Shown in pieces: positions 1-64,000 of a stretch of DNA of 64,000 nucleotides; position 1 is the stretch's first letter, and each line of letters opens with the position of its first letter. The stretch comes from Limosilactobacillus reuteri (GTDB lineage Bacteria > Bacillota > Bacilli > Lactobacillales > Lactobacillaceae). The translations under genes and the position numbers were made by a program. The stretch covers positions 1-64,000 of the forward strand of contig NZ_JAJGTZ010000029.1 of NCBI RefSeq assembly GCF_020784725.1. The letters run 5' to 3'. Below the pieces are notes generated by a model. The model had not been told where the DNA came from and did not search any database. It was given only the letters and a program-made list of their open reading frames with translations.

Positions 1-54
1 TTTTGCTAATCAAAAATTTTTCTTTTTAAGAATTGATTGTATTTTTTCATAAAA

Positions 55-90
55 AAAAATACCCCCTACATTTTCGTAGGAAGTATTTTT
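55..90 (-). terminator. Probable terminator of the permease transcript
   Basis: Imperfect hairpin whose outer arms are AAAAATAC and GTATTTTT and whose inner arms are CCTAC and GTAGG around a short loop. On the minus strand it is followed by a run of nine T. It lies about 135 bases past the permease stop codon, with a hairpin-rich repeat between. Confidence 0.55.
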
Positions 91-215
91 AGTCAACCAT
101 ACCAGTTGACAGATACCCGGTAAAAAACCGAGTATTGGAGGCCTATTGTTGCTTGCGGGGGCTCCCAGAGGCTAGCTTCGCGTCGAAAAACGAAGTCACA
201 AGTGACTTCTGTCTC
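91..215. repeat. Hairpin-rich intergenic repeat, copy 1
   Basis: A stretch with several small inverted repeats: GTCAAC/GTTGAC (92-97/105-110), CGGT/ACCG around five A (118-130), CTTCG/CGAAG, and AGTCAC/GTGACT. The block from 118 to about 160 is similar to 57242-57283 (shared core CGGTAAAAAACCG, then TGGAGGCC and ATT-TTGCTT). Read on the minus strand, the right end starts GGGAGCGAGACAGAAGTC, which resembles the GGGAG-GAGACAGAA intergenic repeats of lactobacilli and staphylococci. I infer a dispersed non-coding repeat, not a gene. Confidence 0.55.
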
Positions 216-225
216 GCTCCCTATC

Positions 226-1617
226 TTATGCTTTTTCGTTTTTACCCCCATGTCGAACAAGGTATACTGCGACTGCTAGAATTAATACTACAGCACCAAC
301 AATAACCGAAACCCGTGTGTCAGGATTAATAAACATAAAGATAACGATCACAATCAACATGAGAAATGCAAAGTAATTCGAAAATGGATATAGTGGTAAT
401 TTGAATGGATGATCAACCATTAAGTCTTTATTATTACGACGGAAACGTAATTCTGCTAGTAAAATTACAAACCATGGAATCATTCCAGGTAAAACAGAAG
501 AACTGAAGACAACCACGAACATATCAGCAGTTGAATGATTATAAGTTGCCGAAATCATATCAATAATAAATCCAATCAAGATACCACCGGAAATACCAAG
601 GATGGCAGCATCGGGAACGATCCGTTTTGAAAGACGCCCAAAAATCTTAGGAGCATCCCCCTCATGAGATAACTTAAACAGCATCCGACTTGAACTATAA
701 ATACCTGAATTAGCACCTGATAATGCAGCTGTCAAAACCACAAAGTTAATAATTGATGCTGCAGCTGTAATTCCGACCTTAGCAAAAGTAGATACAAAAG
801 GTGACCCAACACTGCTTAATTCATTCCAAGGATAAATTGTTACAATTACAAAAATTGCTCCAACATAGAAAATCAAAATCCGGAATAAAACAGACTTAAC
901 AGATTTAACAATTGCTTTTTGCGGATTTGCTACTTCACCGGCAGAAATTCCTAGCAATTCGATGCCCTCATAAGATCCAACGATAATTGACATTGAGAAG
1001 AAGAAACCACTCCAGCCACCAGTGAAGAATCCACCATGAGACCAAAGATTACTGAAACCAGTTGGATGACCGCCATTACCAAAACCAAAGAAGATAATCA
1101 TAAATCCAAGTAAGATCATAAAGATAATAGTAATAACTTTGATCATCGCAAACCAAAATTCAAGTGATCCATATGCCTTTGCACTTGCTAAATTAGCGAG
1201 AACCAAGAAAATAATAATAACAACTCCAGCTACCCAAGTATGAAGGTGGGGCCACCAATATTTAAGATATTCAGTCGCTGCTACTACTTCAGACATTCCT
1301 ACAACAATATACTCAAATACGTTAGCCCATTTAGCAAGATATCCAGCTACTGGATGAACATATTCAGTTGCATAATCCGCAAAAGAACCTGTTCCAGGAT
1401 TAATGTAAATCATCTCTCCTAACGCTCTCATAACAATATATAAAATTAAGCCAACAAACGCATATGCGAGGATAACAGATGGTCCGGTCCACTTGATTGT
1501 AGATGTTGATCCCATAAACAGTCCAACACCAATTGCTCCACCAAGGGAAATCATTTCCATCTGACCAGCAGTCATCGAACGATTAAGTTCTGGTGCCGAT
1601 TTTTTCATGTGTATCAT
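226..1617 (-). CDS. Amino-acid permease, APC superfamily, AAT type
   Basis: Twelve-helix amino-acid/proton symporter of about 463 residues in the cytoplasmic membrane. The N-terminal half has the family pattern: a short basic cytoplasmic tail, then SLGGAIGVGLFMGS in helix 1, GPSVILAYAFVG in helix 2, and ALGEMIYINPGTGSFADYA. Length and motifs fit the AAT (AnsP/AroP/LysP-like) branch; substrate cannot be read from sequence. Two starts are possible (1617 or the in-frame ATG at 1608); AAAGGA sits 2 and 11 bases upstream respectively. The gene has its own promoter and a good CcpA site farther upstream, so control by carbon supply is likely. It is monocistronic, between its own promoter and the terminator at 55-90. 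Confidence 0.85.
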   Translation of the reverse strand: MIHMKKSAPELNRSMTAGQMEMISLGGAIGVGLFMGSTSTIKWTGPSVILAYAFVGLILYIVMRALGEMIYINPGTGSFADYATEYVHPVAGYLAKWANVFEYIVVGMSEVVAATEYLKYWWPHLHTWVAGVVIIIFLVLANLASAKAYGSLEFWFAMIKVITIIFMILLGFMIIFFGFGNGGHPTGFSNLWSHGGFFTGGWSGFFFSMSIIVGSYEGIELLGISAGEVANPQKAIVKSVKSVLFRILIFYVGAIFVIVTIYPWNELSSVGSPFVSTFAKVGITAAASIINFVVLTAALSGANSGIYSSSRMLFKLSHEGDAPKIFGRLSKRIVPDAAILGISGGILIGFIIDMISATYNHSTADMFVVVFSSSVLPGMIPWFVILLAELRFRRNNKDLMVDHPFKLPLYPFSNYFAFLMLIVIVIFMFINPDTRVSVIVGAVVLILAVAVYLVRHGGKNEKA

Positions 1618-1646
1618 TATCCTTTCATTGTATTTAACTCTTAAAG

Positions 1647-1675
1647 ATTATATTATATTTCATACTAAATTCCAA
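1647..1675 (-). promoter_or_regulatory. Promoter of the AAT permease
   Basis: TTGGAA (1670-1675), a 17-base spacer and a consensus TATAAT (1647-1652) on the minus strand, ending about 30 bases upstream of the start codon. Confidence 0.65.
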
Positions 1676-1706
1676 CGCTTCTTTCTCATTATTTTCTAAT
1701 ACAAAA

Positions 1707-1721
1707 AGATGTAATCGATTT
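1707..1721 (+). promoter_or_regulatory. cre site (CcpA operator)
   Basis: ATGTAATCGATTTCA fits the cre consensus WTGNAANCGNWNNCW at every defined position. It lies about 35 bases upstream of the -35 box of the permease promoter, a placement more common for CcpA activation than for repression. The role is inferred. Confidence 0.55.
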
Positions 1722-1747
1722 CAAACTCAATTAAATAATTTGTAATT

Positions 1748-1783
1748 AAAAAGGACTACGGAATTCCATCCATAGTCCTTTTT
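1748..1783 (-). terminator. Terminator of eno
   Basis: Perfect 11-bp stem (AAAAAGGACTA / TAGTCCTTTTT) with a 14-base loop. The T-run is part of the 3' arm on either strand, so it could also stop rightward transcription. Confidence 0.85.
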
Positions 1784-1805
1784 GATTTTTAACTAATGCT
1801 TAAAA

Positions 1806-3188
<1,383 letters not shown>

Positions 3189-3218
3189 TTACACAATTAA
3201 AAACAAGCATTTAACAGA

Positions 3219-3968
3219 CTAATGGTGAACTAATTGTAAAAATGTTTCTGGATTTAAGCTCGCTGTTCCAACTAAAACACCATCAATATCATTTTTTGCC
3301 ATTAATGCATTGATATTAGAAGTTGTTACACTGCCTCCATACAAAATTCGAACATTATTTGCAACTTTATCTCCATACATATCACTAATTGTCTGCCTAA
3401 TTAAGTAACAACCCTCTGCTGCCTGATCTGGATCAGCACTCTCGCCTGTCCCAATCGCCCAACTAGGTTCATAAGCAACCGTAACATGACAAATTTCATT
3501 ATTGGTCAATCCATGAAGATCTGCGAGAATGCGGCTCACCACCCAATGAACTTTCTTTCCAGCAACTCGTCGACGCATGGTATCATCACAGCAAACAATC
3601 GGACATAACCCGTTTATTAATGCCGCCTTTACTTTTCTATTAATTAATTCATCAGTTTCATTAAAGTAAGTTCGACGTTCAGAATGGCCTAAAATTACAT
3701 GATGGATTCCTGCTTGGTATAAAGCATATGGACTTGTTTCACCAGTATAGGCTCCCTCATTCTTATAGTAGCAGTTTTCTGCCATTATTTTTAACGGGGA
3801 TTCTTTAGCTGCTTTAACCATTGGTACTAAACAAAGAGTAGGAGCAGCAATTGCTGTTTCAAGTTGGTCGGCAGGCGGAAGCTGATTTTTTACTGCTTCG
3901 ATAAAAGAGACAGCTTCTTGAACATCTTTATGCATTTTCCAATTGCCAGCAATAATCGGTACTCTCAT
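3219..3968 (-). CDS. tpiA: Triose-phosphate isomerase
   Basis: Interconverts dihydroxyacetone phosphate and glyceraldehyde 3-phosphate. The 249-residue TIM barrel carries the substrate lysine in GNWKMHK (Lys11), the catalytic histidine in HVILGHSERR and the catalytic glutamate in AYEPSWAIGTG, plus the phosphate-binding loop ILYGGSV near the C-terminus. A longer reading would start at 3983, but that codon lies on the GGGAGG Shine-Dalgarno that serves the ATG at 3968, so 3968 is chosen. It sits between pgk and eno; a hairpin without a T-run lies in the pgk-tpiA gap. Confidence 0.96.
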   Translation of the reverse strand: MRVPIIAGNWKMHKDVQEAVSFIEAVKNQLPPADQLETAIAAPTLCLVPMVKAAKESPLKIMAENCYYKNEGAYTGETSPYALYQAGIHHVILGHSERRTYFNETDELINRKVKAALINGLCPIVCCDDTMRRRVAGKKVHWVVSRILADLHGLTNNEICHVTVAYEPSWAIGTGESADPDQAAEGCYLIRQTISDMYGDKVANNVRILYGGSVTTSNINALMAKNDIDGVLVGTASLNPETFLQLVHH

Positions 3969-4015
3969 TGTTGACCCTCCCATCTACTATTTTATTGTTA
4001 ATACCAAGATACGGT

Positions 4016-4052
4016 AAGAGGCTGAGAAAAGCAAAAGTTTTCTCAGCCTCTT
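4016..4052 (-). terminator. pgk-tpiA intergenic hairpin (attenuator or processing site)
   Basis: Perfect 15-bp stem AAGAGGCTGAGAAAA / TTTTCTCAGCCTCTT with loop GCAAAAG. No T-run follows on either strand, so it may slow or partly stop transcription, or protect an mRNA end, rather than act as a full terminator. Its loop resembles the hairpins at 20682-20722 and 59700-59736. Confidence 0.6.
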
Positions 4053-4085
4053 ATATAAGATTTATAAATAGTAGTTAAACATTAA

Positions 4086-5291
4086 TTATTTGTCAGAAAT
4101 TGCGGCAATTCCAGGTAATTCGTTACCTTCAAGGTAAGTTAATGATGCACCACCACCAGTTGAAATGTGAGTAAGCTTGTCAGCAACCCCCAATTCCTTA
4201 ACAGCAGCAGTTGAGTCTCCGCCCCCAACGATTGTTGTAGCATCCGTTAATGTACCAAGGAATTTACCAATTTCAAGCGTTCCCTTAGCAAAGTTTGGCA
4301 TTTCAAATACACCCATTGGTCCATTCCAAACAACAGTCTTGGCATCTTTTAATACGTTCTTGAACTCTTCAACAGACTTAGGACCAATATCAAGGGCCAT
4401 CCAACCGTCGTCAATATCACCTTCAACAACTTTTGTATCAGCATCATTGTTGAACTTATCAGCTACTACATTATCAATTGGCAATACAAGCTTGTCGCCA
4501 GCTTTATCTAAGATTTGCTTAGCAACGTCAATCTTGTCTTTTTCAACAAGTGAGTTACCAACTTTGATTCCCTTAGCAGCGTAGAATGTATAAGCCATTC
4601 CACCACCGATAATAATCTTGTCTGCTTTGTCAAGAAGATTATCAATAACACCAATCTTATCAGAAACCTTTGCACCACCAAGAATGGCAACAAATGGACG
4701 TTCAGGATTATCTACAGCATCACCTAAGAACTTGATTTCCTTTTCCATCAAGTAACCAGCTGCTGCCTTGCCTGGCATATTAGTAGCAATACCAACATTA
4801 GAAGCGTGCTTACGGTGAGCTGTACCAAAGGCATCATTTACAAATACATCACCAAGAGAGGCCCAGTACTTACCTAATTCAGGATCATTACCAGATTCAC
4901 GCTTTACATATTCGCCATCCTTAACATCTTCATAACGGGTGTTTTGAACAAGCAAAACATCCCCATTCTTCATGTTATCGATAGCATCTTCTAATTGCTT
5001 ACCTTCAGTAACTGGAACAAATGTTACTGGCTTGTTTAGTAGGTTAGAAAGACGTTCTGCAACTGGACGAAGTGAAAGTCCAGGCTTATCTTCTTCTTTT
5101 TTAATCCGGCCAAGGTGTGAGAATAAGATTGCTCGACCACCGTGGTCAATAACATATTTAATTGTTGGTAAGGCAGCAACAATTCGGTTGTCGTCACCAA
5201 CAACGCCATCTTTAATTGGAACATTAAAGTCAACACGCATTAATACTTTCTTGCCTTCTAAAGGAAGGTCTTCAACAGTTAATTTAGCCAT
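4086..5291 (-). CDS. pgk: Phosphoglycerate kinase
   Basis: Makes ATP and 3-phosphoglycerate from 1,3-bisphosphoglycerate. The 401-residue protein has the usual two-domain order: substrate site RVDFNVP (about 19-25) and HLGR in the N-domain, then the nucleotide-binding domain with [23 protein letters not shown] and the GGGDSTAAV glycine loop close to the C-terminus. The start is backed by GAGGAG a few bases upstream. It lies 89 bases downstream of gap, behind a terminator, and 117 bases upstream of tpiA, so the glycolytic genes are clustered but their expression is probably uncoupled in part by the intergenic hairpins. Confidence 0.97.
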
Positions 5292-5317
5292 TGTATTATG
5301 TCTCCTCTTCTTTTGAT

Positions 5318-5347
5318 AAAAAAAGCGGGCGGAGTAGTCCTCCTCCC
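5318..5347 (-). terminator. Terminator of gap
   Basis: On the minus strand GGGAGGAG and CTCCGCCC pair with one mismatch around a five-base loop, followed by GC and a run of seven T. Confidence 0.75.
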
Positions 5348-5380
5348 ACCTTAATCAAATTAGTTTAATTTTACTTCAAA

Positions 5381-6388
5381 TTAAAGAGTAGCAAAATGAA
5401 GCAAAGTCCGGATCATGTTGCTAGTGAAACCGTATTCGTTGTCGTACCAAGCAACAGTCTTAACTAATTGTGAACCATCGTCACCTTCCATAATTTCAGT
5501 TTGGGAAGGATCGAATACTGAACCGTATGTTGAACCGATAATATCAGTTGAAACAATTTCATCTTCAGTGTAACCGAATGCTGGGTTAGTAGCCTTCTTC
5601 ATAGCATCGTTGATTTGGTCAACAGTAACCTTCTTGTCTAAGATTGAAACAAGTTCAGTTAATGAACCATCAACAACACCAACACGTTGTGCGTGACCTG
5701 AAAGCTTACCGTTTAATTCAGGAATAACTAAACCAATAGCCTTAGCAGCACCACTTGAGTGAGGAATAGTGTTTACACTTGCAGTACGGTTGTTACGCAT
5801 CTTCTTACCACGAGGGCCATCAAGAATAGCTTGAGTAGAAGTAAATGCGTGGATAGTAGTCATAGTACCAACCTTAACACCAAATTCGTCATTTAAGACC
5901 TTAGCCATTGGTGCCAAGCAACTAGTAGTACATGAACCAGCTGATACGATAATGTCATCCTTAGTCAAAGTATCAAGGTTAACACCAGGAACAACAGTTG
6001 GGATGTTACCAGCAGGTGCTGAAATCAATACACGCTTTGCACCAGCGTCAATGTGTGCTTGTGACTTTTCAGCAGAGGTGTAGAAACCAGTACATTCAAG
6101 AACAAAGTCAACACCATCGTTCTTTACCCAAGGAATGTTACGAGCATCGCGTTCAGCGTATACAGGGTATTCCTTACCATCAACAACAATACCAGTATCA
6201 GTAGATGTAACTTCACCTGGGAACTTACCATGAGTTGAGTCATACTTAAGTAAGTAAGCCAACATAGAAGGAGTAGTCAAATCGTTGATTGCAACAACTT
6301 CAATATCATTTGTGTTAAGTTCGTGAATCCGACGAAATGCTAAACGACCAATACGGCCAAAACCGTTAATACCAATTTTTACAGTCAT
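5381..6388 (-). CDS. gap: Glyceraldehyde-3-phosphate dehydrogenase
   Basis: NAD-dependent oxidation of glyceraldehyde 3-phosphate to 1,3-bisphosphoglycerate. The 335-residue product opens with the Rossmann motif [10 protein letters not shown], has VVAIND (NAD preference) and the catalytic Cys153 in [12 protein letters not shown]. The usual Asn two residues after SCT is Ser here, a small deviation from the common SCTTN. An upstream in-frame ATG exists, but AAAGGAGG lies directly in front of 6388. First gene of the glycolytic series. No cggR regulator precedes it; the 130-base leader can form a two-helix structure, and a cre-like site lies upstream of the promoter. Confidence 0.96.
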
Positions 6389-6429
6389 ACTGCAAATTCC
6401 TCCTTTAGGAAAAAACATAATTAGTGTAC

Positions 6430-6505
6430 TTGCTTAGTTTATCACATTACATCAGCATCGCAACTCTCAACCATTGTAAGTGACGCAGTGGGAAGGTCTA
6501 AGCAA
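6430..6505 (-). promoter_or_regulatory. Candidate structured RNA in the gap leader
   Basis: Within the predicted gap 5' UTR, an 8-bp perfect outer helix (TTGCTTAG / CTAAGCAA) encloses a second helix (TCACTTACA with TGTAATGTGA, one bulged T). I recognise no known riboswitch class. The pairing is seen; function is unknown. Confidence 0.4.
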
Positions 6506-6527
6506 CAATACAACTTCTACGATACTT

Positions 6528-6555
6528 ATGATACCATCTTCAAAAAAATTGTCTA
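6528..6555 (-). promoter_or_regulatory. Probable promoter of gap
   Basis: TAGACA (6550-6555), 16-base spacer, TATCAT (6528-6533). A moderate match, placed about 130 bases upstream of the gap start. Confidence 0.4.
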
Positions 6556-6576
6556 TTCAATCACAACATTTTTCTG

Positions 6577-6591
6577 ATGTAAGCGTTATTT
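6577..6591 (+). promoter_or_regulatory. cre-like site upstream of gap
   Basis: ATGTAAGCGTTATTT matches the CcpA consensus WTGNAANCGNWNNCW except for one position (T instead of C near the end). It lies just upstream of the proposed gap promoter, where CcpA can activate glycolytic genes. Confidence 0.35.
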
Positions 6592-6614
6592 TGATTAATT
6601 TTTTCAAATAATGC

Positions 6615-6646
6615 TTGCAATTCATTTTAACTTAAGATAATATAAT
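6615..6646 (+). promoter_or_regulatory. Promoter of tRNA-Arg
   Basis: TTGCAA (6615-6620) followed by an AT-rich -10 region containing TAATAT at 17-base spacing and a consensus TATAAT a few bases further (6641-6646), just upstream of the tRNA. Confidence 0.5.
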
Positions 6647-6656
6647 ATCTGTTGAC

Positions 6657-6728
6657 GCGCCCTTAGTGTAATGGATCGCACGTGAGATTCCGGTTCTCGA
6701 GATCCGAGTTCGACTCTCGGGGGGCGCA
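6657..6728 (+). tRNA. tRNA-Arg, anticodon CCG
   Basis: Cloverleaf folds fully: acceptor GCGCCCT with GGGGCGC plus discriminator A, D-stem GTGT/GCAC, anticodon stem TGAGA/TCTCG with loop TTCCGGT (anticodon CCG), four-base variable loop, T-stem CCGAG/CTCGG with loop TTCGACT. The 3' CCA is not encoded. It stands alone with its own promoter and terminator. Confidence 0.95.
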
Positions 6729-6736
6729 TTTTTATG

Positions 6737-6770
6737 AGACTGTTGAAAAAATTTTTCAACAGTCTTTTTT
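6737..6770 (+). terminator. Terminator of tRNA-Arg
   Basis: AGACTGTTGAAAAA pairs with TTTTTCAACAGTCT, followed by five more T. The arm sequence recurs in the pgm terminator at 20682-20722. Confidence 0.85.
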
Positions 6771-6844
6771 ATTTTTAAGATATTATGGAACTATTTTCGC
6801 GTCGCTACAAGGCTGTTAATTTTCACTTGCCTTTTTGATAATTC

Positions 6845-6896
6845 AAAAAAAAGATCTCCGTCATTCGAAATTAATCGAATAATTGGAGATCTTTTT
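6845..6896 (-). terminator. Terminator of clpP
   Basis: 12-bp stem AAAAAGATCTCC / GGAGATCTTTTT with an inner ATTCG/CGAAT helix. The minus strand ends in a run of T. Confidence 0.8.
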
Positions 6897-6906
6897 ATTT
6901 ATCCCT

Positions 6907-7500
6907 TTACTTTAATTTTGAATTATTTTCCATTACACCATCAAGTAAGCCGTAATCTACTGCTTCTTGTGCTGTCAAGTAATGATCACGTTCAGTATCA
7001 GCCTGGATCTTCTCGATAGGTTGACCAGAATTCTTAGCAAGGATCCCGTTAAGCATCTTCCGTGTTTTCAAAATTTCAGTAGCAGCAATTTCGATTTCAG
7101 TCTGTTGACCTTGAGCTCCACCAGATGGTTGATGAATCAAAACTTGTGAGTGTGGTAATCCAAAACGCTTACCCTTAGCACCAGATGATACTAATACACT
7201 GGCCATAGAAGCAGCCATCCCGATTACAATAGTTTGAACATCAGCCTTAATAAAGTTCATCGTGTCATAAATTGCCATTCCTGAGGTAACAACACCACCA
7301 GGTGAATTAATGTATAAGTAAATATCTTTAGTTGAATCTTGCGCATCAAGGAATAAAAGTTGCGCAACAATTGAATTTGCCATTTCGTCTTCAATTGGAC
7401 CAGAGAGCATAATAATACGGTCCTTCAGAAGCCGTGAGTAGATGTCATAAGCACGTTCACCACGGGATGATTGCTCAATGACAGTAGGTACTAAATTCAT
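6907..7500 (-). CDS. clpP: ATP-dependent Clp protease proteolytic subunit
   Basis: Serine peptidase that forms the double-heptamer chamber used by ClpX/ClpC-type unfoldases for regulated protein turnover. The 197-residue protein has the complete triad: Ser98 in GMAASMAS, His123 in [13 protein letters not shown] and Asp172 in [18 protein letters not shown] supports the start. The promoter's -35 box lies inside a perfect CtsR heptad repeat, and a degraded CIRCE element lies between promoter and gene, so heat-shock control by CtsR, perhaps with HrcA, is indicated. Monocistronic. Confidence 0.97.
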
Positions 7501-7520
7501 AATATGGCCTCCTTAATAAA

Positions 7521-7547
7521 TTAGCACTCGTTAGTCTTGCATGCCAA
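7521..7547 (-). promoter_or_regulatory. Degenerate CIRCE (HrcA-like) element of clpP
   Basis: On the minus strand TTGGCATGC, nine bases, then GAGTGCTAA. The second arm is a perfect CIRCE half; the first matches TTAGCACTC at six of nine positions. It lies in the clpP 5' UTR. Confidence 0.5.
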
Positions 7548-7558
7548 CGGATAATAAT

Positions 7559-7588
7559 ACTATACTCGATTGGTCAAAAAAGGTCAAA
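7559..7588 (-). promoter_or_regulatory. clpP promoter with overlapping CtsR box
   Basis: Minus strand: TTGACC (-35, 7582-7587), 17 bases, TATAGT (-10, 7559-7564). The plus strand shows GGTCAAA, AAA, GGTCAAA (7572-7588), a perfect CtsR direct repeat that covers the -35 box and part of the spacer, ideal for repression. Confidence 0.85.
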
Positions 7589-7649
7589 TGTTTTAACTAT
7601 TATTTAATATTTTTTTGTAAAACATTCTTGACTATTATAATTAAATCAA

Positions 7650-7684
7650 AAAACAAGGCTAAAAATTCTTCAAAGCCTTGTTTT
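7650..7684 (-). terminator. Terminator of the OPA-family transporter
   Basis: AAAACAAGGCT / AGCCTTGTTTT, perfect 11-bp stem with 13-base loop; T-rich 3' arm on the minus strand. Confidence 0.8.
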
Positions 7685-7693
7685 AGCGAAAAT

Positions 7694-9049
7694 TTAATCT
7701 TTTTTGTCAGAAGCGGCTATCTTTTCAGCACGACGTTCAGCAATAAAAATATAAACCAATAATAGAAATGCTAGCGCTGAAGCAGTGTATAAAACCATAT
7801 TACTTGCAAGCCAGCCATATTTGGCTACCAAAATACCAATTAAAGCAGTTGCTAACGTTTCACCAAAAATATATTGGAAAAAGCCCATAAATCCAGTTGA
7901 TGAACCTACTGCAAATTTAGGAACTGCTTCGTTAACCATTAATCCAACCAATGTTAATGGAGCATAAATTAAAGTTCCCATAACAAAAAGAACACTTACG
8001 ATCAAAACGTGATTGGTACTAAAGAAATACGTTGTCAAACAAATAAATAAACCAATTACACATAAAATACAAACAATAGCTCGACGTCCCTTTAATGCAT
8101 CGGAAATTGCTCCCATAATAATTACTCCCGGAACCGCCGCAAGTTCAAAAATACCCACTAACCATTTTGCAAAGTTAGTCGTAAAGCCTTTTGATTCTAC
8201 AAGATAGCTTGGAATCCAGCTCATTATCCCATATCGAACCAAATACAGGGACATTGATGTTAGGGTAATGGCCCACACAACTTTATTTGTCAAAATATAT
8301 TTAACAAAAATTTGTGGTAAAGTCAGACTCGTCTCTTCCGAATCAGACTCAGTTCCGTTTTCTAAAACAACTTCATCTCCGGTATATTCAGAAATACTTG
8401 GCAACCCAACACTAACCGGCCGATCAGCACCAACTAATAATACAAAGGCCGCAATAATCAGTGAAACCACTGAAGATGTATAAAAGACAGCAGAAATGGA
8501 ACCTGAAAACATGAATGTTGCTAATTGTACAACAGCAACACAAGCAAAGGCTCCAGCGTTATGTGCAGAAGACCAAATCGAATAAATCGCTCCCCGGTGT
8601 TTCTTTCCCCACCATAATTGAACAGAACGCTGGCATGCCGCTGCCCCCATCCCTTGAGCAATTGACATAATTAACATTAGAAACATCATCATATAAAGGC
8701 TACGGGTAGATCCTAAACCGAAATTAAGCAGTGCAGAAATAATTAATCCGGTTGCTAAATAACGATTAGTATTACTTTTATCACTTAATGCTCCCATAAA
8801 TAGTTTTGAAATCCCATAACCAATCCCAAAACACGAAAGCACCATTCCGATATCAGCCGTGGTAAAACCATACTGCTTCATAATTTCATTTTGTTCGGTT
8901 GTGAAAATTAAACGAATAATATAATAGCCAATATAACCGATACAAATCGCAAGTAATACTCCTAACTGATGCCAACGATACGAACTTTCAACCTTATCAG
9001 CAGGAACCTTTTGCTTCGCCGCTGGAGCTGGTTTTAAAAATTCAAACAT
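7694..9049 (-). CDS. Organophosphate:phosphate antiporter family MFS transporter (GlpT/UhpT-like)
   Basis: Twelve-helix major facilitator of 451 residues that most resembles the OPA family, which exchanges sugar phosphates or glycerol 3-phosphate for phosphate. Visible hallmarks are GYIGYYIIRLIFT in helix 1, the loop GISKLFMGALSDKSNTNRYLATG, QGMGAAACQRSVQLWWGKKHRGAIYSIWSSAHNAG (compare W-SAHN-G of GlpT/UhpT) and a long charged cytoplasmic loop around residue 220-240 rich in Asp, Glu and Ser. The actual phosphate ester cannot be told. Single gene with promoter and a near-palindromic cre site just downstream of the promoter, suggesting repression by CcpA on preferred sugars. Confidence 0.8.
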   Translation of the reverse strand: MFEFLKPAPAAKQKVPADKVESSYRWHQLGVLLAICIGYIGYYIIRLIFTTEQNEIMKQYGFTTADIGMVLSCFGIGYGISKLFMGALSDKSNTNRYLATGLIISALLNFGLGSTRSLYMMMFLMLIMSIAQGMGAAACQRSVQLWWGKKHRGAIYSIWSSAHNAGAFACVAVVQLATFMFSGSISAVFYTSSVVSLIIAAFVLLVGADRPVSVGLPSISEYTGDEVVLENGTESDSEETSLTLPQIFVKYILTNKVVWAITLTSMSLYLVRYGIMSWIPSYLVESKGFTTNFAKWLVGIFELAAVPGVIIMGAISDALKGRRAIVCILCVIGLFICLTTYFFSTNHVLIVSVLFVMGTLIYAPLTLVGLMVNEAVPKFAVGSSTGFMGFFQYIFGETLATALIGILVAKYGWLASNMVLYTASALAFLLLVYIFIAERRAEKIAASDKKD

Positions 9050-9080
9050 ACTATCACCTCTTTTATAAACGACACTTTTC

Positions 9081-9094
9081 TGTAAGCGCTTACC
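9081..9094 (-). promoter_or_regulatory. cre site of the OPA-family transporter
   Basis: TGTAAGCGCTTACC, a nearly perfect palindrome of the CcpA type, positioned in the first bases of the predicted transcript (roadblock position). Confidence 0.65.
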
Positions 9095-9102
9095 TATATT
9101 TT

Positions 9103-9131
9103 AACATACAAAATACAGTATTAGTGTACAA
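9103..9131 (-). promoter_or_regulatory. Probable promoter of the OPA-family transporter
   Basis: TTGTAC (9126-9131), 17-base spacer, TATGTT (9103-9108) preceded by TG in the spacer. Confidence 0.45.
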
Positions 9132-9205
9132 AAATATTAAAACGTTATTTTTAAAAGAGTCATCTTATTAATTAATGCTTTAGTTTTTTCTTTTTATTAA
9201 AAAAT

Positions 9206-9235
9206 AAAAGCTATGCACTGGATTGCATAGCTTTT
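9206..9235 (-). terminator. Terminator of the 43-residue basic protein gene
   Basis: AAAAGCTATGCA / TGCATAGCTTTT with a six-base loop; on the minus strand an AT-rich tail with a T-run follows. Confidence 0.75.
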
Positions 9236-9245
9236 ATAAAATAAA

Positions 9246-9377
9246 TTACTTTTCTTCAGCTGGCTTTTCTTTAGCCCACTTACGAATAGCTTCGATCTTC
9301 TTTTCTTTTAATGCTCGCTTATACTTTGAAGCGATTGGGCGACGGCCTTGTACGCCGTATGGGTGTGCTTTACGCAT
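9246..9377 (-). CDS. Small basic protein of unknown function (43 residues)
   Basis: I do not recognise a named family. The product starts MRKAHPYGVQGRRPIASKY and continues as a Lys/Arg/Glu-rich, probably helical segment ending EKPAEEK; about one third of residues are basic. It has no membrane segment or signal peptide, so a cytoplasmic RNA- or ribosome-associated role is possible but unproven. Reality is supported by an excellent AAAGGAGG seven to eight bases before ATG, codon use like its neighbours and a dedicated terminator. It is a separate transcription unit upstream (in minus orientation) of the OPA transporter. Confidence 0.8.
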   Translation of the reverse strand: MRKAHPYGVQGRRPIASKYKRALKEKKIEAIRKWAKEKPAEEK

Positions 9378-9615
9378 GTTACTTTGCCTCCTTTGATATT
9401 AAACGTAAATTAATTAACGTTCCAATTATACCGGTCATTGTTTTAAAAAGCAAGTCTCCCTTAATCCAAAACAACTATCTCGTGAATACCATTTCTAAAA
9501 ATTAATAATTTATCTAAATTTGATAAACGATTATCTTTGCTATTCCATTAATGGTTTCAGCAATTGAACTATACCAATTCCACAAAGCGCCACATAAATA
9601 CCGTTATTATAACAG
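9378..9615. other. Intergenic stretch without recognised gene
   Basis: AT-rich gap between the divergent 43-residue and 37-residue genes. It should hold the promoter of the former; I see no convincing ORF, RNA gene or repeat. Confidence 0.5.
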
Positions 9616-9643
9616 TTGACTTTTAGACCAATCATAGTATGAT
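9616..9643 (+). promoter_or_regulatory. Promoter of the 37-residue ORF
   Basis: TTGACT (9616-9621), 16-base spacer, TATGAT (9638-9643). Predicted leader of about 45 bases before the Shine-Dalgarno. Confidence 0.6.
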
Positions 9644-9695
9644 ATAAGATGTAGATGAAAGAGAACAAAGGTGTAAGGTCAAGGAGGATATTATA

Positions 9696-9809
9696 ATGTC
9701 AGTAAATAAATTAAACGTTTTTAACGTTACCACCAACTGGAATAAATTAGATCAAGAATGTGCAACAGCCGAATTAGCGCTAATTAGCGAAAGTATAAAT
9801 AAAAAATAA
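9696..9809 (+). CDS. Free-standing small ORF (37 residues), unknown function
   Basis: The peptide starts MSVNKLNVFNVTTNWNKL, contains one Cys and ends ALISESINKK. It is hydrophilic, without signal peptide or membrane helix. I recognise no family. A consensus-like promoter, AAGGAGG eight bases before ATG and a strong terminator 23 bases after the stop define a complete monocistronic unit of about 240 bases, on the opposite strand to all neighbours within 10 kb except the tRNA. Alternatives: a small regulatory RNA that also carries this ORF, an intracellular small protein, or a peptide signal lacking a normal leader. Confidence 0.6.
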   Translation: MSVNKLNVFNVTTNWNKLDQECATAELALISESINKK

Positions 9810-9832
9810 ATTTCACTTAAAGAAGATAAAAT

Positions 9833-9886
9833 AAAACCTTTGAGGATAAGAAAAAAGCTTATTTTTTTCTTATCCTCAAAGGTTTT
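9833..9886. terminator. Bidirectional terminator between the 37-residue ORF and whiA
   Basis: Perfect 23-bp inverted repeat (left arm 9833-9855, right arm 9864-9886) with T-rich ends on both strands. The last base of the right arm is the last base of the whiA stop codon. Confidence 0.9.
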
Positions 9887-10827
9887 TATTGTTTAACCTG
9901 CGATGTACGCAATTCATCAGCATAAGCATTCAATTTACGTAAACGATGGTTAACACCCGACTTGGAAATCGGACCACCAGGAACCAATTCCCCTAATTCT
10001 TTTAGACTAACTTCTTGATGGGCTAACCGCGTTTCTGCAATTTCCCGCAACTTATCAGGTAAGCTGCTAAGACCTACTCGTGAATCAATAAATTCAATAT
10101 TTTCGATTTGTCGCGTTGACGCATTCGCAATCTTATTCAGGTTAGCATTTTCACAATTTACTAATCGGTTAACTGAATTCCGCATATCTCGTACAATTCG
10201 AACATTCTCAAACTGAAGCATTGAGTTAGTTGCACCAATTAATGACATAAAATCAGCAATTTTTTCGGCTTCTTTCAAGTAAACGATAAAGCCACTACGG
10301 CGAGCGGTTGTTTGGGCATTTAGGCCAAACTTGTTCATCATCTGAGCAATAATCTCATTATGTTCCTCATAAAGAGAGTATATCTCCAAGTGGTAACGGG
10401 AAGTTTCAGGATTATTTACTGATCCCCCCGCTAAAAATGCACCTCTTAGATATGAACGGACCATCCATTCATCCTTGAGCAATTCTACGGGTACTTGTTC
10501 TTTAATTTGATAATTTTGTAAAATGCCAAGATCATCTAAGACATGTTGTGCATGATAGCGTAAGCGAACTATATATTGGTTATTCTTTTTTAATTTCATT
10601 TTACGACGAACCACGATTTCACTTTCCACCCCGTAAAATTGTTTTAAAAGTGAATAGATTCGTCGCGCAATTGCCGGGTTTTCAGTCTGAACATTCAAAA
10701 CTAACTGGTGGTCAGCAATGCCAATCGACCCATTCATCCGAATAAGGGCCATCAATTCCGCCTTTGCATTATCCCGATGAACAGTAATTCCCGTTAATTC
10801 CTTCTTTACTTCGCTTGCATATGACAT
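9886..10827 (-). CDS. whiA: WhiA family DNA-binding protein
   Basis: Conserved Gram-positive protein related to Streptomyces sporulation regulator WhiA; in Bacillus it affects division and chromosome segregation. The 313-residue protein has the two expected parts: an N-terminal LAGLIDADG homing-endonuclease-like fold (residues about 1-200, with [27 protein letters not shown]) and a C-terminal helix-turn-helix ([26 protein letters not shown], about 265-300). Shine-Dalgarno TAGGAG fits the start. It follows yvcK by 18 bases, forming the standard rapZ-yvcK-whiA operon of Firmicutes. Confidence 0.95.
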
Positions 10828-10845
10828 TTAGCATCAGTCTCCTAA

Positions 10846-11832
10846 CTACTCGTGAACTTGGTGAAGTCGATTCATTAATTCTGCTACAACTTTATCGCGA
10901 TCATGGAAGGCACCGTTGTCTTTTAGCCGCAGAAAATTTGAACTAATTACGCGACAATTCTGTGCTCGTAGTCCTTGGAAATCATGCTTAACCGGTTGAG
11001 AAATTTCATTCCATTCTTGAAAATCAAGGTAATTTTCTGGAACAGGTTGAATATTGACTAAAACTGTATTAATAAAATTCTTCCCAAGGTGATGGTTTAA
11101 TACCCGAACATGATCAGCATCTGTAAAGTTATCCGTTTCACCTTTTTGCGTCATAATATTGCAAATATAGACAACTTCAGCCTTACTTTCGCGAACGGCT
11201 TGCCCTACTTCAGAAATCATCAAGTTTGGCAGGATGCTAGTAAATAAGCTTCCAGGACCAAGAACGATTTGATCTGCATTTTTTATTGCTGTTATAACCT
11301 CTGACACAGGACGAGCAGGATGCCCATCATTATCTTTAGAAGGTGTTACCCAGACCCGTTTAATTTGTTTATGGGCGGCCGTAATTTCCGATTCGCCACT
11401 TAACTTTGTACCGTCTGTAAATTCAGCATTTAAAGTCAACGGCTCATTGGCAACAGGATAAATATTTCCATTAATCTTCATCATTTCTGATAACTCTTGA
11501 ACAGCGGCAAAAATACCACCCTTCATTTCAGATAAAGCAGAGATAATCAAATTACCAATCGCATGACCGGCAAAGAACTGATCACTACTCTTAAAACGAT
11601 ATTGAAAAATGTCAAGGTCAAGATCCGGTAATTCTGATAACGCCACTAAAACATTTCTAATATCACCAGGTGGAACCACATTAATATAATTTCGTAAAAT
11701 TCCTGAAGAACCACCATCATCAGCTACTGTTACGACTGCCGTAACATCAACGTTTTGATCTCGCAACCCGCGAAGGACAACTGGTAGACCAGTCCCACCA
11801 CCAATCACTACAATCTTTGGTTTATGCAACAT
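10846..11832 (-). CDS. yvcK: Gluconeogenesis factor YvcK (CofD-like)
   Basis: UDP-sugar-binding protein of the CofD-like family; in Bacillus it supports growth on gluconeogenic carbon and cell-wall synthesis. The 328-residue product shows the phosphate-binding [14 protein letters not shown] near the N-terminus, [39 protein letters not shown] and [15 protein letters not shown], the family hallmarks. Good GAGGAG upstream. It lies between rapZ (15 bases upstream) and whiA (18 bases downstream) in one operon. Confidence 0.94.
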
Positions 11833-11847
11833 AATTAAAACTCCTCT

Positions 11848-12720
11848 TTATTTTGCCTTCTCAATATCGCGATGGTAAGTATTTACTTTATATCTCTTTT
11901 CTTTTAAATCAGCAGATAATTTATTAGCAATAGTTACTGACCGATGTTGACCACCTGTACACCCAATTGCAATTGTCAAACTGCTCTTTCCCTCCTTAAT
12001 GTAACCTGGAAGAGTAATCTCTAAGAGAGACCGTAAATGCTGGTAAAATTCCTTAGCCAGCGAACTCTGCATAACATAATTTTGAACAGCTAGATCATTT
12101 CCTGTTAAGTGCTTTAATTCCGGAATATAGAATGGATTAGGGAGAAAACGAACATCCATTACGATATCCGCATCAAGTGGCAACCCATATTTAAAACCAA
12201 ATGACATTACTTCAACATAAAAGTCATTGCCTTCACCCTGTCCGAATAATTTATTAAGTCTTAACTTTAGATTTCGTGGTGTCACATTAGTGGTGTCGAT
12301 TACTATATCTGCTTGACTTTTAAGATCAGTTGAAAGCTTCCGTTCTAATTCTACCCCATCAAGAATTCGACCTTGCGGAGATAAGGGATGAGAACGTCTT
12401 GTTTCCTTATAACGTGAAATTAACGTGACGTCATTAGCATCTAAGAAGAGTAGTTTCACATCTAAATCAGCCCGCTTTTTCAGTTTTTCAAAATTTGGTA
12501 AAACCTCATCGTAAAACCCGCGTGAACGCATATCCATTACCATGGCGATTTTATTAAACTCTCCTGAATCTTTTATCACATCAACAAAACGTTCTGCCAA
12601 TCCAGGAAGCATGTTATCAATTACGAAATATCCTAAATCTTCTAAGCTATGAACGGCAACGGTTTTCCCCGCACCACTCATCCCTGTAATAATTACTACT
12701 TTTAATTTTTTATCTACCAT
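11848..12720 (-). CDS. rapZ: RNase adapter / nucleotide-binding protein RapZ (YvcJ)
   Basis: P-loop protein of the RapZ family: in enterobacteria an adapter that directs RNase E to sRNAs, in Bacillus (YvcJ) a GTPase/ATPase linked to competence. The 290-residue protein shows Walker A GMSGAGKT, DLGYFVIDNMLPGL, the Walker-B-like VMDMRSRGF and the C-terminal IGCTGGQHRSV. A longer reading from 12753 is possible, but the conserved domain begins right after 12720 and AGAGGA is correctly spaced. First gene of rapZ-yvcK-whiA. Confidence 0.93.
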   Translation of the reverse strand: MVDKKLKVVIITGMSGAGKTVAVHSLEDLGYFVIDNMLPGLAERFVDVIKDSGEFNKIAMVMDMRSRGFYDEVLPNFEKLKKRADLDVKLLFLDANDVTLISRYKETRRSHPLSPQGRILDGVELERKLSTDLKSQADIVIDTTNVTPRNLKLRLNKLFGQGEGNDFYVEVMSFGFKYGLPLDADIVMDVRFLPNPFYIPELKHLTGNDLAVQNYVMQSSLAKEFYQHLRSLLEITLPGYIKEGKSSLTIAIGCTGGQHRSVTIANKLSADLKEKRYKVNTYHRDIEKAK

Positions 12721-12796
12721 CACTAGTTCCTCTTTCCGCATACAGCTACCCAACTATTCTATCACATCAAGCCGGGTGTGTCTTATTTAAGCAACA

Positions 12797-12822
12797 AAAA
12801 AGGCCAAGTTAAGCTTAGCCTT
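12797..12822 (-). terminator. Terminator of the attenuator-controlled permease
   Basis: AAGGCTAAG pairs with CTTGGCCTT (minus strand; one G-U pair) around CTTAA, followed by TTTT. Confidence 0.8.
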
Positions 12823-12827
12823 AAATC

Positions 12828-14159
12828 TTAATGCATCCGTCGTTGATCCATTCGTTTAACAATATATAAGATTGGTAATCCTACGATGACGATTCCGATA
12901 AAAAGAATTACACCAGCCGGATCATTCATAACTTCACTTACTAGGACAAAGATTCCACCAGCAATCGCAATAATTGGCACTAAGGGATAAAGCGGTGTGC
13001 TGAATGGACGTGGTCCCTTATTTCTATGTCTTAAAATGAAGATCCCAAAGAATGCTAAAAGATAAAAACAATAAACAGTAAATACACACAAATCTGATAA
13101 GTGATCAGGGTCAAAGAAGAACATCATAGCCGTTGCAAGAACGATAATAAACATCGTTGCTACTACTGGCGACTTCCCCTTTGGCGTAATATATGCGAGA
13201 TAACGTGAAAATGGCAAATCATGACGACGCGCCATTGCGTATACAATCCGGGGAAAAGTAATCATTTTCCCGTTTAAAGTCCCCATCATCGAAATAATAA
13301 TTCCGGCTGACAGCAATTTTCCCCCAATTGCTCCAAAGGCTTTTACTGCTAAATATGCAGTTGCATTTTCGCCTAGCCGATGAATAGTATTAACTGGAAG
13401 GAACTTAAGAATCCCAACAGTAATTAAAGTATAAATAATAAGAACAGCAGTAATCCCTAAAATAATAGCTCGTGGCAATAATTTTTGGGGATTTTTCATT
13501 TCTCCTCCAAGATTTGCAATCAAAATCCACCCATCATAACCAAATAAAGTTGCTAAAACTGCTACTCCAAAACCACCAGTTGATTGGTGAATTTCGGTAA
13601 CTGTTTGACCAAAAGCATTTTGATGTCCCCAGAACAAGCCAAAGATAATAATTGCTGCAATTGGAATCATTTTTCCGGCAGTCGTAATAATCGAAAAAAT
13701 TGCACCAACTTTATTTTCAAAAAGGTTCATTACTCCAATTGCAATCACTGTAATCACTGCTAAAGGTATTCGCCACTGGGGTCCTAAACCAAAGAAGTTT
13801 GCCATTAAAATACTCATAAATCCGGCAACCGAAGCAATAATTGCTGGTCCATAAACAATTACTTGCATCCACCCGGCTAAAAATCCTAAAAGGCGACCAT
13901 ACAAGTTTTCAATATAGACATATAATCCCCCGGTATATGGCATCTGAGCACCAATTTCCGCCACTGTTAATCCACCAGTTAAAGTAATAATTCCTCCAAA
14001 TACCCAGGCAGCAATCGCAAGCGTAGATGTACCAGCACTATCAAGAACAGATCCTTGTTTAAAGAATATTCCCGATCCAATAATTGTCCCAATAACAATC
14101 GAAATAGCGGACCAAAAGCCAAGCGACCTTTTTAGTTCATCTGTTGGTTGTTGATTCAT
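12828..14159 (-). CDS. APC-family amino-acid permease, LAT/SteT-like (probable serine/threonine transporter)
   Basis: Twelve-helix transporter of 443 residues. GFWSAISIVIGTIIGSGIFFKQG in helix 1, GGLTVAEIGAQMPYTGGLYVYIENLYG and FGYDGWILIANLGGEMKNPQKLLPRAI place it in the L-type (LAT) branch, near the SteT serine/threonine exchanger. Three ATG codons in a row precede the coding sequence; the third (14159) is seven bases from GGAGG and is chosen. Family alone would not give the substrate, but the leader encodes a Ser-rich peptide (four Ser codons in a row) coupled to a terminator, which argues that transcription rises when charged tRNA-Ser is short. A serine import role is therefore inferred. 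Own promoter overlaps the end of uvrA. Confidence 0.85.
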   Translation of the reverse strand: MNQQPTDELKRSLGFWSAISIVIGTIIGSGIFFKQGSVLDSAGTSTLAIAAWVFGGIITLTGGLTVAEIGAQMPYTGGLYVYIENLYGRLLGFLAGWMQVIVYGPAIIASVAGFMSILMANFFGLGPQWRIPLAVITVIAIGVMNLFENKVGAIFSIITTAGKMIPIAAIIIFGLFWGHQNAFGQTVTEIHQSTGGFGVAVLATLFGYDGWILIANLGGEMKNPQKLLPRAIILGITAVLIIYTLITVGILKFLPVNTIHRLGENATAYLAVKAFGAIGGKLLSAGIIISMMGTLNGKMITFPRIVYAMARRHDLPFSRYLAYITPKGKSPVVATMFIIVLATAMMFFFDPDHLSDLCVFTVYCFYLLAFFGIFILRHRNKGPRPFSTPLYPLVPIIAIAGGIFVLVSEVMNDPAGVILFIGIVIVGLPILYIVKRMDQRRMH

Positions 14160-14196
14160 CATCATTCCTCCATTCTTAATATTAGGCAAAATAAAA

Positions 14197-14258
14197 ACTC
14201 GGGATATCATCTATTAATACAATTTGGTCACGCCAAATGATTAATAGAGAACCCGAGT
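14197..14258 (-). terminator. Attenuator terminator in the permease leader
   Basis: Minus strand: ACTCGGG (14258-14252) pairs with CCCGAGT (14203-14197), with an internal CTATTAAT/ATTAATAG helix and a TTTGG/CCAAA tip; T-rich tail follows. It sits upstream of the permease start. Its 5' arm ACTCGG can instead pair with CTGAGT at the end of the leader ORF, giving an antiterminator. Confidence 0.75.
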
Positions 14259-14290
14259 CTGTATAAACCTATCGATTGGGTACACCAAAA

Positions 14291-14362
14291 TCACTCAGCC
14301 TTAATAGAATTAGAGGCTGAGGAGGAAGAAAACTGTTGATTTTGATTATTAAAAAATAACAT
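14291..14362 (-). CDS. Serine-rich leader peptide (23 residues) of the permease attenuator
   Basis: Reads M-L-F-F-N-N-Q-N-Q-Q-F-S-S-S-S-A-S-N-S-I-K-A-E then TGA. Six of 23 residues are Ser, four of them consecutive (codons TCT TCC TCC TCA). GAGGG lies about eight bases before the ATG. The Ser codons overlap the 5' arm CTCAGCC of a hairpin whose 3' arm GGCTGAG ends at the stop codon. A ribosome stalled on Ser codons would open that hairpin and let GCTGAGT capture the 5' arm of the terminator; a ribosome reaching the stop would mask it. The logic is that of classical amino-acid attenuation. The peptide itself probably has no function beyond being translated. Confidence 0.75.
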   Translation of the reverse strand: MLFFNNQNQQFSSSSASNSIKAE

Positions 14363-14398
14363 CTCTTTTCCCTCGTTTCGTGTACTTTAATTTTCATT

Positions 14399-14427
14399 AG
14401 AATACCATTAGAAGAATTAGATTGCAA
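14399..14427 (-). promoter_or_regulatory. Promoter of the permease leader
   Basis: TTGCAA (14422-14427), 17-base spacer, TATTCT (14399-14404), right after the uvrA stop codon. It places the leader ORF about 30 bases into the transcript. Confidence 0.6.
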
Positions 14428-17292
14428 CTACTTTTTTTGCTTAGCTTCTCGTTCTTCTGCCCATTTTTGATCACGTGCGAGCATCTCTTTTAAATATTTA
14501 CCAGTGTAACTTCCCTTTACTTCTGCTACTTGCTCTGGAGTTCCAGTGGCGACAACATTGCCTCCACCAGCTCCTCCTTCAGGGCCAAGATCAATTAACC
14601 AGTCCGCTGATTTTACAACATCTAAATCATGCTCAATTACTAAAACAGTATTTCCCGCATCGACTAACCGCTGCAGGACAGCTAATAAGCGTTTGATATC
14701 ATCCATGTGCAATCCAGTAGTTGGCTCATCTAAAATATAGAAGCTCTTACCGTGAGACTGACGGTGAAGTTCAGCTGCTAATTTCATTCGTTGAGCTTCC
14801 CCACCTGAAAGAGTAGTTGCCGGTTGACCAAGGTGAACATAACCCAACCCAACGTCTTCAATAGTTTGCAGTTTGCGCTTAATTTTCGGAATCGCACTAA
14901 AGAAGTCAAGAGCTTCAGAAACAGTCATATTAAGGACCTCAGCAATATTCTTGCCCTTGTATTCAACTTCAAGGGTTTCAGAATTATAACGTGTTCCATG
15001 ACAAACTTCACATGGCACATAAACATCTGGCAAGAAATTCATCTCAATTTTAATAATTCCGTCCCCACGGCAAGCTTCACAGCGTCCTCCCTTAACGTTA
15101 AAGCTAAAACGTCCCTTAGTATATCCATGCATTTTAGCTTGGTTGGTTTGAGCAAATAGTTCACGAATGTCATCAAAGACTCCCGTATAAGTTGCCGGGT
15201 TGCTTCGTGGAGTACGACCAATTGGCGATTGATCAATATTGATAACTTTTTCAATATTTTCAACCCCACTAATCGACTTGTACTTACCAGGTTTTGCGGA
15301 ATTATTATTCAGTTTTTGGGCTAAAACTCTTTTGAGAATCATATTAACAAGGGTTGACTTTCCTGATCCAGAAACCCCCGTTACGCAAATAAACTCACCA
15401 AGTGGAAAATCGACTGTAATATCCTTTAAGTTATTTTCCGCCGCTCCTGTAATAGTAATTTTCTTACCACTACCTACTCGACGCTCCTGAGGTACTGGAA
15501 TAAATTTTTTCCCTGATAAGTATTGGCCAGTTAACGACTTCCGTGATCGCATAATTTGCTTAGGAGTTCCGGCAGCCATCACTTGGCCCCCGTTTTCACC
15601 AGCTCCAGGGCCAATATCGACAATGTAATCGGCCGCGCGCATTGTATCTTCATCATGCTCTACGACAATCAGCGTATTGCCAAGATCACGCATGGCCTTT
15701 AACGACTCAATCAAACGGTCATTATCTCGTTGATGAAGTCCAATTGACGGCTCATCGAGAACATACATTACTCCTGACAAATTAGAACCAATTTGCGTTG
15801 CTAACCGAATCCGCTGAGCTTCTCCCCCTGAAAGAGTTCGAGCTGAGCGACTTAAAGTTAGGTATTCAACACCAACATTTTTCATAAAAGTTAATCGGTC
15901 AATGATTTCTTTTAAAATTGGCTTAGCAATTTCATTTTTTTGTGCAGAGAGTTTGATACTCTTAAAGAATTCAAGAGAATCACTAATTGATAAAGCGGAA
16001 ACTTCACCGATATTTCGCCCATCAATCTTTACTGCTAAGGCCCGCTGGTTTAGCCGGTAACCATGACAAACCGGACATGGAAGCTCAGTCATATACTTTC
16101 TCATTTGTTCCCTTGTAAAATCTGAGTTAGTCTCCCGGTATCGTCGGCTAATATTATTGATAACACCTTCAAATGGCACATCGACATCCCGAATGCCACC
16201 AAAGTCATTCTCATAATGGAAGTGGAATGGTGTTTCACCATTACCGTACAAAATCTGTTGTTGTTGCTTTTTAGGCAACTTATTGAAAGGAGTATCCATA
16301 TCAATGCTAACCGACTTGCAGAATTGTTCTAACATTTGTGGATAGTATTGCGATGAGATTGGATTCCAGGGAACAATCGCCCCTTCTCTTAAGGTCTTTG
16401 TTTGGTCAGGAACTACTAAATCAATATCTACTTCAAGTTTCAATCCTAACCCTTCACATTCTGGACAAGCACCAGTAGGAGCATTAAAGGAGAATAGCCG
16501 TGGCTCTAATTCACCAACTGTAAAGCCACAAATGGGACAGGCATATTGTTCAGAAAATGGAATTGGGTCTCCCCCAATCACATCAGCAATTGCATAACCA
16601 TCGCTTAAGCGGAGAGCCGATTCAAAGGAATCAAATAACCGCGCCCTAATTCCCTCTTTGATGATAATTCGATCAATTACGACATTAACCGTATGTTTTT
16701 TATTTTTATCTAATTCAGGGACTGAATCAAGATCATAAGTTTCGCCATCTACTTGAACCCGGACAAATCCCTCACGTTTAATTGTTTCAAAAACTTTCTT
16801 TTGTGTTCCCTTTTTATCACGAACAACCGGCGAAAGAATTTGCAGGCGTGTCCGTTCAGGCAATTCTAGTACCCGATCTACCATTTGTTCTGGTGACTGA
16901 CTAGTAATTGGAATATTATCGTTCGGACAAATTGGTGTCCCAACCCGCGCCCATAGTAAGCGTAGAAAATCGTTAATTTCAGTCACGGTTCCGACCGTTG
17001 AACGCGGATTATGGGAAGTTGTTTTTTGGTCAATTGAAATTGCCGGAGATAAACCGTCAATTGAGTCCACATCTGGCTTATCCATCTGTCCTAAAAATTG
17101 TCGCGCATAAGCCGATAAACTTTCCACGTAGCGTCGTTGTCCTTCTGCGTATAATGTATCAAAAGCTAAAGAACTCTTTCCAGAACCTGATAGGCCAGTT
17201 ACAACGACTAACTTGTTTTTCGGAATAGTAATATCAATATTTTTTAGGTTATGAGCCCGTGCCCCATGAATTATGATCTTATCATTTGCCAC
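14428..17292 (-). CDS. uvrA: Excinuclease ABC subunit A
   Basis: DNA-damage recognition ATPase of nucleotide excision repair; loads UvrB at lesions. The 954-residue product has two ABC modules: Walker [10 protein letters not shown] near residue 31-39 and GVSGSGKST in the second half, two LSGGEAQR signatures, and zinc-binding cysteines (CPICGF...CPECEG and CEACRGDG...CEVCHG). Translation starts at GTG (17292), with GGAGGG upstream. It lies 15 bases after uvrB in a two-gene operon with an SOS box upstream of uvrB. The next promoter, for the permease leader, starts immediately after its stop codon. Confidence 0.97.
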
Positions 17293-17307
17293 GAAATAAT
17301 CCCTCCT

Positions 17308-19323
17308 CTATTTTTTTGCTTTTGTCTTTAATTCCATTATCGTATCACGAAGCGTAGCAGCTTGTTCAAAGTCAAGGCGCTTAGCAGCAGAGCGCATTTG
17401 CTCTGTTAATTCATCAAGCATCTTTGCTTGGGCCTCTTTATCTAGCTTTGCAAAATCTTTGTCAGTAAATTCAGCACTGTTATCTGCTTCAGCTTCATCC
17501 GTTGCTTTCTTAGTAACAGTAATTGCTTCTTGAATTGGCTTGATGATTGTATGCGGCGTAATGTGATGTTCTTCATTGTATTTCATCTGAATCGTCCGCC
17601 GCCGCTTTGTTTCATCGATTGCCTTTTGCATCGAGTCAGTCACAGTATCAGCATACATAATTACTGCCCCATTCTCATTCCGGGCCGCTCGACCAATCGT
17701 CTGAATAAGGGAACGTTCATTGCGTAAAAAGCCTTCCTTATCGGCATCAAGAATGGCGACCAAGGATACTTCTGGAACGTCCAGCCCTTCCCGCAAGAGG
17801 TTAATTCCAACAAGAACATCAAATTTACCAAGACGGAGATCACGAATAATTTGTGTCCGTTCAAGAGTCTTAATATCACTATGAAGGTATTTGACCTTTA
17901 ACCCCATATCCTTTAGATAATCAGTAAGGTCTTCAGACATCTTTTTCGTCAGGGTCGTAACAAAAACACGTTCATTTTTCTCAATACGTTTGTTAATTTC
18001 ACCAACTAGGTCGTCAATCTGTCCCATTACCGGGCGAACCTCGACTGTTGGGTCAAGTAACCCAGTTGGTCGAATAATTTGCTGAGCAACGTGGTCTGTC
18101 TGTTCCATTTCATATGGGCCAGGTGTTGCAGACATGTATACAACTTGATTAACATGTTGTTCAAATTCTGGTAGTTTTAATGGTCGATTGTCAAGAGCAC
18201 TTGGTAAGCGGAACCCATAATCAATTAACATTTGTTTCCGCGCTCGGTCCCCGTTATACATTCCCCGTACTTGCGGCATGGTTTGGTGGGATTCATCAAC
18301 AACTAATAAGAAATCTTTAGGGAAGAAATCCAATAAAGTATAAGGAGGTTCGCCGGGCTTTCGGCCATCCATATAACGCGAATAATTCTCAATTCCATTG
18401 GTGTAGCCCATCTCACGCATCATTTCAATATCATAAGTTGTTCGTTGCTGAATCCGCTCTGCCTCAAGAAGTTTTCCCTCATCAGTAAACTTCTTTACTT
18501 GTTTCTTCAAATCAGCTTCAATTTGTGGCAATGCCCGATCCATGACTTCTTCATTAGTCATAAAGTGGGTAGCCGGGAAGATAGAAACATGATCCCGGTC
18601 ACCAATCACTTCGCCTGTCAGTGCATCAACTTCACGAATCCGATCAATCTCATCCCCAAAGAATTCAATCCGCAATGCCCGTTCATCACGCGACGCCGGA
18701 AAGATTTCAACTACATCGCCACGAACGCGGAAACGCCCCCGTTGAAAATCAATATCATTGCGATCAAATTGAAGATTAACAAGTTCGGTCAACAATCGAT
18801 CACGTTCAATTTCTTGACCAACGCGCAAAGAAAGGACACTATTTTGATATTCTCGAGGATCCCCTAATCCAAAAATACTAGAAACAGAGGCAACTACAAT
18901 TACATCATTTCGTTCCAGTAAGGAAGTAGTGGCAGAGTGCCGAAGCTTATCAATTTCATCATTAATTGACGCATCTTTTTCAATATAAGTATCACTAGAT
19001 GGCACATATGCTTCTGGTTGATAGTAGTCATAGTAGGAAACAAAATATTCAACCGCGTTATGAGGGAAGAATTTTTTCATTTCACCATAGAGTTGCCCCG
19101 CTAAGGTCTTATTATGGGAAAGAATCAAAGTTGGCTTATTGACATTGGCAATCACATTTGAGATTGTAAATGTTTTTCCTGTTCCTGTTGCCCCTAATAA
19201 GATTTGAGCTTTTTCACCATCTTCAATCCCCCTTGTCAATTGATTAATTGCTTGGGGCTGATCGCCAGTTGGTTTGTACTCTGACACTAGTTCAAATTTT
19301 TTATCTGGTTGCCGGTAAATCAA
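17308..19323 (-). CDS. uvrB: Excinuclease ABC subunit B
   Basis: Helicase-like damage-verification subunit that pairs with UvrA and UvrC. The 671-residue protein shows [11 protein letters not shown], Walker [11 protein letters not shown], the beta-hairpin region [27 protein letters not shown] ([11 protein letters not shown]), SATPGPYE, the helicase motif RAARNENG and a C-terminal UVR motif ([22 protein letters not shown]). The first in-frame ATG (19380) gives an atypical hydrophobic extension; TTG at 19323 follows AAGGGAGG by seven bases and starts at the conserved N-terminus, so it is preferred. Downstream is uvrA. Confidence 0.96.
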
Positions 19324-19440
19324 AAGAATTTCCTCCCTTACGTCGCAGTTAAATAAAATAAAGTGGAATCGCAACTTCATAAATTACCGCATCCCACTTA
19401 TCACTAACTATTTATTATTTACTGTTATTAGTTTATCACC

Positions 19441-19454
19441 CAAACATGTATTCG
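19441..19454 (-). promoter_or_regulatory. SOS (LexA/DinR) box upstream of uvrBA
   Basis: Minus strand CGAATACATGTTTG matches the Gram-positive consensus CGAACRNRYGTTYG at 13 of 14 positions, about 120 bases upstream of uvrB. Confidence 0.65.
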
Positions 19455-19474
19455 TCTATAAATTTACAGTAAAA

Positions 19475-19522
19475 AAGTGAGTAGAAAACAATCGCTCCAA
19501 ACAAAACTATTTTCACTCACTT
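19475..19522 (-). terminator. Terminator of the 90-residue membrane protein gene
   Basis: AAGTGAGT / ACTCACTT stem with a long loop; a run of six T follows on the minus strand. Confidence 0.6.
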
Positions 19523-19545
19523 CTTAAAACATTTTATTTATCATT

Positions 19546-19818
19546 TTAATTGTGCCGAAAGTAACCGAAGTAAAATTGTAAGCCCGCGGCAACAACATTA
19601 ATCCAATTCAAACAAATAAACCACGGAACAAGATTAGCATTATCAAAATGGGTTACCCCATAAAATACGGAAAAACCACCAATAATCGCAATAAGATTAA
19701 GCCAAGCACATAGGCGCCGCATTACAATATCTCTTGGTCGACTCAATTCCCAGATAATATCAACGATTAACCACAATACTAAAATTGCAAATGTTCCTGC
19801 AAATAAACTTGGTGTCAT
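19546..19818 (-). CDS. Small membrane protein of unknown function (90 residues, three helices)
   Basis: I do not recognise a characterised family. The sequence predicts three membrane segments (about residues 5-24, 37-54 and 65-86), with a short basic loop ELSRPRDIVMRRL after the first, indicating its inside orientation. Start is supported by GGGAGG. A TATAAT promoter with a perfect cre site in its spacer precedes it, so expression should be blocked by CcpA when preferred sugars are present. It is monocistronic, with a terminator downstream. No function is proposed. Confidence 0.75.
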   Translation of the reverse strand: MTPSLFAGTFAILVLWLIVDIIWELSRPRDIVMRRLCAWLNLIAIIGGFSVFYGVTHFDNANLVPWFICLNWINVVAAGLQFYFGYFRHN

Positions 19819-19863
19819 CCTTGCCGCCTCCCTTTATCTTGTTAGTTTTTACCTTCTACTTCC

Positions 19864-19891
19864 ATTATAAGAAAGCGTTTGCAAAAAGCAA
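19864..19891 (-). promoter_or_regulatory. Promoter with cre site in the spacer
   Basis: TTGCTT (19886-19891), 16 bases, TATAAT (19864-19869). The spacer contains TTGCAAACGCTTTCT, which meets the cre consensus WTGNAANCGNWNNCW at all defined positions (19870-19884); CcpA binding here would exclude RNA polymerase. Confidence 0.7.
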
Positions 19892-19924
19892 CTATTTGAT
19901 AAAAGGGAAGCCTAACAGTATAAA

Positions 19925-20563
19925 TTATTGTTGAATAATTTGGGTAGTAATAATCGCTAATTGGTTTTTCGCATTACTATCTGCATTATCTTTTAATAAT
20001 TCTGGCAAAATCTTCTTAAGGAAATACCGGACACTGGCCATATCACGAAAATCCATAATTGCTGTCAAGCTCGACTTATAAATATCCATATAAACTGGTT
20101 CAGGATTACCTTTTTGAATTTCGCCAAATGATTCATACATAAGATCAATCTTATCAGCAACTGCGAGAATTTTACCTTCTAAAGTATCATCTTTTCCTTC
20201 CGCAAATCGTCGTTCATAAGCTGTCCGGAACTCAGCCGGAATCTCAGATTGAATAAAGTTTTCTGTTAATGATTTATCAACCCGCGCCAGCATTGAGCGC
20301 AATTCAGGAGTAGCATATTTTACCGGCGTTTTGATGTCACCAATAAAGCGCTCTGTATAGTCATGATTAAGAGCTTTTTCATATAAAGAACGCCAATCAA
20401 TTTCATTTCCGGCTTGTTCTTCAATATCACCCAGCATTTGTGCGGCTTGAGTTACTTTAAATGAATGGGCAGCTACATTATGTTCCTCAAATTTAAAATA
20501 TCCTGGAGCACGGTTAATCATTTCGAGGTCACTTAAACTTTTCAGATATTCATGCATTCCCAT
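19925..20563 (-). CDS. HD-domain hydrolase, YfbR-like (probable 5'-nucleotidase)
   Basis: A 212-residue HD-superfamily metal hydrolase. The metal ligands are visible: His in EEHNVAAHSFKV, the HD pair in ALNHDYTERFIGDIKTPVKY and Asp in LAVADKIDLMYES. This order matches the YfbR family, whose E. coli member dephosphorylates deoxynucleoside 5'-monophosphates; the substrate here is not known. A longer start (20599) is possible, but GGGAGGA sits eight bases before 20563. Own unit between pgm and the small membrane protein. Confidence 0.8.
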   Translation of the reverse strand: MGMHEYLKSLSDLEMINRAPGYFKFEEHNVAAHSFKVTQAAQMLGDIEEQAGNEIDWRSLYEKALNHDYTERFIGDIKTPVKYATPELRSMLARVDKSLTENFIQSEIPAEFRTAYERRFAEGKDDTLEGKILAVADKIDLMYESFGEIQKGNPEPVYMDIYKSSLTAIMDFRDMASVRYFLKKILPELLKDNADSNAKNQLAIITTQIIQQ

Positions 20564-20681
20564 GATGAATTCCTCCCAAAAAATAATTAATTTGTACAAT
20601 CATACAATTTTTTTGCGAAATTTCAAGAAAGGTGAGGAAAAATTTAATCTTATTGACATCCCCGATATCGTGTATAAAAAC

Positions 20682-20722
20682 AGAGACTGTTGAAAAAAGC
20701 AAAGTTTTTTTCAACAGTCTCT
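20682..20722 (-). terminator. Terminator of pgm
   Basis: 17-bp stem AGAGACTGTTGAAAAAA / TTTTTTCAACAGTCTCT, loop GCAAAGT, followed on the minus strand by GTTTTTA. The arm sequence matches the tRNA-Arg terminator. Confidence 0.85.
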
Positions 20723-20728
20723 CAGTTA

Positions 20729-22456
20729 TTATTCTTCAGCAAACTCTTGTAAAGCCTTTTCGAAATCAGCTAATTTTTCATTTGCCTTATCTAAGGTATC
20801 AGCACTTGTACCAATGTAGAACTTAAGCTTTGGTTCAGTTCCCGATGGACGAATAGCAATCCAAGTATCATCATCAAGAATGTAACGCAATACATTTGAT
20901 TCTGGAATACCTAATTCACTTACTTTGCCATCAGCTGTAGTTTTAGTCCCATTAGCGAAATCTTCAGTAACTACTACTTGATGACCCGCAAAATGAGTTG
21001 GGGCTTCTTCTCTGAACTTCTTCATTAAAGCCTTAATCTTAGCAGGGCCATCAACACCAGCATAAGTATTAGCAATTGTCTTTTCACGGAAGTAGCCATA
21101 CTTCTTAAATAATTCTTGTAAGCCATCGTAAAGGGTCATGTTACGACTACGGTAATAAGCGGCAACCTCAGCAAGTAACGTTAAGGATTGGATGGCATCC
21201 TTGTCACGAACAAATGGCTTAATAAGGTAACCATAACTTTCTTCAAAACCGAACATAAAGGTATGATCAGCTTTCCCAGTCTCATATTGATGAATTTGGT
21301 CAGCAATCCACTTAAATCCAGTTAAAACATTGATCATATCAACGCCGTAACTTTCTGCAATTTTAGCAGCGAAATTAGTAGAAACAATTGATTTTACCGC
21401 AGCAGCATTCTTTGGCAAGGTTCCTGCTTGTTTATGCGCCTCAAGAATGTAGGCAAGCATGATAGAAGCAATTTGATTACCAGTTAGCAATTGATATTCA
21501 CCATCTGGTTGACGAACTGCACATCCAAGCCGGTCAGCATCAGGGTCCGTGGCGATCAACACATCTGCATCAACCTTTTTACCAAGGGCAATGGACCGAA
21601 CAAATGCTTCTGGGAATTCTGGATTAGGATGTTCCAAGCCAGGGAAGTCACCATTTGGTTGTGCTTCAGTTGGTTCCATTTCGTAATTTGTAAACCCAGC
21701 TTGACGCAATGCTCGTTCACCAAGCATTCGACCTGTTCCACATAATGGGGTAAAGACAAACTTCATATCTTTACCATATTCCTTAGCTAATTTAGGGTTA
21801 ACAGTTACGCCCTTAGCATTAGCAAGGTATGCAGCGTCGACATCTTCACCCATAATTGTTTCCAAACCATTGTCAAGCATTTCTTGTTCATCAGCTAAAG
21901 CAATGTCAAAAATATCATCAATCTTACGGATGTAACCTGTCATCATGTCAGATTCTTTCGGTGGCATCTGTCCACCATCTTCACCGTAAATCTTGTAACC
22001 ATTGTATTCCTTAGGGTTATGACTAGCGGTAATCATGATCCCCGCATAAGTTCCCATGTGACGAACGGCAAATGATAATTCAGGCGTTGGACGTAAATTA
22101 TCATAGATATAAACCTTAATCCCATGAGCACCTAATACACGAGCAGCGTCATGAGCAAATTTACGGGAGTTGTGACGAGAATCGTAACCAATAGCGACTC
22201 CCCGCTTTTTAATATCGTCACCCAATGAATCCATTAAAGTTGCCAAGCCTTCAGTTGCTTGACGGACAGTGTAAACATTCATCCGGTTAATTCCTGGTCC
22301 CATCAGTCCCCGCATTCCTGCAGTCCCGAATGATAGTGGACCGTAAAAGGCATCTTCAATTTCTTTATCGTCGCTCATTGCAGCTAATTCTTGCTTTAAG
22401 TCTGGTTCAAAATCTGTTCGTTCTTGCCAAACCTTATAAGTATCTTTCCAGCTCAC
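20729..22456 (-). CDS. pgcA: Phosphoglucomutase / phosphomannomutase (alpha-D-phosphohexomutase)
   Basis: Interconverts glucose 6-phosphate and glucose 1-phosphate, feeding UDP-glucose synthesis with GalU. The 575-residue protein has the four expected regions: GTAGMRGLMGPG at the N-terminus, the phosphoserine loop TASHNPKEYNGYK, the metal loop DPDADR, the sugar-binding GFEESYGY and the phosphate-binding RPSGTEPKLKFY at the C-terminus. Starts at GTG with AAAGGAG nine bases upstream. Length (about 575) is that of the PgcA/YhxB type, not the shorter GlmM. Confidence 0.94.
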   Translation of the reverse strand: MSWKDTYKVWQERTDFEPDLKQELAAMSDDKEIEDAFYGPLSFGTAGMRGLMGPGINRMNVYTVRQATEGLATLMDSLGDDIKKRGVAIGYDSRHNSRKFAHDAARVLGAHGIKVYIYDNLRPTPELSFAVRHMGTYAGIMITASHNPKEYNGYKIYGEDGGQMPPKESDMMTGYIRKIDDIFDIALADEQEMLDNGLETIMGEDVDAAYLANAKGVTVNPKLAKEYGKDMKFVFTPLCGTGRMLGERALRQAGFTNYEMEPTEAQPNGDFPGLEHPNPEFPEAFVRSIALGKKVDADVLIATDPDADRLGCAVRQPDGEYQLLTGNQIASIMLAYILEAHKQAGTLPKNAAAVKSIVSTNFAAKIAESYGVDMINVLTGFKWIADQIHQYETGKADHTFMFGFEESYGYLIKPFVRDKDAIQSLTLLAEVAAYYRSRNMTLYDGLQELFKKYGYFREKTIANTYAGVDGPAKIKALMKKFREEAPTHFAGHQVVVTEDFANGTKTTADGKVSELGIPESNVLRYILDDDTWIAIRPSGTEPKLKFYIGTSADTLDKANEKLADFEKALQEFAEE

Positions 22457-22545
22457 AATAATGTCTCCTTTATGTCATACTCTGCTTTTTAGTATACCGC
22501 ATAAAATGTTATCTGTCGCTTTTTACTTAAAAATTTACTAAAGTT

Positions 22546-23052
22546 TTACCACGGCTTGGAAAGTGAAATATGAGGCAAAAATTCTTGCTGTTTTTGCCGC
22601 TGGATTTGACGTTGCTTAACACGTTGAGAATATGTTGCCATTAATGTCTTTTGCTCTTCAGTTTCTGGAATTAATTTATTAAATACCGTTTGTTTTTCAG
22701 GGTCAAGAATTACAAAAGTCATAAAACAATAAAAGCCGAGAAAACGTTCGCCGGTCATCAAGTGCTCGCCAATTACTTTTGTAAATACTTCAATTGATCG
22801 CTTCCCAAAGCCGGTAACGTATGCTTCCATACACATTGAATCTTGAAGGTCAAATGGTCGCAGAAATTGGATCTCATCCATCGATACCGTTGCAACTGTT
22901 GTCCGAGCTACTCGCATTGCTGCTACCGAGGCTTGCCCATCAATCAATTCCAAGATTCGTCCTCCATATACTGTCCCGTGTTCGTTCAAATCTGAATGAC
23001 GAACCCGATGAATTGACACCGCTAATGTATCATTACATTTGATTGCACCCAT
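22546..23052 (-). CDS. Acyl-CoA thioesterase, hotdog fold
   Basis: Single hotdog-domain protein of 168 residues. DLNEHGTVYGGRILELIDGQASVAA is the family active-site helix (Asn/Asp plus GG-L-ID), and TVSMDEIQFLRPF is the following strand of the ACOT-type branch, which hydrolyses acyl-CoA. The C-terminal 35 residues are charged and Gln-rich and are not part of the fold. Substrate chain length is unknown. GGAG precedes the start across a run of T. No operon partner; the region downstream of it (minus strand) leads to pgm. Confidence 0.85.
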   Translation of the reverse strand: MGAIKCNDTLAVSIHRVRHSDLNEHGTVYGGRILELIDGQASVAAMRVARTTVATVSMDEIQFLRPFDLQDSMCMEAYVTGFGKRSIEVFTKVIGEHLMTGERFLGFYCFMTFVILDPEKQTVFNKLIPETEEQKTLMATYSQRVKQRQIQRQKQQEFLPHISLSKPW

Positions 23053-23097
23053 AAAAAAAACTCCTTAGTCCTTGTTATATTAAATTTTAGCAAATCA

Positions 23098-23391
23098 TTA
23101 ACGATTATTGTTGGATTTTTGAAATTCGGCAACCGGGCCCAGATAATCGCTACCAATTTCTAATCATTTTTTATTACCCCGTCGTAAGGTATCATCTTTT
23201 TGAAGAGTCCCAAGAGCGTAGTTAATTTTATTAATAATCGTCCGATCTTCCTTCTTCATTCCAATCGCAACCCAGTCTATAGGATATTTCGTTGCTGGAA
23301 TCAATTTATAATTATTGCTATTAGCGATGTGGGTAGCGTAATGACAAGTTGAACTTTCTTGAATTTCCAACGTCTTTCCTTTCATATCCAC
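23098..23391 (-). pseudogene. Remnant of an amino-acid ABC transporter substrate-binding protein
   Basis: The readable frame (MKGKTLEIQESST..., then WVAIGMKKEDRTIINKINYALGTLQKDDTLRRG) looks like the C-terminal lobe of a SBP_bac_3-type binding protein. In the same frame, after a TGA at 23164-23166, the sequence continues LEIGSDYLGPVAEFQKS to a second stop at 23098. The N-terminal two thirds, the lipoprotein signal and the central hinge (normally about 60 residues between the two blocks) are missing. So it carries at least a 5' truncation, an internal deletion and a nonsense codon. No permease or ATPase gene lies alongside. Confidence 0.7.
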
Positions 23392-23435
23392 GAATTTTTT
23401 AATTTTACTATCCTTTCCGTACCACTAAATAAAAA

Positions 23436-23463
23436 AGATGCTAGAGCTTTTTCTCTAACACCT
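23436..23463 (-). terminator. Terminator of trxB
   Basis: Minus strand AGGTGTTAGAG pairs with CTCTAGCATCT (G-U pairs included) around six bases, followed by six T. Confidence 0.8.
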
Positions 23464-23470
23464 TTTTTTG

Positions 23471-24403
23471 TTACTCCATCGATTTAATATATTGGTAAAC
23501 TTGCTGTCCAGCAATTGCGCCATCACCAACGGCGGTTGCAACCTGTCGTAATGGTGTTTCACGAACGTCCCCAATGGCAAAAATACCTGGTACTGCTGTC
23601 CGCATTCGCTCATCAGTCTTTACCCAACCTTGATCATCTAGGATGTCTAAATTCTTAAAAGCGGCTGTCATTGGGAAATTACCAACATAAATAAAGACAC
23701 CATCCGCAGCCATTTCACCATCTTCACCAGTCTTATTATTATGAGTTTTAACACCTGTTACTTTAATATCATCCCCAACAATTTCAGTCACACTAGTGTT
23801 GTAAATAAACTCAATTTTATCATTATTCATCGCTTCTGCTTGAATAATCGGTTCAGCCCGGAGTTCATCACGACGAACAAGCACTGTTACTTTGGAAGCT
23901 AATTGCGTTAAATAAACTCCCTCTTCAACAGCCGCATCACCACCGCCAACAACGATTAAATGCTTTCCTTTAAAGAAAGCTCCATCACAAACTGCACAGT
24001 ATGAAACACCACGGCCACCAAATTCTTCTTCTCCCGGAACATTGAGATGACGCTGATCAGACCCAGTCGCAATAACAACCGCCTTTGCAGTATATGTTTC
24101 ATCCATGTCAGTAGTAATCTTCTTTAAGTCACCATCAAGTTCTACTTTAGTTACTGTTCCATAAGCATATTCTGCGCCAAATTGAGTAGCACCTTCATAC
24201 ATTTGTTGGGCAAGTTCAGGGCCTTTAACACTCTTGAACCCTGTGTAATTTTCAATTTCTGCAGTATTATTCAAGTTTCCGCCATAAATTCCACGATCAA
24301 GCATCAAGACAGATAGGTTTGCACGTGATGCATACATTGCTCCGGTCATTCCACCCGGACCGGCACCGATGATTACAACATCATATTGCTTATTTTCAGC
24401 CAT
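23471..24403 (-). CDS. trxB: Thioredoxin-disulfide reductase
   Basis: NADPH-dependent flavoenzyme that reduces thioredoxin. The 310-residue protein has the FAD motif IIGAGPGGMTGAMYASRA, the redox pair Cys136/Cys139 in YCAVCDG, the NADPH motif VVGGGDAAVEE and the C-terminal FAD contact FAIGDVRETPLRQVATAVGDGAIAG. Start 24403 is preferred over 24439: GAGGAGG lies 10-12 bases upstream and the conserved N-terminus follows directly. Divergent from lutABC. Confidence 0.96.
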   Translation of the reverse strand: MAENKQYDVVIIGAGPGGMTGAMYASRANLSVLMLDRGIYGGNLNNTAEIENYTGFKSVKGPELAQQMYEGATQFGAEYAYGTVTKVELDGDLKKITTDMDETYTAKAVVIATGSDQRHLNVPGEEEFGGRGVSYCAVCDGAFFKGKHLIVVGGGDAAVEEGVYLTQLASKVTVLVRRDELRAEPIIQAEAMNNDKIEFIYNTSVTEIVGDDIKVTGVKTHNNKTGEDGEMAADGVFIYVGNFPMTAAFKNLDILDDQGWVKTDERMRTAVPGIFAIGDVRETPLRQVATAVGDGAIAGQQVYQYIKSME

Positions 24404-24548
24404 TTCTCTCTTCCTCCTCGAACAATTTTTACTATCCATATCATACAGACTTTAGATCTTTTTGTCTATCATATTGCTTACTTTTTAACAGTGATATTCT
24501 TATCGAACTATAACCAATATTATAATTTTATATATTTATTTTAAATAA

Positions 24549-24563
24549 TCAAATCGTTTTCAA
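24549..24563 (-). promoter_or_regulatory. Candidate cre site upstream of lutABC
   Basis: TTGAAAACGATTTGA (minus strand) matches the cre consensus with one mismatch. It lies about 100 bases upstream of lutA and could serve lutABC or trxB. Confidence 0.35.
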
Positions 24564-24625
24564 TCCTAATATTATCACATTTGAGTTATACTTATTATGA
24601 TAAGCAATTATTTTTTCGATTTTTA

Positions 24626-24660
24626 AGGAGGCGAAGTGCATCCAACTAATGCACGCATGT
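24626..24660 (+). promoter_or_regulatory. lutA translation-start hairpin
   Basis: AAGGAGG (24625-24631) is far from either possible ATG. Between them GTGCAT (24636-24641) and ATGCAC (24649-24654) form a 6-bp hairpin with a 7-base loop. Folding brings the Shine-Dalgarno to about ten bases from ATG 24661 and buries ATG 24649. Confidence 0.45.
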
Positions 24661-25464
24661 ATGAAAGTCTGTATTTTTTCTACTTGTATCGTTGATCTGC
24701 TTTATCCAGATGTCGGAAAAGCAACGGTTGAACTTCTCCAACGTTTTGGCTGCGAAACATTTTTCCCTGATAAACAAATCTGTTGCGGACAGCCGACCTA
24801 TAATAGCGGTTATGATCGCGAAACAATCGCTACATTTAAAAATCAGCTCGATGCCCTTTTAAGTATTGATGCCGATTATATTGTTGGGCCTTCTGGATCA
24901 TGTGTTGCCATGCTTCATGAATACAAGAACATTTTCAAAGATGATCCGGAGTATTCGAAGAAAGCGCAAATTCTTTATGATAAATCTTTTGAACTAACGC
25001 AATTTATTTACCGGGTTCTCGGTATTCTTGATTGCGGTGCAGAACTAGATGATACGGCAACCTTTCACCGTTCTTGCCACATGACTCGTCTTCTTGGTGA
25101 ACGCACGGCACCAATCGTTCTTCTTGAACACGTCAAGGGTCTTACACTCATCCCCCTTCATAATATTCAGTTATGTTGTGGCTTTGGTGGAACATTCTCT
25201 GCTAAAGAACCCCTTCTCTCTGAAGCGATGGTTGATGATAAAGCAAATAATGTTTTAAAGACGAAAGCACACGTTCTTATTGCTTGTGAGCAAACATGTT
25301 TAATGAATATTGGTGGACGAATTAACCGGCGCCGTGATGGATCTCATATTACGATTATGCACATTGCTGAAGTCCTTAATCATAACGTTGATACTAGCCG
25401 GATCACTTATATCAAAGATACGGATCACGTAATGGTACCAGCAAACGGAAACGGGGTGTTTTAG
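24661..25464 (+). CDS. lutA: Lactate utilization protein A (CCG-domain iron-sulfur oxidoreductase subunit)
   Basis: Subunit of the LutABC complex that oxidizes L-lactate to pyruvate in Bacillus. The 267-residue protein has two cysteine-rich CCG domains: FSTCIVDLLYPDVG with ICCGQPTYNSGY, and FHRSCHMTRLLGE with LCCGFGGTFSAKEP, likely iron-sulfur or haem-disulfide-reductase-type ligands. Two in-frame ATG codons (24649, 24661) exist; the family N-terminus MKVCIFSTC starts at 24661, and the intervening hairpin may be what makes that start work. First of three tightly packed genes; lutB begins on the next base after its stop. Confidence 0.88.
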   Translation: MKVCIFSTCIVDLLYPDVGKATVELLQRFGCETFFPDKQICCGQPTYNSGYDRETIATFKNQLDALLSIDADYIVGPSGSCVAMLHEYKNIFKDDPEYSKKAQILYDKSFELTQFIYRVLGILDCGAELDDTATFHRSCHMTRLLGERTAPIVLLEHVKGLTLIPLHNIQLCCGFGGTFSAKEPLLSEAMVDDKANNVLKTKAHVLIACEQTCLMNIGGRINRRRDGSHITIMHIAEVLNHNVDTSRITYIKDTDHVMVPANGNGVF

Positions 25465-26952
25465 ATGGGAATAGCCACAAGCGATAAACCTTTTACAGAA
25501 CGAATCAAAGACGCAGAAGCTGACAAATTTATGCGGGCATCTGTTGCTAAAGCACAAGACGCTCAATTCCAAAAACGAACGGAGGCTCGCCGCCAATTAG
25601 GCCATTGGGAAGGCTGGCGCGATCTCTCCGCAGAAATTCGCCAACATGTTATTAAGCACCTTCCGGACTACTTGGAGGAATTCAGTGATAACGTTCAAAA
25701 AAATGGCGGTCATGTTTTCTTTGCTAAGGATGGTAACGAAGCAAGTACCTTTATTAAACAATTAGCAATCAAACAACAAGCTCATCATGTTGTTAAATCA
25801 AAATCAATGGTCACTACAGAAATTGGCCTTGATAAAGAACTATTGACTATCCCTGGCCTTTCATTAATGGAAACTGATTTAGCCGAATTTATTTTACAGG
25901 AAGATAACTGGGATGAACCGACTCATATTGTTTTCCCCACATTGCATAAAAACCGCAACCAAATTCAAAAAGTTTTTGAAAAACTCGGTTACGATGGTGA
26001 TAATGATCCTGAACACATGGCAAGATTTGTCCGTCACTATCTTCGTAATTACTTTATGCAAGCTGATTTTGGCATTACTGGCTGTAACTTTGCGATTGCT
26101 GACAACGGGATGATTAATCTGGTCACAAACGAAGGAAACGCTGATATAAGTATGGCAATTCCCCAAACCCAAGTTGTAGTTATGGGGATGGAGCGTATTG
26201 TGCCAAGCTTGAAAGAAGCTGAAGTCCTCGACAATGTTTTATGCCGAAGCGCGGTGGGACAAAAATTGACTAGTTATTGTACTTTTTCAAAAGGTAAGGA
26301 AGCCGATGAAGCTGATGGACCAGACGACTTCTATGTTGTCATTGTTGATAATGGTCGTTCTAAGATGCTGAATTCTGATTTTGAACCAATGCTCCAATGT
26401 ATCCGTTGTGGTTCTTGCTTAAATGTTTGCCCCGTTTACCGGCAAGTCGGTGGAAAGGGCTATGGATCGATTTATCCAGGACCAATGGGCGAAGTTCTTT
26501 CCCCAATTTTAGGTGGTTATCAAGAATTCAAGGAATTGCCATATGCATGTAGTCTATGTGCTGCTTGTACAGAAACTTGTCCTGTTAAAATTCCCCTTCA
26601 TGAGTTAATTCGGCATCACCGTTATGTAGAAATGGATGAGCTTCATTTAGATCACAGTCCTTCGAATGCCCTTCTAAAGGCAGTTGGTAAAGGGACCAGT
26701 TCCCCTACGCTTTTTAATGACGCGATGCGATTTGCTCATATTGCTCTTGAGCCATTTGGCAAGAAGACAACTCCTGAAGACATTAAGAACCTTTATCCAG
26801 ATGGTAAAATTAATCACCTTCCCGCAATTGCTCCTAAACTAGCTCATGGCTGGGTAGACGTTCGTGATCTCGCTGTTCCGCCGAAGTATCATCAAAATTT
26901 CCGTCATTGGTACCACCATTATGAAGAAGAGGAGGAAGAGGGAAATGACTGA
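25465..26952 (+). CDS. lutB: Lactate utilization protein B (4Fe-4S ferredoxin-type subunit)
   Basis: Electron-transfer subunit of LutABC. The 495-residue protein has an N-terminal LUD domain (DUF162-like, about 60-300) with ITGCNFAIADNGMINLVTNEGN and two 4Fe-4S clusters, C-IRC-GSC-LNVCP from residue 312 and C-SLC-AAC-TETCP from residue 362. The C-terminus ends in a run of Glu. Its start abuts the lutA stop and its end overlaps the lutC start by eight bases, indicating translational coupling. Confidence 0.92.
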   Translation: MGIATSDKPFTERIKDAEADKFMRASVAKAQDAQFQKRTEARRQLGHWEGWRDLSAEIRQHVIKHLPDYLEEFSDNVQKNGGHVFFAKDGNEASTFIKQLAIKQQAHHVVKSKSMVTTEIGLDKELLTIPGLSLMETDLAEFILQEDNWDEPTHIVFPTLHKNRNQIQKVFEKLGYDGDNDPEHMARFVRHYLRNYFMQADFGITGCNFAIADNGMINLVTNEGNADISMAIPQTQVVVMGMERIVPSLKEAEVLDNVLCRSAVGQKLTSYCTFSKGKEADEADGPDDFYVVIVDNGRSKMLNSDFEPMLQCIRCGSCLNVCPVYRQVGGKGYGSIYPGPMGEVLSPILGGYQEFKELPYACSLCAACTETCPVKIPLHELIRHHRYVEMDELHLDHSPSNALLKAVGKGTSSPTLFNDAMRFAHIALEPFGKKTTPEDIKNLYPDGKINHLPAIAPKLAHGWVDVRDLAVPPKYHQNFRHWYHHYEEEEEEGND

Positions 26953-27679
26953 TTACTTACAAGAAGCAAATACTACTAAGAATCAAGAAGATTTCTTAAA
27001 TCGAATTGCAAAGGCTGCCAATCGCCCTCGTCATACGCTTGCTGAGGACCCATTTGTCCCTGTTAATGATCTTCCAGAAACTACCCTTGCTGGAAAAAGT
27101 CAAGATGAACTTCTTGAACTTGCGCGCAAAAATAGCGAAGAAGTTCATGTTGATTTCCATGTTGTTAAATCAGGTGATCTTGGTCACACCCTCAATGATT
27201 TTATCCAAGAAAAAGGGATTAAAAGTTTAATGCTTCCCTCCTTTGATGAAGAGAAATGGCAAGATTATTCATTGGGAAAATGGCAGGATAATTTACGAGT
27301 AGATCCCCTTTACTATTGGGAGCCTGAATTTGGGCGGCAAAATATTGTAAATGCAAATAACAGTGATGGGGCAATTGGTTTCGCGGACTTTCTATTAGCT
27401 GAGTCAGGAACTGTAACAGTTGCAACCTACCCACAACAGGGACGAATGTTCCATTTTCTTCCAACCCACTACCTAGCTATTGTGCCAAAAAGTAAAATTC
27501 TACCACGTTCACGTCAAGCAATGGATTATTACCAAAAAGCAATTCAGGATGGTAGTTTACAAACATCAAATATTAACTTTATTACCGGTCCATCCAATTC
27601 TGGGGATATTGAAATGGTGCTAATCGTTGGTGTTCATGGTCCCCTTGATATGGAATATGTAGTTGTTGAAGATATGTAA
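26945..27679 (+). CDS. lutC: Lactate utilization protein C (LUD domain)
   Basis: Third LutABC component, 244 residues, a LUD-domain (DUF162) protein with the family strings DGAIGFADFLLAESGTVTVAT, LPTHYLAIVPKS and ITGPSNSGDIEMVLIVGVHGP, the latter probably a substrate or nucleotide-binding loop. Start 26945 is chosen because GAGGAGGAAGAGGG precedes it and family members begin there; a longer in-frame reading is embedded in lutB. In a heterofermentative lactic bacterium the complex would run on self-made lactate or accept another 2-hydroxyacid; that is inference. Confidence 0.9.
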   Translation: MTDYLQEANTTKNQEDFLNRIAKAANRPRHTLAEDPFVPVNDLPETTLAGKSQDELLELARKNSEEVHVDFHVVKSGDLGHTLNDFIQEKGIKSLMLPSFDEEKWQDYSLGKWQDNLRVDPLYYWEPEFGRQNIVNANNSDGAIGFADFLLAESGTVTVATYPQQGRMFHFLPTHYLAIVPKSKILPRSRQAMDYYQKAIQDGSLQTSNINFITGPSNSGDIEMVLIVGVHGPLDMEYVVVEDM

Positions 27680-27725
27680 AAAATAAACCTTCAAGGTCCC
27701 TAACGAATCTTGAAGGTTTATTTTT
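27679..27725. terminator. Bidirectional terminator between lutC and galU
   Basis: Perfect 17-bp stem AAAAATAAACCTTCAAG / CTTGAAGGTTTATTTTT between convergent genes. Confidence 0.9.
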
Positions 27726-27746
27726 GTTAAAAGGCTAATACTAGTC

Positions 27747-28661
27747 TTACTTCTTAGAATTATTTTGCTTATCTTCAGCAGTAAGCTTTGCGCCTAATTC
27801 CTTAATATATTCACGCAATTCTTCTTTAACTTGTGGGTGTTCCAAGCCATATTCAATGTTTGTCTTAACCCAACCAAACTTATTACCAACATCGTAACGG
27901 TCACCCTTGTATTCACGAGCGAATACCCGTTGAGTTTGGTTCAAAGTATCAATTGCATCAGTTAATTGAATTTCTCCGCCCTTACCTGGCTTAGTCTTTG
28001 CTAATACATCAAAGATTTCTGGAGTAAAGACATACCGACCAATGATTGCTAAATCACTTGGTGCGTCTTTAGGAGCTGGCTTTTCAACGAAACTAGTTAC
28101 GTTATAGAGGCCGGGCGTAACCTCCTTGCTAGGGTTAATTACACCATACTTTGCAGTATCTTCATGTGGAACCCGCATAACTGCAAGAGTAGATGCGCCA
28201 GTTTGGTTATAACTTTCAATTAATTGCTTCGTTAAAGCTTCATTCTTGTTGTTAATGTTATTAAGGTCATCCCCAAGCATAACAACAAACGGTTCATCCC
28301 CGATAAAATCACGAGCAGTTAAAACAGCGTCCCCTAAACCACGAGGATGTGATTGACGAATGAAGTAAATATTAACATCAGTTGTTTCTTCAACCATCTT
28401 TAACATCTCGTCCTTGTGCTTTGAACGGAGATTATCTTCCAACTCTGGATTAGAGTCAAAATGATCTTCAATAGACCGCTTATTCTTTCCATCAACAACA
28501 ACAATATCTTCAATTCCTGATTTACGCGCTTCTTCAACAATAAATTGAATTGTTGGCTTATCAACAATTGGTAACATTTCCTTTGCCAATGCCTTTGTTG
28601 CAGGAAGAAAACGAGTTCCTAAACCAGCAGCAGGGATAATGGCTTTTCTAACACGTTTCAT
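27747..28661 (-). CDS. galU: UTP-glucose-1-phosphate uridylyltransferase
   Basis: Makes UDP-glucose from UTP and glucose 1-phosphate for wall polymers, glycolipids and the Leloir pathway. The 304-residue protein has the nucleotidyltransferase signature [26 protein letters not shown], then [21 protein letters not shown] and FVEKP, and [20 protein letters not shown] close to the end. Start 28661 ([10 protein letters not shown]) has AAAGGG upstream; the longer reading adds a non-conserved dozen residues. Last gene of the series prfB...hprK-lgt-gpsA-galU. Confidence 0.95.
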
Positions 28662-28724
28662 ACTTATAAACCCTTTCCATGTTTCAATTTCTCTCAATAT
28701 CCATCCTCTAGCATTTTACCATAT

Positions 28725-29741
28725 TTATTCGTTTTCTGAAGTAAGATCTCGGTCCATTAACTGAGAAATTGCAGTTTTGATATCTTCACCTTCATACAAA
28801 ACACGGTAAAGAGCTTCGGTAATTGGCATCTGTACTTGCCGTTTACGGCTTAATTCATAAGCGGCCTTGGTAGTATAGACCCCCTCGATAACCATTCCCA
28901 TATTATCAATTACATCTTGAAGTTTTTTTCCTTGCCCCAATTGATATCCAGCACGCCAATTTCGAGAATTTTTACTGGTAGCAGTAACAACAAGGTCACC
29001 AACACCAGAAAGACCAATAAAAGTCATTGGGTTAGCACCAAAAGCAACCCCCAACCGACGAATTTCTGCAAGTCCACGAGTAATCAAGGCTGCCCGTGCA
29101 TTATCATGGTACCCAAGGCCTTGGATAGCTCCCGCACCAATTGCAATAATATTCTTTAAGGCTGCTCCAAATTCTGCACCAATCACATCGTCGTTAGTAT
29201 AAACACGGAAATAAGAATTACTAAATAACTTCTGCGCCTTTTTAGCACTAGCTAGGTCCTCACAAGCCGCAGTTACAGCTGTCATATCTTTAATTGCCAC
29301 ATCTTCAGCATGACTCGGACCGGATAAAACAACAATTGCCTGACGGTTTTCAGGAGAAATATCTTCGCTAAGCATTTCTGATGGCCGCTTATAAGTATTT
29401 TGTTCTAGGCCTTTCGTTGCGTGAATAATTAACGGTTTTTGGTGTAATTCAGCCAAAATTGTATTTAATTTCTTAGCAACCTCACGTAGACCCTTTGTTG
29501 GAATTACAATCAGTATCACGCTGGCACCCTTAACCGCTTTTTTCATATCTGTTGTTGCTGTTAAGTTAGGAGAATAAACAAAATCTTTCATGTAGCGAGG
29601 ATTTGTATGTTCAGTATTTAATTGCTTAACTTGTTCCTCATTACGAGACCATAATGTAACATCGTGGCCATTTTCTGTAAGCATGTTTGCTAAAACACTG
29701 CCCCACGAACCAGCACCTAAAACAGCAATTTTTTCTGCCAT
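28725..29741 (-). CDS. gpsA: Glycerol-3-phosphate dehydrogenase [NAD(P)+]
   Basis: Reduces dihydroxyacetone phosphate to sn-glycerol 3-phosphate for phospholipid synthesis. The 338-residue protein shows the Rossmann motif VLGAGSWGSVLANML, IIHATKGLE, VVLSGPSHAEDV, EFGAALKNIIAIGAGAIQGLGYHDNARAALITRGLAEI and GLSGVGDLVVTATS with catalytic Lys in the ALKN segment. AAGGAG precedes the ATG. It lies between lgt and galU with short gaps (25 and 63 bases), which suggests co-transcription. Confidence 0.95.
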   Translation of the reverse strand: MAEKIAVLGAGSWGSVLANMLTENGHDVTLWSRNEEQVKQLNTEHTNPRYMKDFVYSPNLTATTDMKKAVKGASVILIVIPTKGLREVAKKLNTILAELHQKPLIIHATKGLEQNTYKRPSEMLSEDISPENRQAIVVLSGPSHAEDVAIKDMTAVTAACEDLASAKKAQKLFSNSYFRVYTNDDVIGAEFGAALKNIIAIGAGAIQGLGYHDNARAALITRGLAEIRRLGVAFGANPMTFIGLSGVGDLVVTATSKNSRNWRAGYQLGQGKKLQDVIDNMGMVIEGVYTTKAAYELSRKRQVQMPITEALYRVLYEGEDIKTAISQLMDRDLTSENE

Positions 29742-29766
29742 AATTCTTTCTCCTTATCCAATTCAA

Positions 29767-30594
29767 TTAGTTTTTGTTTATTCCGTTATAATACCACGGA
29801 ATATTTTTATGACGTCGAATTATTAGTATTACTAATGCACTAACAAAAAACACTACAGAAAGTAACTGTGAAATGCGAATATTTCCGAGCATTAAACTAT
29901 CGGTCCGCATACCTTCAATAAAGAAACGTCCAAACGCATACCACATTACATAGGTTAAGAAAATTTCACCACGACGAAATAAATGTTTACGATGGCGAAG
30001 TAAGATTAATAATGCAAAGCCAGTTAAATCCCACAATGACTCATATAGGAACGTTGGAACTCGATAGTGGCCACCAATATACATTTGGTTTATTATCCAA
30101 TTTGGAATATGCTGAGCCATTAAATGCGCCCGTGTCGTAATATCACCAAACGCCTCTTGATTCATAAAGTTACCCCATCGGCCAATTCCTTGAGCCATAA
30201 TAAGGGTTGGGGCAATGATGTCCATCATCAGCCAACTAGATAAATGACGGTAATGGCAAAAGACAAGTAAAACAATAAAGCCTCCTAAAATCGCCCCATA
30301 TATCGCAATTCCACCATCCCAGATAGCAATAATCTCACTTGGATGCTGGGAATAGTAGCTCCACTGAAATACTACATAGTAAATTCGTGCGGAAATTATC
30401 GCAATTGGGAGCGCCCATAAAAGATAATCATAAAAATCATCTTCAGAAATTCCCTCTCGCTTTCCTTCGCGAACGGCTAATAAAAGAGCTAAAACTACTC
30501 CACTAGCAATAATTACGCCATACCAGTGGATAGTAAACGGACCACCTTGGAAAGCGATTGGGTTTAAGGCGGCTTTTATTCCTGGATTAATCAT
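29767..30594 (-). CDS. lgt: Prolipoprotein diacylglyceryl transferase
   Basis: Membrane enzyme that moves diacylglycerol from phosphatidylglycerol to the lipobox cysteine of prolipoproteins. 275 residues with about seven membrane helices and the Lgt signature GRWGNFMNQEAFG preceded by IAPTLIMAQGI; IHWYGVIIASGVVLAL is the typical first helix, and GGIAIYGAILGG the conserved second motif. The ATG follows the hprK stop codon directly, so translation of the two is coupled. Confidence 0.94.
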   Translation of the reverse strand: MINPGIKAALNPIAFQGGPFTIHWYGVIIASGVVLALLLAVREGKREGISEDDFYDYLLWALPIAIISARIYYVVFQWSYYSQHPSEIIAIWDGGIAIYGAILGGFIVLLVFCHYRHLSSWLMMDIIAPTLIMAQGIGRWGNFMNQEAFGDITTRAHLMAQHIPNWIINQMYIGGHYRVPTFLYESLWDLTGFALLILLRHRKHLFRRGEIFLTYVMWYAFGRFFIEGMRTDSLMLGNIRISQLLSVVFFVSALVILIIRRHKNIPWYYNGINKN

Positions 30595-31557
30595 CTAGTT
30601 TGCCGACCCCTTGTTATTTTTACTATCACGTTCTGAATTCTGCTTAATCAACTGATTAAGGTTTCGATCAAATGTTTCGGTAGCATCATAGCCCATTGTT
30701 TCGGCCCGATAATTCATTGCAGCTGATTCAATAATAATTGCTAAATTACGACCAGTTTTAACCGGGACAGAGACTTTAGGCACAATGACACCTTGAATTG
30801 TTTGAGTATCTCCACGATCACCAAGACGATCAAATTGTACATCTGGAGTCCACGTTTCAAGATGTACAATTAAACTGATTTGATCAGAAGGCATAATTGC
30901 CCCTGTTCCATAAAGCGTAGAGACATCAATAATCCCAATCCCACGAATTTCCATTAAGTGTTTTAAGATTTGGGGAGCAGTCCCTACCAAGGTCTGTTCG
31001 TCGCGAGCGTAAACTTCTACCCGATCATCAGCAATCAGTCGGTGTCCACGACGAACAAGTTCCAAAGCGGTTTCACTCTTACCTACTCCTGAATCACCAG
31101 TGATAAGCACTCCAACCCCACTTATATCAACTAATACACCATGGAGAGATTTTCGTGGTGCCAAACGTTCAAGCAAGTAAGAAGTCATGTTACTTAATAT
31201 TTGCGAAGAGGTTAAATGCGTTCCTAAGATTGGAATTTTCGCATCCTCAGCCGCTTTCTTTAACTCCTTAGGAATCGGCAAATTAGTTGAGATAACAAAA
31301 CATGGTGTTTGTGGCATACACATTTTTGTCATGTACTCCTCACGTTGCTCATGAGTTAAATCTTTAGCAAATGAGGTTTCAGTGATTCCTAATAGCTGAA
31401 TCCGTGCTGCGGGGTAATGCTTGAAATATCCTGCAAATTCAAGTGCTGGCCGTGAAATGTCACTAGTTGTTATCTTACGTTGGAGATAATCTTCCCCTTG
31501 CAAGACTTTTAACCGGACCTTATCAACTAATTCTTGCACCGTTACATTGTTTGGCAT
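30595..31557 (-). CDS. hprK: HPr kinase/phosphorylase
   Basis: Phosphorylates HPr on Ser46 in response to fructose 1,6-bisphosphate and reverses it with phosphate; HPr-Ser-P is the corepressor of CcpA, so this gene links to the cre sites seen in the window. The 320-residue protein has the P-loop GDSGVGKSE (154-162), ADDRVEVY and the HPrK signature LMEIRGIGIIDVSTLYG. Start 31557 is preceded by AAGGAGTGGAG; an upstream in-frame ATG falls in the preceding gene and is rejected. Followed directly by lgt. Confidence 0.95.
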   Translation of the reverse strand: MPNNVTVQELVDKVRLKVLQGEDYLQRKITTSDISRPALEFAGYFKHYPAARIQLLGITETSFAKDLTHEQREEYMTKMCMPQTPCFVISTNLPIPKELKKAAEDAKIPILGTHLTSSQILSNMTSYLLERLAPRKSLHGVLVDISGVGVLITGDSGVGKSETALELVRRGHRLIADDRVEVYARDEQTLVGTAPQILKHLMEIRGIGIIDVSTLYGTGAIMPSDQISLIVHLETWTPDVQFDRLGDRGDTQTIQGVIVPKVSVPVKTGRNLAIIIESAAMNYRAETMGYDATETFDRNLNQLIKQNSERDSKNNKGSAN

Positions 31558-31570
31558 TTTCTCCACTCCT

Positions 31571-31930
31571 TTACAATCTATCCTCGTGACTTGTAATAAC
31601 CGCATTGAAAATTGCCATGATAATCGCAATCAACATCGCAGAGCCAAATGACGAAAAATGAAAGTTTGCCGACCCGACAAGCATCGATGTCAGTTGTAAC
31701 ATTATTCCATTAATTACAACACTAAAAAGTCCCAGGGTCAAAATATTAATCGGCAACGATAAAATTACTAAAATTGGCTTAATAGCAACATTTAAAATTG
31801 CTAAAACAAAGCTTGCCAATGGCGCAATCCAAGCACTTGTAATATAAAACATCCCTGTTCCGGCAAATAAACCAGCAAGGGCAATAAAAAGGATTGTATC
31901 AATCAATACTCTTTTCCAAAATTCCATCAT
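31571..31930 (-). CDS. YvlD-like small membrane protein (Phage_holin_4_2 family)
   Basis: A 119-residue protein with four membrane segments, matching the YvlD/DUF360 family that is named after holins but is normally chromosomal. SFVLAILNVAIKPILVILSLPINILTLGLF is the characteristic central part. It overlaps the end of the PspC-domain gene by four bases (ATGA) and precedes hprK by 13 bases. In Bacillus the yvlABCD genes, with a PspC protein, respond to envelope stress; a similar role is likely here. Confidence 0.8.
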   Translation of the reverse strand: MMEFWKRVLIDTILFIALAGLFAGTGMFYITSAWIAPLASFVLAILNVAIKPILVILSLPINILTLGLFSVVINGIMLQLTSMLVGSANFHFSSFGSAMLIAIIMAIFNAVITSHEDRL

Positions 31931-32271
31931 GATCTTCCATTTCTTTTTATGTCTTTTTCCTCAACATTCGTTAAAGTCCGCCGAGAACGTTGGTGGGGTT
32001 GTTGAGATGTTTTTTGTGATTCACTGAAAGACTTTAAAAATCCTAGTAAATCAGGCTTTTGCGGATCAGCAGGCATTATTATTATCAAAATAATATAAAT
32101 AATAATGCCCGGAACAAAACCGGTAAAAATAGTCAGTAAGACATATAAAATACGTAAAATATTTGGCTGAATCTTAAAGTACTGGCCAATTCCGCCAAAT
32201 ACACCAGCTATCATTCGATCTGATCCAGAGCGAGTTAATCTTTTATGTTGACTTTCGCGCACTTTACTCAC
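31927..32271 (-). CDS. PspC-domain envelope-stress protein
   Basis: 114 residues. The PspC domain occupies residues about 10-70: LTRSGSDRMIAGVFGGIGQYFKIQPNILRILYVLLTI, then a second hydrophobic part GIIIYIILIIIMP, one or two membrane segments in all. The tail (75-114) is charged and probably cytoplasmic. PspC proteins sense or signal membrane stress. Placed between prfB and the YvlD-like gene, with which it overlaps. Confidence 0.82.
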   Translation of the reverse strand: MSKVRESQHKRLTRSGSDRMIAGVFGGIGQYFKIQPNILRILYVLLTIFTGFVPGIIIYIILIIIMPADPQKPDLLGFLKSFSESQKTSQQPHQRSRRTLTNVEEKDIKRNGRS

Positions 32272-32291
32272 TTCCTTCCAAACTAAAGAAT

Positions 32292-33408
32292 TTATTGAGG
32301 ATTCTTTTGACTAAGTTTCCACTGTAAAAAAGCATCAATAAATGGATCGAGTTCCCCGTCCATTACAGCTTGTCCATTATGGGTTTCATAACCTGTTCGA
32401 TTATCCTTGACTAGAGTGTACGGGTGAAAAACATATGAACGAATTTGAGAACCCCAACCGATATCAAGTTGTTCGCCTTCAATTTCCGCCCGCTTTTTAG
32501 CCTTCTTTTCTTCTTCTAGTTCATATAACTTTGATTTTAACATATTCATTGCAGTCACTCGGTTTTGGAGTTGGGATCGTTCAGCCTGAGAAGATGTCAC
32601 AATCCCAGTAGGAATATGTGTAATCCGAACAGCAGATTCCGTTTTATTAATATGCTGACCACCAGCACCACTAGACCGGAAAGTATCAACTCGTAAATCT
32701 GATGGATCAATATCAACCTCAACACTATCATCCAACTCTGGCATTACGTCAACCGAAGCAAATGATGTATGACGCCGACCGGCCGCATCAAATGGGGAAA
32801 TTCGGACAAGCCGATGAACCCCTTTTTCACTACGAAGATAACCAAACGCATTATGTCCCTTAATTAACAGCGTAACACTCTTGATGCCCGCTTCATCACC
32901 GGCCTCATAACTCGCTGTTTCAACAGAAAAGCCGTGCTGTTCACCCCAGCGAATATACATCCGCAGAAGCATTTCACCCCAATCTTGGGCTTCAGTACCA
33001 CCTGCTCCCGGATGAATTTCTAAGATAGCATTTTTAGCGTCATACTCCCCATCAAGAAGTTGCGTCAATCGATACTGTTCTAAAGCCTTTTGTGTTTTTG
33101 TAAATGATGCCGCGAAATCTTTTTGTAAATCATCGTCCGGTTCGACCGCGAGCAATTCAAGCGAAGTTTCAAGATCGCTAATCTGATCACGCAAATTCAC
33201 AAAGGTATCCCGTTTTTCTTTTAAAATATTATTTTCCGCAATAACCTTCTGTGCCTGCTCATTATCATTCCAAAAGTCGGGTTGAGCCATTTCTTGTTCA
33301 ATTTCTGCAATGCGCTCATCTAATGCATCTAAGTCAAAGAGACCTCCCGAAGTGCGTAACTTCTTTTTGCATTGATTCTACTTGTTTTTTTGCTTCATTT
33401 AATTCCAC
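32292..33408 (-). CDS. prfB: Peptide chain release factor 2 (programmed +1 frameshift)
   Basis: Releases peptides at UGA and UAA codons. Translation starts at GTG 33408 with GGAGG seven bases upstream, reads 24 codons (VELNEAKKQVES...) to CTT and meets TGA at 33334-33336. The site is GGGAGG-TCT-CTT-TGA-C: an internal Shine-Dalgarno, the slippery CTT and an in-frame UGA, the classic RF2 autoregulatory +1 frameshift. Skipping one T continues as DLDALDERIAEIEQEMAQPDFW for 347 codons; total about 371 residues. The domain 3 GGQ motif is in SSGAGGQHINKTESAVR, and the UGA-specific SPF anticodon-like motif in RISPFDAAGR. Lies downstream of secA. Confidence 0.95.
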
Positions 33409-33432
33409 ACTCAAACCTCCGTTATACAACAA

Positions 33433-33471
33433 TACGGCAGCGGTACCGCCATGGGTTACCTTACTGCCGTA
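33433..33471 (-). promoter_or_regulatory. secA-prfB intergenic hairpin
   Basis: TACGGCAG / CTGCCGTA stem with inner GGTA/TACC pairing. No T-run follows, so it is more likely a processing or attenuation hairpin than a full terminator. Confidence 0.4.
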
Positions 33472-33489
33472 CCTAGTAGTAATTAACAA

Positions 33490-35853
33490 TTAACGTGTTA
33501 CGTTTTGCCGAATTTCTGACTTCATGAAGAGTCGAGTAGTTTCATACTCAATATCAGCAATCATTTGTTCAAACATATGATAACCAGCAGTTTGGTATTC
33601 AACCAATGGATTTAATTGTCCATATCCACGTAATCCAACTGACTGCCGGAATTGATCCATGATATCAATATGATCTGTCCAGTGTGAGTCAACTACTCGC
33701 AAAATAACAACCTTTTCAAATTCAAGCATTTGTGCTGGATCATAAAGTTGCTTTTGCTTTTCCTTATAAACTCCCTGGGCAAATGTCATCAAGTAATCTA
33801 CCATTTCTTGAGGTGATTTACCTTCCAGATCCTTAACTGTGATGGTATCAGGTTTGATTAAGACTTCTTCTGCAAAGTCAACAATTCCTTGTAAATCCCA
33901 ATCTTTCTTGTCACCAAGGGTATGTTGATCAACTTCACGCTGGATTGTCCGTCTAAACATTGGCATAAGAACCCACTTCAGCGACTTATCTTCAGTGATA
34001 ATTTGTTGCCGTTCTTTATAGATAATTTCACGTTGTTCACGCATAACATCATCATATTGAAGAACGTTCTTTCGTGAATCGTAGTTGTTACCTTCGACCC
34101 GCTTTTGAGCTGATTCAACCTGGTGAGTTAAGAAACGACTTTTAATGACGGCATCTTCATCATTAACTTTCATCCGTTCCAAGAAGGCCTTGATCCGGTC
34201 CCCACCAAATCGCTTCATCAAATCATCTTCAAGTGATAGGTAGAATTGTGATAGGCCAGGATCACCTTGTCGTCCAGAACGTCCACGAAGCTGATTATCA
34301 ATCCGCCGCGATTCATGTCGTTCAGTACCAATAACTGCAAGTCCACCAATTTCACGGACTCCAGGGCCTAATTTAATATCCGTTCCCCGTCCCGCCATGT
34401 TGGTAGCGATAGTTACTGCACCCTTTTGACCGGCATTTTTAACAATTTCCGCTTCCTTAGCGTGATTCTTAGCGTTTAAGACAACATGCGGAATGTTCTC
34501 TTTATCAAGAAGTTGAGATAAATATTCAGAAGTTTCAACAGCGACTGTCCCAACCAAGATTGGTTGCCCTTTAGCATGAAGTTTCTTAATCCGGTCGACA
34601 ACAGCTGCAAACTTACTTTGTAATGTTGGGTAAAGCAAGTCAGGTTCATCTTTTCGCTGAACTGGACGGTTAGTTGGGATAGTAATTGTTTCCATGTTGT
34701 AAATTTCACGGAATTCTTCTTGTTCAGTTTTAGCAGTACCAGTCATCCCCGCCAATTTGTTATACATCCGGAATAAGTTCTGGTATGTAATGTTAGCCAT
34801 TGTCTTGTTTTCTTCCTGAATTTCTACGCCTTCTTTGGCTTCAATAGCTTGGTGAAGACCATCAGAAAAACGTCGACCTTCCATCACACGTCCAGTAAAG
34901 GAATCAACAATCAATACTTCACCATCTTGAACCACATAATCCTTATCTAAAAGCATGATATAGTTAGCACGCAACGCCTGATCCAAGTGGTGTGTTAATG
35001 CGGTATTTTCTGGATCATATAGATTCTTTAAGTTGAAGTATTTTTCAGCTTTTTTAATTCCCTCATCAGTTAATGAAACTGTCTTTGATTCAAGATCAAT
35101 CTTGTAATCAACATCTTTCTTTAACTGCTTAACAAACCGATCAGTCTGTTTGTACAACTTAGAAGTTCCCGTTCCTGGGCCTGAAATGATTAATGGCGTC
35201 CGCGCTTCATCAATTAAAATTGAATCCACTTCATCAACTAAAGCATAGTTTAAACCACGTTGGACTTGGTCTTCTTTGTAAACAGCCATGTTGTCACGAA
35301 GGTAATCAAATCCAATTTCACTATTAGTAGAATACATGATATCAGCTTTGTATGCTTCTCGTTTTTGATCAGGACTCATTTCTGAGTTATTAATACCAAC
35401 GGAACATCCAAGCCAATTATAAAGCTGTCCCATTTCGGTAGCATCACGTTTTGACAAGTATTCATTAACAGTAATAACATGAACACCTTTTCCGGAAATC
35501 GCATTAAGATAAACCGGCATTGTAGCAGTTAATGTCTTACCTTCACCAGTCCGCATTTCTGCAATATTACCTTCGTGGAGAACAATCCCCCCCATGATCT
35601 GGACATGGAATGGATATAGTCCTAAGACCCGCTTAGCACCTTCACGAGAAACTGCGAATGCTTCTGGCAACATATGATCCAAAGATTCACCTTTTTTATA
35701 ACGTTCCCGAAATTCATCAGTTTTTGCCTGAAGCTGTTCATCAGTTAGTTCAGACATTTGTTTAGCATAGCTCTCGACTTTATTTGCTATTTTGTTAATT
35801 CGCCGTAATTCACGACGATCGCTTTCAATCCATTTTTTTAGAATATTGGCCAT
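33490..35853 (-). CDS. secA: Preprotein translocase ATPase SecA
   Basis: Motor ATPase that drives secretory proteins through SecYEG. The 787-residue protein has Walker A MRTGEGKT, Walker [22 protein letters not shown], the preprotein cross-linking domain, helicase motifs [13 protein letters not shown] and [10 protein letters not shown], and the [23 protein letters not shown] helical scaffold. The C-terminus ends shortly after [18 protein letters not shown] and lacks the zinc-binding SEC-C tail found in many bacteria, as is usual for lactobacilli. Start ATG has AGGAAGG upstream. Confidence 0.97.
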
Positions 35854-36013
35854 AAAAGCGTCCTTCCTACTTTCTGGCTTAAGTCCAAAATCAATAAAAA
35901 AGTACCACTCAAGCCAATTATATTTTTTACTCTAACCATAATATTTTACCACGTTCATGGCATAAATAAAAATTATTAGTATGGATATTACAAGGTGGCT
36001 ATAAGATACAAAA

Positions 36014-36039
36014 AGCGCCAATGATTTCTCATCCGCGCT
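36014..36039 (-). terminator. Terminator of hpf
   Basis: Minus strand AGCGC-G-GATGA-GAAA-TCATT-G-GCGCT with TTTTTG after it. Confidence 0.7.
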
Positions 36040-36056
36040 CCTCATATCGGCATTGA

Positions 36057-36605
36057 TTATTCAGCTTCAATCAAGCCATAACGACCATCATTACGACGGT
36101 AAACAATGCTTGTACCATTAGTTTCAGCATCTTGGAAGATAAAGAAATCATGTCCAAGCATATCCATTTGAAGGACAGCTTCTTCAGGATCCATTGGCTT
36201 TAATGAAACTTGCTTCGTCCGTACAATCTTTAATTCATCATCTTGTCCATCTGCTCTATCATTATCAGAGGGGATGAATTCAAGGTTCTTTAAGCCTTTT
36301 TCACGTGACTTACGGTTAACCTTCGTCTTGTACTTCCGGATTTGCCGTTCAAGCTTATCTGTAACTAAGTCAATGCTTCCATACATATCATTAGAAGTCT
36401 CTTCTGCCCGCAACGTTAGGTATGGAAGTGGAATTGTTACTTCAACCTTATACGTCCGGTTTGGATAAACTTTTAAGTTCACGTGGGCGGTAGCTTCAAC
36501 ACTATCCTCAAAGAACTTTTGAAGCTTACTGATTCGCTTTACAACGTAATCACGAATTGACTCAGTAACTTCGACATTTTCACCACGAATATTGAACTTT
36601 AACAT
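36057..36605 (-). CDS. hpf: Ribosome hibernation promoting factor, long form
   Basis: Binds the 30S decoding region and promotes 100S ribosome dimers in stationary phase. The 182-residue protein has the N-terminal S30AE domain (FNIRGENVEVTESIRDYVVKRISKLQKFF..., residues 1-100) and the C-terminal dimerization domain (VRTKQVSLKPMDPEEAVLQMDMLGHDFFIFQDAETN...YRRNDGRYGLIE), joined by a charged linker; this is the long HPf typical of Firmicutes. It has its own consensus promoter and terminator, upstream of secA. Confidence 0.95.
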   Translation of the reverse strand: MLKFNIRGENVEVTESIRDYVVKRISKLQKFFEDSVEATAHVNLKVYPNRTYKVEVTIPLPYLTLRAEETSNDMYGSIDLVTDKLERQIRKYKTKVNRKSREKGLKNLEFIPSDNDRADGQDDELKIVRTKQVSLKPMDPEEAVLQMDMLGHDFFIFQDAETNGTSIVYRRNDGRYGLIEAE

Positions 36606-36680
36606 TGTACTTCTCTCCTTTCAGCCAAGCAATTGCTTGATCTGATATCAGAAGGACCACTCTTCTCATATCCTATTTTT

Positions 36681-36709
36681 ATTATAGATTAGTTTGTATT
36701 AATTAACAA
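36681..36709 (-). promoter_or_regulatory. Promoter of hpf
   Basis: TTGTTA (36704-36709), 17-base spacer, consensus TATAAT (36681-36686). Confidence 0.7.
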
Positions 36710-36736
36710 ACTTTATTAATGCATCTTAAGAAGAAT

Positions 36737-37417
36737 TTAACGTGCTAGTGAAACGCTACCAATCTCTTTACAGCCAGCTTGTTTAAAAAGTACCGCTGCA
36801 TGGTATAACGTCCTACCTGTAGTATAGACATCATCAACTAAAAGGATCCGTTTATTGATTACTTTTTCTGGAGATTTAAGGATAAATGGTTGCTTAGTTG
36901 TAAGTCGTTCTTCTTTTGTCTTACTTGATTGCGCTACTTTTGAACTTGCCCTAGTTCGTAAAATTGATTGGTAAGACACTTCTCGTAATAGACCAATAAC
37001 TTGATTAAAGCCACGCGTTTGCATCGTTATCGACGTTACTGGAATCGGGACAATTAAATCTGCTTTCTGTTCATTAACCACTTTACTAAGTTCACACTGA
37101 AATACCTCTCGCAAACGATAATCGCCATTAAATTTGTAACGCTGCATATATTCTTTCATTGCTTCGTTATATCGATATAATCCTCGATGATGCAAGTTCC
37201 AGCCGTAAATTTTTCTCCAAGTCTGACAATCTGAACATAAGAAACTATTTTTATTAATGCTTTCCTTACCGCATCCTGCACATCCGCAATCATTCCAGCG
37301 TACAAAACTTTCTTTACATTTTGTACAAACTACTGGCGTGATAATTTCGCGAAAGCTAAAAATATCTTTCAAAGTTAGCTGGAAAGATATCCTTTTATTG
37401 CACAACAGACATTCCAT
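36737..37417 (-). CDS. comFC: ComF family protein ComFC (phosphoribosyltransferase-like)
   Basis: Late competence protein used in uptake of single-stranded DNA together with ComFA. The 226-residue protein has an N-terminal zinc finger of four Cys pairs (CLLC, CTKC, CAGC, CSDC) and a C-terminal PRTase-type domain with DLIVPIPVT, QTRGFNQVIGLLRE and the phosphoribosyl-binding loop RILLVDDVYTTGRTL. Its start overlaps the comFA end by 23 bases, so the two are co-translated. Confidence 0.92.
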   Translation of the reverse strand: MECLLCNKRISFQLTLKDIFSFREIITPVVCTKCKESFVRWNDCGCAGCGKESINKNSFLCSDCQTWRKIYGWNLHHRGLYRYNEAMKEYMQRYKFNGDYRLREVFQCELSKVVNEQKADLIVPIPVTSITMQTRGFNQVIGLLREVSYQSILRTRASSKVAQSSKTKEERLTTKQPFILKSPEKVINKRILLVDDVYTTGRTLYHAAVLFKQAGCKEIGSVSLAR

Positions 37418-38729
37418 CTATCAACCGTTGACCTTTCCGATTCAAGTACTTCACCTGAGAAACAGCTTGATTAACTTGGCGACAATTACAATTGATCCAA
37501 AAAATAACCCGCCCAGTTGGTCGACTTTGCGCGCGTCCAGCCCGACCCGCAATTTGCACTAATGCCGATGAAGAAAAAACTGGATCATCAGCACCTAAAA
37601 CATAGACATCAATTTCTGGAAAAGTAACTCCCCGTTCAAGAATAGAAGTCGTGACTAAAAAAGCGTAATCCCCATCGCGCATTTTTTGTACTTTTTCTAA
37701 TCGCTCTGGATCACTTGCATGAACAGTAGCAAAACGGAAAGTTCTAAAAGAATGCCGTAATGCAGCTTCAACTAATGCTAAATCTGCAATATGAGGAATA
37801 AATAGCAAAAAGCGATGACCTTCCCTTAGTGTTTCTTGCAACTGTTGAATAACTTGCGGGGGTAATTGCTGGCGCTCTAAACGTCGCCGCCATTCAAAAG
37901 CTAGTCTAACTTTTATTTGTGGAAGTAAATGCCCATGATAACGAAGGGGTAAATAATTAACAACTAATCGTTTACTTTTAATTTCTCGGAGCAAAGCATC
38001 TCCAGGGGTTGCAGTTAAGTAAAGACACCCTCCGTTCTCTTTTATCGCTTGCTTTGTTGCATATAATAACGAAGCATTAGCAGCATACGGAAAGGCATCT
38101 ACTTCATCAATAATTAAATTATCAAAAGCATGATAGAACCGAAGCAATTGATGGGTGGTACAAATAGTCAATTGGGCATAATGATAAGGTAATTCTTGTC
38201 GACCATGCAAAAGAGCAATATCACAATTAGCAAAAGCAGCTTTTAAACGAGGAAATAATTCTAAACAAACATCTACTCGTGGAGAAGCTATTCCAATTCT
38301 TTCACCACGTTTTATTGCTGCCGCGATACCCGCAAACATCATTTCAGTCTTGCCAGCACCCGTAACTGCCCATAATAATTGCTGAATATGATCAGCCATT
38401 CCTTGGGAAATTTTTTCTGAAGCTTGTTGCTGAAGAGGCGATAATTTTCCTTTCCAGGTTAATACCGGTTCGATAACCGTAAATTGATTTGGCTCTGGAA
38501 CATGATAAAATTTATTTAACGTTGAAACGCGCCCAAGATTAATGCAATGCGGACAATAGAACTCGCCTCGTGGCAAAGCACCCAGCGATTTTGCTGTGAC
38601 ATGATTGCAGCGATAGCACCTAATATTAGCAGCATCAATTCTGATTGTTGGCAGTTCTTGAATTCCCGATTGTATCCCCTCATGACGCGAAACCAAGACT
38701 CGTCTCCCATAATAATTGTCTAGATCCAT
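37395..38729 (-). CDS. comFA: ComFA, DEAD-like DNA translocase of competence
   Basis: Cytoplasmic helicase-type ATPase that helps pull transforming DNA through ComEC. The 444-residue product has a four-Cys zinc site near the N-terminus (CYRC...CPHC), Walker A AVTGAGKTEM, the DEVD box IIDEVDAFPY, motif III LTATP and the C-terminal helicase motif QIAGRAGRAQSRPTGRV. TAGGAGG supports the start. Upstream, on the minus strand, TACGTATA resembles the competence cin-box TACGAATA; induction by a competence sigma factor is possible. Confidence 0.93.
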   Translation of the reverse strand: MDLDNYYGRRVLVSRHEGIQSGIQELPTIRIDAANIRCYRCNHVTAKSLGALPRGEFYCPHCINLGRVSTLNKFYHVPEPNQFTVIEPVLTWKGKLSPLQQQASEKISQGMADHIQQLLWAVTGAGKTEMMFAGIAAAIKRGERIGIASPRVDVCLELFPRLKAAFANCDIALLHGRQELPYHYAQLTICTTHQLLRFYHAFDNLIIDEVDAFPYAANASLLYATKQAIKENGGCLYLTATPGDALLREIKSKRLVVNYLPLRYHGHLLPQIKVRLAFEWRRRLERQQLPPQVIQQLQETLREGHRFLLFIPHIADLALVEAALRHSFRTFRFATVHASDPERLEKVQKMRDGDYAFLVTTSILERGVTFPEIDVYVLGADDPVFSSSALVQIAGRAGRAQSRPTGRVIFWINCNCRQVNQAVSQVKYLNRKGQRLIDGMSVVQ

Positions 38730-38749
38730 TATTCACCTCCTACTTTATA

Positions 38750-38757
38750 TATACGTA
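38750..38757 (-). promoter_or_regulatory. Possible competence (cin-box-like) element of comFA
   Basis: TACGTATA differs from the streptococcal ComX box TACGAATA at one base and lies about 21 bases upstream of the comFA start. Short AT-rich motifs like this occur by chance, so confidence is low. Confidence 0.25.
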
Positions 38758-38790
38758 AATTACTCAAAATCGCACGAAGGAAGTTTAAAA

Positions 38791-39423
38791 ATGACAGAAC
38801 CATATTTAACAATCGCTAAAGACACCGCTTATGAGCAAACAATTAAAAAATCACAATTTATTTGCTCTTTATCCCGTGTCTCCTCAGAAGAAGAAGCTCA
38901 ACAGTTCATCGCCAGCGTTCAAACAGCTAACAAAAAAGCTACCCATAATTGCTTTGCATATATGATTGGTGACAACGACCAAATACAGCGGGAAAGTGAT
39001 AATGGCGAGCCGAGTGGAACAGCGGGAATCCCGATCCTTGAATCACTTAAACTCGCAAAGATCCATAATGTCGTAGCAGTAGTCACCCGTTATTTTGGCG
39101 GGATTAAACTAGGCGCAGGTGGTCTCATCCGGGCATATAGCAATACAACTACTGAAGCAATTCACCAAGCTGGTCTCGTCCAACGGATCAAGCAAGCGAT
39201 TCTAAAAATCACTGTTACCTATGCTCTTCACGATTCCCTTCTTTATTATCTCAAGGAAAACAATCTTGAGGTAGCCGGTGAAGAGTTTGGGGTTAACGTT
39301 GAAACAAGTATTTATGTAAATGAAACGGACTTAAAAAACGTCAAAGAGAAGCTCATTAATCGTTTTAACGACCAGCTTCAAATAACTGAGGGTGATCATC
39401 GCTTTAACGAAATTCCATATTAA
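38791..39423 (+). CDS. IMPACT/YigZ family protein
   Basis: 210 residues. The N-terminal UPF0029 domain shows KKSQFICSLSRVSSEEEAQQFI, ATHNCFAYMIG, the central signature DNGEPSGTAGIPILESL, and VAVVTRYFGGIKLGAGGLIRAYSNTTTEAI; the C-terminal domain (140-205) has an EF-G-V-like fold. Bacterial members are thought to act on nucleic acids or translation; the exact role is unknown. Start 38791 has AAGGAAG upstream; the longer reading adds a poorly coded N-terminus. Divergent from comFA, an arrangement common in lactobacilli. Confidence 0.88.
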   Translation: MTEPYLTIAKDTAYEQTIKKSQFICSLSRVSSEEEAQQFIASVQTANKKATHNCFAYMIGDNDQIQRESDNGEPSGTAGIPILESLKLAKIHNVVAVVTRYFGGIKLGAGGLIRAYSNTTTEAIHQAGLVQRIKQAILKITVTYALHDSLLYYLKENNLEVAGEEFGVNVETSIYVNETDLKNVKEKLINRFNDQLQITEGDHRFNEIPY

Positions 39424-39463
39424 AAAAATTCAGGTTAAAAACGATTTCTAACCTGAATTTTTT
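39423..39463. terminator. Bidirectional terminator after the IMPACT-family gene
   Basis: 15-bp stem AAAAAATTCAGGTTA / TAACCTGAATTTTTT between convergent genes. Confidence 0.9.
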
Positions 39464-39469
39464 AATATC

Positions 39470-40856
39470 CTATCTTTTCACACTCCGATAGTAACTTATC
39501 CAAATTACAATACAAAAAATTGTTAACATTCCAAAGGCTTCTTGAGTTCCAATCGCTGTAGAGACATTTCTCACCGTGTGGAGATGACTCTGACTGGCTG
39601 CAACAATCATCGCTACTAATGAGGTCCCAATTGCTCCGGCAAATTGCTGAAGGGTATTAAGAATTGCATTTCCTTGCGACTGCTTTTCTTTGCCAATGAC
39701 GGTTAGTGCACTTGTCATTACGCATCCCATGCACATTCCCATTCCACTCATATAGAGAATGTAAACAAGCGCAATAAATGTATTCGTTAAATGCCGTCCA
39801 GAAATTGTAAAAGCAATAAGCGCAATTAGACATAATGAAGTACCAGTCAAAATAGGCTTACGCGCGCCAAACTTATCTAAAATTCGTCCTCCCAATGGGG
39901 CAAATATCGCGCCAACAAAACCAGCCGGGAGGACAATCAAGCCAGCTGTCATTGCACTATTATCATTTACTAATTGAATATAGTTTGGTAAAAGGAACGC
40001 AAACCCCAAAGAAATAAGTTGAGTTAAAAAGGAAGCCAAGAACATACCCAGAAAATTTTTTATTTCTAAATAATCGTAATTGTAAAATTGGTTCTTTTAG
40101 GGTTAATGAACGCCAAGCAAAAAGTCCTATTCCTAAGCCCCCAATTAACAATGCACCACCAACTGAAAAGGTCATGAATGCTTGGCTTCCCAGGTTACTA
40201 AATCCTGTTACAAAACCACAGAACATGAATACAATCATTAACATGCTAAAAATATCAATTTGTTGCTTTTTAATCGGTGATTTTTGGGTAATTCCCCCTT
40301 CACCAAGCACAAACGAAATAATTAAAAGCGGAATTAATGAATAAAATACCCACCGCCAATTAAGCTTGCTGGCAACGAGTCCACCGAAAGTAGGACCAAT
40401 CGCTGGGGCAACTCCAGTAATAAGATTTCCAATCCCCATCATGAAGCCAATTCGGCTTGTTGGAACTTGTTCCATAATAATATTAAACATCAATGGTAAT
40501 GCAATCCCAGTTCCTATTCCCTGAATTGCACGACCAACTAAAAGCAACCAAAATGACGGTGCCAGTGCATCAATAATTATTCCACCAATAAAAAGCAAGT
40601 TTGCAACTGTAAAAAGCGTCTTTGTTCGGTAAGAGCTTTTCAAAATTGCCGATAAGGGAACAACGATTGCAACCAAGAGCAAATAAATGGAAGTCATCCA
40701 TTGGACCAGATTAGTAGTAATCGAATATTCACGCATTAGAATCGGAAAAGTCACATTCATCGCCGTTTCTACAATTACCCCACAAAATGACATCAATCCT
40801 GTTGCCACAATTGCCGCTACAACCTTTGCTGGAATTTTTTCAGTATTCGTATTCAT
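39470..40856 (-). pseudogene. Drug-efflux MFS transporter (EmrB/DHA2-like) with frameshift
   Basis: Two overlapping frames together make one exporter. The first (from 40856) gives an intact N-terminal part: MSFCGVIVETAMNVTFPILMREY, VQWMTSIYLLLVAIVVPLSA, GRAIQGIGTGIALPLMFNII and NLITGVAPAIGPTFGGL, typical DHA2 motifs, then runs into nonsense after LRLFRNKKF. The second resumes as GMFLASFLTQLISLGFAFLLPNYIQL and continues to 39470. The expected reading R-N-K-N-F-L-G-M is restored by removing one A from the run of six A (T run 40056-40061). A true frameshift, slippage-tolerant expression or a base-calling error are all possible. Co-transcribed with the MarR gene. Confidence 0.8.
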
Positions 40857-41266
40857 TTTTTCTCCTCGATCATCGTTGACAAGAACTGTTTTATTTTTGA
40901 AATATCTTGTTCACTAAAATCTGCTTTTAATTTCTCTTCATATTGTGTAATATACGCACTTACATCTGAAGATAATTTTTTGCCTTCTGCAGTAAGAGTA
41001 ACGACTTTTTGACGCCGATCTTCTGGTAACGGATGACGTTCAATTAAATTTTTCTTTGCCATTCGTTGAAGCAATACAGTAGTTGTTGACCTCTTTATTC
41101 CAAATTCATTTTCGATCTGGTGTTGATCACAACTATTTCCCGGGAAATGCGTTAAAAAATCAATAATCGACATTTGCATTCCTGTCAATCCATACCGCTG
41201 CGCAAATGTATTCATTTCTTGATTCATCGCATTGTTAGCTTGTTTTACTAAGCGACCTATTAACAT
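40853..41266 (-). CDS. MarR family transcriptional regulator
   Basis: 137-residue winged-helix repressor. QMSIIDFLTHFPGNSCDQHQIENEFGIKRSTTTVLLQRMAKKNLIERHPLPEDRRQKVVTLT covers the recognition helix and the DxR wing of MarR proteins. The stop overlaps the start of the exporter gene (ATGA), so it almost surely controls that exporter. A consensus promoter and a perfect 14-bp palindrome between promoter and gene point to autoregulation relieved by a ligand, probably an exported toxic compound. Confidence 0.9.
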   Translation of the reverse strand: MLIGRLVKQANNAMNQEMNTFAQRYGLTGMQMSIIDFLTHFPGNSCDQHQIENEFGIKRSTTTVLLQRMAKKNLIERHPLPEDRRQKVVTLTAEGKKLSSDVSAYITQYEEKLKADFSEQDISKIKQFLSTMIEEKK

Positions 41267-41283
41267 TCTTATTTCTCCTTTTC

Positions 41284-41297
41284 GTTAGTTAACTAAC
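41284..41297. promoter_or_regulatory. Probable MarR operator
   Basis: GTTAGTTAACTAAC, a perfect 14-bp palindrome directly after the -10 box of the marR promoter. Confidence 0.7.
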
Positions 41298-41300
41298 AAA

Positions 41301-41329
41301 ATTATAGTGTTATTTATCCTATTAATCAA
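41301..41329 (-). promoter_or_regulatory. Promoter of the marR-exporter operon
   Basis: TTGATT (41324-41329), 17-base spacer, consensus TATAAT (41301-41306). Confidence 0.75.
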
Positions 41330-41336
41330 TACAAAA

Positions 41337-41371
41337 AAAGAGACTAGGATTGTATTAACCTAATCTCTTTA
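41337..41371 (-). terminator. Terminator of the 86-residue membrane protein gene
   Basis: AAAGAGA-C-TAGG with CCTA-A-TCTCTTT, one mismatch; seven T follow on the minus strand. Confidence 0.7.
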
Positions 41372-41386
41372 ATAAACCTTATTTAA

Positions 41387-41647
41387 TTATCCTAAAATTA
41401 TCTCAGCAATATCAAGGACAATGATAATTCCTAAAATACTGCTTAAAAGCACTAAAATTTTTCTCGTATGTTGATCTTTTGATTGCAGTTTTTCCCAATT
41501 CATTCCTGCATACGCAATTAAGATCAACGCACAGCCAATGATACCGTATATCCCAGAATGAAAACCACGATTATCAATAGTGTAACTTGCTGCCATAAAA
41601 AGGCCAATTGCAAACAAAAGTCCCCATAATAGTTGCTTTTTATTCAT
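41387..41647 (-). CDS. Small membrane protein of unknown function (86 residues)
   Basis: Three predicted membrane segments (about 6-22, 31-49, 63-84), with a charged loop NWEKLQSKDQHTRK between the second and third. I recognise no characterised family. It follows the KimA-like gene by only 27 bases on the same strand and ends at the terminator, so it is probably co-transcribed with the potassium importer; a link to K+ or osmotic physiology is inference from position only. Confidence 0.65.
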   Translation of the reverse strand: MNKKQLLWGLLFAIGLFMAASYTIDNRGFHSGIYGIIGCALILIAYAGMNWEKLQSKDQHTRKILVLLSSILGIIIVLDIAEIILG

Positions 41648-41674
41648 TAAATCAATACTTTCTCTCTAATTAAA

Positions 41675-43513
41675 CTATTCTTGAAGGTGGTAGTTATAGC
41701 TAGCAACAATAATGTTCTCTCGGGAATTCAATAACGCCCGTAAACGAACACTAGTCTGATTATGCAAGGCCAATTGCCATGGATGTTTAGGAATAAATTG
41801 CGGAACAAGAACAGTCGTCGAATAATTTCTTGCTTCTGCTCGCTTTGCAATTACATCAACGAACCGTAACGTTGGTTTAGCAATTGAACGGTACGAAGAG
41901 TGAATATCAACAAAACGGACATCTGGATATTCAGCTTTAAATTCATTTGCCGTTTTATGCTCTTTTCCTGGATTCTCATCAAATGAAACGTGCATGGCAA
42001 TGACATAATCACCAATTGACCGAGCGTAATTAATTGCACCACGCGTCACCCGGGTTATATTACCAACTAAAACGATCACCGTTGCTCCATCATAATCATG
42101 TAATTGAACTTTCGTCTTTTCAGCAACCCGCAATTGAGCAGCTACTTTTACATAGTGCCGGTGAATCGAATGGAACATCCATAAAAGCAGCGGCATGATA
42201 ATTAAGTATGGCCAAACATTTGCAAAGTGTTGCCAGAACAAACAAATAACAAGGATAAATGAAATCAAGGCCCCGACTAGGTTAATAAAGGCTTTCCCTA
42301 ACCAAAAACCTTCCCGTTCTCTAAACCAGTGAATAATCATCCCAGATTGCGATAAAGTAAATGGAACAAATACCCCCACTGCATAAAGCGGAATTAACAT
42401 ATTAGTCTGACCATGAAAGATCAAGATCAAAATAATTGCTCCAATCGCCAATGAAATAATTCCGTTGGAGTAACCTAACCGATCACCGCGATCCATGAAC
42501 GCGTGCGGCATATATTTATCTTTTGCCATATTAAAAGCAAGAATTGGAAAGGCTGAGAAACCAGTATTAGCAGCGACTGCTAAAATCATTGCAGTTGAAA
42601 GTTGCAACAGGTAAAAACCTAACCCATGCCCCCCAAAGATTTGTGCTGCCATTTGGGAGAGAATTGTTGTCCGTGAATTAGGAACTACCCCCAGATAAAA
42701 GCTAAAGAAGATAACGGCAATAAAGAAGAACGCCAAAATAGCACTCATAATTGCCAGAGTAGTTGAAGCATTCTTTTCCTTAGGCTTATTAAAGTTAGGA
42801 ACAGCATTACTTACGGCTTCTACCCCAGTTAAGGATGACGAACCAGCCGAGAATGCCCGAATAAGTATAACAAATGACATTCCCGATACCGGTGTTCCAT
42901 AATCAACAATTGCCTGGTAATGAATATGACCAGTGGCAATATTATAGCCACCCCACACTACCATCGCAATCATCATAATAACAAAGAAATATACCGGAAT
43001 TGTGAGGAAGTTTGCACTTTCACTCATTCCCCGTAAATTCATAAACATAATTAAAAGAACAATAACGATCCCGATTGGAATTGAAAATTTATATAAAGCA
43101 GGGACTGCAGAAGTAATCGCTTCAACTCCAGATGTCGTTGAAACAGCCACCGTTAACATATAGTCAACTAGTAATGATCCTCCAGCAAATAATCCCCCAT
43201 TACTCCCCCAATTCCGCGTGGCAACGACATAAGCACCACCACCACTAGGATAGGCATGAATGATTTGCTGGTATGATAACGTGATAGCTAACAAAAGGAC
43301 CAACACAACTGCCGCAATCGGAATTGAATACCAAATTGCTGCTGCGGATAAAGTTACCAGAACAGTTGTAATTTGCTCTGGTCCATATGCTACTGACGAT
43401 ATTGCGTCAGAAGAAAGCATGGCTAATGCTTTAAATTTAGTTAAGTGTGTTTGCCCTTCATCAAGGGTTTTTAACGGTTTCCCGATTAAAACACGTTTCA
43501 AATAGCGCCACAT
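41675..43513 (-). CDS. kimA: KimA-like potassium importer (APC superfamily)
   Basis: 612 residues: an APC-fold membrane part with twelve helices and a cytoplasmic C-terminal domain of about 150 residues. The N-terminus (LKRVLIGKPLKTLDEGQTHLTKFKALAMLSSDAISSVAYGPEQI) closely follows Bacillus KimA (YdaO), a high-affinity K+/H+ symporter inhibited by c-di-AMP; AYPSGGGAYVVAT and GSSSLTGVEAVSNAVPNF are further family marks. The tail TVIVLVGNITRVTRGAINYARSIGDYVIAMHVSFDENPG has a UspA-like look. The B. subtilis gene has a c-di-AMP riboswitch; here only 84 bases precede the gene and I see no such structure. Confidence 0.85.
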   Translation of the reverse strand: MWRYLKRVLIGKPLKTLDEGQTHLTKFKALAMLSSDAISSVAYGPEQITTVLVTLSAAAIWYSIPIAAVVLVLLLAITLSYQQIIHAYPSGGGAYVVATRNWGSNGGLFAGGSLLVDYMLTVAVSTTSGVEAITSAVPALYKFSIPIGIVIVLLIMFMNLRGMSESANFLTIPVYFFVIMMIAMVVWGGYNIATGHIHYQAIVDYGTPVSGMSFVILIRAFSAGSSSLTGVEAVSNAVPNFNKPKEKNASTTLAIMSAILAFFFIAVIFFSFYLGVVPNSRTTILSQMAAQIFGGHGLGFYLLQLSTAMILAVAANTGFSAFPILAFNMAKDKYMPHAFMDRGDRLGYSNGIISLAIGAIILILIFHGQTNMLIPLYAVGVFVPFTLSQSGMIIHWFREREGFWLGKAFINLVGALISFILVICLFWQHFANVWPYLIIMPLLLWMFHSIHRHYVKVAAQLRVAEKTKVQLHDYDGATVIVLVGNITRVTRGAINYARSIGDYVIAMHVSFDENPGKEHKTANEFKAEYPDVRFVDIHSSYRSIAKPTLRFVDVIAKRAEARNYSTTVLVPQFIPKHPWQLALHNQTSVRLRALLNSRENIIVASYNYHLQE

Positions 43514-43597
43514 ACTATTTCTCCTTTGATTTTTACACTTTTTAAGTAGGTGACAATACTACAATTTATTCTTTAATTTTGCAACCTACAAATATAT

Positions 43598-45208
43598 CTA
43601 TTGATCTTTTTCTGGCATCTTTACCTTAGCATTAACCTTTTCTGCCGCAGGATCGATTTTTTTCATCCGGCTAGCCACAGCCCACCGATAAAATCCTAGC
43701 GAGCAGATGATGATAACAACAAAATCCCATGGGTACTTCAACCAGTCCTTGCCGCCAAATCCTTCACTTCCAATGTAAGAAACTATTGAGATAAAAACAA
43801 GATAAGCCAGCATCCAATAACTATTGCGTAAGTCACGTAGCCCTGATGCGTGACGATATTTAACTTCATAATAAAGATAGATTGGTAAGCCTAATAAGAT
43901 AACTCCAATCACCTGAACAGTTGTCGGCCACATTGTCCAATAAATTGAAAGGCTCGTCAAGATAAATGCAAATGGTGCCAACCAGGACATAAAACGGGGA
44001 TGAAACGGCCGCTTTAAATTAGCATTCATTTTCCGAAGCGACATCACAGTAACGGGACCAGTAAGATAAGCAATTAAAGTTGAACCGGTAATTACAGTGG
44101 CTAACAAGCTCCAATTTCTAAAGAGGCTAACCATTACTACCGCTAAAATTAGATCAACGACCATGGCAAACCGCGGAATCATGTACCGCCGTTCGAGCCG
44201 TCCTAACCATTGGGGCAAATGACCGGTATGAGTCATTGCTGCCAATGCTCGTGAAGCAGTTGCCACGAACGCAACCCCTGTTCCAAATGGTGAAACAAAA
44301 GCATCCATATATAGTAAAATTGCAAGCCAATTCATCCCCAGCAAGATCGCAATATCAGCAAATGGAGATGTATAGTTAATCCCATGCCATCCTTTTTGCG
44401 CTAATAAATTCGGATCAATTGCTCCAATAAAGGCAACTTGTAACATGACATAGATCACAGCGGTAATAATCATTGAAATCAATACGCCTCGCACGATATT
44501 TTTATGAGGATTAATCATTTCTCCCCCCATGTTGATTACCGTTTGAAAGGCATCATAAGACATAATAATTCCAGAAATAGCAGCTGCTTCAAAGATTGAT
44601 CGACTACCATATGGCATAAAAGTAGTTACGCTATGACCAAAATTACTAGGATGAAAACCCGCCGCAATAAGCATCACAATTGTCAATGTTGGTAATAAAA
44701 TTTTAAAAATTGATATTAAATTAGTAAAGCGAGTCATCAATTTTACCGACCAGAAATTGATCAAAGTAAAAACAAGCATGAAGCCAAATACAACTAACAA
44801 TCCCGGAGTCGTAATATTACCGTTTTTCATAAAGTGGTGGGTCCAATTCGCCCATGCCCACGGCCACGAACTCATATATTGAACTGAGGCTACTGCTTCC
44901 ATTGGGACTAAAGTGATTAATGAAATCCAATTTGCCCATGCAGCAATAAAGCCTAAAAACGGACCGTGGCTATACTGAGCGTAACGACTCATTCCTCCAC
45001 TTTCTGGAAACATTGCGCCTAATTCAACATAAGTAAGGGCAATACTAATAATGATTATTGCTCCCAAGATCCATGACAAAATAGCAGCTGGTCCCGCAAC
45101 CTTTGCAGCAGTTCCGGCACCAAACAACCATCCTGAACCAATTAAGGAATTTAAGGCAAGCATTACACCAGAAAATAGCGTTATCTTCTGGAACTTCATT
45201 TTTTCCAT
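43598..45208 (-). CDS. APC-family amino-acid permease, YveA-like
   Basis: 536 residues, about 12-13 membrane helices. FSGVMLALNSLIGSGWLFGAGTAAKVAGPAAILSWILGAIIIISIALTYVELGAMFPESGGMSRY is typical of the APC branch that contains the Bacillus aspartate/proton symporter YveA; aspartate/glutamate as substrate is a guess from this similarity. The C-terminus has an extra helix and a charged tail (MKKIDPAAEKVNAKVKMPEKD). AAAGGAA precedes ATG 45208; a second ATG nine bases later is also possible. It lies upstream of kimA on the same strand with an 84-base gap. Confidence 0.82.
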   Translation of the reverse strand: MEKMKFQKITLFSGVMLALNSLIGSGWLFGAGTAAKVAGPAAILSWILGAIIIISIALTYVELGAMFPESGGMSRYAQYSHGPFLGFIAAWANWISLITLVPMEAVASVQYMSSWPWAWANWTHHFMKNGNITTPGLLVVFGFMLVFTLINFWSVKLMTRFTNLISIFKILLPTLTIVMLIAAGFHPSNFGHSVTTFMPYGSRSIFEAAAISGIIMSYDAFQTVINMGGEMINPHKNIVRGVLISMIITAVIYVMLQVAFIGAIDPNLLAQKGWHGINYTSPFADIAILLGMNWLAILLYMDAFVSPFGTGVAFVATASRALAAMTHTGHLPQWLGRLERRYMIPRFAMVVDLILAVVMVSLFRNWSLLATVITGSTLIAYLTGPVTVMSLRKMNANLKRPFHPRFMSWLAPFAFILTSLSIYWTMWPTTVQVIGVILLGLPIYLYYEVKYRHASGLRDLRNSYWMLAYLVFISIVSYIGSEGFGGKDWLKYPWDFVVIIICSLGFYRWAVASRMKKIDPAAEKVNAKVKMPEKDQ

Positions 45209-45289
45209 TTCTTAGTTCCTTTCAGTTATAGTTTGGTTAAAAATTAATACTAATTTACTTTACCACAATTTAAGATTTTTAGATTAACT

Positions 45290-45620
45290 TTATAGTTGAA
45301 TCGCCTTAACTGGATTACTATTCTGCTTTATTATTTGAAGCAAATCTTTTATGACTAGAATTACAGTGGCAGTATTATCGTTTGAGTGACAACCTATTAA
45401 CCCCTCATTCTTAAAGATATCAGCATCAATAATAAAGGTAACTTAATGTTGTTTATCATTAACCAAGTTAAAAGGTAAAACAGCCCCACTTGTTCTTCAT
45501 AGCTAATTCTTCTGGGCGATCAAATCGGTATTTTTGAACATACTTACCTGCTTGTTCTACTGTATAAACGGGAGATGCTTAACAATTCGATAGCTTATTT
45601 TTTCGTCATTGATTTTTCTC
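45290..45620 (-). pseudogene. Decayed prolyl-tRNA editing protein (YbaK/ProX family)
   Basis: Reading across frames on the minus strand gives NDEKISYRIVKH, then (shifted) SPVYTVEQAGKYVQKYR, FDRPEELA, then (shifted) AVLPFNLVNDKQH, a TAA codon, VTFIIDADIFKNEGLIGCHSNDNTATVILVIKDLLQII to a stop at 45290. This follows ProX/PrdX-type deacylases (HPPVYTVEEA..., G-V-PF-L-ND, GFHPNDNTATV). At least two frameshifts, one in-frame stop and loss of the middle (about 50 residues) show a dead gene. The 5' end is approximate. Confidence 0.75.
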
Positions 45621-45628
45621 TAACAAAA

Positions 45629-45668
45629 AAAAGATCCTAATATTTGAAAATCAAACATTAGAATCTTT
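45629..45668 (-). terminator. Terminator of groESL
   Basis: Long imperfect stem AAAAGATCCTAATATTTGA / TCAAACATTAGAATCTTTT with a three-base loop; eight more T on the minus strand. Confidence 0.8.
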
Positions 45669-45702
45669 TCTGCCCACAAAATTAAATTTTATTCAGGTGA
45701 TA

Positions 45703-47331
<1,629 letters not shown>

Positions 47332-47422
47332 TTATGTCACCTCAAAATTAAATTCTTTATTTAAAAGAGACGGTGAAGGAATTTTATTCTTTCTGTCTCC
47401 TGCTCTTAATTCGCTTATTTAA

Positions 47423-47707
47423 CTATTCAACGATTGCTACTAAGTCTTTAGCATGAACAACTAAGAACTTTTCACCGTCGTATTCTACTTCATTGCCTGC
47501 GTACTTATCAAATAATACGCGATCGCCTTCCTTAACAGCTGGAGCAAGCTTTTGTCCGTTTTCCAAAGTACGACCTTCTCCAACGGCAATAACCTTTCCA
47601 GTAGTTGGCTTTTCCTTCACATTGGAAGCAAGGACAATTCCACCAACTGTCTTTTCTTCTTCAGTTTCAGCTTTTAGAACAACGCGATCTCCTAATGGTT
47701 TTAACAC
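47423..47707 (-). CDS. groES: Co-chaperonin GroES (10 kDa)
   Basis: Lid of the GroEL chamber. 94 residues: [45 protein letters not shown] contains the mobile loop that contacts GroEL, ending with [12 protein letters not shown]. Translation starts at GTG with GGAGGG six bases upstream. First gene of groESL; upstream lie a CIRCE element, a promoter and a CtsR heptad repeat. Confidence 0.97.
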
Positions 47708-47741
47708 GTTAATCCCTCCATCTTGTTAATAAATTTTATTT

Positions 47742-47768
47742 TTAGCACTCAAGTTCATCAAGTGCTAA
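47742..47768 (-). promoter_or_regulatory. CIRCE element (HrcA operator) of groESL
   Basis: TTAGCACTC, nine bases, AAGTGCTAA; only one mismatch to the consensus inverted repeat. It lies in the groES leader, downstream of the -10 box. Confidence 0.93.
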
Positions 47769-47779
47769 TCACATGTTTA

Positions 47780-47807
47780 AATATAACATGTTCTCTTCAA
47801 AATGCAA
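47780..47807 (-). promoter_or_regulatory. Promoter of groESL
   Basis: TTGCAT (47802-47807), 16-base spacer, TATATT (47780-47785). A 7-bp inverted repeat ACATGTT / AACATGT (47771-47777 / 47785-47791) surrounds the -10 box. Confidence 0.55.
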
Positions 47808-47816
47808 CAAAAACAC

Positions 47817-47833
47817 TTTGACTTTTTTTGACC
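47817..47833 (-). promoter_or_regulatory. CtsR box of groESL
   Basis: Minus strand GGTCAAA, AAA, AGTCAAA, matching the CtsR heptad direct repeat; upstream of the -35 box. Confidence 0.8.
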
Positions 47834-47899
47834 ATTTTTTAAAACTTAAGGGATCCTACCTACAATCCATGACTTTTATTAATAATTTAGTAAACAAAA

Positions 47900-47933
47900 A
47901 GCATTGGTTGAACGCTTTCATCAAACCAATGCT
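47900..47933 (-). terminator. Terminator of rex
   Basis: AGCATTGGTT with AACCAATGCT (one bulged T), followed by TTTTTG on the minus strand. Confidence 0.75.
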
Positions 47934-47941
47934 CTCTTAAT

Positions 47942-48586
47942 TTATTCAATTGAATCTTCAGTATAATTTTTAATGAAGTAAATCAATGTTTGAAGTTCGT
48001 TTGTTAAGTCAATGTTTTGAACTTGAACATTTTTAGGCACAGATAAACGAACAGGAGTAAAGTTAAGAATTCCCTTCACACCAGCTTCAACTAATTGGTC
48101 TGCAACATGTTGGGCCTTGATTCCAGGAACGGTTAGAATAACAACGTCAATCTGTTGCTCTTTTAATTGCTTGACCATATCCTCGGATGGGTAAATTGGA
48201 ATACCACTTTTGACTGTATTAGCATATTCTGGTTTAGTATCAAATGCCGCACTGATCCGTAAGTTGGTATCTTGGTGGAAGTTAAAGTTTAACAAGGCAC
48301 TTCCCAAACTACCAACCCCGACTAAGGCAACACTAACTAATGAGTCTTGGTGCAAGATTCCTTTAAAAAACTTTAATAGACTTTCAACGTCATAACCGTA
48401 TCCCCGCTTACCTAATTCACCAAAATATGAAAAGTCACGACGAATCGTTGCCGAATCAACTTGCACAGCCTCCGAAAGTTCAGTTGATGATACCCGTTGC
48501 TTGTTTGCGTCTTTCAATACATTTAAATACCGGAAATATATTGGCAACCGTTTCGCAGTCGCGCGTGGAATCTTTTTATTAGCCAT
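47942..48586 (-). CDS. rex: Redox-sensing transcriptional repressor Rex
   Basis: Repressor that senses the NADH/NAD+ ratio and controls fermentation genes. The 214-residue protein has an N-terminal winged helix ([54 protein letters not shown]) and a C-terminal Rossmann domain with [13 protein letters not shown] and a swapped C-terminal helix. Start 48586 fits the family N-terminus; AGGAGG lies 12 bases upstream, rather far. Divergent from the ABC-F gene. Two TTCACAA half-sites in the shared upstream region may serve autoregulation. Confidence 0.94.
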
Positions 48587-48622
48587 TCTACTTTTGTTCC
48601 TCCTAAAATAAGCCCTTCTCAA

Positions 48623-48825
48623 CCTAGTTTGCCAACTAATTACTAAGTTTTTGATAAGGATAATGTTACTAATCTTTACTTTGTGAAATTTAAGTCTGAG
48701 TATATTCTAGCAATTAAACCCTTTTTTGTGAACTAAAATACAAAAATATTTTCAACTTTTTATTTAAAATTAAAAATCTGCTAAAATAAAACCATATTAA
48801 ATAACGAATTAAATGAGGTTTCAAT
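48623..48825. other. rex / ABC-F divergent intergenic region
   Basis: AT-rich, must hold both promoters. Two copies of TTTGTGAA (at about 48680 and 48726, plus strand) equal Rex half-sites; the second continues as a weak inverted repeat (TTGTGAAC...TACAA). No other structure seen. Confidence 0.35.
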
Positions 48826-50763
48826 ATGTTACTTTTACAGACAAATGACGTTGTGCGTCGATTTGGCGCGGACGTTTTATTTCACAATATGAACATGCAA
48901 ATCCAAGAGCATGGCCGTACTGCGCTTGTTGGGCGTAACGGTGCTGGTAAGACGACCTTGTTAAAAATGATCGCTGGAATCACCGAACCAGATGAAGGAA
49001 CAATTACGAAGGTTAAAGATTTGACAATTGGTTATTTGGCTCAGAATCAAGGACTCGATAGTCAAAATAGCATTTGGACTGAATTAGATACCGTTTTTGC
49101 TCCTCTCCACAAACTGGAAACACAAATTCATGATCTTGAACAGCAACTAGCCGACCTCGACAGTGCCGCTAGTAATTATCAACAAATTCTTTCAACATAC
49201 GATAATTTACAAACTGCCTTTAAAAAGCAGGGTGGTTTTGAATACGAATCACGGATGCGGGGAATTTTACATGGATTTGGCTTTGGCGAAGATAGTTATG
49301 ATACGCCAATTAATTCCCTTTCAGGAGGGCAAAAAACTAAACTCGCCTTAGCAAAGATTCTTCTGCAAGCACCTGGACTTTTGATTCTAGATGAACCGAC
49401 TAACCACCTTGACATGAACGTTCTTTCATGGTTAGAAGATTATCTTAAAAGTTATCAAGGCGCATTGCTTATCGTCTCTCACGACCGTTACTTCTTAGAT
49501 CGGGTTGTCAGCGATGTTTATGATCTCGATAATAAAACGCTCACCCACTATACTGGTAACTACACGCAATTTGTTAAACACAAGCAAGAACGATTACAAG
49601 CAGAGTGGAAACACTATGACCAACAACAAAAAAAGATTGCCAAGTTAGAAGACTTTGTTAATCGAAATATTGTTCGCGCTTCAACAACTAAACGTGCTCA
49701 GGCGCGACGAAAGCAATTAGAAAAAATGGAGCGGCTTGAGCGTCCAGAAACTGATGATAAATCAATTCATTTCCAATTCCATTCTGAAAAAGATAGTGGA
49801 AATGAAGTTCTTGATGTAGAGCAGGCAAAAGTTGGCTACGATGAACAGATCCTTGCTGGGCCGCTTTCATTTAATGTCCGCAAGCCACAGCGCGTTGGGA
49901 TTATCGGACCAAATGGAATCGGAAAGTCAACTTTACTTAAATCTATTCTCCATAAAATTCCGTTAATTAGTGGAACAATTAAACTCGGTGCTAACCTCGA
50001 TATCGGTTACTACGACCAGGAACAGCAACAATTACATCCAAATAAAACAGTTTTAGAAGAAGTATGGGATGACCATCCAGAAGTACCTGAAAAAGATATT
50101 CGTTCATTATTAGGTAGTTTCTTATTCGTTGGTGATGATGTTTATAAAGTCGTTCATGACCTATCTGGTGGTGAAAAGGCACGATTGGAGTTAACTAAAC
50201 TCTCATTTAAACCGATTAATTTTCTTATCCTTGATGAACCTACTAACCACTTAGATATTGATAGTCGCGAAGTTCTTGAAAATGCAATTAACGAATTTAG
50301 CGGAACTGTTCTCTTTATTTCTCACGACCGTTACTTTATTAATCAGGTTGCAACCGATATCTTAGCAATGGAACATGATGGAATTAAACATTACGAAGGC
50401 AATTATGATGACTACCTAATTGCTAAGGAAAAAGAAAGTTCACCTGAAACCACTTCACCTAATCCCAACAATACTGCTAAAGCACCAGCTGGCAAGCAAT
50501 CTTATCAGCAAAGCAAAGAACAGCAGCGTGCTCGGCGCAAAATCCAGCGACAAGTTGATGAGCTTGAACAACAGATGGCAGAATTAGAAAAAAAGCAAAC
50601 TGCAATTCAAGAACAAATGAGCCAGCCAGAGATTGCTACGGATATTGGAAAATTAACCGATCTCCAGAAAAAACTTGATGAACTGTCAGCTAAATCTGAA
50701 GAAGTTGAACTTGCATGGACAGAAGCAGCAGAAAAACTGGAAGAATTTGATCAAGAAAACTAA
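48826..50763 (+). CDS. ABC-F type ATPase (YdiF-like)
   Basis: 645-residue soluble ABC-F protein, a class acting on the ribosome. Two ATPase modules: Walker A GRNGAGKTT and GPNGIGKST, signatures LSGGQKTKLALAK and LSGGEKARLELTK, and two LDEPTNHLD Walker B motifs, with the ABC-F linker rich in charged residues between them (about 240-310). The C-terminal 100 residues form a Gln/Glu/Lys coiled coil. Length and position beside rex and groESL match Bacillus YdiF. No drug-resistance role is indicated. Ends at a strong terminator. Confidence 0.9.
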   Translation: MLLLQTNDVVRRFGADVLFHNMNMQIQEHGRTALVGRNGAGKTTLLKMIAGITEPDEGTITKVKDLTIGYLAQNQGLDSQNSIWTELDTVFAPLHKLETQIHDLEQQLADLDSAASNYQQILSTYDNLQTAFKKQGGFEYESRMRGILHGFGFGEDSYDTPINSLSGGQKTKLALAKILLQAPGLLILDEPTNHLDMNVLSWLEDYLKSYQGALLIVSHDRYFLDRVVSDVYDLDNKTLTHYTGNYTQFVKHKQERLQAEWKHYDQQQKKIAKLEDFVNRNIVRASTTKRAQARRKQLEKMERLERPETDDKSIHFQFHSEKDSGNEVLDVEQAKVGYDEQILAGPLSFNVRKPQRVGIIGPNGIGKSTLLKSILHKIPLISGTIKLGANLDIGYYDQEQQQLHPNKTVLEEVWDDHPEVPEKDIRSLLGSFLFVGDDVYKVVHDLSGGEKARLELTKLSFKPINFLILDEPTNHLDIDSREVLENAINEFSGTVLFISHDRYFINQVATDILAMEHDGIKHYEGNYDDYLIAKEKESSPETTSPNPNNTAKAPAGKQSYQQSKEQQRARRKIQRQVDELEQQMAELEKKQTAIQEQMSQPEIATDIGKLTDLQKKLDELSAKSEEVELAWTEAAEKLEEFDQEN

Positions 50764-50795
50764 AAGAAGAAGCGGACCTTTCCGCTTCTTCTTTT
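50762..50795. terminator. Terminator of the ABC-F gene and of the panE-like gene
   Basis: Perfect 15-bp stem AAAAGAAGAAGCGGA / TCCGCTTCTTCTTTT between convergent genes; it overlaps the last two bases of the panE-like gene. Confidence 0.85.
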
Positions 50796-51759
50796 AGTTT
50801 TGTCGAAATTTACGCGTATTCTCTGCCAGATGAACCAAATTACGTAAAAAGTCATGAGTTGATGCCTCATAGTTATACTTCTTACCTAGGTCATAAATGT
50901 ACCCATTAATGTAATCGACTTCTGTTGGTCGATTTTTACTCATATCTTGGTACATTGATGGGTAATGAAGCGGATTGGTAACTTCACTGACATACTTTAT
51001 TGTTTGCCACTCCTCTTCACGGGTACTTAAGAGCTGGATGCCAGCCCGTTCTGCAACATCGAATGCTTCATTAATTAGCTGCTTACCAAGCTTTTCTGCA
51101 CCATCATAATCAATAAATTGCCCCATTTGAATCTCAAAAAGCGTGCAGATCGTATTAATAACAGAATTGAAGACTACTTTTGTTAGGAGGGTCCCATAAA
51201 AATTATCATTAAGATGGGGATTAATATTCGCCGTGGTAAAGTCCTCAACAATTTGTTTTACCCGCTCATCTGGTTCGCCGACTTGGGGAGCTAGGTTGAT
51301 CGAACCAGCACCAGGTTTACCAATAAAGTCCACATCCCCCGCCTTATTAAGAACCGTCCCGATTAAACAAGTACCGGCTACGACATGTTCTTTAGGAAAA
51401 TAGTGGTTAATTTTTTCAATATGTCCCATGCCATTCATTCCCGAAAAGACATATTGATGGTCAGGATGGAAGAAATGAGCACTGCGTTGTAACAAATCAC
51501 TGAGCGTCATCTGCTTAGCAAAAACGATAAACACATCTGGATCACCATCATATTCTTCTGGTGAATAAATATTAATCGGGACAAGGTGACGATTTTCATG
51601 GTCCCGAGAAACGTAAACCCCACCCTGTTGTTTAATAGTTTCAACTTGGGGAGCCCAGTTATCAACAAAATCAACCTTAGCGCCAGCCAGTTCTTGAAGC
51701 AATACGCCAAATCGTAGTCCCATTGCCCCTGCACCTAAAACCGTATATTTCAAAGCCAT
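50794..51759 (-). CDS. Ketopantoate reductase family protein (PanE/ApbA-like 2-oxoacid reductase)
   Basis: 321-residue NAD(P)H-dependent reductase with the PanE order: Rossmann VLGAGAMGLRFGVLLQE at the N-terminus, VFIVFAKQMTLSDLL, KVVFNSVINTICTLFEIQMG containing the catalytic Lys, and SMYQDMSKNRPTEVDYINGYI at the C-terminus. PanE homologues in lactic bacteria also reduce branched or methionine-derived 2-oxoacids to hydroxyacids. Because it is the third gene of a Met-type T-box operon with an aminotransferase and an omega-amidase, reduction of a methionine-derived 2-oxoacid is at least as likely as pantothenate synthesis (inference). Confidence 0.8.
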   Translation of the reverse strand: MALKYTVLGAGAMGLRFGVLLQELAGAKVDFVDNWAPQVETIKQQGGVYVSRDHENRHLVPINIYSPEEYDGDPDVFIVFAKQMTLSDLLQRSAHFFHPDHQYVFSGMNGMGHIEKINHYFPKEHVVAGTCLIGTVLNKAGDVDFIGKPGAGSINLAPQVGEPDERVKQIVEDFTTANINPHLNDNFYGTLLTKVVFNSVINTICTLFEIQMGQFIDYDGAEKLGKQLINEAFDVAERAGIQLLSTREEEWQTIKYVSEVTNPLHYPSMYQDMSKNRPTEVDYINGYIYDLGKKYNYEASTHDFLRNLVHLAENTRKFRQN

Positions 51760-51772
51760 AATCTTTTCCTCC

Positions 51773-52951
51773 TTAATTAAATAAATTCAGTTTAGCAATC
51801 CGCTTAACGGCTTCCGTTAATCGTGCTGGTTCAATCAAAAGGCCAATCCGCACATAACCTTCACCATGTTTGCCAAAGCCATTGCCGGGTGCTACTGCCA
51901 CGCCAGCTTTGTCCAATAATAAGTCTGCAAAGCTTTCACTGGTATAACCCTTTGGAACCGGCATCCAAGCATAAAAGGTACCCTGGGGAGCAATGGCATG
52001 CCAGCCAATTTTTTCCGCCGCATTAATAAAGGCATTCCGTCTTTCTTCATAACGACCAACGATTTCTGTAATTGCCTCATCACGCTGTGGTAGCGTCAAG
52101 GCATCAATAGCAGCTTCCTGTAAGGCGGGAAAAAGGCTAACAAATAAATGGTCTTGAATTAAGTTTAAGGCTTCAATAATATCTGCATTACCAACTGCAA
52201 ATGCGATTCGCCAGCCTGCCATATTGAACGTCTTAGAAAAGGTATAAAATTCAATTCCCACATCTTTAGCGCCTGGTGTTTCCATAAAACTAACTGGCGC
52301 TTGACCATCAAAGCCAATTGCGCCATAGGCAAAATCACTAATAATACCCACGTGATACTTCTTGGCCCACGCAACGAGTTCTCGATAAAACTCGGGAGTA
52401 GCTACAGCCCCCGTTGGATTATTAGGATAGTTAAGATAGAAGAATTTAGCACGTTGAGCCACCTCTTCAGGAATTGCCTCTAAATCTGGTAAGAAATTAT
52501 TTTCTGCTAATAATGGTACTGTTTCAAAATTAACTTCTCCCAATGCTGCTCCTGATAAGTAATCTGGATAGCCTGGATCAGGAAGCAGAAAAGTGTCGCC
52601 GGGATTCATCAATGCCCATGGCAATTCTACAAGCCCAATCTTGGAACCACCCAAAATGGCGACTTCTTTTTCTGGATCAAAATCAGCTCCATATTTTTCA
52701 GAATAAAATTTTGCTGCCGCTTCCTTAAACGCTGGTAAGCCCCGAAATGGCGAATACTTATGAGTTTGCGGATCTGTTACCCATTTTTGTGCACTCTTAA
52801 CAACATAATCTGGCGTTGGCTTATCAGGATTTCCTTGGCCGAGGTTGATAACATCGACCCCTTCACTTATTTTTTCATTAACCTTGGCGACCAAATTGGC
52901 AAAAAATTGTTTCGGTAAAGTGTCTAATAATTTAGATTGTTCAAAATTCAT
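51773..52951 (-). CDS. PLP-dependent aminotransferase class I (MtnE-like)
   Basis: 392-residue fold-type I aminotransferase. INLGQGNPDKPTPDYV, YSPFRGLPAFKEAAAKFY, LNYPNNPTGAVA, SDFAYGAIGFDG and the PLP lysine in FYTFSKTFNMAGWRIAFAVGN are all present. The start MNFEQSKLLDTLPKQFFANLVAKVNEKI strongly resembles Bacillus MtnE (YkrV), which makes methionine from 2-oxo-4-methylthiobutyrate using glutamine. Start 52951 is favoured: AAGGGG is nine bases upstream, whereas ATG 52960 abuts it. It lies between the omega-amidase and the PanE-like gene; this pairing is known from methionine salvage. Confidence 0.85.
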   Translation of the reverse strand: MNFEQSKLLDTLPKQFFANLVAKVNEKISEGVDVINLGQGNPDKPTPDYVVKSAQKWVTDPQTHKYSPFRGLPAFKEAAAKFYSEKYGADFDPEKEVAILGGSKIGLVELPWALMNPGDTFLLPDPGYPDYLSGAALGEVNFETVPLLAENNFLPDLEAIPEEVAQRAKFFYLNYPNNPTGAVATPEFYRELVAWAKKYHVGIISDFAYGAIGFDGQAPVSFMETPGAKDVGIEFYTFSKTFNMAGWRIAFAVGNADIIEALNLIQDHLFVSLFPALQEAAIDALTLPQRDEAITEIVGRYEERRNAFINAAEKIGWHAIAPQGTFYAWMPVPKGYTSESFADLLLDKAGVAVAPGNGFGKHGEGYVRIGLLIEPARLTEAVKRIAKLNLFN

Positions 52952-52967
52952 CTTTTCCATCCCCTTT

Positions 52968-53753
52968 TTAGTGATAAAGATTTGGGCGACGATCCTTAAA
53001 CACCGGAATTGGCCCTCGAACCTGCGCTAACTGTGCTAGGTCAATTTCTGCATAACTTACTTGTTCAATTTCGCCTGCATCATGGATAACCTGTCCAAGT
53101 GGATTAATTACTAATGAATGGCCATTAAAACTATTCTCTAAATCCGTCCCAACACGATTGACTGCGACCACAAAGGCTTGATTTTCTATTGCCCGCGACT
53201 GTAGCATTATTTTCCACTGCTTGATCCGTTTACTTGGCCATTCTGCCGGAAAATATAAGATATCAGTTCCATAACGAGCAACTGTTCTAATCCATTCAGG
53301 GAAACGCAAATCATAACAAATAAAACTTGCACTAGGAATCTCAGCTAATTTAAAATGATTTTCTTTTTGCCCAGCTTCTAAATATTGATCTTCATTCATG
53401 AGTCCAAATAAATGCACTTTATCGTAACTACTAATTAGATTTCCCTTTTGATCACAGACATAAGTTGTATTAAAAAAAGATTGTCCACGTCTCACCGCTA
53501 CTGAACCACCGACAATGTTAATTTGATTTTCTAGCGCTAACTTACTAAGGAATTGTTGCGTCTTTTGACCATTTTCGTCTGCTAGTACCGATAATTGGCC
53601 TAAAGCATAACCAGTATTCCACATCTCTGGTAAAACAACGATGTCTGCATGGTTATTAGCAGCTTCTTCAATTGCTTGTTTAGCTTTTTGATAATTTTCG
53701 ACAAGATTTCCTAATTGAATATCAAGTTGAGCTAATGCAATTTTGCGTCTCAT
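52968..53753 (-). CDS. Nitrilase-superfamily omega-amidase (MtnU-like)
   Basis: 261-residue carbon-nitrogen hydrolase. The Glu-Lys-Cys triad is visible: Glu in VVLPEMWNTGY, Lys in YDKVHLFG and Cys in SFICYDLRFPEW. The short single-domain form and YDLRFPEWIRTVARYGTDILYFPAEWP match omega-amidases such as YkrU/MtnU, which hydrolyse 2-oxoglutaramate or 2-oxosuccinamate left by glutamine- or asparagine-dependent transaminases. Start 53753 follows GGAGG by eight bases. First gene of the operon, right after the Met-type T-box. Confidence 0.87.
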   Translation of the reverse strand: MRRKIALAQLDIQLGNLVENYQKAKQAIEEAANNHADIVVLPEMWNTGYALGQLSVLADENGQKTQQFLSKLALENQINIVGGSVAVRRGQSFFNTTYVCDQKGNLISSYDKVHLFGLMNEDQYLEAGQKENHFKLAEIPSASFICYDLRFPEWIRTVARYGTDILYFPAEWPSKRIKQWKIMLQSRAIENQAFVVAVNRVGTDLENSFNGHSLVINPLGQVIHDAGEIEQVSYAEIDLAQLAQVRGPIPVFKDRRPNLYH

Positions 53754-53772
53754 CACTTTCACCTCCATAAAA

Positions 53773-54042
53773 AAATACCCATCCTTAACTTAATAAGGAC
53801 GAGTATTTTCGCGGTGCCACCTTAATTTACTATCCACTCACATGGATAGCCTCAGGAAGTTCATCATAAACTTCGATACTTGATAACGGATATCAACCGA
53901 CAAGTGCTTAGTTTTCCCTCACGCTTGTTGTATTTTTTTTAAGACCATCTTCAAAGCAATTTGTAATTTTCTTCCACCACCCGAAAACTCTCTTAATACT
54001 ACATTGCTTTTACTCTTCTTAAACGACTAATATTTAATTGTT
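53773..54042 (-). promoter_or_regulatory. T-box leader, probable Met specifier (AUG)
   Basis: Minus strand, 5' to 3': basal helix TTTAAGA/TCTTAAA, AGTA on the 5' side of the specifier loop, GAA-G-ATG-G on its 3' side (specifier ATG at 53946-53948), then the T-box core AAGGTGGCACCGCG (53810-53823) and a terminator whose 5' arm AATACTCGTCCTTA also supplies CCTTA for the antiterminator helix with TAAGG. Uncharged tRNA-Met would prevent termination upstream of the mtnU-like gene. GAT (Asp) overlaps the specifier and is the main alternative; neighbouring genes favour Met. Confidence 0.85.
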
Positions 54043-54048
54043 GTTCGC

Positions 54049-54077
54049 ATTCTAATTTATTTCTAATCATTTGTCAA
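54049..54077 (-). promoter_or_regulatory. Promoter of the Met-type T-box operon
   Basis: Consensus TTGACA (54072-54077), 17-base spacer, TAGAAT (54049-54054). Confidence 0.75.
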
Positions 54078-54109
54078 TATTTTTAATTAAATCTCAAAAA
54101 TAATTAGTC

Positions 54110-54139
54110 TTGACAAAAGCTTAGTCTTCCAATTAAAAT
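54110..54139 (+). promoter_or_regulatory. Promoter of the proBAC operon
   Basis: Consensus TTGACA (54110-54115), 18-base spacer, TAAAAT (54134-54139). Only 32 bases separate its -35 box from that of the divergent operon. Confidence 0.65.
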
Positions 54140-54144
54140 TTTAA

Positions 54145-54330
54145 TTGTAGATAAAAGTAGGTCAGTCCAGGAACGATAGCCATCGACTGCAAGCTATCGC
54201 CAGTACCGAAGCCCTGCTACAACTTTAATATATTCTAATAATAAAATAATTTAAAAGTGTAAAGCGCGTCTTTAAACGAGAATGGTACCGCCATAATTGG
54301 TGTCTCGGTTAAGGGCGCTTTTTGTTTTCT
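54145..54330 (+). promoter_or_regulatory. T-box leader, proline specifier
   Basis: Basal helix TTGTAG/CTACAA (54145-54150/54217-54222), AGTA on the 5' side of the specifier loop, GAA-GCCCTG on the 3' side (specifier CCC or CCT, both Pro, 54212-54215), hairpin GATAGC/GCTATC, then after an AT-rich linker the core ATGGTACCGC (54282-54291) in an antiterminator CGAGA-ATGGT-ACC / GGT-G-TCTCG. Outer arms AAAGCGC-GT-CTTTAA and TTAAGG-GCGCTTT plus T-run form the terminator. No stem II or III is evident, so it is a short T-box. It precedes proBAC. Confidence 0.8.
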
Positions 54331-54343
54331 GAAAGGATTCCCT

Positions 54344-55132
54344 ATGACTCATAAAATACAAAAAGTAGTTGTTAAGATTGGGACGAGTAGCCTTGTGCTC
54401 CCCAATGGAAAAATTAATTTGCGAACAATCGACCAACTCTCATTTGTTCTCGCTACATTAAATAATCAGGGATATCAGCTTATTCTTGTTTCTTCGGGAG
54501 CCATTGGCGTTGGACTCGCGAGTTTAGGATTAACGGATCGCCCCGCCGAAATAGAACAGCAGCAAGCTCTAGCATCTATTGGTCAGGCTGCTTTAATGCG
54601 GATTTATTCGCAACGCTTTTTAGACTATCAAACGCACGTCGCTCAGCTTCTCCTTACCCGCGATGTGCTCACTTATCCTATTAGTCGCCAACATACGCTT
54701 AATACAATTAATACTTTACTTCAGCAAAATGTGATTCCGATCGTTAATGAAAACGACCCCGTGTCAGTTGATGAGCTTGACCATTACACTACCTTCAGTG
54801 ATAATGATGAACTCTCTTCCCAGGTCGCTATTGCCATTGATGCTGACGAACTAATTATTCTTTCGGATATCGATGCCCTTTACGACAAAGACCCGCATAA
54901 ATTTCCTGAGGCGCAAATAATTAAAGAAGTGCCAGTCCTAACGCCAGAAATAGAGAACGCCGCAAGCGGTAGCAGTACTAGGTTTGGAACAGGCGGAATG
55001 GTAACTAAATTACGGGCAGCTGCCACAATGATGCAAGCAGGCAAACAAATGATTTTATGCAATGGTCGTGATCCTAAAATTCTTTTTGATATTTTTGATG
55101 GTCATACTATTGGTACTCATTTTGGAAAATAG
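54344..55132 (+). CDS. proB: Glutamate 5-kinase
   Basis: First step of proline synthesis: ATP-dependent phosphorylation of glutamate. 262 residues of amino-acid-kinase fold with VVVKIGTSSLV at the N-terminus, LVSSGAIGVGLASLGL, VPIVNENDPVSVDEL (glutamate and Mg site) and STRFGTGGMVTKLRAA. It has no C-terminal PUA domain, as in several lactic bacteria. Shine-Dalgarno AAAGGA. First gene of proBAC, under a proline T-box. Confidence 0.95.
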   Translation: MTHKIQKVVVKIGTSSLVLPNGKINLRTIDQLSFVLATLNNQGYQLILVSSGAIGVGLASLGLTDRPAEIEQQQALASIGQAALMRIYSQRFLDYQTHVAQLLLTRDVLTYPISRQHTLNTINTLLQQNVIPIVNENDPVSVDELDHYTTFSDNDELSSQVAIAIDADELIILSDIDALYDKDPHKFPEAQIIKEVPVLTPEIENAASGSSTRFGTGGMVTKLRAAATMMQAGKQMILCNGRDPKILFDIFDGHTIGTHFGK

Positions 55133-55143
55133 GAGTGATGATA

Positions 55144-56388
55144 ATGAACCAAGATTTAATTGCAATTGGACAAAGAGCTCAAATTGCTGCCAGCAAACTA
55201 GCTTTAATGAATACTGCCACCAAAAATAAGACACTGCTTCAATTGGCAAATGATTTAATCAAAAACAAAAACCAAATTATCGCTGCAAACCAACAAGATT
55301 TGGCCGCTGCTACCCAGATGCCAACTAAATTTACGGATCGGTTAATGGTCAATTCCGAACGCATTGAGGACATGGCTAATGGTCTCCGGAAAATCGCCGA
55401 CTTGAGCGATCCCACTTCCCAAATCGATAAGGGATGGATTACTAAGGATGGGTTGCAAATTCTTCAACGACGCGTACCATTAGGGGTAATTGGCATTATC
55501 TTTGAAGCACGGCCAAACGTAACTGTAGACGCGACCGGCCTCACATTTAAGAGTGGCAATGCAGTTATTTTACGGGGTGGAAAAGAAGCTATCCAGACTA
55601 ATACTGCCTTAGTAAAAATTCTTCGCGAATCGTTGCAAAGTCAAAATTTACCGGTCGATGCTGTCCAGCTTATTACCGATACTAGTCATGCAATTGCTGA
55701 TGAAATGATGAATCTTACTGATTACATTGATGTCTTGATTCCACGAGGCGGCCGTGCTCTTATTCAGCGGGTTGTAACAACAGCTACGGTCCCAGTTATC
55801 GAAACCGGTGCAGGTAATTGCCACATTTATATTGATAAGGATGCCGACTTAGCAATGGCAACCAATATTACTGTGAATGCAAAAGTACAACGACCTTCTG
55901 TATGCAATGCCGCTGAAAAATTACTTATCCACCGCGATATTGCCGCTGAATTTCTTCCTGTTATCGCCAAAGCTTTAATGGAACATGGAGTCCAATTACG
56001 CGGTGACGAAATGGCTTGCCAACTAGTATCAACTATCCATCCCGTTGCTGAGGAAGACTGGGAGACAGAATACAACGATTTAATTATGGCCGTAAAAATT
56101 GTTGATTCCCTTGATGATGCAATTAGCCATATTAACCACTACAGTACTCATCATTCAGAATCAATTATTACAAACAACATTACTCGGGGACGTTACTTCC
56201 AACAAGCTATTAATTCTGCTTGTGTTTATGTTAATGCCTCCACCCGGTTTACTGATGGGGGAGAATTTGGCTTTGGCGCTGAAATTGGTATCAGTACTCA
56301 AAAGCTTCACGCCCGGGGACCAATGGGGTTACAACAATTAACAACACTTAAGTATGAAATTATCGGTAATGGGCAAATCCGGAAATAA
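55144..56388 (+). CDS. proA: Glutamate-5-semialdehyde dehydrogenase (gamma-glutamyl phosphate reductase)
   Basis: Second proline step: NADPH reduction of glutamyl 5-phosphate to the semialdehyde. 414 residues; PLGVIGIIFEARPNVTVDATGLTFKSGNAVILRGGKEA, VIETGAGNCHIYID and the catalytic Cys in RPSVCNAAEKLL are the family marks; the C-terminus shows FTDGGEFGFGAEIGISTQKLHARGPMGL. Start 55144 has AGGAG eight bases upstream, which includes the last base of the proB stop; a GTG in-frame at 55135 is too close to it. Tightly coupled to proB and proC. Confidence 0.95.
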   Translation: MNQDLIAIGQRAQIAASKLALMNTATKNKTLLQLANDLIKNKNQIIAANQQDLAAATQMPTKFTDRLMVNSERIEDMANGLRKIADLSDPTSQIDKGWITKDGLQILQRRVPLGVIGIIFEARPNVTVDATGLTFKSGNAVILRGGKEAIQTNTALVKILRESLQSQNLPVDAVQLITDTSHAIADEMMNLTDYIDVLIPRGGRALIQRVVTTATVPVIETGAGNCHIYIDKDADLAMATNITVNAKVQRPSVCNAAEKLLIHRDIAAEFLPVIAKALMEHGVQLRGDEMACQLVSTIHPVAEEDWETEYNDLIMAVKIVDSLDDAISHINHYSTHHSESIITNNITRGRYFQQAINSACVYVNASTRFTDGGEFGFGAEIGISTQKLHARGPMGLQQLTTLKYEIIGNGQIRK

Positions 56389-56405
56389 TTTAGGAGGTTT
56401 TTTAG

Positions 56406-57179
56406 ATGAAAATTACAATTATTGGTGTTGGAAATATGGGGACCGCAATTATGAAAGGATTAAATCATACGCAGAATTTTACTCTCAGTGCAATGAATCC
56501 TGTTAATCCACGTGTTACTAGTCTTGCTGAGAAACTCAGGTTTGAACTCGTTAATACAAATAGTGCAGTGGTTAACCTTACACCCGATATCGTAATTTTG
56601 ACTACTCCTGCTCCTATTACAACCGCAGTCGCTAAAGAATTAGCTGTCCTTAACGATCACACTATTTTTATCTCTGCCGCTGCTGGAATTACTCACGAAG
56701 CCTTAGCAAAAGTTCTTCCTAATAAAGAAATTGTTAATATTATTCCCAACACACCAGTTGAAGTTAATGCTGGTACAATTGGTCTTGCCTTACCAACCGG
56801 AATTTCCGCTGAATCAATTTCAAAAGTAATGACTGTTTTAGATAGTCTTGGCGATGTCATCGAAGTCCCAGAACAACAACTAGATATAATTGGTGTTATC
56901 GGCGGTTGTGGTCCTGCATTTGTTGATGTGATGATGGACGCAATGAGCGATGCCGCTGTTAAGCATGGCCTCGATCGCCAAACCGCCTATGAAGTCATCG
57001 CCAGTATGGTAAAGGGTACGGGAACACTTGCTTATGATAGCAAGCTTGCTCCGGCATTGTTACGTGATCAAGTAACATCACCAGCAGGTACGACGATCAA
57101 GGGCGTGGAAGCACTGGAAAAAAATGGGTTCCGTTACGCCGTGATGGATGCCGTTGACAAAGCAAATGGTGAAGCATAA
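56406..57179 (+). CDS. proC: Pyrroline-5-carboxylate reductase
   Basis: Last proline step: NAD(P)H reduction of pyrroline-5-carboxylate. 257 residues with the Rossmann motif IIGVGNMGTAIMKGL, SAAAGITHEALAKVLP, IIPNTPVEVNAGTIGLAL and the C-terminal LLRDQVTSPAGTTIKGVEALEKNGFRYAVMDAV signature. GGAGG precedes it, 17 bases after proA. With proB and proA it gives a full glutamate-to-proline route in one operon. Confidence 0.95.
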   Translation: MKITIIGVGNMGTAIMKGLNHTQNFTLSAMNPVNPRVTSLAEKLRFELVNTNSAVVNLTPDIVILTTPAPITTAVAKELAVLNDHTIFISAAAGITHEALAKVLPNKEIVNIIPNTPVEVNAGTIGLALPTGISAESISKVMTVLDSLGDVIEVPEQQLDIIGVIGGCGPAFVDVMMDAMSDAAVKHGLDRQTAYEVIASMVKGTGTLAYDSKLAPALLRDQVTSPAGTTIKGVEALEKNGFRYAVMDAVDKANGEA

Positions 57180-57211
57180 AAAACGCAAAAAGGGCTGTGG
57201 TTAAGTCCATA

Positions 57212-57292
57212 CAACACAGTATAATAATGGCCTCCAGTGCTCGGTAAAAAACCGGACGCTGGAGGCCATTATTGCTTATGGGAGTTGTGTTG
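57212..57292. repeat. Hairpin-rich intergenic repeat, copy 2 (proC-tsaD)
   Basis: Perfect 15-bp arms AATAATGGCCTCCAG (57223-57237) and CTGGAGGCCATTATT (57259-57273), with inner CGGT-AAAAA-ACCG and an outer pairing CAACACA / TGTGTTG. Right half resembles 118-160. It lies between convergent genes, lacks a T-run, and may act as an mRNA-stabilising or terminating structure. Confidence 0.65.
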
Positions 57293-57296
57293 ATAA

Positions 57297-58328
57297 TTAT
57301 TTATTCTGAATACGATTAAACATCAATCCTGGTACTGCATTCAAATCTAGACCTGCTCGATCGCCATGTTTGTAGTTAACATAACCAGCGGCCCCAATCA
57401 TTGCAGCATTATCACCACATAATTTCAACGGTGCTTGCAGCATAGGTACATCAGGATGAAATTCCTTCATGTCATGGTCTAAACGAGCACGGAGACCATG
57501 ATTTGCAGCGACCCCACCAGCTAAAATCAGTTGCTTTACTGGGTAATCATCCAATGCACGCATTGTTTTTTCAGCAAGCACGTCGATAACACTTTGTTGG
57601 AAACTGGCTGCAAGATCATATTTATCTAATTTTTCCCCACGTTGGTCTGCGTTATGAACAGTATTGATGAAAGCACTCTTCAACCCACTAAAGCTAAAGT
57701 CATAATTATCTTCTTTTTCCATTGCTCGTGGAAAATTAAAAGTATCTTTCCCCTTAGCCGCCCATTCGTCAATCGTTTTTCCTGCCGGGTAATTGACCCC
57801 TAATACACGACCGATTTTATCATAGGCTTCACCGGCAGCATCATCACGTGTTTCACCGATAATTTCGTATTCATGTTCAGATGGCATATAAACTAATTCC
57901 GTATGTCCCCCAGAAACCAACAATGCCATTTGTGGATATTTGAATTCTCCAACATAGCGTGCGGCATAGATATGACCAGCCATGTGGTTTACCGGCACTA
58001 ACGGAAGATTATGGGCCCATGCAATAGCCTTCGCTGCTGTTACACCAATTAATAATGACCCGACTAATCCTGGACCGTATGTTACTGCAACAGCATCTAG
58101 GTCATCATAGTCTACATCCGCTTGCGCTAAAGCTTCATTTGTACATTTAGTAATTTGTTCAATATGATGGCGACTAGCTACTTCTGGTACTACTCCACCA
58201 AAACGCTGATGGCTATCAATTTGCGTTGCAACAATATTGGAAAGAATTTTAGTTCCATTTTCAATTACAGCAACACTTGTTTCATCACAGCTTGATTCAA
58301 ACGCTAAGGTTAATGTGCGTTCTGTCAT
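57297..58328 (-). CDS. tsaD: tRNA N6-adenosine threonylcarbamoyltransferase TsaD
   Basis: Transfers threonylcarbamoyl to A37 of ANN-decoding tRNAs, with TsaB and TsaE. 343 residues: [34 protein letters not shown] (metal His), [15 protein letters not shown] (HxxxH), [42 protein letters not shown] and the Asp-rich [12 protein letters not shown]. Third gene of tsaB-rimI-tsaD, a typical Firmicutes order. Confidence 0.96.
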
Positions 58329-58346
58329 AATAAAATATTTTCTCCT

Positions 58347-58901
58347 CTACCTAAGTAAGTTTGCTTGCATATCAACGGCATCTTCGTGATTGTCTAAGTA
58401 ATAACGGGGTTTAATATGCTGATTGCGAAAGCCTAAACTTTCATATAAACGCCGCGCTGATACATTGTGTACTCGTACTTCTAAACTCAGCGAATGCAAT
58501 TTTAAGTGCCGAGCATAGTTTTTGGCAGTTGAAATAAGGTACGTTCCAATCCCCTTATTTTGGTAACTTGGTGTAATGCCAATATTTGTAATATGCAAAT
58601 CATAATGATACCAATCAATGGCTGTTCCCATAAAGCCAACAATCTGCTGATCATCCTCAATAACTAAATATAGTCGATCACACGGCCGTTGTAGTTCAAT
58701 GCGAAAAGCAGCATAACTCCATGGTGCTTTTCCGTAGATTCTTTCTTCAATTTCGACTAAAGTTTGAATATCTTGCTCTTTTGCTATCCGGACCACATAT
58801 TGATGTCCGGATATCATTACTATTCGTCGCGGAAAATCAAGGGTCGGTCGTTTAGCAGGATTAGTTGTATTAACAAACCATTCTTTAAACTTCTCGAACA
58901 T
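58347..58901 (-). CDS. rimI: Ribosomal protein S18-alanine N-acetyltransferase (RimI family)
   Basis: GNAT-fold acetyltransferase of 184 residues. The acetyl-CoA loop reads ITPSYQNKGIGTYLISTAKNYA (Q-x-x-G-x-G/A form) and the C-terminal segment LEVRVHNVSARRLYESLGFRNQHIKPRYY is typical of RimI. Start 58901 (MFEKFKEWF) overlaps the tsaB end by 17 bases; the Shine-Dalgarno is weak (GGAG too far, AAAGAAAG near). The extra 30 residues before the GNAT domain are usual for lactobacilli. Confidence 0.88.
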   Translation of the reverse strand: MFEKFKEWFVNTTNPAKRPTLDFPRRIVMISGHQYVVRIAKEQDIQTLVEIEERIYGKAPWSYAAFRIELQRPCDRLYLVIEDDQQIVGFMGTAIDWYHYDLHITNIGITPSYQNKGIGTYLISTAKNYARHLKLHSLSLEVRVHNVSARRLYESLGFRNQHIKPRYYLDNHEDAVDMQANLLR

Positions 58902-59610
58902 AATTCTTTCTTTTTTCTCCAGGATGAAGTTTTTGCCAATTAGCCTCTGCTTCAGTAATCCGTAAATAATGTGGGACAAAAGTATCAATCTCTTTAACCG
59001 GTTCCTCTGTTTTACCTGCAAGAGCTAATTGATAGGTTGACGGAATGCTATAAGGTCGTGGTAAAAGGGTCACATTAGCTGGTAATTGATCATATTTGGC
59101 TTGAATTTTATCAGTCATATGACCCACTAAAACAACTTGTTGATCTAATTTTGCAAGTTGTTCCAGCAAAACATCAATCCCTAGATGTTGATCTTCTATT
59201 TTATTTACTAATTCGCCATTTTCCCACTGGTAAGCACCAGCAAATACATTTCCTCGTCGTGCATCAAAGAAAGGAACAATAATTGCTGATGATGTTGGAA
59301 CTACATTACGTGCTAATACTGCTAAACTTGATACTCCAACTAAATCAACCTTTTCTGTATCAGCCAATACTTTAGCTGTTGTAACTGCAATTCGTACTCC
59401 CGTATAAGATCCTGGTCCCTGTGCAACCACTACCCGATCAATATCTGTTGGCTGCCACTGAACTAACTCAAATAACTTACTAATTGCCGGCATTAAATAA
59501 ATACTATGATTGCGAACCATATTAAGGGTCGTTGTTGCCAACAATTGCTCATCTTCAACCAACGCTACGCTCATTGGGTGGTTGGATGTATCGATGGCTA
59601 GAATCTTCAT
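58885..59610 (-). CDS. tsaB: tRNA threonylcarbamoyladenosine biosynthesis protein TsaB
   Basis: Non-catalytic partner of TsaD in t6A synthesis. 241 residues of the ASKHA fold: MKILAIDTSNHPMSVALVEDEQ, VVAQGPGSYTGVRIAVTTAKVLA (family signature) and IIVPFFDARRGNVFAGAYQW. The C-terminal 30 residues are less conserved and overlap rimI. AAAGGA precedes the start. Head of tsaB-rimI-tsaD. Confidence 0.93.
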   Translation of the reverse strand: MKILAIDTSNHPMSVALVEDEQLLATTTLNMVRNHSIYLMPAISKLFELVQWQPTDIDRVVVAQGPGSYTGVRIAVTTAKVLADTEKVDLVGVSSLAVLARNVVPTSSAIIVPFFDARRGNVFAGAYQWENGELVNKIEDQHLGIDVLLEQLAKLDQQVVLVGHMTDKIQAKYDQLPANVTLLPRPYSIPSTYQLALAGKTEEPVKEIDTFVPHYLRITEAEANWQKLHPGEKRKNYVREV

Positions 59611-59699
59611 CTTTTATCAATCCTTTCAATCATCTTACATCTTATCACACTGGATCAGCTTTGACTTCCCTTTTAATTTCTTTTGTTTATTTACGACAA

Positions 59700-59736
59700 A
59701 ACAGGCCCTAGCAAAAGTTTTACTGAGAGCCTGTTT
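59700..59736 (-). terminator. Terminator of galE
   Basis: AACAGGC-TCT with AG-G-GCCTGTT (minus strand) around a long loop that contains AAAACTTTTGC; TTTTG follows. Confidence 0.65.
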
Positions 59737-59755
59737 GTTATTTTAAAACCGATTA

Positions 59756-60751
59756 TTAGTCGCGATCATCATAACCCTTTGGATGAGTTGAATGCCACTT
59801 CCAAGCAGTTGCAATAATGTCGTGAACATCATCATACTTAGGACTCCATCCAAGAATATTACGCGCCTTATCACTAGCAGCAACTAATGAATCTGGATCT
59901 CCTGGACGGCGTGGTGCCATTTTAGCTGGAATAGGTTTACCCGTAACTTCACGGGCTGCTTCTAGCATTTGCTTGTTAGAGAAGCCAGTGGATGAACCAA
60001 GGTTAAAGGCATTACTCTTGTTACCTTCTTGAAGGTACTTAATAGCAAGAATATGAGCATCTGCTAAATCCATAACATGGACATAGTCACGAACATTGGT
60101 ACCATCTGGTGTGTTGTAGTCATCCCCAAAGATACTCAATTCATCCCGTTTTCCTTGTGCAACCTGAAGAATAATTGGAACTAAGTGCGTTTCTGGACCG
60201 TGATCTTCACCGATCGTACCATCAGGAGCAGCCCCGGCAACATTAAAGTAACGAAGGGCAACAAACTTAATACCGTAAGCTTTATCAGCCCAAGACATCA
60301 TTTCTTCCATCATTAACTTACTCAAGCCATATGGGTTAATTGGCTTTTGTGGGTCCGTTTCCTTAATTGGCATGTGTTCTGGAACCCCATAAGTAGCAGC
60401 GGTTGAACTGAAGACAATATACTTAATATCATGATCATGCATTGCTTCAAGCAAAGTAATCATTCCACCAGTATTGTTATCAAAGTACTTCAATGGCTTA
60501 CTCATTGATTCAGGGACAATTGAGAAAGCAGCAAAGTGAACAACTGCAGTAATATCTTCATTGTCAAAAATCTTATCTAAGAATTGACGATCACGAATAT
60601 CGCCTTCGTAAAACTTAGCCTTGGGATTAATCGCATCCCGGTGACCCGTTGATAAGTTATCAGCAACTACTACATCTTCACCATTTTCAATAAGATCTTT
60701 TACCATATGGGAACCGATATATCCGGCACCACCAGCAACTAAAATTGACAT
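59756..60751 (-). CDS. galE: UDP-glucose 4-epimerase
   Basis: Interconverts UDP-glucose and UDP-galactose; NAD-dependent extended SDR of 331 residues. [17 protein letters not shown] (NAD site), [14 protein letters not shown], catalytic Ser in [10 protein letters not shown], the YGLSK Tyr/Lys pair in [14 protein letters not shown], and [12 protein letters not shown] are all present. Start 60751 has AAGGAGG upstream. It is separate from any gal operon here, but galU and pgm in the window complete the route from glucose 6-phosphate to UDP-galactose. Three phased AGTAAAA repeats lie just upstream of its promoter. Confidence 0.95.
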
Positions 60752-60789
60752 CTTGTTTCCTCCTTGATCCAACTAAAGCTTTCATAGTG

Positions 60790-60845
60790 ATTGTAGCACA
60801 ATTTTACTGTTTCTAATCAGTAAAATTTAGTAAAAATAAGTAAAA
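60790..60845 (-). promoter_or_regulatory. galE promoter region with three phased direct repeats
   Basis: TACAAT (-10, 60790-60795) with a poor -35 (GATTAG, 60813-60818) at 17-base spacing. Immediately upstream, AGTAAAA occurs at 60819, 60829 and 60839, exactly 10 bases apart, the layout of a response-regulator activator site. An ATTTTACTG / CAGTAAAAT inverted repeat (60801-60826) overlaps it. Confidence 0.45.
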
Positions 60846-60861
60846 ATTTTAGCAAATAATT

Positions 60862-61833
60862 TTATAGCGAAGATTTCAATTGATCAAAATTAATTTGCTG
60901 TTCAAGGTACTTAAATAATAATCCTTCTCTTAATCCACTATTGCTAAAGCAAATCTCATTAATTGATAATTGCCGGACAAGAGAGATGAGAGGAAGAAGC
61001 CCTCCAACAATTACATCTGCTCGCACCTTCGTAATTCCACGGATCCCTGCCCGCGTCTGGCGATCTACATCTAATAGTTGACGCATAATCAAAAAGGCTT
61101 CTTCTGAACGCATCGTTAGTCCATGAACTGGTCTGATCTCATCAGGATTAAGAGCTTGTTGCCACCGATATACCTTTGCTAATGCACGGTTACATCCCCC
61201 AAGTGCCACAATTTTTGTTCCTCGCATTCGATTCAGCCATAATTGTTGAGAAAGAACTTCATCAATTTTAATCATGGCATCAAATAAATCAGCTGGATTA
61301 ATTTGATCTTCAAGGTGGTAGGTTTGCGAAATGCTAACTGAACCGATCGGAATACTAATCACTTCTTCTGCCTCACCATTATTCACCGAGATTAATTCCA
61401 TACTTGCTCCTCCAGTATCAACAATTATTCCCTTATCAATTGGAAGAGTCTGGTTAACACCAACATAGTCAAGATATGCTTCTCGTTCCCCACTAATTAC
61501 ATGAATTTCAAAACCAGTTTCTCGCTGAACCTTTTCAAGAAATTGCAGTTGATTTTGTGCTTGACGAACTGCAGCAGTCGCCACCGCAATAATTGTCAGT
61601 TTCTTATTCCGATATCGATCACAAATTGTCCTAAATTCTTTTAAGGCATCAATAGTCCGCTTTATAGGAGCTGACTTCAGCATTTTTTCGGGCCCCATAT
61701 TAGAAGCGAGGCGAACATATCTTTTTTCGTATTGAACCGTTTCAAAGCTCCCGTTATCTTGAATTTTTGTTATTTTAAGCCGAACTGAATTCGAACCTAG
61801 ATCAAGAATTGCAAGGTACTGCTCATTGCTCAT
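60862..61833 (-). CDS. ppx: Exopolyphosphatase (Ppx/GppA family)
   Basis: Removes terminal phosphate from inorganic polyphosphate (or acts on pppGpp in GppA relatives). 323 residues of the ASKHA fold: LAILDLGSNSVRLKITKI (phosphate 1 motif), the catalytic-type segment VISGEREAYLDYVGV, IVDTGGASMELI (phosphate 2) and VALGGCNRAL. This is the short single-core form without the C-terminal HD-like domains of E. coli Ppx. The start is three bases after the ppk stop and AAAGGA lies in the ppk end, so the two genes are coupled. Confidence 0.92.
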   Translation of the reverse strand: MSNEQYLAILDLGSNSVRLKITKIQDNGSFETVQYEKRYVRLASNMGPEKMLKSAPIKRTIDALKEFRTICDRYRNKKLTIIAVATAAVRQAQNQLQFLEKVQRETGFEIHVISGEREAYLDYVGVNQTLPIDKGIIVDTGGASMELISVNNGEAEEVISIPIGSVSISQTYHLEDQINPADLFDAMIKIDEVLSQQLWLNRMRGTKIVALGGCNRALAKVYRWQQALNPDEIRPVHGLTMRSEEAFLIMRQLLDVDRQTRAGIRGITKVRADVIVGGLLPLISLVRQLSINEICFSNSGLREGLLFKYLEQQINFDQLKSSL

Positions 61834-61836
61834 AAA

Positions 61837-64000
61837 TTACTCATCCTTTCGCTCATCTAAATGAAGGTTGGGAACATGGCGAGTTAAAGTTTCAAAAACA
61901 GAAGAGAAATGTTTCTTTGCTTTTTTCTCCTTTTTCTCACGCGCATTCAATTTCATTGCTTGTTTGACAAAGTATTCTTGTGAGCTGAATGGTGCGGCAT
62001 CCCCACGATCAATCCGTTCATAATGATCTCCTACCAACCGTCGAGCCTTGACATTATCTTTCCACATAACATCAAAAATGTGAATTGCATGAGCTTTTGT
62101 GTCTGGTTGGGTAACGGGATACAATTCTTCAACCCGCCGATTAAGATTTCTAGTCATCATATCGGCACTTGCAAGATAAACTTCCTCATGTCCATTACTC
62201 TTAAAGTAGTAGATCCGGGAGTGCTCAAGGAAACGTCCAATAATAGAATGAACCTCAATATTCCCATGCAGTTCTGGCAGATCGTTCCTTAAACAGGTAA
62301 TGCCCCGAATTAATAACTCAACCTTAACTCCACTAGCAGCAGCAGCGTATAGGCGAGCAATAATTTGCTTGTCCGATAAGGAATTCATCTTCATCCGAAT
62401 TAACGCTGGATTACCATTTTTGGCATTTTCAATCTGCTCATCAATTTTGGCATTAATAAATGTCCGGATCCCATCAGGAGATACCCGTAATTCATTGAAA
62501 TAAGCTGGTCGAGCAAATCCTGACAGCATATTAAACAGGTTCGTCATATCGATACCCAGCTCATGGTCACAAGTAAATAATCCCATATCGGTATAAAAAT
62601 GAGCTGTTACATCATTATAGTTACCAGTTCCTAAGTGCATATAACGCCGAAGCCCATCTTCATCACGACGGATAACCAAAGCAACTTTACAGTGCGTTTT
62701 AAGACCAACTAAACCATAAATAACGTGGCAACCCATTTGTTCAAGACGTTGTGCCCATCGAACGTTATTTTGTTCATCAAACCGCGCTTTAACTTCAACT
62801 AAAACTGTTACTTGCTTACCCTGTTGAGCTGCCATTCCAAGGTACTTAATAATCGGTGAATTACCAGAGACCCGATAAAGAGTCATCTTAATTGCTAAAA
62901 CATCTGGGTCAATGGCTGCTTGATGAATAAAGTTAACCACGGCTTGAAAATTATCGTAAGGATGCTGCATTAAGTAGTCCTTTTGACGAATTGAAGAAAA
63001 AATATTATGGTCCATATCTAACGCTGGGTTAAGGTAAGGCTTATACGATGGATAGCGCAAGTCATCATGACCATTAACCATCCCCGATAATTTTTTCAAG
63101 AAAGTTAAATCGACGGGACCGTCTACTTCATACAGTGACCGTTCACTTACATGCAGATTATCAATTAACTGATCCTTTAACCATTCATCGATTGAAGCAG
63201 GAACTTCTAGGCGCATCACCTGTCCATGCTCTCGTTCCCGCAATTGCCGTTTGACTGCCCGGAGCAAATCAGACGTATCTTCTTCAGCTACATCTAAGTC
63301 CATATCCCGCATAACTCGATATGACGCTGTAGCTAAGATCTCGTATCCTGGAAAAAGCGCGCTCAGAAACTCAGTAATGATTTCATCAATCAAAATGAAG
63401 CTATTTTCTCCTGGTAACCGAACTAACCGCTTATAAATTTCTGGAACACGGACCGTTGCAAATTTGATATCCGCTTCTTGACGATCATCATGTGGTTCTA
63501 TTTGCGGACGATGTACCTCTTGATCTCCTTCTAGAATTTCCTCGGCAACTGGTTCACTTGTTGAACCCATTTGACGCCGCAACTGAACAGCAATATTTAA
63601 AGAATTATTGGAGATAAAAGGAAAAGGACGTGAGGCATCATCTGCCATGGGAGTCAAAACTGGCATCAACTCATCATTAAAGTACCGACGAATAAATTCA
63701 TATTGCTTCTCGCCAAGCTTGGGAACATGGAGAATATGAATATTATTTTTTGCAAGGTCCGGGATGATTTGCTGTTTGTAAACTTCATACCGTTGTTTAA
63801 CCATCCGGTGTTCTTTTTCATTTACTGCATCCAACTGCTCTTCTGGAGTTAGACCAGATGCATCAGTAGTAGTAACGTTGGCTGCAGCAAGCTTATGAAG
63901 CGATGCAACGCGCACCATAAAGAATTCATCAACATTGCTTTGAGTAATTCCCAAGAAGTTAGCACGTTCTAACAAAGGATTAGCAGTATCAGTTGCCTCT
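61837..64000 (-). CDS. ppk: Polyphosphate kinase 1 (5' end beyond the window)
   Basis: Makes polyphosphate from ATP. The frame is open to the right edge (reading EATDTANPLLERANFLG...), so the N-terminus is outside; about 720 residues are visible. Seen are SNVDEFFMVRVASLHKL, VEVKARFDEQNNVRWAQRLEQMGCHVIYG, the catalytic-His region THCKVALVIRR...YMHLGTGNYND and the second His in RFLEHSRIYYF. Compared with E. coli Ppk there is an insert of about 40 acidic residues in the N-terminal half (EPVAEEILEGDQEVHRPQIEPHDD...). Followed by ppx. Confidence 0.94.
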   Translation of the reverse strand, partial: EATDTANPLLERANFLGITQSNVDEFFMVRVASLHKLAAANVTTTDASGLTPEEQLDAVNEKEHRMVKQRYEVYKQQIIPDLAKNNIHILHVPKLGEKQYEFIRRYFNDELMPVLTPMADDASRPFPFISNNSLNIAVQLRRQMGSTSEPVAEEILEGDQEVHRPQIEPHDDRQEADIKFATVRVPEIYKRLVRLPGENSFILIDEIITEFLSALFPGYEILATASYRVMRDMDLDVAEEDTSDLLRAVKRQLREREHGQVMRLEVPASIDEWLKDQLIDNLHVSERSLYEVDGPVDLTFLKKLSGMVNGHDDLRYPSYKPYLNPALDMDHNIFSSIRQKDYLMQHPYDNFQAVVNFIHQAAIDPDVLAIKMTLYRVSGNSPIIKYLGMAAQQGKQVTVLVEVKARFDEQNNVRWAQRLEQMGCHVIYGLVGLKTHCKVALVIRRDEDGLRRYMHLGTGNYNDVTAHFYTDMGLFTCDHELGIDMTNLFNMLSGFARPAYFNELRVSPDGIRTFINAKIDEQIENAKNGNPALIRMKMNSLSDKQIIARLYAAAASGVKVELLIRGITCLRNDLPELHGNIEVHSIIGRFLEHSRIYYFKSNGHEEVYLASADMMTRNLNRRVEELYPVTQPDTKAHAIHIFDVMWKDNVKARRLVGDHYERIDRGDAAPFSSQEYFVKQAMKLNAREKKEKKAKKHFSSVFETLTRHVPNLHLDERKDE

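Follow-up and report, generated by a model that had tools for sequence, protein, structure and literature searches.

The window analyzed here is a 64,000-nucleotide stretch of Limosilactobacillus reuteri DNA, and the features described at this locus lie on its minus strand. A promoter (TTGCAA-17-TATTCT with an extended -10; 14427 to 14399), which overlaps TTCTAATGGTATTCTAAT (14413 to 14396), directly follows the stop codon of uvrA (14430 to 14428; UvrA was confirmed by profile search). Downstream are a Shine-Dalgarno sequence, GAGGG (14374 to 14370), and a 23-codon leader open reading frame (14362 to 14291; ATG at 14362, stop codon at 14293 to 14291) that encodes MLFFNNQNQQFSSSSASNSIKAE. The peptide contains the run F-S-S-S-S-A-S-N-S, and the codons for Ser-Ser-Ser-Ser-Ala-Ser-Asn-Ser (14329 to 14306) were designated control codons from the codon columns of 35 leaders and the computed stall window. 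A protector hairpin is formed by a 5' arm, B (CTCAGCCT / CUCAGCCU; 14321 to 14314), within the run and a 3' arm, B' (AGGCTGAG / AGGCUGAG; 14301 to 14294), that runs into the stop codon. An intrinsic terminator hairpin with a U-run (14259 to 14193; -26.0 kcal/mol) lies ahead of the gene that would be controlled (12828 to 14159), which encodes a LAT-type amino-acid exchanger (AA_permease_2 by Pfam profile search) and starts with the ATG at 14159, preceded by GGAGGA. A sequence-only reading of this DNA had described the promoter after uvrA, the leader with its Shine-Dalgarno sequence and Ser run, the Ser-codon hairpin, and the terminator before a LAT-type permease, and all were present.

A simple consensus scan of the window missed the leader promoter (8 of 12 matches by our count, against a threshold of 9), and the leader terminator was likewise absent from its output. 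The fold of the leader RNA was not equaled by any of 200 dinucleotide shuffles (z = -5.97). Two short ATG-initiated open reading frames with SSSS occur in the window, so a Ser run is not informative on its own and its significance has to come from relatives.

The best solved relative of the permease was 6f2g (280.6 bits), presumably the Ala-Ser-Cys exchanger BasC. LATs are described as exchangers (PMC6472337, excerpt). It is plausible that the permease imports serine.

A search for the permease in 50 genomes of the genus gave some match in all 50 and a strong match (570 bits or more) in 48. The regions upstream of 46 orthologues were read for 420 nt each, or as far as the contig reached, with the strong matches in G015 and G045 (partial) left out. 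The sequence-only reading had proposed conservation of the Ser run in related lactobacilli as a check, and it was found there: the leader ORF was intact in 35 of the 46 Limosilactobacillus orthologues, with a Ser run or, in L044 and L045, Ser plus Thr. The ORF, the Shine-Dalgarno sequence, and a stop codon in or near B' were kept although the N terminus varies. No C terminus of uvrA was found in the fetched stretch of rows L013 onward, so the leader travels with the permease and not with uvrA. No leader was found within 420 nt in nine orthologues (L034 and L036 to L043), one (L008) lost it by deletion of the entire intergenic region, and one (L006) retains a frameshifted remnant. On the permease tree, which had poor support on 14 of 54 inner branches, these 11 rows were spread over several places (four changes; several lineages), and loss of the leader, or its replacement by other control, therefore seems to have happened repeatedly. 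An insertion in L006 directly behind the TATTCTAA of the promoter accompanies the out-of-frame leader, and the loss of frame fits relaxed selection once the leader was severed from its promoter.

Helices were evaluated in alignments (A1 and A2) of 30 of the 35 leaders, the near-copies L002, L004, L019, L021, and L031 being left out. B:B' was 99.5% paired, and three pairs had changed on both sides, in 11 cells of the alignment. None of 500 shuffles reached this pairing percentage, this number of cells changed on both sides, or the covariation score; two further measures discriminated less, the count of doubly changed pairs being reached by 14 of 500 shuffles and the count of pair types by 128 of 500. 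Scores were far lower when the partners were slid.

For the antiterminator, the sequence-only reading had proposed that the 3' arm of the Ser-codon hairpin pairs with ACTCGG. This 6-bp pairing (CTGAGT/ACTCGG) exists here, but all six pairs were intact in only 5 of the 30 aligned leaders and the candidate was dropped; of the alternative helices in which compensatory changes were to be sought, the protector showed them.

The conserved partner is T (AATCATTTGGC / AAUCAUUUGGC; 14242 to 14232), within the 5' half of the terminator hairpin, which forms an 11-bp helix with GCUGAGUGAUU (14299 to 14289), that is, part of B' and the next bases. This helix, GCUGAGUGAUU/AAUCAUUUGGC, was intact in the same alignment columns in 18 of the 30 leaders; the other 12 had 5 to 10 of the 11 pairs plus a contiguous helix of their own, 9 to 11 bp long, nearby. 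The alternative B':T sequences of other clades were GUGGUUGGG/CUCAAUCAC or CUCAACCAC, AAGCAGUUGAG/CUUAACUGCUU, UGGUUGAGUGA/UCACUUAACCA, and AACUGGUUGA/UUAACCAGUU. All 35 Ser leaders contain a contiguous candidate antiterminator of 9 to 14 bp whose 3' arm lies in the terminator's 5' half, the register being set row by row by the best helix. Per-row shuffles were as good in at most 10 of 100 cases in 33 of the 35 rows (7 for the window, compared to 16 for L013 and 30 for L016), and rows within one clade are not independent. Cross-clade swaps were as good in up to 13 of 31 cases (L027 and L028) or 7 of 13 (L014). Counts of the longest helix alone were weak in many rows for B':T, P1 (described below), and B:B', and in the contiguous-helix scan the B:B' values of L025 to L028 (clade II) were excluded because the anchor was misplaced. 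Gapped duplex energies had also been tried for B':T and were rejected (own mean, -17.4; cross mean, -16.7; shuffles clearly beaten in a minority of rows); they discriminate poorly because long interior loops are permitted, and contiguous helices were adopted.

A further long-range helix, P1, pairs GUACACGAAA (14385 to 14376), upstream of the leader Shine-Dalgarno sequence, with UUUGGUGUAC (14289 to 14280). Its pairing was kept with changed sequence in clades III to VI (nine rows), in which 0 of 32 to 34 cross-clade swaps were as good; in clade II (four rows) P1 was no better than the swaps, and that of L029 was matched by 45 of 200 shuffles. All 35 Ser leaders also have a terminator-like hairpin (-19.8 to -36.7 kcal/mol). 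In the window, when the antiterminator forms, the lower stem of the terminator stays unpaired. The terminator is the more stable structure (-26.0 versus about -14.4), so timing must decide between them.

In order to follow switching, equilibrium folds were computed for partial transcripts of each leader that ended shortly after T, with a 29-nt footprint masked to represent the ribosome. For the window leader, the antiterminator probability was 0.27 in the ribosome-free fold, 0.96 and 0.98 with the A site on the first Ser codon and on the TCA codon, respectively, and 0.00 at the stop codon. Over the 35 Ser leaders, the mean was 0.81 to 0.93 with the A site at -3 to +3 relative to TCA, 0.42 to 0.43 at -4 and +4, 0.20 to 0.28 at -5 to -11, 0.27 at +5, near 0 from +6, and 0 for a ribosome on the stop codon. 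The effective stall window thus coincides on average with the Ser run. Five of the 35 switched poorly on the first Ser codon (L012, 0.14; L026, 0.17; L044, 0.22; L022, 0.31; L045, 0.49), and seven exceeded 0.5 without a ribosome (L013, L016, L018, L019, L021, L046, and, highest at 0.81, L029).

The locus has the features of ribosome-mediated attenuators: a leader ORF with a Shine-Dalgarno sequence and start codon, a conserved run of codons for a single amino acid, and mutually exclusive protector, antiterminator, and terminator helices, which were found by computation and comparison and are weak in some rows. Leader conservation, compensatory changes, and the 9- to 14-bp candidate antiterminators support the attenuation of the trp/his type, keyed to Ser codons, that the sequence-only reading had put forward. 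From sequence comparison and modeling we consider it highly probable that the element is a transcription attenuator ahead of the LAT-type permease in which a ribosome senses charged tRNA-Ser; attenuation as the mechanism is very likely, and the serine specificity of the leader is likely. RNA polymerase would transcribe the leader while a ribosome trails on the 23-codon ORF. When serine is ample, the ribosome would reach the stop codon and cover B', so that the terminator forms before the permease gene. When serine is short, it would stall on the Ser run and cover B; B', thus freed, would pair with T (AAUCAUUUGGC) on the 5' side of the terminator, and transcription would continue into the permease gene. 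If there is no translation, B:B' would form and transcription would terminate. P1, which closes the translated stretch, may favor B:B'.

A covariance model built from the 30 Ser leaders and searched against the genome of the window identified a second locus (E value, 8e-7), at which the leader MQIYNKSIIHHLTSTSTTTTITVVE has a Thr run. The permease at this locus differs from the first (22% identical), and its best NCBIfam model was the threonine/serine transporter ThrP, at 556.5 bits, below the curated cut-off of 850. This sister copy would control the ThrP-like permease as the Ser leader would control the LAT-type permease. A search of the 2.0-Mb genome for the promoter motif TTCTAATRRTATTCTAAT gave only two exact matches, one ahead of the Ser leader and one ahead of the Thr leader; when two or fewer mismatches were allowed there were six genome sites versus three for a backward control, and no leader was seen by eye at the third motif site (one mismatch, C29). 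Thr leaders were collected as 21 sequences, 20 from the genus and one from another, and aligned (A3; 21 of 22 loci, the divergent L089 being left out). Both B:B' and B':T (8 to 13 bp) were found in 21 of 21, with T a near-repeat of B, mostly CUCAACCAC. Of the 21, 20 have a terminator-like hairpin, and in the exception, L099, the stretch had been shortened by a mis-set permease start. The antiterminator probability of the 21 leaders was 0.86 to 0.97 at -3 to +3 versus 0.30 to 0.51 from -5 upstream, and the effective stall window contains Thr and Ser codons.

It is possible in principle that such a device senses slow translation generally, as caused by a drug, cold, or the stringent state, with the Ser run a mere stall site; bmrCD, which encodes a multidrug transporter in B. 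subtilis, is under ribosome-mediated transcriptional attenuation (PMC4191407, excerpt). We regard this as improbable because Ser is kept through unlike codons. When the 35 leaders were anchored on the TCA codon (position 0), Ser was found at -3, -2, -1, 0, and +2 in 30, 33, 35, 35, and 33 of 35, respectively, and at +4 in 27 of 34. The codons at +2 were TCT (22 leaders), TCA (7), AGC (3), AGT (1), and ACA (2), so that Ser is held there across both of its codon boxes, TCN and AGY. General sensing of slow translation is also at odds with the sister copy, in which Thr codons precede a different permease that is ThrP-like (below the curated cut-off), and with the finding by profile searches that the genes downstream of both leaders encode amino-acid transporters.

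TCN made up 199 of 218 Ser codons in the leaders, compared with 647 of 964 across 44 long window ORFs; the helix may account for some of this bias. Serine starvation of B. subtilis increases the density of ribosomes at TCN codons (PMC3862929, excerpt).

The conserved codons might instead be only an RNA or DNA element, through the protector hairpin or pairing with the Shine-Dalgarno sequence, with the peptide incidental. Codons -1 and 0 (TCC TCA), which lie in or adjoin the B helix, were invariant in 35 of 35 leaders, and hence are uninformative about the peptide, and in the minimum-energy fold of the leader CCUCC is paired with the leader's own Shine-Dalgarno region. However, codons -3, -2, and +2 vary synonymously, in part from TCN to AGY, and are better conserved in frame: the residue entropy at +2 was 0.32 in frame versus 1.63 and 1.09 in the other frames, and that at -3 was 0.81 versus 1.37 and 2.20. 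The retention of the ORF, its Shine-Dalgarno sequence, and its stop codon while the N terminus changes, together with the frameshift in the one leader separated from its promoter by an insertion (L006), also makes an incidental peptide very improbable.

A riboswitch that binds tRNA or a ligand, whether a T-box or of an unknown class, is just as improbable: T-boxes are common in the genome (26 matches, 13 above the family cut-off), but no Rfam 15 family, including the T-box model RF00230, matched either leader locus even at E values up to 1, and codons and helices explain much of the conservation. The sole T-box of the window above the gathering score lies at 53792 to 54036. In the genome, serS and thrS follow two T-box matches that are below the cut-off (61.8 and 56.5 bits), so that the ligase genes sense charging with serine and threonine through T-boxes, and the uptake genes seemingly through leader peptides. 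In gut and vaginal lactobacilli, leader peptides would apparently set the uptake of serine and threonine, and T-boxes the matching tRNA ligases. A transporter that is itself under a T-box is that encoded by ykbA, which we take to be SteT, in its B. cereus group orthologue. The threonine T-box there places an APC transporter under tRNA-charging control (PMC2494555, excerpt), although it binds tRNA directly, with no translating ribosome.

The Ser attenuator belongs to a known kind, ribosome-mediated attenuation, and the paired Ser and Thr copies add interest. The trp and his attenuators of enteric bacteria have a protector, an antiterminator, and a terminator, as the Ser leader does. Like it, they have a leader ORF with codons for the sensed amino acid (for trp, PMC1183508, excerpt). 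The Ser leader is unlike them in that it controls a transporter and has Ser codons, in that the partner of its antiterminator is in the inner 5' arm of the terminator, and in that the extra helix P1 encloses the ORF. The sequence-only reading had called such attenuation uncommon in Firmicutes, which is fair, but it has been shown there in Listeria: Rli60, at Listeria ilv-leu, and the S. aureus ilv leader are ribosome-mediated attenuators (PMC5864092 and PMC5794164, excerpts) that differ in having branched-chain codons and controlling biosynthesis operons. His leader peptides predicted before hisS paralogues in bacilli, with T-boxes in other species, are likewise Firmicutes leaders (PMC2965389, excerpt) and differ in their His codons and in preceding tRNA ligase genes. 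SinR of B. subtilis shares the sensing of serine supply through TCN codons (PMC3862929, excerpt), but it involves no attenuator, and the sensing codons are within the regulator's own gene. Among the matches listed in full-text literature searches, which covered mostly papers outside subscription, there was no serine or threonine leader-peptide attenuator in lactobacilli. We know of no described serine-keyed attenuator.

The Ser model (E values up to 0.1) matched 44 of 50 genus genomes, counting Ser copies, Thr copies, and some opposite-strand matches. With Thr copies included, it matched 32 of 397 family genomes, in 5 of 40 genera, and 9 of 395 order genomes, all within the same family. The Thr model, with cross-matches to Ser copies, had matches in 7 of 40 genera of the family (45 of 397 genomes) and in 44 of 50 genus genomes. 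By reading, Thr leaders were found ahead of ThrP-like permeases in genera g1, g5, g8, g13, g18, and g22, and no Ser or Thr runs were found by scanning within 330 nt in Furfurilactobacillus, Dellaglioa, and Levilactobacillus loci. On balance these leaders probably form a homologous, movable family of ribosome-mediated attenuators on amino-acid transporters of the Lactobacillaceae, in which the codon run (Ser, Thr, mixed Ser/Thr, and perhaps Asn in Weissella) has been reprogrammed to match the transporter, much as the specifier codons of T-boxes also change. If so, the codon run, a possible predictor of transporter substrates, could serve to mark the substrates of transporters that otherwise lack an assignment, and the related copies with Ser and Thr runs would be a natural series for how the run sets specificity.

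Genus g18 was taken to be Weissella from a 100% identical permease. In Weissella, a Thr leader (mostly TTTTSTT) lies ahead of a ThrP-like permease, and in four genomes that were read a LAT is preceded by a mixed leader (TTSSDSTT, STSSDST, or TSRSTS). Of 24 loci read for a second Weissella LAT, 15 have an Asn- or Asp-rich leader, and in 11 of these 15 a B':T helix was found that 4 or fewer of 200 shuffles equaled. Constrained folding of the Asn-rich leaders gave a mean of 0.49 with the ribosome on Asn codons versus 0.32 on other codons, with the run mostly upstream of the best window.

The genome that holds the window carries a second attenuator with the same build as the Ser leader (L092:800-960, contig C38), in which the Thr run TSTSTTTT is encoded ahead of a ThrP-like permease gene. 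Orthologues of this Thr attenuator were identified in 19 other genomes of the genus by reading the loci. The promoters of both leaders (window 14396-14413 and the L092 promoter) contain TTCTAATRRTATTCTAAT, which spans the -10 element and repeats directly every 11 bp; mismatch-free sites were found only ahead of these two leaders. TTCTAATRRTATTCTAAT could be the site of a regulator, or could simply reflect the shared ancestry of the two leaders.

In Weissella, leader peptides rich in Asn or Asp, with up to seven consecutive Asn residues, precede LAT-type permease genes and are accompanied by a terminator (L279-L289, L291, L292, L294, and L295). They perhaps represent a third specificity. Two further Weissella loci, L175 and L176, are adjacent permease genes in convergent orientation; one has a Thr leader (TTTTSTT), and the leader of its neighbour mixes Thr and Ser (TTSSDSTT).

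Among the Limosilactobacillus loci, L006 has a frameshifted leader and an insertion immediately downstream of the leader promoter (L006:163-1280), which resembles an IS30-type transposase. L008 is a naturally occurring leaderless form: the entire leader region is absent by deletion (near 1488-1505), and the permease ATG adjoins the uvrA stop codon. A conserved stretch (CCCTATGAC...AGACATAGAGAAGG...) lies upstream of L025-L032, L034-L036, L044, and L045; it resembles a leader belonging to a divergently oriented ribosomal protein gene.

Within the window, a T-box leader (53792-54036) lies upstream of an ORF whose product resembles a carbon-nitrogen hydrolase. Elsewhere in the same genome, another amino-acid permease gene (L206) is downstream of a T-box match; the top model for this permease was a D-serine/D-alanine/glycine transporter, with a score under that model's cut-off.
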